From an uncultured Geobacter sp. (lineage in GTDB: Bacteria > Desulfobacterota > Desulfuromonadia > Geobacterales > DSM-12255), in the NCBI GenBank assembly GCA_937871715.1, contig CALMOE010000105.1, positions 1 through 34,024 of the forward strand: a stretch of 34,024 nt of DNA. Reading direction: 5' to 3'. A program made the translations under genes and the position numbers. Under the pieces are notes generated by a model. It did not search any database. It had not been told where the DNA came from and worked only from the letters and a program-made list of their open reading frames with translations. Shown here piece by piece: positions 1 to 34,024 of the stretch (the stretch's first letter is position 1; every line of letters begins with the position of its first letter).

Positions 1-29
1 ATGTTCCCCGCGTGCGCGGGGATGTGCCG
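1..29 (+). CRISPR. Single degenerate type I-E-like CRISPR repeat at window edge
   Basis: The first 29 bases have the length and layout of a type I-E (E. coli-like) repeat: a TGTTCCCCGCG left arm, a perfect stem CCCCGCG/CGCGGGG (6-12 with 15-21) with a 2-base loop, then GGATG and a final CCG. The known I-E repeats end in GATGAACCG or GATAAACCG; this one ends in GATGTGCCG. A changed 3' end is typical of the last, leader-distal repeat. No second copy follows at the expected spacing near position 61, so any array would lie to the left, outside the window. No cas gene is visible here. The repeat identity is recognised from family knowledge; the array itself is inferred. Confidence 0.55.
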
Positions 30-116
30 GGGAACTGCCATCCTGCCCCCCTGGCATGAGGGGCGAGGAACGGAGCCGGCAGTTGCAGCAGCGAAACGGT
101 TTTTCTGCCCGGGCGC

Positions 117-148
117 AAAAAAACCCGGAGAGAATTGGCTTCTCCGGG
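117..148 (-). terminator. Intrinsic terminator of the rep-like helicase gene
   Basis: An 8-bp stem, CCCGGAGA (124-131) with TCTCCGGG (141-148), has a 9-base loop. It is flanked by seven A at 117-123, which read as a T-tract on the minus strand just after the hairpin. It lies about 140 bases past the helicase stop codon and would end that transcript. The stretch between (149-285) holds no gene I can support; a short minus-strand frame there overlaps the helicase end and looks like a shadow. Confidence 0.7.
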
Positions 149-285
149 GCTTTCCCTGCTCTCACTCGGGGCGGGATTGTCAGAGGTCGGGGCAGGCCAG
201 CTTGATGTTGGTCATCTCCTCCATGGCGTAGCGGATACCCTCCCTCCGCCCGTTTCGATGGGCGCACCCAGGTTGTGCTCCACGC

Positions 286-2322
286 CTAACCACCCAGCAT
301 GGCCCGGAGCTGGGCGAAGGTGTTGTCGGCCATCTTGTCGTTCTCCTCTTCCGTCGCCGTCCTTGCCGTTGCCCCATGCTGGTGGCAAAGGAGTTCGTCG
401 GGGATCTCGGCCAGGAAGCGGGAGGGGGTGCGCTCCTCGTTGCGTCCGTACTTGCGCCGCATCAGGCAGCGGCTGATGGTGAGGCGCTTCTTCGCCCGGG
501 TGATCCCCACGTACATCAGGCGGCGCTCCTCGTCCACGCTCATATCCTCGTAGATGGAGCGGCGGTGGGGGAGGATCTCCTCCTCCAGGCCGACGAGGAA
601 GACGTGGGGGAACTCCAGCCCCTTGCTGGAGTGGAGGGACATGAGGGTGACCGCGTCCTGGCCGTGCTCCTTGCTGTCCCGATCCCCCCGGTCCTCGTCC
701 ATCAGGGCCAGCCTCTCCAGGAAGCCGCTCAGGGTCGGGGAGGGGAATCGCTCCTCGAAGCTTGCCAGGGAGTTGACGATCTGCTCCACGTTCTCCACCT
801 TGCGGCGGCAGGCGGTCTTGTCGTCGCTTGAGGCCATCAGCTCCTCCTCGATGCCGAGGCGGCTGAAGAGCTCCCTGGCTTTCTCCCCCAGGCGACGGCC
901 GTCGCTGAAGAGCTCCGCCTCCCCCTGGACCAGGCGGAAGAAGTCGTAGATCCGGTGCCGGGCCGCCGGGGCTATGCCCGGAATCTCCTCAACCCGACCC
1001 AATGCCTGGAAGAGGGGGACCCGCTCGGCCATGGACCAGGCGTTGACCTTCTCCACCGATGATTCGCCGATCCCCCTGCGGGGGAAGTTGATGATCCGCA
1101 GGAGAGCCTGCTCGTCCTCCTGGTTGGCCAGGAGTTTCAGCCAGGAGAGGGTGTCCTTGACCTCCTTGCGGTCGTAGAAGCGCATCCCCCCCACGAGGAC
1201 GTAGGGTACCCCCTCGTAGCGGAGCTGCTCCTCGAATGCCCTGCTCTGGGCATTGGTGCGGTAGAGGATGCAGAAGTCGGCAAAGGGGGCGTCCCGGCGG
1301 AAGCGCTCCGTCTGGATACTCTCCACCACCGTGGTCGCCTCCTCCTCCTCGTCGGCCATGACCACCAGGTCGATGGGGCCGCCGGGGCCGCTCTCCGTCC
1401 AGAGGGTCTTCTCCTTGCGGGTCGGGTTGTGGCGGATGACATGGTTGGCCGCCTTGAGGATGTTGCCGCTGCAGCGGTAGTTCTGCTCCAGCTTGATCAC
1501 CCGGCATCCGGGGTAATCCTCCTCGAAGGCGAGGATCTTGCGCACGTCCGCCCCCCGCCAGCCGTAGATGGACTGGTCGTCGTCCCCCACCACGCAGAGG
1601 TTGCGCGAGCCGGCTGCCAGGAGGGAGATGAACTGGTACTGGGAGGGGTTGGTGTCCTGGTACTCGTCGACCATCAGGTAGCGGAAGCGCTCCTGCCAGC
1701 GGCCGAGCACCTCGGCGTTCTCCCTGAGGAGACGGACGCTGAGGAGGATGATGTCATCGAAGTCAACCGAGTTGCAGGCTTTGAGCTGGGCCTGGTAGCG
1801 GGGGTAGACCCGGGCGGTGAGGAGCTCGGTGTCGTCGCTGAAGCGGGGCTTGAACTCCCCCGGGGCAATCATGGCGTTCTTCAGCATGGAGATCTTCCAG
1901 AGAACCGTCTCCGGGGTGATCTTCTTCGGGTCCGCCCCCAGCTCGCGCATGGTCTGGCGGATCAGCCCCACCTGGTCCGAGCTGTCGAAGATGGAGAAGT
2001 TGGGGCGGTAGCCTATGTGGCGGCACTCGGCGCGCAGGATGCGCACCCCGAGGGAGTGGAAGGTGGAGACGATCACCCCATCGCGCCGCTCCTTCCCCAC
2101 CAGCTCCTCCAGCCGCTCCCCCATCTCCCTGGCCGCCTTGTTGGTGAAGGTGACGGCGAGGATGTTCTCCGGAGCCACACCCTTGTGCAGCAGGAGGTGG
2201 GCGATGCGGCAGGTAATTACCCGGGTCTTCCCCGAGCCGGCGCCCGCCAGGACGAGGAGCGGACCTTCGGTCTGCCTGACAGCCTGGCGCTGTTCACTGT
2301 TGAGGGAGGAGATAAAATCCAT
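286..2322 (-). CDS. rep: ATP-dependent 3'-5' DNA helicase, Rep/UvrD (SF1A) family
   Basis: 678 residues, close to the length of E. coli Rep. The SF1A motifs are in order: Walker A AGAGSGKT (26-33), TFTNKAA (motif Ia, about 58-64), Walker B VDEYQD (218-223), GDDDQSIYGWRG (246-257), QNYR (280-283), the HSSKGLEF motif, and VGITRAKK near residue 610. The C-terminus ends in a Rep-like AQLRAML segment, which favours Rep over PcrA or UvrD. Rep-type helicases clear proteins ahead of replication forks and aid restart; that role is inferred from the family. The start ATG has only a weak ribosome site (AGGCACCCT). It is divergent from arnD across a gap of about 150 bases. Rep versus PcrA naming is the main doubt. 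Confidence 0.93.
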   Translation of the reverse strand: MDFISSLNSEQRQAVRQTEGPLLVLAGAGSGKTRVITCRIAHLLLHKGVAPENILAVTFTNKAAREMGERLEELVGKERRDGVIVSTFHSLGVRILRAECRHIGYRPNFSIFDSSDQVGLIRQTMRELGADPKKITPETVLWKISMLKNAMIAPGEFKPRFSDDTELLTARVYPRYQAQLKACNSVDFDDIILLSVRLLRENAEVLGRWQERFRYLMVDEYQDTNPSQYQFISLLAAGSRNLCVVGDDDQSIYGWRGADVRKILAFEEDYPGCRVIKLEQNYRCSGNILKAANHVIRHNPTRKEKTLWTESGPGGPIDLVVMADEEEEATTVVESIQTERFRRDAPFADFCILYRTNAQSRAFEEQLRYEGVPYVLVGGMRFYDRKEVKDTLSWLKLLANQEDEQALLRIINFPRRGIGESSVEKVNAWSMAERVPLFQALGRVEEIPGIAPAARHRIYDFFRLVQGEAELFSDGRRLGEKARELFSRLGIEEELMASSDDKTACRRKVENVEQIVNSLASFEERFPSPTLSGFLERLALMDEDRGDRDSKEHGQDAVTLMSLHSSKGLEFPHVFLVGLEEEILPHRRSIYEDMSVDEERRLMYVGITRAKKRLTISRCLMRRKYGRNEERTPSRFLAEIPDELLCHQHGATARTATEEENDKMADNTFAQLRAMLGG

Positions 2323-2471
2323 AGGGTGCCTGTGATAGCAGATTGGGGGCGGCGGCGCAAGGGGGATTTGCAGCCGGGGGGTGAGCGATAACCTCTTGTG
2401 TCCGAAGGTGTTTAAGGGTAAATTAACTCCCCGGTTTACGGATGATGAAGAGGAGGGGGAGAGTCGAGAAT

Positions 2472-3377
2472 ATGGGGAGCGAAGTAGTTGCCCTGAAAGT
2501 GGATGTGGATACCTACGCTGGGACCCGCGACGGAGTCCCTCGTCTCCTGGAGACCATGGAGAGGTTCGGCATCCGTGCCACCTTCTACTTCTCCATGGGG
2601 CCGGACAACTCGGGGAAGGCGATCCGCCGCATCTTCACCCGCAAGGGGTTCCTGGCCAAGATGCTCCGCACCAGGGCACCTTCCGCCTACGGCCTGAAGA
2701 CCATGCTCTACGGCACCCTCCTGCCGGCGCCGATGATTGCCGAATCCTTCCCCGGGGTGCTGCGCGCCACCGCGGAAAGCGGGCACGAGGTTGGCATCCA
2801 CTGCTGGGACCATGTGAAGTGGCACGATCTCCTCCCCTGGTTCCCCAAGCCGGTGACCGCCATGGAGTTGGGGAAGGCGGGGAGCCTCTTCGAGAGGATC
2901 CTGGGGCGCAGGGCCAGGACCACGGCCGCCCCCGGGTGGACCGTCTCCCCCGACTCCCTGGAGATCCAGGATGCCATGGGGCTCGACTACTGCAGCGACA
3001 GCCGCGGCAGCCACCCATTCTACCCCCGCATGGCCGGGAGGGAGTTTCGCACCCTGCAGATCCCCACCACCTGGCCTACCATGGACGAGATCCTTGGGGA
3101 GAACGGCATCACCCCCGGCAATATCAACGACCACTACATATCCCTGCTGAAAAGCGGGCTGAACGTGCATACCATCCATGCCGAGATGGAGGGGGGGGTG
3201 ATGGCAGCCTCCTTTGTCGAGCTGCTGCAGCGCCTGCAGGGGCGGGGGGTGCGCTTCGTCACCCTTGGCGAGGCGGCGGTCGAGTTCGCTGCCGGGGCGC
3301 CGGTGTGCGACCTGATGATGGGGGGGCTCCCCGGCAGGGCAGGCGACGTGGCGATACAGAGGCCGTTGACCGTTTGA
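2472..3377 (+). CDS. arnD: ArnD-like polysaccharide deacetylase (formamido-arabinose-phosphoundecaprenol deformylase family)
   Basis: 301 residues of the NodB/polysaccharide deacetylase fold. The N-terminal pattern VDVDTYAGTRDGVPRLLE, then FSMGPDNSGK, HEVGIHCWDH, AAPGW, a YCSDSRG segment and a late VHTIHAEMEG, follows E. coli ArnD almost block by block. ArnD removes the formyl group from undecaprenyl-phosphate-linked 4-formamido-arabinose during lipid A modification; whether this copy does so is inferred. A frame is open from ATG 2442, but ATG 2472 follows AGGAGGGGGAGAG and matches the ArnD N-terminus, so it is preferred. No other arn gene is nearby. The last residues (about QRPLTV) come from a heptamer repeat of the intergenic type described downstream. 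It heads an apparent operon with the DUF4911 gene and tldD. Confidence 0.85.
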   Translation: MGSEVVALKVDVDTYAGTRDGVPRLLETMERFGIRATFYFSMGPDNSGKAIRRIFTRKGFLAKMLRTRAPSAYGLKTMLYGTLLPAPMIAESFPGVLRATAESGHEVGIHCWDHVKWHDLLPWFPKPVTAMELGKAGSLFERILGRRARTTAAPGWTVSPDSLEIQDAMGLDYCSDSRGSHPFYPRMAGREFRTLQIPTTWPTMDEILGENGITPGNINDHYISLLKSGLNVHTIHAEMEGGVMAASFVELLQRLQGRGVRFVTLGEAAVEFAAGAPVCDLMMGGLPGRAGDVAIQRPLTV

Positions 3378-3484
3378 CGGGACTTATATCTTGGATTTGA
3401 GGAGTTTTCCCCTGGGAGCTGAGCAGAAACAACCGGTAACGGGTAACGGTGAACGGATAACTGAGAACGGTCAACGGTCAACGG
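3363..3484. repeat. Heptamer repeat cluster with inverted copies (AACGGTC/AACGGTG)
   Basis: From 3431 to 3484 the sequence is built of variants of a 7-base unit (GTAACGG, GTGAACGG, GTCAACGGTCAACGG). An inverted copy, CCGTTGACCGTTTGACGG, lies at 3363-3380, inside the last codons of arnD and its stop. The two ends can pair over about 12 bases around roughly 90 bases of unique sequence. The block spans the arnD/DUF4911 junction and stays open in the DUF4911 frame. It may be a small mobile or slippage-derived intergenic repeat. Confidence 0.6.
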
Positions 3485-3729
3485 AGATTGTCCGCCATTT
3501 CCGCGTGGAGCGGCACGACCTGGTCTACCTAAAGTTCATCCTCGAGGGTTACGAGGGGATGTCCACCCTCTCCACCGTGGAGAAGAGGGGGGCGCTGGTG
3601 GTCCTCAGCGTGCCGGCCGGTTTTGCCGCGGATATGGACGGGCTGATTGCCGCCCTGAAAATGGAGATCAAACTGGAGGAGATCGGCGGGGAGCCCCCCT
3701 GCCGGAAAGAGGAGAGCGACCATGCTTGA
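3391..3729 (+). CDS. DUF4911 domain protein (start uncertain)
   Basis: The conserved core begins near RHFRVERHDLVYLKFILEGYEG and continues through a predicted alpha/beta region to about residue 100, giving a small protein of about 80 to 112 residues. I recognise it as DUF4911-like; the function is unknown. The listed start is a TTG at 3391 with no good ribosome site. TTG 3397, CTG 3412 (7 bases after GAGGAG at 3399-3404) or GTG 3505 are alternatives. Codons 14-32 are encoded by the heptamer repeat, so the natural start may have been changed by that repeat. The 3' end overlaps the tldD start by 8 bases, which points to translational coupling with the TldD protease gene. Confidence 0.7.
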   Translation: MDLRSFPLGAEQKQPVTGNGERITENGQRSTEIVRHFRVERHDLVYLKFILEGYEGMSTLSTVEKRGALVVLSVPAGFAADMDGLIAALKMEIKLEEIGGEPPCRKEESDHA

Positions 3730-5104
3730 AAACCTTCCCCTGGAGAAGATCCTTCGCGCCGCCCTTGCCAATGGCGGGGAGTTCGCCGATATCTACTACG
3801 AGGGGGGGGATTCCACCCAGGTGTTGGTGGAGGACGGCAAGGTGGAGAAGGTCCTCGCCTTCTCCGACCGCGGAGTCGGCATACGGGTCATCAGCAACCT
3901 GCGCACCGCCTTTGGCTACACCAACGAGGTGACCCCGGACTCCCTCATTGAGCTGGCCTCCCGCATCAGCTCGGCGGTAAAGGGGAACTGCTTCGATCGT
4001 GAGATCGTCGTCTCCCCCCGGACCATGGGGGTGAATCCCCCCATTCTCCTCCGCCCCGAGTCGGTCTCCCTTGAGGAGAAGATCCGCAGCGCTGTGGAGG
4101 CGGAACGGGCCGCCCGGGGGGTGCATAGGGCTGTGCGCCAGGTGATGACCATGTACCGCGACGGGGTGGCCAGGATCCAGGTGGCCAACTCCCTGGGGGA
4201 GTTTGTCGACAGCGAGCGGGTTGGCACCATGTTCGTCGCCCAGGTTGTCGCCGAGTCCGACGGGGTGATGCAGACCGGCTACGAGTCCCTCGGGGGCTGC
4301 CGCGGTTTCGAGCTCTTCAGGGAGAAGAGCGCAGTGGAGATAGCCATTGAGGCGGCCAGGCGGGCCGCCCTGATGCTCGGCGCCAGGCGGGCTCCGGGGG
4401 GGACCATGCCGGTGGTCCTCTCCTCAGAGGCGGGGGGGACAATGGTGCATGAGGCCATTGGCCACGGCCTGGAGGCGGACCTGGTCCAGGGGGGGATATC
4501 CGTCTACCGGGGGAGGGTCGGCGAGCAGGTCGCCTCCCCCCTGGTGACGGTCATCGACGACGCCACCATCCCCTATGCCCGCGGCTCATTCCCCTTCGAC
4601 AGCGAGGGGAGCCCCGGGCAGAGGACAGTGCTGGTGGAGAAGGGGATCCTCAAGGGTTATCTTTACGACCGCCTGGCAGCCATGAAGGAGGGGTGCGCCT
4701 CCACCGGCAACGGCCGGCGGGAGTCGTACCACGCCAAGCCGATAGTCCGCATGACCAACACCCTCATCGCCCCCGGGGAGAGCGACCCGGAGGAGATAGT
4801 CAGGTCTGTCCCCAGCGGCCTTTTCGTTCGCAAGATGGGTGGAGGGCAGGTGAACACGGTTACCGGCGACTTCATGTTCGAGGTCTCCGAGGGGTACCTG
4901 ATCGAGAACGGCAGCCTGGGGGAGCCGGTGCGCGGTGCCACCCTGACCGGCAACGGCCCGGAGGTCTTGCAGAAGGTCCTGATGGTCGGCTCGGATCTCG
5001 GTTTCGCCATCGGCACCTGCGGCAAGGAGGGGCAGGGGGTGCCGGTGGCCGATGCCCAGCCCACCATGCTCATCGCCGACATGGTGGTTGGCGGGGCCGC
5101 GTGA
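3722..5104 (+). CDS. tldD: TldD/PmbA-family metalloprotease TldD
   Basis: 460 residues, the normal TldD length. The zinc motif HEAIGH is at residues 243-248 in the context GGTMVHEAIGHGLEADLV, and a third ligand is expected in the C-terminal half, where the glycine-rich MGGGQVNTVTGDFMFEVSEG segment is seen. With its partner TldE/PmbA, TldD forms a heterodimeric protease that degrades unfolded peptides and matures some modified peptides. The partner is not in this window. The ATG follows AGAGGAG with good spacing and overlaps the end of the DUF4911 gene. The next gene starts 36 bases downstream on the same strand. Confidence 0.95.
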   Translation: MLENLPLEKILRAALANGGEFADIYYEGGDSTQVLVEDGKVEKVLAFSDRGVGIRVISNLRTAFGYTNEVTPDSLIELASRISSAVKGNCFDREIVVSPRTMGVNPPILLRPESVSLEEKIRSAVEAERAARGVHRAVRQVMTMYRDGVARIQVANSLGEFVDSERVGTMFVAQVVAESDGVMQTGYESLGGCRGFELFREKSAVEIAIEAARRAALMLGARRAPGGTMPVVLSSEAGGTMVHEAIGHGLEADLVQGGISVYRGRVGEQVASPLVTVIDDATIPYARGSFPFDSEGSPGQRTVLVEKGILKGYLYDRLAAMKEGCASTGNGRRESYHAKPIVRMTNTLIAPGESDPEEIVRSVPSGLFVRKMGGGQVNTVTGDFMFEVSEGYLIENGSLGEPVRGATLTGNGPEVLQKVLMVGSDLGFAIGTCGKEGQGVPVADAQPTMLIADMVVGGAA

Positions 5105-5140
5105 TGGCTCGCTGATTGCATTTGCTTCCCCGCCAGCAGG

Positions 5141-7237
5141 GTGTCTCCTAAAGAGGGGATGCCGGCGGCGGAGAGCTTCGGGAGGTCGTACTTGGCGGAA
5201 AACGGCAGCAGCTTGAATCCGGTGGATATCCTGGATGCCCTGAGGGGGTACTCCTTCATGGCCCCTTACGGCATGGCGATCCACTCCCGGCGGGAAGGGG
5301 TGATTGCCAGGAACCTTTTGACGGGTCAGATTTGCGGCCTTGCCGGGGCCACCGCCAACTGCGGGGCCAGCTGCACCATGCCGCTGGATGACGCAGTGCG
5401 GGAGGCCCTTGTCCGCGATGTGCCGGTTATCGGCCGATGTCCCCTCGGGCTCCTCGGCTTTGCCGTGCGCCTCCCAGAGCAGGAGAGTTCCGACCTCTGT
5501 CTGGTTGCCTGGGGGGTGAGGACCAGTTCGGTGAATCTCTTCTACCTGGAGGGGATGAGCCGCGAAGGGGATGGGGAGCCGTTCACCATCCTCGAGCGCC
5601 TGGGGAGCCTGCCGGTGGTGGAGCTGGAGGAGGTGCGCCGCACCGCCGAACGGGTTCACCGCATCCTCCCCTCCCTGCTCAGCTCCACCCCCCACAACCA
5701 TGCCCTGGAGACCACCGTATCCCGGCTCAACTCGGTGGTTGGTATCTCCTCCCAGCTGGACCGGGGGAAGAGCCTGGACGAGGTGATCTCCCTGCTGAGC
5801 GAGTCCTTCGGGGTCCTCTTCGACTGCCGCCAGGTGGCGGTGGCCATCTCCGGACAGGACAGCGAGGCGTTCGCCATCAAGGGTACCTGGGGGCTCCCCA
5901 GGGATCTGGGGCAGACCTCCAGGGTGGTGCTGCACCGGCTGATGGCCGAGCACCCGGGAGAACGCTCGCTGCGGCTGATCTCCGAGACCGGCGAGTTCTT
6001 CAGCTCCCTGGGCTCCCAGAGCGCCACCTTCCTCCCCCTGCTGGCGGGGAGCGACCTCCTGGGGTGCGTCCTCCTCCCCGATCTGGAGCTGCAACCCAGG
6101 GACGCCCTCCTGGCTGAGATCCTCACCGGCAGAGCCGCCACTAGGCTGCTGCAGCTGCGCAACGAGGCCAACCAGTTCTCCGACTCCTCCCTCCCCGCCA
6201 GGCTGATAGCCATGACCAACTCCATGTGCGGGGTCGGCTCCCTGGACGAGCTCAACAGCCTCATCCTGAGGACAGCGGCGGATTTCCTCGGCGCCGGCAG
6301 CGGCTCGTTCATGCTGGCGGATGATTCCGGGTTCTCCCTGCGGATCGTGGCCGCCATCGGCCTGAACGAGCAGATCTCCAGGAGCCTGCAGATCAAGGTG
6401 GGGGAGGGGATAGCCGGCAGGGTTGCGGCCAGCGGCAACCCCATAGTGGTGAACGACATCGAGACCGACAGCAGGGTGGCCACCACCAACCGGCCGCGCT
6501 ACAGGACGAAGTCGTTCATCAGCATCCCCTTCCGCAAGGGGGAGAAGGTGGTGGGGGTGCTCAACCTCTCTGACAAGGGGGGGAGCGATATCTTCACCGA
6601 CAACGACCAGCAGCTCCTAACCCTGCTCCTGGGGCAGGCGGCCATGGTCATGGAGAGGGCCGAGTCCCGCCTCCAGGCGGAGCTCCTCACCAACCTGGCG
6701 GCTGTTGACCCGGCCACAAGCCTTTACAACCGCAGCTTCCTCGACAGGCGCCTGGCCGAGGAGATCAACCGGAGCCAGCGCCACGGCCTGGAGTTCAGCA
6801 TCGTCATGGTGGAGATGGATCACCTCTCCCTCTACGGCTCACTCTGCGGCCAGGCGGCGGCCGCGGCGGCAATCAAGAAGATCGTCGCCGCCATATCCCG
6901 CTCCGCCCGGCAGATGGACGTGGTCTGCAGCTACGGCAGCGAGACTTTCTGCATCATCCTCCCGGGCACGGCCAAGGTGGAGGCGGAGCCGGTGGCCGAG
7001 CGGGTGCGCAAGGCCTGCACCCGACTGAAGATTCCCGGAGCGGACTCCATCCCGGGAGGGAGGATCTCCGCCAGCATCGGCGTCGCCGCCTATCCGGTGG
7101 ACGGCGGGGGTGTGGAGCCGCTTCTCTCCGCGGCCATGGATGCCCTCTACCTGGCAAAGGCCGAGGGGCGGGACTGCGTGGTGTTTCACAATGCAGTGGC
7201 AGGGGTGACCGAGGGGGAGCCTGCCCCGGCGGAGTGA
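5141..7237 (+). CDS. Cytoplasmic sensor: PocR-like, GAF, GAF and degenerate GGDEF domains
   Basis: 698 residues with no membrane segment. Residues about 55-145 resemble a PocR sensory domain (Cys74, Cys78, then PVIGRCPLGLLGFAV around Cys100). A GAF domain covers about 200-345 and a second, clearer GAF about 350-510 (VGEGIAGRVAASGNPIVVNDI). The C-terminal 160 residues are a GGDEF fold (DPATSLYNRSFL), but the signature reads YGSETF (598-603) instead of GGDEF/GGEEF, and the first metal site is VEMD rather than DID. It therefore probably lacks diguanylate cyclase activity and may bind a ligand or partner. The start is GTG 5141; ATG 5159 is an alternative. It could be cotranscribed with tldD. Confidence 0.85.
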   Translation: MSPKEGMPAAESFGRSYLAENGSSLNPVDILDALRGYSFMAPYGMAIHSRREGVIARNLLTGQICGLAGATANCGASCTMPLDDAVREALVRDVPVIGRCPLGLLGFAVRLPEQESSDLCLVAWGVRTSSVNLFYLEGMSREGDGEPFTILERLGSLPVVELEEVRRTAERVHRILPSLLSSTPHNHALETTVSRLNSVVGISSQLDRGKSLDEVISLLSESFGVLFDCRQVAVAISGQDSEAFAIKGTWGLPRDLGQTSRVVLHRLMAEHPGERSLRLISETGEFFSSLGSQSATFLPLLAGSDLLGCVLLPDLELQPRDALLAEILTGRAATRLLQLRNEANQFSDSSLPARLIAMTNSMCGVGSLDELNSLILRTAADFLGAGSGSFMLADDSGFSLRIVAAIGLNEQISRSLQIKVGEGIAGRVAASGNPIVVNDIETDSRVATTNRPRYRTKSFISIPFRKGEKVVGVLNLSDKGGSDIFTDNDQQLLTLLLGQAAMVMERAESRLQAELLTNLAAVDPATSLYNRSFLDRRLAEEINRSQRHGLEFSIVMVEMDHLSLYGSLCGQAAAAAAIKKIVAAISRSARQMDVVCSYGSETFCIILPGTAKVEAEPVAERVRKACTRLKIPGADSIPGGRISASIGVAAYPVDGGGVEPLLSAAMDALYLAKAEGRDCVVFHNAVAGVTEGEPAPAE

Positions 7238-7272
7238 TGGCAGGCGGTGCCGTTTCTTGCGGCTGAAACGTG

Positions 7273-7310
7273 AGAAGGCCGCCGGCAAAGCCGGCGGCCT
7301 TCTGCTTTAT
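7273..7310 (+). terminator. Strong terminator hairpin between convergent genes
   Basis: A perfect 14-bp stem, AGAAGGCCGCCGGC (7273-7286) with GCCGGCGGCCTTCT (7290-7303), has an AAA loop and is followed by GCTTTATTA on the plus strand. It ends the arnD-to-GGDEF transcript. The minus-strand side lacks a T-tract, so it would only weakly end ppiB. Confidence 0.75.
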
Positions 7311-7329
7311 TACGCGGTTCTCCCGAAAG

Positions 7330-7845
7330 TCAGGCGATGAGCGAGGCCCTGGTGATGAACACAGGCTCCTGCGGCACATCGGCATGGCCGGCCTTGTTGC
7401 CGGTCTTGACTACCTTGATGGCCTCCACCACATCCATCCCTTCCACCACCTGGCCGAAGACGGCATAGCCGAACTCCTCGGGACGCTTCCCCTTGTAGTC
7501 GAGGAAGGCGTTGTCCGCCACGTTGATGAAGAACTGGGAGGTGGCGCTGTCAACCACCGATGTCCTGGCCATGGCCAGGGTGTACTTCAGGTTTTTCAGG
7601 CCGTTGGCAGCTTCGTTCTTGATGGCGAACTTGGTCTTCTTCGGCTGCATGTTCTCGTCCATGCCCCCCCCCTGGATCATGAAGCCGTTGATTACCCGGT
7701 GGAAGATGAGGCCGTCGTAGAAGCCGTCGTTAACGTAGGAGAGGAAGTTGCGCACCGAGATGGGGGCCTTCTCCTTGAAAAGTTCGATGGTGATGTTGCC
7801 CATGGAGGTCTCCATCAGGACCCGTGGATTCTGTTCGCCGCTCAT
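7330..7845 (-). CDS. ppiB: Cyclophilin-type peptidyl-prolyl cis-trans isomerase
   Basis: 171 residues from the chosen start. The cyclophilin core is complete: [14 protein letters not shown], then TLAMART and [10 protein letters not shown], with a C-terminal [16 protein letters not shown]. The catalytic Arg is in FHRV, and the order and spacing match E. coli PpiB closely. It has no signal peptide and should act in the cytoplasm, catalysing proline isomerisation in folding proteins. An in-frame ATG at 7887 exists, but ATG 7845 follows AAAGGAG with 6 bases spacing, so it is preferred. It is a single-gene unit convergent with the GGDEF-like gene. Confidence 0.95.
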
Positions 7846-8033
7846 TGATGGCTCCTTTGCAGAGATTGTTTCGCTCCTCTTTACCACAACCGGGGAGAGG
7901 AAGGGAACTTTTTTCTCCCATCACTTCCCGGTTTACAGCCGGTGAGCTGCTACGCTAAACTGTTCGGCGCCCATTAAGAACCGGACCGGCAAGATGAGTG
8001 AAGGCCGGCCGTAAACTGTTGACGAGGTGAAAG

Positions 8034-9530
8034 ATGATGCAGCGCATCGCAAGGATACTGGCTGCCGCGGCCATGCTGGCAACTGCTGCCACCGCCAATG
8101 CCCAGGGGCTGGCGGAGAGGGTCAGGGAGCATACCCTGAAAAACGGCATGAAGCTCCTACTTGTGGAGCGGCACACCTCCCCGACGGTGGCGGCCTGGAT
8201 CCGCTACCGGGTGGGGAGCGTGGACGAGAGGAGCGACGAGCGCGGGATAGCCCACCTCCTGGAGCATATGCTCTTCAAGGGGACCAGAACCCTGGGAACC
8301 AGCGACTACGCCGCTGAGAAGCCGCTTCTTGAGAAGATAGAGGTGGTGGCCCAGCAGCTCACTCTGGAGAAGGCGAAGGGGGAGAAGGGGGATCCCGTCC
8401 TGGCTGAGAAGCTGGGGAAGGAGCTGGCCGAGCTGGAGAAGGAGGCCGGCAGGTACGTGGTCAAGGAGGAGTTCGCCCAGATCTACAACCGCCACGGCGG
8501 GGCCAACTACAACGCCTATACCAGCAAGGACGGCACCACCTACCTGATCAGCCTCCCATCCAACAAGCTGGAGCTATGGGCGGCCATCGAGTCAGACCGG
8601 ATGCGCAGCCCCGTGCTGCGGGAGTTCTATACGGAGCGCTCCGTGGTCATGGAGGAGCGGCGCCGCTCCTACGAGGCCGAGCCTGAGGGGAAGCTCTGGG
8701 AGACCTTCCTGGCCTCGGCCTTCAACGCCCACCCCATGGGGCAGCCGGTGATCGGCTGGATGTCTGACATCCAGAACCTCACCCGCACCAAGGCGGAGAG
8801 TTTCCTGCAGAGATACTACGCCCCCAACAACGCCATCATCGCCATCGTCGGTGACATCGACCCGGAGAAGACAATTGCCCTGGTGGAGCGCTACTTCGGC
8901 CATATCCCCCCGGGGAGCCCGGTGCCGCCGGTAGCGGCTGAGGAGCCGCAGCAGCAGGGGGAGAAAAGGATCGAGGTGGTGGGGGACTCGGGTGCCGAGC
9001 TGATGGTCGGCTTCCACAAACCGACTCTACCCCACCGGGACGACCTGATATTCGATGTCATCGAAATGCTCCTCTCCAACGGCCGCACCTCCCGCCTGCA
9101 CAGGTCGCTGGTGGTGGAGAAACAGCTGGTGAGCAGCATCGGCGCCTTCACTGCCCCGGGGCACCGCTACCCCAACCTGTTCATCATATCCGCCACCCCA
9201 CAGGCGCCCCACACCTCGGCCGAGGTGGAGGCGGCCATCTACGGGGAGCTGGAGCGGCTGAAAAGCGAGCCGGTCAGCCAGCGGGAGCTGGAGCAGATCC
9301 TCAACCGCCTGGAGTACGAGGAGGCCAGGCAGATGACCTCCATCGGCGGCCTGGCGCGAAACCTCACGGAGTACGAGGCGATCGCCGGCAGCTGGCGCTA
9401 CCTCATCGAGCACCGCCGCCAGGTGGCCGGGGTCACCCCCGAGGATGTCCAGCGGGTGGCGAAGAAGTATCTCACCAGGGAGAACCGCATCGTCGGTTTC
9501 ATCACCCCACAGGAGGTGGCCAAGAAATGA
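8034..9530 (+). CDS. M16 family zinc peptidase, catalytic subunit, exported
   Basis: 498 residues. A signal peptide is seen at the N-terminus (hydrophobic AAAAMLATAATANAQ, cut likely after NAQ). The inverted zinc motif HLLEH is at 74-78, and the distal Glu lies in the VVMEERR segment. A helical, Lys/Glu-rich insertion of about 60 residues separates the motif from the NAYTSKDGTTY strand, a feature of some bacterial M16B enzymes. The second M16 domain (about 300-490) has the HRSLVVEKQLVSS and SRLH type elements. It should act in the periplasm on peptides or small proteins; the substrate is unknown. The ribosome site GAGGTGA is at 8024-8030; ATG 8037 is as likely as 8034. It overlaps the next M16 gene by 4 bases (ATGA). 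Confidence 0.92.
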   Translation: MMQRIARILAAAAMLATAATANAQGLAERVREHTLKNGMKLLLVERHTSPTVAAWIRYRVGSVDERSDERGIAHLLEHMLFKGTRTLGTSDYAAEKPLLEKIEVVAQQLTLEKAKGEKGDPVLAEKLGKELAELEKEAGRYVVKEEFAQIYNRHGGANYNAYTSKDGTTYLISLPSNKLELWAAIESDRMRSPVLREFYTERSVVMEERRRSYEAEPEGKLWETFLASAFNAHPMGQPVIGWMSDIQNLTRTKAESFLQRYYAPNNAIIAIVGDIDPEKTIALVERYFGHIPPGSPVPPVAAEEPQQQGEKRIEVVGDSGAELMVGFHKPTLPHRDDLIFDVIEMLLSNGRTSRLHRSLVVEKQLVSSIGAFTAPGHRYPNLFIISATPQAPHTSAEVEAAIYGELERLKSEPVSQRELEQILNRLEYEEARQMTSIGGLARNLTEYEAIAGSWRYLIEHRRQVAGVTPEDVQRVAKKYLTRENRIVGFITPQEVAKK

Positions 9531-10948
9531 GATGTATGTTCCGTTTTGCGATCCTGACGACCCTGATCCTCTCCCTAGCTGCCTGCGCCACCACTCCGTG
9601 GACGGTCGATCCGCGCAAGCTTACCTTCCCCCCCCTGGACTTCACCATCCCGAAGAGCGAGCGTGTTACCTTAAGTAACGGCATGGTCGTCTACCTCCTG
9701 GAGGACCACGAACTCCCCCTGGTGAACGTCACTGCCTACATCAGGACCGGCAGCATCTATGAGCCGGAGGAGCTTGCCGGACTGGCCGGGATCACCGGTG
9801 CGGTGCTGCGCAGCGGCGGCACGGTCAGCCTCTCCCCGGAGGAGCTGGACGCCGAACTGGAGTTCATGGCCTCTGGCGTGGAGTCGGGGATCGGCGACGA
9901 TCTGGGCAATGTCTCCATGTACACCCTGAAGAAGAACCTGGACCGGACCATGTCCCTGTTCGCCGAGGTGATCACCGCCCCGGCCTTCAGCGACGCCAGG
10001 TTCGAGCTGGCGAGAAAGAACACCCTGGAGGCGATACGCCGCCAGAACGACGACCCCAAGGGGATCGCCGGCAGGGAGATCCGCCGTTCCCTTTACGCCG
10101 GACACCCCCTGGGGAGGGTGGCGACCAGTGAGACGGTGCAGCGTATCGGCCGTGATGACATGATTGCCTTTTACAAGCGTTTCTATCGCCCACAGGGGAT
10201 GATCCTGGCGGTTAGCGGTGACTTCGATTCAGCCGAGATGAAGTCGCGCCTGGAAAAGCTCTTCGGAGGCTGGCGGCCGGCAGGTGAGCCCCTGCCGGCA
10301 GTGGCAGAGCCGCTTCCGACCCCAAGGAGAGAGGTCCTCTTCGCCCAGAAGCAGGTCAGCCAGAGCGTGGTCAGGATGGGGCACCTGGGGGTGGAGAAGA
10401 ACAACCCGGACCAGTATGCCATAAGGGTCATGGACTACATCCTGGGGGGGGGCTTCACATCCCGACTGACCCAGGAGATCAGGTCCAACCAGGGGCTGGC
10501 CTACCATGCCGGGAGCAGGTTCGACATCGGTCGCCGCTTCCCCGGGCTGTTCATAGCCGAGACCGAGACCAAGGCCGCCTCCACCGCCAGGGCGATCTCC
10601 CTGATGGATGAGATCATCGCCGGCATGACGAAGGAGCCGGTCACAACCGAGGAGCTGCTGCTGGCCAAGGAGTCGATCATCAACTCATTCATCTTCGGTT
10701 TCGCCAAGGCCGATTCGGTTGTCAACCAGCAGGCTCGCCTGGAGTTCTACGGCTTTCCCGACGGCTACCTGGAGAATTTTCGCGCAAACATCGCCAGGGT
10801 GACCAGGGATGACGTGCTGCGGGTCAGCCGCAAGTACCTCCGCCCCGATCTCCTCAGCGTAATGGTGGTCGGTGACGGGAAGAAGTTCGACAAGCCCCTC
10901 ACCACTTTCGGTCCGGTGAGGGAGATCCGGCTGGAGACGGCCAAATAG
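9527..10948 (+). CDS. M16 family non-catalytic partner, lipoprotein
   Basis: 473 residues. A lipoprotein signal ends in LAAC, with Cys20 as the lipidated residue. The M16 fold is clear (TLSNGMVVYLLEDHELPLV, then YIRTGSIYEP and the RSNQGLAYHAGS region with an Arg/Tyr pair). The place of the HxxEH motif reads LAGLAGITG, so the zinc site is missing. In M16B heterodimers one chain carries the zinc and the other the R/Y pair that binds substrate, so this is most likely the non-catalytic half of a pair with the gene just upstream. The ATGA overlap fits equal production. The lipid anchor would hold the complex at a membrane. Confidence 0.9.
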   Translation: MRCMFRFAILTTLILSLAACATTPWTVDPRKLTFPPLDFTIPKSERVTLSNGMVVYLLEDHELPLVNVTAYIRTGSIYEPEELAGLAGITGAVLRSGGTVSLSPEELDAELEFMASGVESGIGDDLGNVSMYTLKKNLDRTMSLFAEVITAPAFSDARFELARKNTLEAIRRQNDDPKGIAGREIRRSLYAGHPLGRVATSETVQRIGRDDMIAFYKRFYRPQGMILAVSGDFDSAEMKSRLEKLFGGWRPAGEPLPAVAEPLPTPRREVLFAQKQVSQSVVRMGHLGVEKNNPDQYAIRVMDYILGGGFTSRLTQEIRSNQGLAYHAGSRFDIGRRFPGLFIAETETKAASTARAISLMDEIIAGMTKEPVTTEELLLAKESIINSFIFGFAKADSVVNQQARLEFYGFPDGYLENFRANIARVTRDDVLRVSRKYLRPDLLSVMVVGDGKKFDKPLTTFGPVREIRLETAK

Positions 10949-10957
10949 GAGGGATTT

Positions 10958-11065
10958 ATGGCTGATTGGAAGTGCAAGTCATGCGGCTTCACCAAGGAGG
11001 GGCGCTGCAAGCCGCAGAAATGCCCCCAGTGCCAGGAGAAGGGTGGCTTCGAGAAGGTCGCCTGA
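10958..11065 (+). CDS. Small RCKP-type rubredoxin-like zinc ribbon protein
   Basis: A 35-residue frame (about 4 kDa) starts at ATG 10958, a few bases after AGGAGGG. It reads MADWKCKSCGFTKEG, then RCKPQKCPQCQ and a short tail. CxxC at residues 6-9 and CxxC at 22-25 make a rubredoxin-like metal knuckle pair, and Cys17 lies in the RCKP motif. It is too short for full rubredoxin and probably binds zinc or iron. The function is unknown. It sits 9 bases after the M16 lipoprotein gene and is followed by a hairpin, so it is likely the last gene of that operon. Confidence 0.85.
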   Translation: MADWKCKSCGFTKEGRCKPQKCPQCQEKGGFEKVA

Positions 11066-11074
11066 GACGAGAAG

Positions 11075-11109
11075 GGGCGGCAGCCAGTAAAGGCTGTCGC
11101 CCTTCCGTT
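11075..11109 (+). terminator. Terminator after the M16/zinc ribbon operon
   Basis: GGGCGGCAGCC pairs with GGCTGTCGCCC (one G-T pair) across the loop AGTAAA, at 11075-11102. TTCCGTTT follows. It lies 10 bases after the zinc ribbon stop and just before the convergent isochorismatase-family gene. Confidence 0.7.
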
Positions 11110-11117
11110 TAAAGGGG

Positions 11118-11681
11118 TTAGCGGACCAGCTTGGAGAGCTTTTTGAACGGCTCCGTACCTGCCACCCTGAGTAGCTGGAACAGGGCCGCCTCGGTGGAGG
11201 TGATGACCGCACCGGCATCCCTGGCGGCCTCCAGGCCGACGAACCAGTTCTCCTTGCGCCGGCTCATGACGGCGTCGCGCACCAGGTGGACGGAGTAGCC
11301 CGCATCGAGCAGCTCTATGACCGTCTGCAGCACGCAGACATGGGTCTCCATGCCGACGATGAGCACCTGTTTTTTCCCCAGCTCCTTCAGCTTGACGAGG
11401 AAGCTGTCGTCACCGCAGCAGCTGAAGCTCATCTTCTCCATGGCCGCATCGCTCAGCAGCTGCCGCAGCTCGGGGAGGGTCTCCCCCAGCCCCTTGACGT
11501 ACTGCTCAGTGGCCACCACCGGAATGTTCAGCTCCCGGGCTGCTTCCAGGAGAATAGCGCTGTTACGAACCAGCCTCTCCAGTATCTTCTCATCCATTGC
11601 CCGGCAGAGCTTCTCCTGTACATCGATGACCACCAGTACCGCGTTGTCGCGGTCCAGGAAGAATTTGTCCCTAATCCCCAT
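11118..11681 (-). CDS. Isochorismatase-family cysteine hydrolase
   Basis: 187 residues. The family triad is visible: Asp20 in VVIDVQ, Lys83 in AMEKMSFSCC, and Cys116 in GMETHVCV. The THVC and cis-peptide region before Cys116 is normal. The closest described relatives are the YcaC / nicotinamidase-like hydrolases of unknown substrate; true isochorismatase activity is unlikely without an enterobactin-type context. No signal peptide is seen. A strong ribosome site GAGGAGG precedes ATG 11681. It is divergent from the small lipoprotein gene, sharing a 260-base intergenic region that contains an inverted repeat. Confidence 0.88.
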   Translation of the reverse strand: MGIRDKFFLDRDNAVLVVIDVQEKLCRAMDEKILERLVRNSAILLEAARELNIPVVATEQYVKGLGETLPELRQLLSDAAMEKMSFSCCGDDSFLVKLKELGKKQVLIVGMETHVCVLQTVIELLDAGYSVHLVRDAVMSRRKENWFVGLEAARDAGAVITSTEAALFQLLRVAGTEPFKKLSKLVR

Positions 11682-11792
11682 CCTCTCCTCCTCTAAGTAA
11701 TCTGCTTGGCATCCTGCAGCAAAAAAGCATAGCAGGCCCCCACGGGGAAATCAATAATGCGCAGACCCTGCTCTGCGGTGCATGGATCAATC

Positions 11793-11832
11793 TTTCCCGG
11801 ATGATGTAAATTTTTTACATCTGCTCGGGAAA
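11793..11832. promoter_or_regulatory. Inverted repeat in divergent intergenic region, possible operator
   Basis: A perfect inner palindrome, GATGTAAA-TTT-TTTACATC (11803-11821), is framed by outer arms TTTCCCG (11793-11799) and CGGGAAA (11826-11832) with a 1-base offset. It lies 14 bases upstream of the -35 box of the lipoprotein promoter and also upstream of the minus-strand isochorismatase-family gene. It could be a regulator site or a transcribed hairpin. No known family operator is matched with confidence. Confidence 0.45.
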
Positions 11833-11846
11833 AATAAAAAATGATA

Positions 11847-11875
11847 TTGACAAAACTTATTTCGAGGAATATATC
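11847..11875 (+). promoter_or_regulatory. Sigma-70-type promoter of the small lipoprotein gene
   Basis: TTGACA (11847-11852) is a perfect -35 box. After a 17-base spacer comes TATATC (11870-11875). The surrounding DNA is unusually AT-rich for this genome. It would give a leader of about 60 bases before the ATG at 11944. Confidence 0.75.
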
Positions 11876-11943
11876 CTTTCTGTTCATAAATGCTGCCCTG
11901 TCCACGGACAGAGGTTAATTACAAAGGAAAGAGGAATATTACA

Positions 11944-12156
11944 ATGAAGAAAATGATCTCGCTCGCTCTCTGCCTCACCATGGCTCTTGCTTTCGCTGCT
12001 GGCTGCAAGAAGAAGGAAGAAGCTCCGGCTCCGGCTCCGGCTCCGGCTGCTGCTCCGGCTGCTCCGGTTCAGGGCCAGGCTACCTCCAAGCAGGCTCCGG
12101 CTGCTCCGGCTGCTCCGGCTGCTGAGAAGGCTCCTGCTGCTCCGGAAAAGAAGTAA
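11944..12156 (+). CDS. Small Ala/Pro-rich lipoprotein
   Basis: 70 residues. A short signal peptide (MKKMISLALCLTMALAFAAG) leads to Cys21, the likely lipidated residue. The mature part is KKKEE followed almost only by Ala and Pro, with a few Gln, Lys and Glu. The DNA is a low-complexity run of GCTCCG/GCTGCT units, so length may vary by slippage. A ribosome site (AAAGAGGAA) precedes the ATG. The strong promoter and terminator suggest high expression as a single gene. The function is unknown; a flexible envelope spacer or surface lipoprotein is a guess. An open frame extends upstream to 11890, but the signal peptide fixes the start. Confidence 0.85.
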   Translation: MKKMISLALCLTMALAFAAGCKKKEEAPAPAPAPAAAPAAPVQGQATSKQAPAAPAAPAAEKAPAAPEKK

Positions 12157-12175
12157 TTTTTCCCACATCGAAGTG

Positions 12176-12211
12176 AAAAATGGCCCGCAGCTATCTGCGG
12201 GCCATTTTTTT
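12176..12211. terminator. Strong bidirectional terminator after the lipoprotein gene
   Basis: AAAAATGGCCCGCAG pairs with CTGCGGGCCATTTTT around a CTAT loop, followed by further T to 12211. It starts about 20 bases after the lipoprotein stop. The long A and T flanks make it work on either strand. Confidence 0.9.
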
Positions 12212-12226
12212 AGAGCATGAACTGGG

Positions 12227-12250
12227 GGGAGATACTTCTCCCATTTTTTT
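12227..12250 (+). terminator. Second terminator-like hairpin overlapping the ndk leader
   Basis: GGGAGA (12227-12232) pairs with TCTCCC (12237-12242) around TACT, and ATTTTTTT follows directly (12243-12250). The T-tract runs straight into the ndk ribosome site GGAGGA at 12251-12256. The gap between this hairpin and the first terminator is only 15 bases, too little for a promoter. It may act as an attenuator for ndk. Confidence 0.6.
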
Positions 12251-12262
12251 GGAGGAATCAAT

Positions 12263-12676
12263 ATGGAAAGAACATTTGCAATCATTAAGCCCGATGCCGT
12301 CGAGCGCAACCTCATCGGCAAGGTTCTCGACAGGATAGAGACTGCCGGTTTCAGGGTCGTCGGCATGAAGAAGATGCAGCTGAGCAGCGCCCAGGCAGAA
12401 GGGTTCTACTACGTGCACAAGGAGCGCCCCTTCTTCGCCGATCTCTGCGCCTTCATGTCCCGCAGCCCCGTGGTCGTTCTCTGTCTGGAGAAGGAGAACG
12501 CCATCGCCGACTGGCGTACCCTGATGGGCGCCACCAACCCGGCCAACGCCGAGGATGGGACAATTCGCAAGGAGTTCGCCAAGAACATCGAGGAGAACAC
12601 CGTGCATGGCTCCGATGCTCCGGAGACTGCCGCCTTCGAAATCCCCTACTTCTTCAGCGCCCTGGAGCTGGCCTAG
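12263..12676 (+). CDS. ndk: Nucleoside diphosphate kinase
   Basis: 137 residues, the normal length. [14 protein letters not shown] is the conserved N-terminus, and the phospho-His is His115 in [12 protein letters not shown]. Arg and Lys residues of the active site are in place (Lys9, RTLMGATNP). Ndk moves the gamma-phosphate from ATP to other NDPs to balance nucleotide pools, in the cytoplasm. GGAGGA with 6 bases spacing precedes the ATG. It lies behind two hairpins and just after the small lipoprotein gene, so the promoter is not obvious and expression may depend on read-through. Confidence 0.98.
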
Positions 12677-12697
12677 ATTTTAGCGCAGGACCACGAT

Positions 12698-12730
12698 AAA
12701 AGCCCTCCTGCGTATGCGGGAGGGCTTTTT
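12698..12730. terminator. Bidirectional terminator between ndk and the PfkB kinase gene
   Basis: AAAAGCCCTCC (12698-12708) pairs with GGAGGGCTTTT (from 12719), followed by one more T. It sits 20 bases after the ndk stop and 27 bases past the stop of the convergent sugar kinase gene, and has T-tracts on both strands. Confidence 0.88.
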
Positions 12731-12756
12731 CATTTCTTCCGACTCTTTCCCCCGAT

Positions 12757-13665
12757 TCAAAGGGTGTCGAAGTGGGTGAGTCTCTTGAAGCTCTTGTATC
12801 TGGCCTCTATCTGTTCATAGTCCAGCCTCCTCAGGCGGTTGAGGCTGAACTCCTCCACTGTGAAGGATGCCATGACGCTGCCGTAGACAATCGCCTGCCT
12901 GACCCCCTCTTCGGAGAGGTTGCCGGTGTTTGCCAGGTATCCCATGAATCCACCGGCGAAGGTGTCCCCGGCACCGGTGGGATCGAAGACGCTCTCCAGG
13001 GGGTAGGCCGGAGCGGCGAAGATGGAGTTGCCTGAGAAGTAGAGGACGCCGTACTCCCCCCTCTTGATGATCAGGTTTTTCGCCCCCATGGCCTGGATGG
13101 CCCGGGCGGCCTTCACCAGGTTGGTCTCGGTAGTGAGTTGTCTTGCCTCACCCTCATTGATGATGAGGAAGTCCACGCTGGAGATGACCTTCTTCAGGAC
13201 CTCGGGCTTGGAGGAGATCCAGAAGTTCATGGTGTCACAGGCGGTCACCTTGGGGGTCTTCACCTGGGAGAGGACCTCCAGCTGCAGGTCGGGATCTATG
13301 TTGGCCAGGATCAGGTAGTCGGTGTTCGCGTATTCGGCCGGTATCTTCGGACGGAAGGTCTGGAAGACGTTCAGCTGGGTATCCAGGGTTTGGGCCTCGT
13401 TCAGGTCATAGCCGTATCTCCCTTTCCAGTGGAATGTCTTGCCGCTCTCCCGGGAGAGGCCGGTAAGGTCGATATTGCGCGACCTGAGAAAGTCGATGTG
13501 CTCCTGGGGAAAGTCTTCCCCAACCACTGCCACCAGATTGACGTCGGTGAAGAAGCTGGCCGAGGTGGCGAAATAGGTCGCCGATCCACCCAGAACGTTC
13601 TCCCCCCTGCCGAAAGGTGTCTCCACCGAATCGATTGCCACCGAACCCACGACCAATATCCCCAT
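12757..13665 (-). CDS. PfkB/ribokinase-family carbohydrate or nucleoside kinase
   Basis: 302 residues. The ribokinase fold is seen: GSVAIDSVETPFG at the N-terminus, GGSATYFATSASFF (substrate side), and DPTGAGDTFAGGF near residue 240 with the catalytic Asp. LGGSATYF and the TACDTMNFWI segment resemble an adenosine-kinase-like subgroup, but the substrate cannot be fixed from sequence. The frame is open to ATG 13791; ATG 13665 follows GGGGAGAG and begins the conserved strand, so it is chosen. On the minus strand it is convergent with ndk and divergent from the binding-protein gene. mtnP, also a nucleoside enzyme, lies about 4 kb away. Confidence 0.9.
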   Translation of the reverse strand: MGILVVGSVAIDSVETPFGRGENVLGGSATYFATSASFFTDVNLVAVVGEDFPQEHIDFLRSRNIDLTGLSRESGKTFHWKGRYGYDLNEAQTLDTQLNVFQTFRPKIPAEYANTDYLILANIDPDLQLEVLSQVKTPKVTACDTMNFWISSKPEVLKKVISSVDFLIINEGEARQLTTETNLVKAARAIQAMGAKNLIIKRGEYGVLYFSGNSIFAAPAYPLESVFDPTGAGDTFAGGFMGYLANTGNLSEEGVRQAIVYGSVMASFTVEEFSLNRLRRLDYEQIEARYKSFKRLTHFDTL

Positions 13666-13703
13666 GTTCTCTCCCCAATGTTGATCTGCTGCAGTGAGGC
13701 AAA

Positions 13704-13733
13704 GTAATAACCCTTCACGTCCGGCCGAGTCAA
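13704..13733 (-). promoter_or_regulatory. Possible promoter of the PfkB kinase gene
   Basis: On the minus strand TTGACT (complement of 13728-13733) and TATTAC (complement of 13704-13709) are separated by 18 bases. This is a fair sigma-70 match about 40 bases upstream of the start at 13665. Confidence 0.4.
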
Positions 13734-13859
13734 TACGAAATCTGTTTGCGCAGGGATATATCCTGTAGTACATTGAACGAAATATATTCATGAAACCTAA
13801 TGTGCAGGGTTGTGCCCCCTGAAGCGCCGTCAGGATCGGCCCCCGTGCGGACAGTCCCC

Positions 13860-14978
13860 ATGACTAAATCAGCTCTAATCATGATCTTGGCAAGTATATG
13901 CCTCGCACTGGGGAGCAGCTGCAGCTGCGACCGGGACAAGGCGATCAAGATCGGTTTCATCGCCGGCCTCACCGGCAAGAACTCGGATTTGGGTGTTGCT
14001 GGCAGGGACGGGGTGCAGCTGGCGGTGGAGAGCATCAACGCAAGTGGCGGCATTGGCGGCCGGATGCTCTCTCTTGTAATCCGCGACGATGGCAGTAACC
14101 CCGATGCCGCTGCCCTTGCGGTGGAGAGCCTGGCAAAGGAGCGGGTGGCGGCCGTCGTCGGCCCCATGGGGAGCTCCATGGCCAAGGCCGCCCTGCCGGT
14201 GGCTGCAAAAAATGGGTTGGTCCTGGTCAGCCCAACCTCAAGCTCCAACGAGCTCAGCGGCAGGGACGACAACTTCTTCAGGGTGATGGAGCCCAACCGG
14301 CTTTTCGCCCACCACCTGGCAGAGACCTGCGTCAAGCTGAAGATAATGCGGGTTGCTGCCATCTACGACCTGCAGAACAGTACCTATACGGCGGAGATGT
14401 TCGCCGATTTCAGGGAGGAATTCCTCCGCCGCGGCGGCCGGATCACCGCCGAGGTCAGCTACGACTCCGCCCGATCCCCCCTTTTCATCCCCCTGGTGAA
14501 GAAACTGGGGGTGGATAGGGCCGACGGGGTTATGGTGCTTGCCAACAGCGTCGATGCCATCAACATCGGCCAGCAGGTGCGCAAGCTGAGCCCAAGGATC
14601 CCCATCATCTCCGGAGCCTGCGGCATAGCCCAGCGGGACCTGGTTCAGCAGGCGGGGAGGTCCATAGACAACATAATTTTCACCCTGCCGGTGAACGGCA
14701 GGAGCGACAAGGAGAGCTACCTCCTCTTCAAGGAGAAATTTGCCAAGCGTTTCGGCTATGAGCCGACCTTTGCCTCCGTGCTGGCCTATGATGCCGCCCA
14801 GGCGGTGGTCGCCGCCCTGCGCAAGAACCCGGAGCCGTCCCGCTTAAGGGAGACCCTTCGCGGAATAGGCACCTTCCCGGGGCTGCAGGGGGATATCCTC
14901 CTAGACAGCTACGGTGATCCCCACAGGAAGCTCTTCATAACCCGTTACTTCAGGGGGCACGAAGATGTTATCGAGTGA
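13860..14978 (+). CDS. Branched-chain amino acid-type (LivJ-like) periplasmic ligand-binding protein
   Basis: 372 residues. The N-terminus MTKSALIMILASICLALGSSCSC is a signal with a likely lipid Cys21, though the lipobox is imperfect. The rest is a Peripla_BP_6 fold: IKIGFIAGLTG, then GVQLAVESINASGGIGG, VVGPMGSS and VSPTSSSNELSG. No ABC permease or ATPase gene is near. The next gene, 6 bases downstream, is a membrane sensor kinase, so this protein may hand a ligand signal to the kinase rather than feed a transporter. An ATG at 13800 is in frame but would add 20 residues before the signal; neither start has a good ribosome site. Confidence 0.9.
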   Translation: MTKSALIMILASICLALGSSCSCDRDKAIKIGFIAGLTGKNSDLGVAGRDGVQLAVESINASGGIGGRMLSLVIRDDGSNPDAAALAVESLAKERVAAVVGPMGSSMAKAALPVAAKNGLVLVSPTSSSNELSGRDDNFFRVMEPNRLFAHHLAETCVKLKIMRVAAIYDLQNSTYTAEMFADFREEFLRRGGRITAEVSYDSARSPLFIPLVKKLGVDRADGVMVLANSVDAINIGQQVRKLSPRIPIISGACGIAQRDLVQQAGRSIDNIIFTLPVNGRSDKESYLLFKEKFAKRFGYEPTFASVLAYDAAQAVVAALRKNPEPSRLRETLRGIGTFPGLQGDILLDSYGDPHRKLFITRYFRGHEDVIE

Positions 14979-14984
14979 CCCGCC

Positions 14985-16904
14985 ATGAAGTTTGACCTGA
15001 AAAGGCTCTTTTTCCTCAACAACCTTGCCACCGCTCTCCTCCCCATCGTTGGCATAGGCATCGTCTCCATCCTGGTTGTCAAATCCCACGTAACTGCCGA
15101 CTATGACCGGAGCAGCGCTATCCTGGCAAGGAGCATCTCCGGCCAGATAACCACCTATTTGCGGGAGCCGATCGGCACCTTCAATCTCCTTGGCAACCAT
15201 CTGAGGGGGCATGACTATTCCCCTGCGGAGCGGGGAGCGCTCCTCAATCTTCTGGTCAACTCCTACGAATATTTCGATGCCATGTACCTCCTTGACCGCA
15301 GAGGCACGGTGCGCCAGGCGGGGCTGAAGAAGGAGCGGACCAGCATGCAAGCAGACATCCTCGGCATGGACTTCTCTGGGGTGGAGATATGCCGCGAGGC
15401 CTTGAAGAGCGGTACCCTGAAGTGGGCGCCATCGCTCTCCATCGTCACCGGCGAGCCGACCATGTCATTCTGCGCCTCTCTCGACGGCGACACGGTGCTT
15501 ACCGAGCTGCGTCTCTCCGACCTGGGCAAGATCATCAACGAATCCAGCTCTACCAGGACCTTTGAAGCCTTCATCGTCGACAAAAGCGGGCGGATCATCG
15601 CCCACCCCGATCAGGCACTGATAAACGCCAGGGAGAATATCGCCAACCTGCATATATTCCGCGAAGCCCTGGCCGGCAGGTTGGAGACGGAGAACTTCTT
15701 CCTCCATGGGAGCGAACTGCGCGGCACGGCACTCCTCATCCCGGAACTGGGGTGGGTTCTGGTGGTTGCCCAGGATATCCATGAGGCAATGTCGCCAGTA
15801 CGCACCCTGATCTATATCCTCTCCGTCGGGTTGGTGGCGACAATCCTTCTGGCATTGGGGCTCGGCCATATCGGCAGTCGCATGCTCCGCCGACCCTTCA
15901 CCGAACTGAAGGAGGTCGCCCAGCGGGTCATTAATGAGGATTATGCCGCCGTAAAACGCGTGGAGTCTGGGTGCGAGGAGATCCGCATCCTCTCAGACAC
16001 CATCTGCAGCATGGTGGCAGCCATCTGCGCGCGCCAGGATACCCTCAACGAGCAGACCGAGGAGCTTATGGCCACCGAGGAGAGCCTGAGGGAGCTGAAC
16101 GCACTCTTGGAGGAGAAGGTTGCCGAGCGGACTGCCAGGCTGGAGATGGTAAGCGAGGCCGTGTCAGCCCTCAGCCTCGACCTGATGCAGCGCACCTCCT
16201 CCCTGGAGGAGGCCAACCGCCAGCTGGAGTCCTTCGCCTACACAGTTTCCCACGACCTGCGCGCACCCTTGAGGCATGCCGGGAGTTTCGCCTCCATCCT
16301 TCTGGAGGAGCATGCCGCCGGACTGGGAGAAGAGGGGAGTGAACTGGCAAGGCGGATCGTCGCCAGCTGCGGGCAGATGGAGCAGTTGATCGGCGCCCTC
16401 CTGGAGTTTTCCCGGGTAGCCTTGAGACCGATCAACCGCACTCTCGTCCACCCGGAGAAGCTGGTGGCCGAGGTGCTCGCCGAGCTGCAGGGGGATCTGC
16501 AGGGGCGCAGCTGCGAAATAATTGTCGCCGAGCTCCCCGACTGCATGGCCGATGTCATCCTCCTGCGCCAGGTCTGGGCAAACCTTTTGGGTAACGCGAT
16601 CAAGTACACCCGGAAAACCGCGGCTGCCCGCATCGAGGTTGGGGCTGTGCGGGGGGGGGACTCCATAACCTACTTTGTCAAGGACAACGGCGCCGGTTTC
16701 GACATGGCCGAATACGACCGGCTCTTCGGCGTCTTCCAGCGGCTTCACTCGCCCATGGACTTTACTGGCAGCGGGGTCGGTCTGGCCATCGTCGCCAATA
16801 TCATCAAGCGCCACGGAGGGCGGATCTGGGCCCTCTCCAAGGTAGGGGAGGGGGCGGAGTTCCGCTTCTCGCTGCCAGTCGCGCCTGCAGGAACCCCGGC
16901 CTAG
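14985..16904 (+). CDS. Membrane sensor histidine kinase with periplasmic dCACHE-like domain
   Basis: 639 residues. Membrane segments at about 10-33 and 275-297 flank a periplasmic sensor of about 240 residues with a Cache-like pattern (EYFDAMYLLDRRG, FEAFIVDKSGRIIAHPD). HAMP at about 298-350, a coiled coil at 350-400, then HisKA with His423 in YTVSHDLRAPLRH, and HATPase_c (NLLGNAIKYTR, DNGAGFD, GSGVGLAIV) follow. The HisKA type is that of phytochrome-like kinases. It probably senses a ligand, perhaps through the binding lipoprotein encoded directly upstream. No response regulator gene is adjacent, so its partner is elsewhere. The 6-base gap after the binding-protein gene implies cotranscription. 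Confidence 0.93.
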   Translation: MKFDLKRLFFLNNLATALLPIVGIGIVSILVVKSHVTADYDRSSAILARSISGQITTYLREPIGTFNLLGNHLRGHDYSPAERGALLNLLVNSYEYFDAMYLLDRRGTVRQAGLKKERTSMQADILGMDFSGVEICREALKSGTLKWAPSLSIVTGEPTMSFCASLDGDTVLTELRLSDLGKIINESSSTRTFEAFIVDKSGRIIAHPDQALINARENIANLHIFREALAGRLETENFFLHGSELRGTALLIPELGWVLVVAQDIHEAMSPVRTLIYILSVGLVATILLALGLGHIGSRMLRRPFTELKEVAQRVINEDYAAVKRVESGCEEIRILSDTICSMVAAICARQDTLNEQTEELMATEESLRELNALLEEKVAERTARLEMVSEAVSALSLDLMQRTSSLEEANRQLESFAYTVSHDLRAPLRHAGSFASILLEEHAAGLGEEGSELARRIVASCGQMEQLIGALLEFSRVALRPINRTLVHPEKLVAEVLAELQGDLQGRSCEIIVAELPDCMADVILLRQVWANLLGNAIKYTRKTAAARIEVGAVRGGDSITYFVKDNGAGFDMAEYDRLFGVFQRLHSPMDFTGSGVGLAIVANIIKRHGGRIWALSKVGEGAEFRFSLPVAPAGTPA

Positions 16905-16923
16905 GATGGCAAAGGATCAGCCG

Positions 16924-16953
16924 TTGACACCCCCCAGCCTCAGCGAGTATAAA
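16924..16953 (+). promoter_or_regulatory. Sigma-70-type promoter before the pseudouridine synthase gene
   Basis: A perfect -35 TTGACA (16924-16929) and TATAAA (16948-16953) are separated by 18 bases. This would give a leader of about 48 bases to ATG 17008. Confidence 0.7.
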
Positions 16954-17007
16954 CTTCTCTCCGGCAGGTGACCCCCGCCGGCACTCTTTATCATTCCGAG
17001 GCCCCCC

Positions 17008-17913
17008 ATGCTCACCTTTACCATCTCTCCAGCGGATCACTGCCGCTCGGCAGGCAGTTTTCTGCGCAATCTTCTGCCAACGGCCACCGCCGGCTATCTG
17101 CACAAGCTCTTAAGGAGCGGGCATCTCTGTCGCGGCGGCACCCCCCTGACAGCCGGCGATCTTCTCCGCCTGGGTGACGCCGTGTCAATGAAGGAGAGCG
17201 CCAAGAGCGCTTCTCTCATGCAGAAACGCCTCTCCCCCCTGGACATACTCCACGAGGACGATCACCTCCTGGTGATCAACAAGGAGCCTGGACTGGCGGT
17301 GCACAAGGCGGCGGAGGACATGGGGCGCAACCTGGTCGCCGTTGCCGAGCGTCACCTGGCCGAGCGGGGGGTGGCGTGCAAGCTCCGCCCGGTGAACCGT
17401 ATCGACAAAGGGACCTCCGGCTGTGTTATGCTGGCGAAGAGCTCCACCGCTGCCGGCATGTTCGGCCGCTATGTCAAGGAGACCGGCCTGGGGAAGCTCT
17501 ACCTGGCCGTTGTCAGCGGGGAGCTGCGGGAGAGTGGGGAGATCGACCTCCCCCTGGACGGCAAGGAGTCCCTTACCCGCTACCTTCTCCTTGCCAGGGG
17601 TAGCCGCGCCTCCATAGCCGCTGTCTACCCGGTGAGCGGCAGGATGCACCAGATTCGTCGCCACCTGGAGGCCGCAGGTCACCCGATCCTCGGCGACCGC
17701 CGCTACGGCGGGTCTCTTCTGGATAACTACCCCGGCCACTGCCTGCATGCATTCGCCCTGACCCTGGAGCACCAGGCCGACGGCAGTGACATGGTCATCC
17801 ACGCCCCCCTGCCTGCTGGACTTTTGACCATCATGGAGCAGGTCGCCGGCCGGAAGTGGCCGGCGCTACTTGCCTCCCTCCCCGACCTGCAGCCTGTCTT
17901 ACCCGAGGGGTGA
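17008..17913 (+). CDS. RluA-family pseudouridine synthase with S4 domain
   Basis: 301 residues. An S4-like RNA-binding segment lies at about 15-62 (FLRNLLPTATAGYLHKLLRSGHL). The catalytic motif reads RPVNRIDKGTSG, with the Asp at about residue 133; the usual form is HRLDxxTSG, so Asn replaces His here. SGRMHQIRRHLEAAGHPILGDRRYGG is the conserved late motif. It should isomerise uridine to pseudouridine in rRNA or tRNA; the target is not clear (RluA, RluC or RluD type). A GAGG element precedes the ATG at 10-base distance. It is a single gene with its own promoter and a terminator shared with mtnP. Confidence 0.9.
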   Translation: MLTFTISPADHCRSAGSFLRNLLPTATAGYLHKLLRSGHLCRGGTPLTAGDLLRLGDAVSMKESAKSASLMQKRLSPLDILHEDDHLLVINKEPGLAVHKAAEDMGRNLVAVAERHLAERGVACKLRPVNRIDKGTSGCVMLAKSSTAAGMFGRYVKETGLGKLYLAVVSGELRESGEIDLPLDGKESLTRYLLLARGSRASIAAVYPVSGRMHQIRRHLEAAGHPILGDRRYGGSLLDNYPGHCLHAFALTLEHQADGSDMVIHAPLPAGLLTIMEQVAGRKWPALLASLPDLQPVLPEG

Positions 17914-17936
17914 GCGTGGAGTGCCACTGCGAACTA

Positions 17937-17968
17937 AAAAGCCCCCGGGTTGTCCGTCGGGGGCTTTT
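17937..17968. terminator. Bidirectional terminator between the pseudouridine synthase gene and mtnP
   Basis: AAAAGCCCCC (17937-17946) pairs with GGGGGCTTTT (17959-17968) around a 12-base loop. It lies between the two convergent stop codons. Confidence 0.85.
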
Positions 17969-17992
17969 CGTTGCTGTTGGCAACTGAGGTTC

Positions 17993-18856
17993 CTATAGAT
18001 ACTTGCCGACGATGATCTCCAGGTCGGCCCGGGCAGATGCAGGGATTGCAGCTCGCTCCGTGATGATGGCGTACTGCATGGCAGTCGGGCAGTGGCAGCT
18101 TCGCTCCCCTGCTATCCTGGCCACGGCGTGGCGGATGATGTTCTTGGCCATGGCCACGTTCTGGTGGATGATCTTGATGATCGACTCCACGGTGACGTCG
18201 TCGTGCCCCGGGTGCCAGCAGTCGTAGTCGGTGGAGAGGGCGATTATTCCGTAGCAGATCTCCGCCTCCCGTGCCAGCTTGGCCTCGGTGAGGTTTGTCA
18301 TGCCGATGATGGCCGCCCCGATGTCGCGGTACATGTAGGATTCGGCCCGGGTGGAGAAGGCCGGCCCCTCCATGCAGATGTAGGTCCCCCCCCGGTGGGT
18401 TGTGGCCCCGGACTCCAGGGCGGCGTCGAAGAGGAGTGCGGAGAGGGAGGGGCAGACCGGGTCGGCGAAGCCGGCGTGGGCGACGATACCGTTACCGAAG
18501 AAGGTATCCTTGCGAATCCCCTTGGTGCGGTCGATGAACTGGTCGGGGATGACGATGTGGCCGGGGACGATCTCCTCCCGCAGGCTCCCCACGGCCGAGA
18601 CCGAGATGATCTGCTCCACCCCGAGCTTCTTCATGCCGTAGACGTTGGCCCGGTAGTTTACCTCCGATGGGAGGAGGCGGTGCCCCCGGCCGTGACGGGG
18701 GAGGAAGACCATCTGCACGCCGCCCAGTACTCCGGTGACGTACTCGTCCGATGGCTCGCCGAAGGGGGTTTCCACCCTGACCCTGCGGATATCCTCAAGC
18801 CCTTCCATGTCGTACAGCCCGCTGCCGCCGATAACGCCGATTACCTGATTTGCCAT
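17993..18856 (-). CDS. mtnP: S-methyl-5'-thioadenosine phosphorylase
   Basis: 287 residues, the usual length. IGVIGGSGLYDMEGL is the phosphate loop, then FLPRHGRGHRLLPSEVNYRAN, TYICMEGPAFSTRAES (substrate) and MTNLTEAKLAREAEICYG. The DYDCWH region near residue 209 is typical of MTAP rather than purine nucleoside phosphorylase. It splits methylthioadenosine with phosphate into adenine and methylthioribose-1-phosphate, in polyamine and methionine salvage. GGAGGG precedes the ATG. It lies 60 bases after rlmN on the same strand and may be cotranscribed. Confidence 0.95.
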   Translation of the reverse strand: MANQVIGVIGGSGLYDMEGLEDIRRVRVETPFGEPSDEYVTGVLGGVQMVFLPRHGRGHRLLPSEVNYRANVYGMKKLGVEQIISVSAVGSLREEIVPGHIVIPDQFIDRTKGIRKDTFFGNGIVAHAGFADPVCPSLSALLFDAALESGATTHRGGTYICMEGPAFSTRAESYMYRDIGAAIIGMTNLTEAKLAREAEICYGIIALSTDYDCWHPGHDDVTVESIIKIIHQNVAMAKNIIRHAVARIAGERSCHCPTAMQYAIITERAAIPASARADLEIIVGKYL

Positions 18857-18916
18857 GTGCCCTCCAGTGTTTAAAGGTGTATTGAAAAATAAAGAAGCAT
18901 GCAGATTGTCGTTCGT

Positions 18917-19945
18917 CTACCCGGACTTCTTCTCCATCCGCCCCTTGAGCTGGCCGCAGGCAGCGGAGATGTCCCCCCCGCGGCTGTCCCTGGTGATGAC
19001 CGTGACGTTGCGGTCGATGAGGTACTTGTGGAAGGCATCGATCGCCCCCCTGGTGGGGGATCTGAAGCCGCACCCCTCGTGCTCGTTGAAGGGGATCAGA
19101 TTCACCTTGTTGGGGATGTCGCTGGTGAGACGAAGGAGCCGCTTGGCATCCTCAATGGAGTCGTTCACCCCGCCGATCATGACGTACTCGAAGGTTATCT
19201 TGCGCCGCGAGGGGAGTGGGAACTCCCGGCAGGCACGGAGGAGCTCCTTCATTGGATAGCGGCGGTTGACGGGCATGATCCGGTCGCGCAGCTCGTCGGT
19301 GGTGGCGTTCAGGGAGACCGCCAGGTTGACCGTCACCCTCTTCCCCAACTCGGCCATCTGCGGCACCAGGCCGCTGGTGGAGACCGTGACACGGCGGTTG
19401 GAGAACTGCAGGCCATTGCCGTCCAGGAGGATCTGGATGGCGCGCACCACGTTGTCCAGATTGTGCAGCGGCTCACCCATCCCCATGAAGACTATGTTGC
19501 GGATCTCCGCGTCTCTCCTCACTGCGCAGACCTGATTGACGATTTCGGCGGTGGAGAGGTTCCTGGTTAGCTTGAAGGTGCCCGTAAGGCAGAATTCGCA
19601 GGCCATGGCGCAGCCGACCTGGGAGGAGATGCAGAGGGTGTTGCGCCCCTCGTCTGGAATGAGGACCGACTCCACCGCCTCGCCGTCCTCCAGGGAGAAG
19701 AGGTACTTGCGGGTGCCGTCCCCCCCCGTCTCAACGGTTGCCGGGGCGAGATTGCTGATGCAGGCGATCTCCTCCAGCTCCTCCCGCAGGGTCTTGGAGA
19801 GGTTGGACATCTCGGCGAAGCTGGCCGCATCGTGCTGGTAGATCCATTTGAATATCTGGGTGGCGCGGAAGCGCTCCTTCCCCTTGCCGGAGAGGAACTG
19901 CTCCAGTTCCGCCAGGTTGAAGTTCTTGATGTCTATTTTGGTCAT
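18917..19945 (-). CDS. rlmN: Dual-specificity RNA methyltransferase RlmN
   Basis: 342 residues from the chosen ATG. The radical SAM cluster motif CAMACEFC has Cys112, Cys116 and Cys119. [21 protein letters not shown] and [15 protein letters not shown] follow, and the methyl-carrying Cys lies in DISAACGQL near the end. RlmN methylates C2 of adenine 2503 in 23S rRNA and adenine 37 in some tRNAs. An in-frame ATG lies 7 codons upstream (19966), but neither start has a strong ribosome site. MTKIDIKNF at 19945 matches the usual N-terminus and follows GAAAGCGGAC. It is likely the first gene of an rlmN-mtnP unit. Confidence 0.96.
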
Positions 19946-20035
19946 GTTTTGTCCGCTTTCAGTCATATTCGCACCATATTAAGGGAAAGCTCTTCCTGCT
20001 TCAAGCAAAAGGAGGCGTCCGTACCCGGGCCCGCA

Positions 20036-20064
20036 TTGACAACATACGTATATTCTGCTACTTA
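20036..20064 (+). promoter_or_regulatory. Sigma-70-type promoter for the TPR lipoprotein and RodZ-like genes
   Basis: A perfect TTGACA (20036-20041) and TACTTA (20059-20064) are separated by 17 bases, with TG one base before the -10 (extended -10). It would start transcripts about 50 bases before ATG 20125. Confidence 0.6.
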
Positions 20065-20124
20065 TCCGGAAACAGGGTGGACAGGGGGTGTCCCTTCGCC
20101 CTGACGGTCACCCCAGGGGGGAAA

Positions 20125-20877
20125 ATGGTGAAAATGAGGTTGCCGAGATTAATCCTGCCTGCCGTCATGGCCGGACTCATTGCCGGTTGCGTTACAGATG
20201 CGGCACAGAAGCAGGCCAGTTACCATTACCAGATGGGGCTCTCCTATCTGGGGGAGAGCAACGTCACCGGAGCCCTGGTTGAGTTCACCAACGCGGAAAA
20301 GATCGACCCCGACAACCATGAGCTGATGAACTATCTGGGGGTGGCCTACTTCCGCAAGAGCAAGCTGGATGTTGCGGAAAAGAAGTACCTGCGGGCCATA
20401 GCCCTCAAGCCGGACTACTCGGAGGCGCGCAACAACCTGGCTGTGACCTACCTGGAGATGAGGCGCTGGGACGACGCTATCTATCAGCTGAAACTGGTAA
20501 TGGAGGATATCTTCTATCAGAACCAGGCGGCGGCCGGCATAAACCTCGCCCTTGCATATTACGGCAAGGGGGATTTCCCCCAGGCATTGGCGGTTCTGCG
20601 CCCTCTGGCCGGCAGCTACCCTGCCGATCCGCGAATCCGCTTCACCATGGGGCGGGTCTACTATGCCATGGAGAAGATGGAACTTGCCGTGGGTGAGTAC
20701 CGCAAGGCCATCGACATGTACGGCGACTATGCCCAGGCCCACTACAACCTGGCTCTCGCCTCCATGAAGCAGGGTGACAACCGGGGGGCGGCCAGATCTT
20801 TCCGCGAGGTGGTGCGGATCGTTCCCGATTCGGAGCTCGGCCAGCTCTCCCGCGAATATCTCCAGCTCCTCAAATAA
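20125..20877 (+). CDS. TPR-repeat lipoprotein (PilF/PilW-like)
   Basis: 250 residues. A signal with LIAGC places the lipid Cys at residue 22. At least five TPR units follow, for example GLSYLGESNVTGALVEFTNA, LGVAYFRKSKLDVAEKKYLR, NNLAVTYLEMRRWDDAIYQL and YNLALASMKQGDNRGAARSF. Size and layout resemble PilF/PilW, the pilotin for type IV pilus secretin assembly, but no pilus gene is adjacent, so that role is unproven. AGGGGGGA precedes ATG 20125; the upstream in-frame start at 20077 lacks a ribosome site and would put residues before the signal. It is followed 30 bases later by the RodZ-like gene, an arrangement also seen for pilF-rodZ in gammaproteobacteria. Confidence 0.88.
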   Translation: MVKMRLPRLILPAVMAGLIAGCVTDAAQKQASYHYQMGLSYLGESNVTGALVEFTNAEKIDPDNHELMNYLGVAYFRKSKLDVAEKKYLRAIALKPDYSEARNNLAVTYLEMRRWDDAIYQLKLVMEDIFYQNQAAAGINLALAYYGKGDFPQALAVLRPLAGSYPADPRIRFTMGRVYYAMEKMELAVGEYRKAIDMYGDYAQAHYNLALASMKQGDNRGAARSFREVVRIVPDSELGQLSREYLQLLK

Positions 20878-20907
20878 GGACGACAGGATGTCGACAGGTT
20901 GCATCAG

Positions 20908-21732
20908 GTGACTGACTCCGTTAAAGAGAATAACGGCTGCATTAAGGCGGGGGAGTGGCTCCGTGCCGGCCGGGAGAGCCGAGGCGAAAGCCTGGACGAT
21001 GTGGCCAGGGTGACTCGCATCAGCAGGGGGTATCTGGAGGCCATCGAACAGGGGGAGCTGCACAAGCTCCCAAGCGAGGCATACTTCAGAGGGGTCGTCC
21101 GCCTTTACGCCAAGCATCTCTGCCTGTCAGAGGACGAGGCTCTCTCCATTCTCCATGTGGGGGTGGACTCGTCAGCATCGGCGCAAAGCCCGGTTGCCGA
21201 ATACGGAAAGGATGGGGGCTCCACCCCCATCCCGGTCGCAGGCCGGCGCCGTTGGTTCATTCCGGTGGTGCTCCTTGTTTTCCTTGTTCTGTTCGCTGTT
21301 CTTTCCCGCATGAGCACAAACGGACCGGTAGCGATCCAACCCCAAGCCCCCTATTTCCCGGCGCCGCCGACGGTTGCCCAACCCCAACCCGCCACTCCAC
21401 CCCTTGTGGAACGCCAGGAGCCTGCCCCGGCCATGCCGGCAGAGGTGACTAATCAGCCGGCGGAAGGGACTCTGCGGGACGGGATCATCCTGCGTCTCAA
21501 GGTCGTCCAGGCTGGGCGGTTGCACATCACCATCGATGGTGCCGTCTCCCAGGAGTACGATCTGAATGAGGGTGACCTGGTGGAGTGGAAGGCCGAGAAG
21601 GTGTTCCTCCTGGAGTTGGATAATGCCGGCTCGGTGGAGGGTGATCTGAACGGTACCCCCCTGCAGCACCTTGGAGAGCCCGGCCGTGCCGCCCACCTGA
21701 GAGTGGATTCCGAAGGGGTAAGGCCGCAGTAG
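20908..21732 (+). CDS. RodZ-like protein: HTH, membrane segment, C-terminal DUF4115
   Basis: About 274 residues. A HTH_25 domain occupies roughly residues 10-75 (AGEWLRAGRESRGESLDDVARVTRIS). A single membrane segment (RRRWFIPVVLLVFLVLFAVLS) follows near 105-127, then a Pro-rich periplasmic linker, then a DUF4115 beta domain (ILRLKVVQAGRLHITIDG). RodZ links MreB to the cell wall elongation machinery. The start is uncertain: GTG 20908 (VTDSVKENNG) is listed, and TTG 20899 is in frame just upstream. A 7-codon frame ATG 20888 to TGA 20911 overlaps the start and may couple translation. It is probably cotranscribed with the TPR lipoprotein. Confidence 0.88.
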   Translation: MTDSVKENNGCIKAGEWLRAGRESRGESLDDVARVTRISRGYLEAIEQGELHKLPSEAYFRGVVRLYAKHLCLSEDEALSILHVGVDSSASAQSPVAEYGKDGGSTPIPVAGRRRWFIPVVLLVFLVLFAVLSRMSTNGPVAIQPQAPYFPAPPTVAQPQPATPPLVERQEPAPAMPAEVTNQPAEGTLRDGIILRLKVVQAGRLHITIDGAVSQEYDLNEGDLVEWKAEKVFLLELDNAGSVEGDLNGTPLQHLGEPGRAAHLRVDSEGVRPQ

Positions 21733-21764
21733 AGCCCGCCAGATTTCTCCTGTTGACCGCCGCC

Positions 21765-21814
21765 TTGACAGGCAGCAACTTCATGCTAGAGTATCTAACA
21801 CTTATTCAGAATAA
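21765..21814 (+). promoter_or_regulatory. Promoter with downstream palindrome for the receiver-uspA operon
   Basis: TTGACA (21765-21770) and TAGAGT (21787-21792, with TGC just before) are separated by 16 bases. A perfect 13-base palindrome TTATTCAGAATAA (21802-21814) sits at about +5 to +15, where a repressor could act. The leader to TTG 21901 would be about 100 bases, and also contains GTTGTC/GACAAC arms at 21840-21860. Confidence 0.5.
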
Positions 21815-21900
21815 TGAATGCTCCATGCCCTCGGTAAAGGTTGTCCTGTTGTGCGACAACGGCATCGTTATTTTGTCAAGCCATTGTCACGGAGAGCCTG

Positions 21901-22296
21901 TTGCAAAAGACACCAAAGCACATACTTCTTGTCGATGACGAAGAGAACGCCCGTATTGCACTCTCCCGCATTCTTTCCCGGGAGGGGTACATAGTCGACA
22001 CGGTATCAAACGGTTACGAGGCGCTGAACCACCTGCGCGAGCATGATGTCAACCTGATAGTGACCGACATCAATATGCCGGAGATGGACGGCATCTCCTT
22101 CCTGCGCGAGTTGAACCGCTGCTTCCCAGGGAGCAATGTCATCATGATGACCGCCTATGGCGGAGTGGAGTCGTACATCGAGGCTATCAACCTCGGGGCC
22201 TTCGAGTACATAAACAAGCCGGTGAAGGTGGAAGAGCTCAAGTCGATAATGAACAAGATATTCCATGAGCCTGATAATACGGGAGGTACGCCATGA
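21901..22296 (+). CDS. Stand-alone response regulator receiver
   Basis: 131 residues, a single CheY-like domain. The acidic pair is VDDEEN (Asp12, Asp13), the phosphorylation site is Asp56 in VTDINMPEMDG, the Thr is in MMTAYGG, and the Lys is in YINKPVK. There is no output domain. TTG 21901 follows GGAGAG (21891-21896), so it is preferred to TTG 21841, which would add 20 residues unlike a receiver. Its stop overlaps the uspA ATG by 4 bases, so the two are coupled. It may be phosphorylated by the REC-kinase encoded just downstream. Confidence 0.88.
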   Translation: MQKTPKHILLVDDEENARIALSRILSREGYIVDTVSNGYEALNHLREHDVNLIVTDINMPEMDGISFLRELNRCFPGSNVIMMTAYGGVESYIEAINLGAFEYINKPVKVEELKSIMNKIFHEPDNTGGTP

Positions 22297-22736
22297 AGCC
22301 GTTCGATACGATACTTTTCGCCGTGGATTTTTCCGAGAGTTCCGACCATGCCTTTGATTACGCCTTCGAGCTGGCCAAGAAATTCTCCTCCAGGCTGGTG
22401 ATCGTCCATGTCATCAATGAGCCGGTAGACCTGCGCGGCTTCTATGTGCCGCACATCTCCTTCGACAACCTGGAGAAGGAGATAGCCGAGGGGGCGGAGA
22501 AGATGATGGACCGCTTTTGCGCCGCCAAACTGGAGGGGTTTGCCAATTTCGAAAGGGCGGTGATCTCGGGGGTCCCGTACGAGGAGATCGTGCGCAAGTC
22601 TGAAGAGGTTGGTGCCGACCTGATCGTCATGGGGACCCATGGCCGCAAGGGGCTGGACCACATGCTTTTCGGCAGCACCGCCGAGCGCGTGGTGCGCATG
22701 TCCGGCTGTCCTGTCATGACAGTACGCCAGGACTGA
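22293..22736 (+). CDS. Universal stress protein, UspA family
   Basis: 147 residues. The ATP-binding type motif is seen: ILFAVDFSESSDHAF at the N-terminus and MGTHGRKGLDHMLFGSTAERVV near the end (G-x2-G-x9-G-S). It is cytoplasmic, usually dimeric, and linked to stress survival in this family; the exact role is unknown. GGGAGG precedes the ATG, which overlaps the receiver stop. Its place between a receiver and a kinase links it to the same signalling unit. Confidence 0.94.
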   Translation: MKPFDTILFAVDFSESSDHAFDYAFELAKKFSSRLVIVHVINEPVDLRGFYVPHISFDNLEKEIAEGAEKMMDRFCAAKLEGFANFERAVISGVPYEEIVRKSEEVGADLIVMGTHGRKGLDHMLFGSTAERVVRMSGCPVMTVRQD

Positions 22737-22805
22737 TGTCGTTATAGCGTCTACCTGGCGGCTGGTCCGCTGTTGACAGCAGCTCATGGAGACGGCAAAC
22801 GCAGG

Positions 22806-22833
22806 GCAGCAGGTTGACTGCTGCTCTTTTTTT
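22806..22833 (+). terminator. Terminator hairpin just upstream of the REC-kinase start
   Basis: GCAGCAG (22806-22812) pairs with CTGCTGC (22818-22824) around GTTGA and is followed by TCTTTTTTT (22825-22833). It lies 70 bases after the uspA stop and 9 bases before ATG 22843 of the kinase gene. It would end the receiver-uspA transcript, or attenuate the kinase gene. Confidence 0.7.
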
Positions 22834-22842
22834 CGGGTAGCC

Positions 22843-24057
22843 ATGCTAACAGCAAGCGAAAACATACCTGCCAGGATCCTGGTTATCGACGACGAGAAGA
22901 GTGTTCGCGACCTCGTCTCAATAATCATCTCCAGCCGCGGTTACCATGTCGCCAGCGCCCAGGATGCCATGGAGGGGATGCAGCTTGCCGAGACGTTCCG
23001 TCCTGAGCTGGTGCTGATGGACTACATGATGCCTGGGGTTGACGGCCTTACCGCCCTCAAGGAGATGCGCTGCAGATACCCGGAGACCTATGTGGTCATG
23101 TTTACCGGCAAGGGGAGCGAGGAGATTGCCGTTGCCCTGATGAAGGCCGGGGCGTCTGATTACATTCTCAAGCCTTTCAACAACCAGAACCTTCTGGAGA
23201 GGATCGAGACAGTCCTGAGAATCAGGGGGGTGGAGCTGAAGAACAGGGAACTCATGGCCGAGAGGGAGTCTCTCCTGGAGGAGATCAGGGCCTGGAACCT
23301 GGAGCTGGAAGAGCGCATCCAGAAGGAGTCGGAAGAGCTGCGCAAGGCCCATGAGGAGGTGGTCCATTCACAGAAGCTGGCTACCCTGGGGTACCTTGCC
23401 GCTGGGATGGCCCACGAGATCCGCAACCCCCTGAACTCCATCTCCCTGTTCGTCCAGCTTCTGCACGAGGGGGTGGATGATCCTGAGAAGCTTGAATACC
23501 TGGAGAAGGTCCTCAAGGAGGTCGACCGGATCGACGCCACACTGCGCAAGCTGCTGGACACTGCCAAGAGGCCGATGTACGAGCTGTCCGAGGTGGACGT
23601 GGAACAGGTCATCCGCTCTGCGCTGGACTCCTTCAAGCCCCAGACCTCGGTGCACAGGATCGTGGTGGAGTTCACCTCGTCCGGCCCCCCTCCGCTCCTC
23701 AAGGCCGATCCTGCCGAGCTGACACAGATCTTCACCAACCTCTTCCTCAATGCCATTCATGAAATGGGCGACGGCGGCAGGCTGGGGGTCGAGCTGTATC
23801 AGGACGACAAGGATCTTACCGTGCTGGTGAGCGATACGGGCAAGGGTATCCCCAGGGAGAACCTGCCCAGCATCTTCGATCCCTTCTTCACCACCAAGAG
23901 CCGCGGCACCGGCATGGGGCTGGCTCTGGTGCTGCGCATCGTCAAGAACTACAAGGGGCGTATCGAGGTGGCCCGAACCGGCGAGAGCGGCACGGTCTTC
24001 CTCGTCAGCCTCCCCATCAGAGCCGAGCAGGAGAACGATGCCCCTTTCGTCGGCTAG
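22843..24057 (+). CDS. Cytoplasmic REC-histidine kinase hybrid
   Basis: 404 residues from ATG 22843. An N-terminal receiver (ILVIDDEKSVRD, phospho-Asp in LVLMDYMMPGVDG, Lys in YILKPFN) is followed by a coiled coil (about 120-175), HisKA with His191 in GMAHEIRNPLNS, and HATPase_c (NLFLNAIHE, DTGKGIP, GTGMGLAL). No membrane segment is seen, so it takes input from another kinase through its receiver. ATG 22786 is in frame, but the terminator at 22806-22833 would then lie inside the gene, so 22843 is preferred. The ribosome site is weak. It is followed by a further receiver gene. Confidence 0.92.
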   Translation: MLTASENIPARILVIDDEKSVRDLVSIIISSRGYHVASAQDAMEGMQLAETFRPELVLMDYMMPGVDGLTALKEMRCRYPETYVVMFTGKGSEEIAVALMKAGASDYILKPFNNQNLLERIETVLRIRGVELKNRELMAERESLLEEIRAWNLELEERIQKESEELRKAHEEVVHSQKLATLGYLAAGMAHEIRNPLNSISLFVQLLHEGVDDPEKLEYLEKVLKEVDRIDATLRKLLDTAKRPMYELSEVDVEQVIRSALDSFKPQTSVHRIVVEFTSSGPPPLLKADPAELTQIFTNLFLNAIHEMGDGGRLGVELYQDDKDLTVLVSDTGKGIPRENLPSIFDPFFTTKSRGTGMGLALVLRIVKNYKGRIEVARTGESGTVFLVSLPIRAEQENDAPFVG

Positions 24058-24084
24058 GGGGTGGGTGAAAAATTGCGTCTGCCG

Positions 24085-24130
24085 TTGAAAGCTGCTCTTT
24101 CAATTTCAGTGCAAATTCGCTAATATTAGC
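24085..24130 (+). promoter_or_regulatory. Palindromes upstream of the second receiver gene
   Basis: TTGAAAG-CTGCT-CTTTCAA (24085-24103) and a perfect 12-base palindrome GCTAATATTAGC (24119-24130) lie in an AT-rich gap of 98 bases. TAATAT inside the second may serve as a -10 box, but no good -35 is seen at the right distance. They may be operator sites. Confidence 0.35.
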
Positions 24131-24155
24131 CCGGATACGTACGGGCGAGGGTTTG

Positions 24156-24563
24156 ATGGGGCATGCAGCTGTAAAAGTTCTCCTGATTGATGATGACGCA
24201 TTCTTTCTCAAGGTGCTATCCGAAGCATTCGCAGGGAGCGGGTTCACCGTTTACACCGCATGCGACGGCAATGCGGGGGTAAAGTCCTTCCTGGAGCACA
24301 GACCGGATGTTGTAGTCTGCGATCTCGTCATGCCGGGGATGGGTGGGGTCAGCACCTGCATGACCATTCGCAAGCTGGCCGGTGATGTTGAGCCGATAAT
24401 TGCCCTCCTTACCTCGATGTTCAAGGGCCCTCCCCGCATGCTCGAAGCTCCCCAGATGGGGGCACGAATCCATATCCCCAAGTCCACCCACCCCCTCAAC
24501 GTTGTAGTTCTTGTCGAGCAGCTCCTTGCCAGGCAGGATGGCGGTGCTACTAGTGTACTCTGA
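24156..24563 (+). CDS. Stand-alone response regulator receiver (divergent)
   Basis: 135 residues, one receiver domain. Acidic residues are in LLIDDDAFF, the phospho-site is Asp56 in VVCDLVMPGMGG, a Thr is at 86 and Lys109 is in IHIPKSTHP. Helix 4/strand 5 is less conserved (PPRMLEAPQMG). There is no output domain, so it probably acts by protein contact. ATG 24156 follows GCGAGGG; TTG 24153 is an alternative. The 3' end overlaps the FAD oxidoreductase start by 26 bases in another frame. Confidence 0.85.
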   Translation: MGHAAVKVLLIDDDAFFLKVLSEAFAGSGFTVYTACDGNAGVKSFLEHRPDVVVCDLVMPGMGGVSTCMTIRKLAGDVEPIIALLTSMFKGPPRMLEAPQMGARIHIPKSTHPLNVVVLVEQLLARQDGGATSVL

Positions 24564-26157
24564 AAAACGCTCCTTTCTCCTGCGTAATCTGCTCCTCTCC
24601 CTTGACGAAGACGAGACTCTTTTGCCGCGCCGCATTGCCGAGCGTTTTTCACTCTCCCCTGCGGACGTCACTTCGCTTCGGATAGTGCGCAAGGGGATCG
24701 ACGCCCGCAAGAAGAGCCAGATAAGGCATGTCTACACGGTCAGCTTCGATGTCGCCGACCCGGAGGGGTTCTGGCGCAGATTCGGCGGGGAGCGGGACCT
24801 GGAGCTGCTGCAGGCTGCTCTCCCCACGATCTTCACACCCGTTGAGTCAAGGGGGAGGATAATCATCGTCGGCAGCGGTCCGGCAGGGCTTTTCGCTGCC
24901 ATCCGTCTATCCGAATACGGTCTGAGGCCCATTCTCATCGAGCGCGGTAGAATGGTGGACGACAGGGTCAGGGATGTGAGTCGCTTCTGGCAAAGCGGGG
25001 AGCTGGACGAGGAGAGCAACATCCAGTTCGGCGAGGGTGGGGCGGGGACCTTCTCCGACGGCAAGCTGACAACCAGGGTTCGTGACCCCAACGCAGGCTA
25101 TGTCCTCTCCAGACTGGTCGAGTTCGGCGCGCCGGAGGAGATCGCCTGGTCGTCCAAGCCCCATGTGGGGAGCGACAGGCTGCGGGAGGTGGTTGCCAAC
25201 ATCCGCCGTTTCCTCCTCTCCCGTGGTGTAGAGGTGCGATTCGGCGCCAGGCTCTCTGATCTGCGCACTGCTTCAGGACGGTTGACTGCAGTCGTGGTCA
25301 ACGACAGTGATGAGCTACCCTGTGACCGCCTGGTGCTTGCCCCGGGGCACAGCGCCAGGGATACCTACGCCATGCTCCACGAGCGGGGGGTTCCCCTCGA
25401 GGCCAAGCCGTTCGCCGTTGGCTTCAGGGTGGAGCACCCACAGGAGCTGATCAACCGGATTCAGTATGGCATCCCCTCCCATCCCCGGCTTCCGCCGGCG
25501 GATTACGCCCTGACCTATAACGACGGGGCAAGCGGCAGGTCTGCCTACTCCTTCTGCATGTGCCCTGGCGGGGTGGTAGTTGCCAGCTCTTCGGAGAGCT
25601 GCGGAGTGGTCACCAACGGCATGAGCAATCTCGCTCGCAATACCCTCTGGGCAAACAGTGCCCTGGTTGCCACTGTGAGGCTGGAGGATTTCCCCGGCGA
25701 CTCCCCCCTTGCCGGGGTGCATTTCCAGCGCCGTCTGGAGCAGCGCGCTTTCACCCTCGGAGGCGGGGACTACCGCGCCCCGGCCCAGAGCCTGATCTCT
25801 TTCCTCGGCAGGGGGAGGGGGGGGGAGATAAGGTCAACCTACTCCCCTGGCGTGCGCGAGGCCGACCTCGCCGAGCTTTTTCCCGCCCCTTTAGTCACGA
25901 CCCTGAGGGAAGGGATCGCCTCCTTCGAGGGGAAGATGCGCGGCTTCATCACCGCCGAGGCGACCCTTGTGGGTGTGGAGAGCCGCACCTCCTCCCCCCT
26001 GCGCATCCCCAGGGGGGAGGATCTGCAGTCTGTCGGAGTCAGCGGACTGTACCCCTGTGGCGAGGGGGGAGGCCATGCCGGGGGGATTATGAGCGCCGCC
26101 CTGGACGGTATAAGGGTGGCGGACGCCGTGGCAGCCCAGGAGCGGAACGGTGTCTGA
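24538..26157 (+). CDS. FAD-dependent oxidoreductase (COG2509-like)
   Basis: 539 residues. An N-terminal domain of about 100 residues (KGIDARKKSQIRHVYTVSFD) comes before a Rossmann FAD site IIIVGSGPAGLFAA at about 108-121. NIQFGEGGAGTFSDGKLTTR, VLAPGHSARDTY, the FCMCPGGVVV segment and a C-terminal YPCGEGGGHAGGI complete the pattern of the uncharacterised FAD-dependent dehydrogenase group. The redox partner and substrate are unknown. ATG 24538 lies after AGGCAGG, inside the previous gene; GTG 24544 is possible. The amber-interrupted glycosyltransferase gene starts 4 bases after its stop. Confidence 0.9.
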   Translation: MAVLLVYSEKRSFLLRNLLLSLDEDETLLPRRIAERFSLSPADVTSLRIVRKGIDARKKSQIRHVYTVSFDVADPEGFWRRFGGERDLELLQAALPTIFTPVESRGRIIIVGSGPAGLFAAIRLSEYGLRPILIERGRMVDDRVRDVSRFWQSGELDEESNIQFGEGGAGTFSDGKLTTRVRDPNAGYVLSRLVEFGAPEEIAWSSKPHVGSDRLREVVANIRRFLLSRGVEVRFGARLSDLRTASGRLTAVVVNDSDELPCDRLVLAPGHSARDTYAMLHERGVPLEAKPFAVGFRVEHPQELINRIQYGIPSHPRLPPADYALTYNDGASGRSAYSFCMCPGGVVVASSSESCGVVTNGMSNLARNTLWANSALVATVRLEDFPGDSPLAGVHFQRRLEQRAFTLGGGDYRAPAQSLISFLGRGRGGEIRSTYSPGVREADLAELFPAPLVTTLREGIASFEGKMRGFITAEATLVGVESRTSSPLRIPRGEDLQSVGVSGLYPCGEGGGHAGGIMSAALDGIRVADAVAAQERNGV

Positions 26158-26161
26158 GGCC

Positions 26162-26848
26162 ATGAAGCTATCTGTCGTCATCCCGGTTTACAACGAGCGG
26201 GATACCATACTTTAGTTGATTGCCGCCGTACAGGGGGTTGAACTGGAGAAGGAGATCGTTGTCGTGGATGACGGCTCCAGTGACGGTACCCGTGAGATCC
26301 TGGCAAACCTTGACGCAAAAGGGGTCAGGGTCCTGTTCCACGAAAGGAATAACGGCAAGGGGGCCGCACTGCGCACCGGTTTCAATGCGGTGGATGGGGA
26401 TCTGATCATCATCCAGGATGCCGATCTGGAGTATGATCCCCAGGATTACCATCGTCTTCTGCGGCCGATCATGGAGGGGAAGGCTGACGTGGTCTACGGC
26501 TCCAGGTTTGTCGGCGGAGAGCAGCACAGGGTGCTCTTCTTCTGGCACATGGTGGGAAACAAGCTGCTGACTCTCCTCTCCAACATGTTGACCGGTCTCA
26601 ACCTGACGGACATGGAGAGCTGCTACAAGGTGTTTCGCCGCGAGGTCTTGCAGCGGATAAACATTGAGGAGAATCGCTTCGGTTTCGAGCCTGAGATTAC
26701 CGCCAAGGTTGCCAGGCTGGGGGTGAGGATTTACGAGGTGGGGATATCCTATGCCGGACGTACCTACCATGAAGGTAAAAAAATAGGCTGGAAGGATGGT
26801 GTCTCCGCGCTACGCTGCATACTAAGATACTCTCTACTGCGGAGATAG
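26162..26848 (+). pseudogene. Group 2 glycosyltransferase with in-frame TAG at codon 18
   Basis: From ATG 26162 the frame reads MKLSVVIPVYNERDTIL, then TAG at 26213-26215, then [25 protein letters not shown] to the stop at 26848, with no shift. [26 protein letters not shown] and the later [11 protein letters not shown] match dolichyl-phosphate-mannose-synthase-like GT2 enzymes, which move a sugar from a nucleotide sugar to a lipid carrier. Relatives usually have Glu here, so GAG to TAG is the simplest change. The downstream frame can start only at TTG 26216 and would lose the first substrate strand. It may be a true null allele, a sequencing error, or rarely read through. It sits between the FAD oxidoreductase and YhaM-like genes. 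Confidence 0.85.
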
Positions 26849-26872
26849 CTGAACAGGATGGAAAAGGAACCC

Positions 26873-28006
26873 ATGAGAAAACTGTACGTCAAGGATATAA
26901 AGGATCGGGATCATGTGAGCGAGGTCTTCCTCGTCAAGGAGAAGATCACCGCCATGGCCAAGAACGGCAAGCCCTATCTCACCATCAGGCTGATGGACAA
27001 GAGCGGCGAGGTGGATGCCAAGGTGTGGGACAATGCCGACGAGGTCTCCGCCATGTTCGAGCGCAACGATTTTCTGGCAATCACGGCCAAGGCCTCGGTA
27101 TACCTGGGGAAGATGCAGCTGGTGGTCTCATCGCTGAAGCGGATGCCCGAGGAGGAGGTGAACCTGGCCGAGTTCCTCCCCCAGACCGACAGGGAGATCG
27201 GGGAGATGGAGGAGAGGCTCGGCTCCCTGGTCGCCACCCTGGAGAACCGCTGGCTGAGGCAGCTCCTGGAGAGCTTCTTCTCGGATTCCGGCTTCATGGC
27301 CAAGTACCGCATGGCTCCGGCCGCCAAGGGGATGCACCATGTCTATCTCGGCGGCCTGCTGGAGCACTCCCTGGCGGTTGCCGCCCTGGTGGATGCCATG
27401 ATGCCGCTCTACGAAGGGCTCGACCGGGACCTTCTCATAGCCGGAGCCCTGCTCCACGACGTGGGGAAGGTAAGGGAGATGAGCTACTGCCGCAGTTTCG
27501 ACTATACCGACGAGGGTAAGCTCATCGGCCATATCACCATCGGGGTGGAGATGATCCACGAGCGGATAGCCGCCATCCCCGGCTTCCCGCAGGAAGTCGG
27601 CATGCTCCTCAAGCACATGATCCTCTCCCACCACGGCCAGTACGAGTATGGCTCCCCCAAAAGGCCCAAGACCGTGGAGGCCACCATCCTCAGCTACCTT
27701 GACGACCTGGACTCCAAGATCAACGGCATCCGTACCCATGTGCGCAAGGACGGGGAGCTCCAGGGGAGCTGGACCTCCTACCACCGCCTCTACGATCGTT
27801 ACTACTACGTTAACGGCGGGGAGGTTCGCTGCCCGGCTGCCCCCCTGCGGGACCCCGGGGAGGATGCGGAGGCGATGGCCGCCCCTGCCGGCGAGCAGAA
27901 GAGCGAGCCGAAGTCCGGGTCTGCTCCCCAGGAGGCTCAGCGGGAGCAGCAGAGGAAGAGTTTTCACAACAACCCCTTCGAAAAGCTGAAGGGGAGCCTG
28001 CAGTAG
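26873..28006 (+). CDS. YhaM-like HD-domain 3'-5' exoribonuclease
   Basis: 377 residues. An N-terminal OB-fold nucleic acid binding domain (residues about 10-85, PYLTIRLMDKSGEVDAKVW) is followed by an HD domain at about 150-290: LLEHSLAVAAL, ALLHDVGK, and HMILSHHG. This is the order of YhaM of Firmicutes, a 3'-5' exonuclease on RNA and DNA. The C-terminal 60 residues are low complexity (Glu, Ala, Pro, Gln) and end in KSFHNNPFEKLKG. ATG 26858 is also in frame; ATG 26873 follows AAAAGGAA and is preferred. The MBL gene follows closely. Confidence 0.9.
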   Translation: MRKLYVKDIKDRDHVSEVFLVKEKITAMAKNGKPYLTIRLMDKSGEVDAKVWDNADEVSAMFERNDFLAITAKASVYLGKMQLVVSSLKRMPEEEVNLAEFLPQTDREIGEMEERLGSLVATLENRWLRQLLESFFSDSGFMAKYRMAPAAKGMHHVYLGGLLEHSLAVAALVDAMMPLYEGLDRDLLIAGALLHDVGKVREMSYCRSFDYTDEGKLIGHITIGVEMIHERIAAIPGFPQEVGMLLKHMILSHHGQYEYGSPKRPKTVEATILSYLDDLDSKINGIRTHVRKDGELQGSWTSYHRLYDRYYYVNGGEVRCPAAPLRDPGEDAEAMAAPAGEQKSEPKSGSAPQEAQREQQRKSFHNNPFEKLKGSLQ

Positions 28007-28124
28007 CCTGTCCGGGTAGATGGCGAACGGGCCCATATTGAAAAAAAGTGGGTTGCTGCTTGTTGCCTTGGCGCTGATGGCGCTAACGGCTGGATGCAGC
28101 AGAGCCGCGACGAAGAGGAGCACT

Positions 28125-28754
28125 ATGATTTTCGAGACGATAGTTGTGGGGCAGCTGGGGGTGAACTGTTTCATCCTTGCCGATCCGGAGGCGAAGGATG
28201 GGGTTGTGGTCGATCCGGGGGACGAGAGCGGTGCAATCCTGGAGCTGGTCAGGGCAAAGGGGATCAAGGTCAAGTACATTCTCAATACCCATGGCCACTT
28301 CGATCACATTGGCGGCAACCGCAAGCTGGTGGAGGCGACCGGCGCCACCCTGATGATTCACCGCGGGGACGAGCCGTTCCTCTCAAGGGCATCCCTGTCG
28401 GCGCGAAACTACGGCCTGAAGGCCGACGACTCGCCTTCGCCCGCCGCCTACCTGGAAGATGGCCAGAGCATCACCTTCGGCAGCATCGAGCTGAAGGTGA
28501 TCCATACCCCGGGGCATACCCCTGGCGGGGTTTGCCTCCATATCCCCTCCCAGGGGGTGCTGATCAGCGGCGATACCCTCTTCGCCGAATCCATAGGCCG
28601 TACCGACCTCCCCGGCGGTTCCACGCAGCAGCTGGTGACCTCCATCCGCACGAGGCTGCTGGTTCTCCCCGATGAGACCAGGGTCTACCCGGGACACGGA
28701 CCGGCGACGACCATTGCCCACGAGAAGCGCTACAACCCCTATCTGGGGCATTGA
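28125..28754 (+). CDS. Metallo-beta-lactamase fold hydrolase (glyoxalase II-like)
   Basis: 209 residues from ATG 28125. The zinc motif THGHFDH is present, then HTPGHTPGG, SGDTLF and YPGHGP, giving a complete two-metal site of the glyoxalase II type. ATG 28125 has a strong site, AAGAGGAG with 5 bases spacing, and MIFETIVVGQLGVNC is the normal family start. The frame is, however, open from ATG 28020, and those extra 35 residues form a plausible lipoprotein signal (LKKSGLLLVALALMALTAGC). The protein may therefore be cytoplasmic, or partly lipid-anchored. Substrate unknown; thioester or glutathione-like thiol conjugates are possible. coaBC follows 17 bases later. Confidence 0.88.
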   Translation: MIFETIVVGQLGVNCFILADPEAKDGVVVDPGDESGAILELVRAKGIKVKYILNTHGHFDHIGGNRKLVEATGATLMIHRGDEPFLSRASLSARNYGLKADDSPSPAAYLEDGQSITFGSIELKVIHTPGHTPGGVCLHIPSQGVLISGDTLFAESIGRTDLPGGSTQQLVTSIRTRLLVLPDETRVYPGHGPATTIAHEKRYNPYLGH

Positions 28755-28771
28755 CTTGAAGGGGGGGAGCC

Positions 28772-29974
28772 ATGCTGCAGGGTAAGAATGTCGTTCTCGG
28801 CGTCTGCGGGGGCATAGCCGCCTACAAGGGGGTGGAGCTCCTCCGTCTACTGGTCAAGGCCGGCGCCAATGTTCACGTGATCATGACCAGAGGGGGGACG
28901 GAGTTCGTCACCCCCCTCACCTTCCAGACCCTCTCCGGCAACCCGGTGCATACCGAGCTCTTCAATCTCATTACCGAGCAGGAGATCGGCCACATCTCCC
29001 TGGCGGACCGGGCCGATCTGTTCATCATCGCACCGGCGACCGCCAATGTCATTGCCAAGATCGCCGCAGGCCTTGCCGACGACCTCCTCACCACCACGGT
29101 CATGGCCACCAAGGCACCGGTGCTCCTTGCGCCGGCAATGAACGTCAACATGTACCGCAACCCAATCTACAAGGAGAACGAGGCGAAGCTTCGCCGCCAC
29201 GGCTATCTGTTCGCCGATCCGGTCAGCGGCTATCTTGCCTGTGGCTGGCAGGGTGAGGGGAAGATGCAGGAGCCGGAGATGATCCTGGAGGCAGCTTTTG
29301 CCGCCCTGAGCCAGAAGGACCTTTCCGGGGCGACAGTCATGGTGACCGCCGGCCCGACCCGGGAGGAGGTGGACCCGGTGCGCTACATAAGCAACCACTC
29401 CTCCGGCAAGATGGGGTATGCCATTGCCAGGGCCGCCCGGCGCCGGGGTGCCAGGGTTGTGCTGGTGAGCGGCCCGACTTCTCTCACGCCGCCAGCGGGG
29501 GTGGAGTTCGTGCCGGTGGAGAGCGCCATGCAGATGCGTGAAAACGTGCTGCAGCGGGCCAGCGGCTGCGAGGTGATCGTCAAGGCTGCGGCCGTGGCCG
29601 ACTACCGCCCGCGGGAGCGGGCCGGCAACAAGCTGAAGAAGCAGGGGGAGGGGATGACCATCGAACTGGTGAAGAATCCCGACATCCTGCGGGAGCTGGG
29701 GGAGGCCAAGCGCCCCGGCCAGCTGCTGGTGGGGTTCGCAGCCGAGACCTTCGACCTGGAGGCGAATGCCGCCATCAAGCTTGAGGGGAAGAACCTGGAC
29801 ATGATCGTTGCCAACGACGTCTCGGCCCCCGGCGCAGGTTTCGGAGTTGACACCAACATCGTCAGGCTTCTCTTCAGGGACGGGGCCAGGGAGGAGCTCC
29901 CCCTCCTCACCAAGGACGAGGTGGCAGATCTGATCCTCGACAGGATCGTGGCGCTGCGCGAAGGCTCACTCTGA
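28772..29974 (+). CDS. coaBC: Bifunctional phosphopantothenoylcysteine decarboxylase / phosphopantothenate-cysteine ligase
   Basis: 400 residues. The CoaC half (about 1-180) is a flavoprotein: GVCGGIAAYKGVELLR, the active His in GHISLADRADL, APATANVIAK, PAMNVNMY, and GYLACGWQGEGKM. The CoaB half (about 185-400) has VTAGPTREEVDPVRYISNHSSGKMG, VKAAAVADYRP and the KLKK segment. The enzyme adds Cys to phosphopantothenate using CTP, then decarboxylates it, in coenzyme A synthesis. The ATG follows GGGGGGAGCC. Its 3' end overlaps the convergent phospholipase C-like gene by 9 bases, with no terminator between them. Confidence 0.97.
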   Translation: MLQGKNVVLGVCGGIAAYKGVELLRLLVKAGANVHVIMTRGGTEFVTPLTFQTLSGNPVHTELFNLITEQEIGHISLADRADLFIIAPATANVIAKIAAGLADDLLTTTVMATKAPVLLAPAMNVNMYRNPIYKENEAKLRRHGYLFADPVSGYLACGWQGEGKMQEPEMILEAAFAALSQKDLSGATVMVTAGPTREEVDPVRYISNHSSGKMGYAIARAARRRGARVVLVSGPTSLTPPAGVEFVPVESAMQMRENVLQRASGCEVIVKAAAVADYRPRERAGNKLKKQGEGMTIELVKNPDILRELGEAKRPGQLLVGFAAETFDLEANAAIKLEGKNLDMIVANDVSAPGAGFGVDTNIVRLLFRDGAREELPLLTKDEVADLILDRIVALREGSL

Positions 29975-30871
29975 AAGGATCTGCTTGATCTGTTCTGGCT
30001 GCCGGATTGCTCCCCGCAGCTTAATCCTCAGGGTCTCCAGCTCCCCCTGGGCATCCGCCTTGCCGAGCTTGCCGCTCTGATAGAGGATGCGTAGGTTCCT
30101 GCGCACCGTCTCGGCCGCCTGCAGGGCCCTTTCGCCGGTGGGGTCGGCCTTGAGCCATGGGGAGCCGTGGCAGTCATGCAGGATTGAGAAGACCGCCTCG
30201 CCGGACATATCCACCAGCTCCTGCTGCTCCTCCTCTTCCAGTTGGAAACGGGAGACCTCGTGCATGGTCTGGATCAGCTGCTGCCACTTCTCCAACCTGC
30301 CAACCAGGAGGATGGAGTTGAAGATCTTCTTGTTGGTGCCGAAGGAGAATAGGGTGTTGGCTATCACCCGCCTCAGCAGGGTGTCGTTCTCCTCGAAATG
30401 GTCCATGGCCACCCTGCGCCCCAGTTCCCACATGGCCGGATCGACGAAACTGTCGAAACGGACCTCCCAGTAGGCATGCTTGAGGATCAGGGTGGGGAAG
30501 CTGCGCATGATGTTGAGTGGTACGTAATATCCGTGGGAGACGGTGTCGGCGGCAAGGTGGGAGAGGTAGCCCCAGGCGCATGCCTTTCTGGCATCGCTGT
30601 CAGCCTCCTGGAGGAGCTTCAGGCCGATCTGCCAGCGGTGGCAGTGGAGCAGGTAATGGGTATACTTCTTCCCCAGGGTGATGTCGGCGGCGATGCAGCC
30701 GTAGAGGAAGTCGTTGGGGTGGGAGCCGATGACCGCGGCAACGGCTGCCGGCAGTTGCTGCAGGCTGCCGAGCACGGTCGTCCCCAGCTGCAGGTGGAAC
30801 CCGGGGCCCCAGGCGAAGGCCTGCCCCGGGATGAGCATGATTGCCAGCACGGTAAAAAAAGCGGTTAGCAT
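29966..30871 (-). CDS. Exported zinc-dependent phospholipase C-like protein
   Basis: 301 residues. A signal peptide ends in AFA, and cleavage would leave Trp as residue 1 of the mature protein (WGPGFH). In Bacillus and clostridial phospholipase C the mature N-terminal Trp itself binds zinc, and the following His (WGPGFH) and later His/Asp residues complete the site; here HPNDFLYG, DITLGKKYTHY, GYLSHLAADTVSHG and NDTLL-region acidic residues are present. Substrate is unknown; in this bacterial group these are uncharacterised secreted proteins. No strong ribosome site precedes ATG 30871. The gene is divergent from the UDG gene and overlaps coaBC at its 3' end. Confidence 0.85.
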   Translation of the reverse strand: MLTAFFTVLAIMLIPGQAFAWGPGFHLQLGTTVLGSLQQLPAAVAAVIGSHPNDFLYGCIAADITLGKKYTHYLLHCHRWQIGLKLLQEADSDARKACAWGYLSHLAADTVSHGYYVPLNIMRSFPTLILKHAYWEVRFDSFVDPAMWELGRRVAMDHFEENDTLLRRVIANTLFSFGTNKKIFNSILLVGRLEKWQQLIQTMHEVSRFQLEEEEQQELVDMSGEAVFSILHDCHGSPWLKADPTGERALQAAETVRRNLRILYQSGKLGKADAQGELETLRIKLRGAIRQPEQIKQILSE

Positions 30872-30920
30872 GGAGTCTATCTTATGGCCGCGATTCCGAA
30901 ATGTAAAGGGGGTAGGGGCG

Positions 30921-31664
30921 ATGGGGGGGGATGAGCGGCTTGAGCTTTTGGGTGCGCTGCGCGACTACCTGGAGGATCTGGGGGAGAGTGGCGTGGATGG
31001 ACTCCCTTTGGCCGCTGCTCCAGCTGCAGAGCAAAAGCATGGGGAGCAGCGGCTATCCACTCCGGTGCGGGAGCGCTCCGAGGCCCTGCAGGAGTCCGCG
31101 GCGCCAGTCGGGGAGACCCTGGAGAGCATCCGCGCCGACTTGGGGGAGTGCCGGCGCTGCGCTCTGGCTGACGGGCGCACCAACCTAGTCTACGGTGTGG
31201 GGAACCCGGAGGCACGGCTCGTCTTTGTCGGCGAGGGGCCGGGGAGGGATGAGGACATTCAGGGTGAGCCTTTCGTCGGCGAGGCCGGCAAGCTCCTCAC
31301 CAAAATCATCGAGGCCATGGGGCTTGGTCGCAGCGAGGTCTACATCTGCAACGTGGTCAAGTGCCGTCCCCCCCAGAACCGCGACCCCATCCCCGCAGAG
31401 ATCGAGGCGTGCTCGCAGTTCATGCTCCGCCAGGTGATGGCCATCAGGCCTAAGGCGATCGTTGCCCTGGGCAAGTTCGCCGCCCAGACGCTCCTTGAGA
31501 GCAAAACCCCCATTTCGCGGCTGCGGGGGAGCTTTCACGATTTCCACGGCATACCGCTCATGCCGACCTATCACCCCGCTGCCCTGCTGCGGGACCACTC
31601 CCTGAAGCGGGACGTCTGGGAGGACATGAAGCAGGTGATGAAGCTCCTGGCGGAACAGGGATGA
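30921..31664 (+). CDS. Family 4 type uracil-DNA glycosylase with 4Fe-4S site
   Basis: 247 residues from ATG 30921. The first 60 residues are low complexity and poorly conserved. The core begins near GECRRCALADGRTNLVYG (two Cys of the iron-sulphur site), then FVGEGPGRDEDIQGEPFVG, ICNVVKCRPPQNRDP and IEACSQF (two more Cys), and the C-terminal MPTYHPAALLR motif. Family 4 enzymes remove uracil from DNA in base excision repair. A purine-rich GGGGGTAGGGG precedes the ATG; a run of eight G at 30923-30930 makes the start error-prone. It is divergent from the phospholipase-like gene, and glgC follows 28 bases downstream. Confidence 0.92.
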   Translation: MGGDERLELLGALRDYLEDLGESGVDGLPLAAAPAAEQKHGEQRLSTPVRERSEALQESAAPVGETLESIRADLGECRRCALADGRTNLVYGVGNPEARLVFVGEGPGRDEDIQGEPFVGEAGKLLTKIIEAMGLGRSEVYICNVVKCRPPQNRDPIPAEIEACSQFMLRQVMAIRPKAIVALGKFAAQTLLESKTPISRLRGSFHDFHGIPLMPTYHPAALLRDHSLKRDVWEDMKQVMKLLAEQG

Positions 31665-31692
31665 TTTCAAATTCATAATTAAGGAGGGGGAG

Positions 31693-32928
31693 ATGTTTCA
31701 CAGCAATCCGGAGAGAAATACCCTGGCAATGGTCCTAGCAGGAGGGAAGGGGGAGCGTCTCAGCCCCCTCACCCTGAGCCGTCCCAAGCCTGGGGTGCCG
31801 TTCGGCGGCAAGTACAAGATCATAGATTTCGTCCTCAGCAACCTGTTCAACTCCGGCATCCGCCAGATCTACATCCTCACCCAGTACCGGGCCTACTCCC
31901 TCATGCGCCATATCCGCGAGTCGTGGGGGAAGTGGACCGGCCTCAACGAGTTTATCGTCGCCATCTCCCCGGAGACGCGGAGCGAGTCGGAGGAGTGGTT
32001 CAAGGGGACCGCTGACGCCATCTACCAGTACCTACGCTTCATCGAGAACTCGGATGCCGAGTACGTGGCGATTTTCGGCGGGGACCACATCTACAAGATG
32101 GACATCAGCCAGATGATCAACTTCCACCGCATGAACCGGGCGGACATAACGGTGTCGGCCATCGAGGTGCCGGTTGCCGAGGCCTCCCGCTTCGGGGTGG
32201 TGGTTGTTGACGAAGACAGCAGGATGATTGGCTTCGAGGAGAAACCGAAGAGTCCCACGCCGGTGCCGGGGAAGGATGTCTGCTTCGCCTCCATGGGGAA
32301 CTACATATTCTCCACCCGCAAGCTGATAGAAGTGCTGCAGGAGGGGAAGAAGAAGCATGCCGACCTGGACTTCGGCAAGCATGTCATCCCGGCCATGTTG
32401 GCTGCCGGTGACCGGGTATTCGCCTACAACTTCAACGACAACCTGATCCCGGGGATGAAGGCCGAGGAGCGTGGCTACTGGAAGGACGTGGGGACCATCG
32501 ACTCCTACTACGAGGCCAACATGGACCTGATCAACGTCTCCCCCCAGCTGAACCTCTACAACTACAAGTGGCCGGTACTCACCAACCAGGGGAACCTGCC
32601 GCCGGCCAAGACGGTATTCGACGACGAGGAGCGCCGCGGCCTGAACATCGACTCCTACGTCTGCGCCGGCTGCATCACCAGCGGCGGCATTGTGCGCCGC
32701 TCCATCATCGGGCCGCGCACCAGGATTAACAGCTACAGCCTGGTGGAGGACTCCATCATCTTCGAGAACGTCACCATCGGGCGTCATGCGAAGATCAGGA
32801 AGGCGATCATCGACAAGAACCTGGTCATCCGGGACAACGCCGTCATCGGCTACGACCACGAGGCGGACGCAAGGAACGGCCACACGGTGACCGAGACCGG
32901 CATCGTGGTGGTGACCAAGTCGGTCTGA
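31693..32928 (+). CDS. glgC: Glucose-1-phosphate adenylyltransferase
   Basis: 411 residues. MVLAGGKGERLSPLTLSRPKP is the nucleotide loop, then FGGKYKIIDFVLSN, IFGGDHIYKMD, FEEKP and YWKDVGTIDSYYEANMDL. The C-terminal part is a left-handed beta-helix of hexapeptide units, the allosteric domain. GlgC makes ADP-glucose, the first committed step of glycogen synthesis. A strong AAGGAGG ribosome site precedes the ATG. It appears cotranscribed with the UDG gene upstream and the thioesterase genes downstream; no glgA or glgB is in this window. Confidence 0.96.
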   Translation: MFHSNPERNTLAMVLAGGKGERLSPLTLSRPKPGVPFGGKYKIIDFVLSNLFNSGIRQIYILTQYRAYSLMRHIRESWGKWTGLNEFIVAISPETRSESEEWFKGTADAIYQYLRFIENSDAEYVAIFGGDHIYKMDISQMINFHRMNRADITVSAIEVPVAEASRFGVVVVDEDSRMIGFEEKPKSPTPVPGKDVCFASMGNYIFSTRKLIEVLQEGKKKHADLDFGKHVIPAMLAAGDRVFAYNFNDNLIPGMKAEERGYWKDVGTIDSYYEANMDLINVSPQLNLYNYKWPVLTNQGNLPPAKTVFDDEERRGLNIDSYVCAGCITSGGIVRRSIIGPRTRINSYSLVEDSIIFENVTIGRHAKIRKAIIDKNLVIRDNAVIGYDHEADARNGHTVTETGIVVVTKSV

Positions 32929-32966
32929 TGGAACGACCAGGGGGTGCATTAGCGGGAGGAGAAAGC

Positions 32967-33473
32967 ATGCGGCAGGCGGTGACCGGCAAGCAGCAGAACT
33001 CCAGGATGTGTTTCGTCTGCGGCCTGAAGAACGTCGCCGGGCTGCAGGCATCCTTCTTCGAGACCGACGCCGGAGAGCTGGTGGCCCTCTTCACCCCGCG
33101 GGAGGAGCACCAGAGCTATCCTGGGAGGCTCCACGGGGGGATCGCCTCCGCCATTCTGGACGAGGCCATTGGCCGTGCCATAAATGTAGGGTCGGATAGT
33201 GAGGTCTGGGGCGTGACCCTGGAGCTGACGATGAGCTATCGCAGGCCGGTCCCCCTGGGTGTGGAGCTGCGCGTGGTTGCCAGGATAACCGAGGAGAGGG
33301 GGCGCCAGTACCTGGGGAGCGGCGAGATCCTTCTCCCCGATGGCGAGGTGGCTGTCAGCGCCCAGGGGAGGTATCTCAAGGCCCCCCTGGAGAGGATTGC
33401 CGACTTCGATGCCGTGGAGAACGAATGGCGGGTGGTGGCCAGGGATGACGACCCGCGCCACTTCACCTTCTGA
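32967..33473 (+). CDS. PaaI-family hotdog thioesterase
   Basis: 168 residues from ATG 32967, which follows GGGAGGAG. The hotdog motif GRLHGGIASAILDEAIGRA is near residue 55, preceded by MCFVCGLKNVAGL, a CxxC pattern that may bind metal. The strand LTMSYRRPVPLG is typical. It probably splits an acyl-CoA or acyl-phenylacetyl-CoA type thioester in the cytoplasm; the substrate is unknown. ATG/GTG alternatives lie upstream at 32928 but overlap the glgC end and lack a ribosome site. The second thioesterase gene follows after 8 bases. Confidence 0.86.
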   Translation: MRQAVTGKQQNSRMCFVCGLKNVAGLQASFFETDAGELVALFTPREEHQSYPGRLHGGIASAILDEAIGRAINVGSDSEVWGVTLELTMSYRRPVPLGVELRVVARITEERGRQYLGSGEILLPDGEVAVSAQGRYLKAPLERIADFDAVENEWRVVARDDDPRHFTF

Positions 33474-33481
33474 GGTGCTGA

Positions 33482-33943
33482 ATGTACGAGGGGCTTTACG
33501 AAAGGGAGATGATCCCGGGGGAGGGGCTCCCCTTCGCCCTGCCGAGATGGATTGCCTGCGCCCCCTTCGAGGAGTACCTGGGGATGGTGATAGAGGAGGC
33601 GGATGCCGGGCGGGCTGTGCTGACAATGCCGTTTAGGGTGAAGCATGCCCAGGGGAAGGGGCTGATGCACGGCGGGGCGGTGACCGCCCTGGCTGACACG
33701 GCGGTGGCCATGGCTGTCAAGAGCCTCCTCCCCGAGGGGAGCCACTTCGTCACCACCGACTTCTCCCTGAAGTTCCATGCCCCCATTTACGGCGGGGTGG
33801 TCCGGGCAGAGGCAGAGACCGAGTGGCAGGACGAGAGGAATCTGACCGGCTGCGCGACGGTCTACGCCAATGACGGCACCAAGGCGGCGACCTTCACCGC
33901 CAGGTTTAGAATAAAGCAGGAGCGAGGTTCGAGGGACGAGTAG
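33482..33943 (+). CDS. PaaI-family hotdog thioesterase, second copy
   Basis: 153 residues. GLMHGGAVTALADTAVAMAVKS is the hotdog helix motif with catalytic region, and TTDFSLKFHAPIYGG the following strand. It resembles the first copy only in fold, so it is a diverged paralogue or a separate PaaI subgroup. The start ATG 33482 follows GAGGTG. It is probably translated with the first thioesterase gene. The last 81 bases of the window, after the stop, hold no gene; they contain GA/G-rich and TTCGAGG-like simple sequence. Confidence 0.85.
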   Translation: MYEGLYEREMIPGEGLPFALPRWIACAPFEEYLGMVIEEADAGRAVLTMPFRVKHAQGKGLMHGGAVTALADTAVAMAVKSLLPEGSHFVTTDFSLKFHAPIYGGVVRAEAETEWQDERNLTGCATVYANDGTKAATFTARFRIKQERGSRDE

Positions 33944-34024
33944 CTAGGAGAAGGGCGAGGGAGGGGGAACGTGGGTTGAGGCTTGGGTTCGGGGCTCGGA
34001 AACTCCTTTCTCGAAGCTCACTCC

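What the first reader, a model, noticed from the sequence alone, without database searches (positions are those of the whole stretch)
1..29. Degenerate type I-E CRISPR repeat at the window edge
The 29 bases carry a perfect CCCCGCG/CGCGGGG stem in the type I-E layout with an altered 3' end, as in a terminal leader-distal repeat. It suggests a full array and perhaps cas genes just left of the window, with the helicase unit forming the far flank. A solitary repeat would be equally notable.
Basis: partly seen in the sequence, partly recalled or inferred. Interest (0 to 1): 0.6.

Follow-up and report, generated by a model that had tools for sequence, protein, structure and literature searches.

The report
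Lone CRISPR repeat at contig start
The first 29 bases are a genuine but ordinary type I-E CRISPR repeat, most likely the last repeat of an array cut off where the assembled contig begins; this genome assembly holds no other copy and none of the four Cas protein families tested.

Summary
Window 1-29 (ATGTTCCCCGCGTGCGCGGGGATGTGCCG) matches the type I-E repeat of related genomes (ATGTTCCCCGCNNNNGCGGGGATGAACCG) at 23 of 25 fixed positions. The only two changes are AA to TG near the 3' end. The best match in 3.4 Mb of simulated sequence, both strands, had five mismatches. The window is an entire contig, so position 1 is a contig start and nothing to the left can be read. Orientation places any leader and further repeats to the left. 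A 5'-intact, 3'-eroded repeat is also what the leader-distal end of three of six arrays in relatives looks like. The 97%-complete assembly holds no second repeat and no Cas1, Cas7e, Cse1 or Cas3-HD, so the "cas genes just left" part is unsupported. A decayed solitary relic is the main rival. The "helicase unit" is an ordinary UvrD/PcrA gene with a match in all 38 genomes searched, so it has no CRISPR link. Between repeat and helicase lies a 20-codon stub of an aldehyde dehydrogenase gene that is whole in the sister genome. This is ordinary and of low interest.

The parts
1..29 (+). type I-E CRISPR repeat, 23/25 fixed positions as in relatives' arrays, 3' end changed (AA to TG at 25-26)
30..140 (.). 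flank with no further repeat and no nucleotide similarity found in the same-genus genome
124..148 (.). strong 9-bp hairpin (CCCGGAGAG paired with CTTCTCCGGG) just beyond the aldehyde dehydrogenase stub, possible transcription terminator (not called by the consensus scan)
   Evidence: sequence
180..248 (-). C-terminal stub (about 20 codons, REGIRYAMEEMTNIKLACPDL*) of an aldehyde dehydrogenase gene that is whole (475 aa) in the same-genus genome G001
286..2322 (-). UvrD/PcrA-type DNA helicase, housekeeping neighbour, no CRISPR role indicated

Best explanation
Bases 1-29 are the last (leader-distal) repeat of a type I-E CRISPR array whose body lies to the left and was lost when the assembly broke at the repeat, or was not binned. 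In a working array the transcript would run left to right. Each hairpin would be cut by Cas6e to give crRNAs, and the last repeat would only close the final spacer, so its 3' end is free to drift. Shown: the repeat's identity, its orientation, its 3' changes, and the contig edge at its first base. Inferred: the missing array and any crRNA production. Whether the cell has or had its own Cas proteins is open; none of the four families tested was found.
For: 23/25 match to I-E repeats of the same family and order, against a best of 5 mismatches in simulated sequence. Related genomes carry real arrays with 61-base period, with Cse1 found in G002, G005 and G009. The terminal repeats of G005, G030 and G037 arrays have 19/24, 21/24 and 16/24 of the first positions intact but only 0/5, 2/5 and 0/5 of the last five, like the window's 3' change. 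The contig begins exactly at repeat base 1, as expected if several different sequences precede it in the reads. In the relative G009 an array also lies across contig ends (C33 and C49). CRISPRDetect authors state that repeat mutations accumulate at the leader-distal end (PMC4869251).
Against: No second repeat at up to 3 mismatches in the assembly, no convincing partial copy at another contig edge, and no Cas1, Cas7e, Cse1 or Cas3-HD despite 97% completeness. The same-genus genome has neither Cse1 nor Cas3-HD nor a repeat.
Confidence: 0.62

Rival explanations
1. A solitary relic: one decayed repeat left after the array and cas genes were deleted, in a flank that is itself decaying. It has no function now.
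For: No other repeat and none of four tested cas families in the 97%-complete assembly. The adjacent aldehyde dehydrogenase gene is reduced to a 20-codon stub, about 1.5 kb shorter than the same stretch in G001. A comparable lone repeat with a changed 3' end (ATGTTCCCCGCATTCGCGGGGATGATTGT) sits in G019, which lacks Cse1, with 335 readable bases upstream and no clear second repeat.
Against: The contig starts exactly at the repeat's first base, a coincidence if nothing repeated lies to the left.
Confidence: 0.28
2. A solitary repeat unit of a mobile element acting as an RNA anti-CRISPR (Racr), left of which a prophage begins.
For: Such units mimic CRISPR repeats and stand alone in viral genomes (PMC10651486). 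I-E repeats with the same hairpin occur singly or in pairs in viral contigs.
Against: None of the 20 proteins of the window scanned against Pfam is phage-like, the exact 27-mer is absent from 2.9 million viral contigs, and no type I-E Cas target was found in the host. The side where a promoter would lie is missing.
Confidence: 0.05
3. An unrelated GC-rich hairpin (terminator or REP-like element) that looks like a repeat by chance.
For: GC-rich genome; the stem alone is a simple palindrome.
Against: The bases outside the stem (ATGTT before, ATG and CCG after) also match. Single copy, so not a REP family. No T run follows.
Confidence: 0.03

Closest known systems
Type I-E CRISPR repeats of related genomes (G002, G005, G009, G030, G037, G038, G048)
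   Same: 29 bases, TGTTCCCCGC-N4-GCGGGGATG core, hairpin; those arrays show a 61-base period
   Different: here one copy only, at a contig end, with AACCG changed to TGCCG; no cas family found among four tested
Degenerate leader-distal repeats (for example array ends in G005, G030, G037)
   Same: intact 5' part, altered 3' end
   Different: the rest of the array cannot be seen
Solitary repeat units / RNA anti-CRISPRs (PMC10651486)
   Same: single repeat-like hairpin without cas genes
   Different: no viral context, no visible promoter, no host I-E target found

Membership tests
Type I-E CRISPR repeat | 29-base repeat with the GTTCCCCGC...GCGGGGAT hairpin matching arrays in relatives | tested here: met
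   2 mismatches in 25 fixed positions
Type I-E CRISPR array | at least two repeats at about 61-base period | tested here: inconclusive
   no repeat downstream; the upstream side is not in the assembly
Type I-E CRISPR-Cas system | Cascade genes (Cse1, Cas7e), Cas3, Cas1 in the genome | tested here: not met
   none in the 97%-complete assembly
Leader-distal terminal repeat | intact 5' part, eroded 3' end, no repeat after it | tested here: met
   same pattern in three relatives' array ends, while three others end in a near-intact repeat
RNA anti-CRISPR solitary repeat unit | located on a virus, prophage or plasmid with a promoter upstream | tested here: inconclusive
   visible side carries ordinary chromosomal genes; upstream side missing

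The most novel reading that the evidence does not exclude
A genome without Cas proteins keeps a solitary, structured I-E repeat that has been put to another use, such as an RNA anti-CRISPR of an integrated element left of the contig start.
Probability: 0.04. Interest if true: 0.4.

Novelty: new member of a known kind. Interest (0 to 1): 0.12.

Why it matters
Mainly as a correction. It shows that the repeat is real, that the missing context is an assembly edge, and that the neighbouring helicase has no demonstrated CRISPR link. If the array exists, its spacers would record viruses of this uncultured lineage.

Tried and rejected
Rfam found nothing at 1-29, which says little because a single short repeat scores low. 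The sister genome's left flank (L085:1-160) had no match in the own assembly, so no partner contig was found that way. Phage records gave no match to window 1-500. The PcrA scan of named genomes returned no closer relative than Geotalea sp. SG265 at 63%; I infer a Geobacter-like, Desulfuromonadia-type organism, not proven.

Full report
What is there. The window is the whole of contig 105 of a 304-contig, 3.43-Mb assembly, 97% complete, so position 1 is a contig start. Bases 1-29 are ATGTTCCCCGCGTGCGCGGGGATGTGCCG. The core 22-mer occurs once in the genome at up to 3 mismatches and 0 times in shuffled window sequence.

Is it a CRISPR repeat? A search of 58 genomes, the own one and 57 relatives from the same genus to the same order, found the core at up to 2 mismatches in nine, the own genome included. 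In seven of the other eight it forms arrays at 61-base period, with consensus [ACG]TGTTCCCCGC-N4-GCGGGGATGAACCG. Cse1, the type I-E marker, is present in three of those seven (G002, G005, G009); the other four array genomes were not in the set searched for Cse1. Taking N4 as free, the window's 29-mer matches 23 of 25 fixed positions. A 3.4-Mb simulated sequence with the window's trinucleotide statistics gave 5 mismatches at best on one strand and 6 on the other. The identification as a type I-E repeat is secure. The first-base A is normal, since G009 and G038 repeats also begin with A. The deviation is AA to TG at positions 25-26.

Where in an array? The repeat reads in the canonical direction on the + strand, so a leader would be to the left, and what follows on the right would be either a spacer or the distal flank. 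No repeat follows at about 61 bases. In G005, G030 and G037 the last recognisable repeat keeps 19, 21 and 16 of its first 24 positions but only 0, 2 and 0 of its last five. In G002, G009 and G048 the last recognisable repeat is intact or has a single change. The window's repeat, intact over 24 positions and changed in 2 of the last 5, fits a leader-distal repeat. That the contig starts precisely at repeat base 1 is what an assembler does when more than one sequence precedes the repeat; this is an inference from how assembly graphs work, not a test. In G009 the array lies across contig ends, a precedent.

What argues against a standing system. Cas7e, Cas1, Cse1 and Cas3-HD are absent from the own assembly, and a search for the right-hand part of the repeat found no convincing candidate on another contig. 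The controls of those searches rang in known genomes. The same-genus genome G001 lacks Cse1, Cas3-HD and the repeat. An array may therefore be cas-less, or array and cas genes may sit on contigs that were not binned, or only a relic remains. G019, also without Cse1, holds a similar lone repeat with a changed 3' end, beside a HicA-like toxin gene (identified by eye from the sequence), with 335 bases upstream and no clear second repeat, so lone relics appear to occur in this order.

Surroundings. The helicase (286-2322, - strand) is UvrD/PcrA, with a match in all 38 genomes searched. In G001 a 475-aa aldehyde dehydrogenase gene separates it from the shared region at 141-180. In the window only its last 20 or so codons remain, at 180-248, followed by a short unalignable stretch and then the helicase end. 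The own genome's other aldehyde dehydrogenases are at most 37% identical to the G001 protein, so this gene is lost here rather than moved, as far as the assembly shows. Of the remaining window genes, the 19 others scanned are ordinary chromosomal genes or lack a Pfam match.

Verdict. It is an ordinary type I-E repeat at an assembly edge: probably the end of an array (0.62), otherwise a solitary relic (0.28).

Noticed in passing
window 180-290: An aldehyde dehydrogenase gene that is whole in the same-genus genome (L085:214-1641) is reduced here to a stub of about 20 codons next to the helicase gene; no close copy elsewhere in the genome.
   Followed up: partly
L003 (G019 contig 17), 11642-11663 of the contig, - strand: Another lone type I-E-like repeat with a changed 3' end in a genome without Cse1, near a HicA-like toxin gene; a poor possible second repeat lies 57 bases upstream.
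   Followed up: partly
L175:3144-3233 and L177 (same stretch, reversed): Two related viral contigs carry a two-repeat mini-array of I-E repeats with one 32-base spacer between genes that look like phage structural genes (a guess from the translations). The spacer's first 26 bases occur in no other viral contig.
   Followed up: partly
L176:9740-9870: A viral contig has a repeat-like unit with an enlarged loop, then an intact I-E repeat followed at once by a hairpin with a T run (GCCGGTAAACCGGCCTTTTT), which looks like a small expressed RNA, possibly an RNA anti-CRISPR.
   Followed up: no
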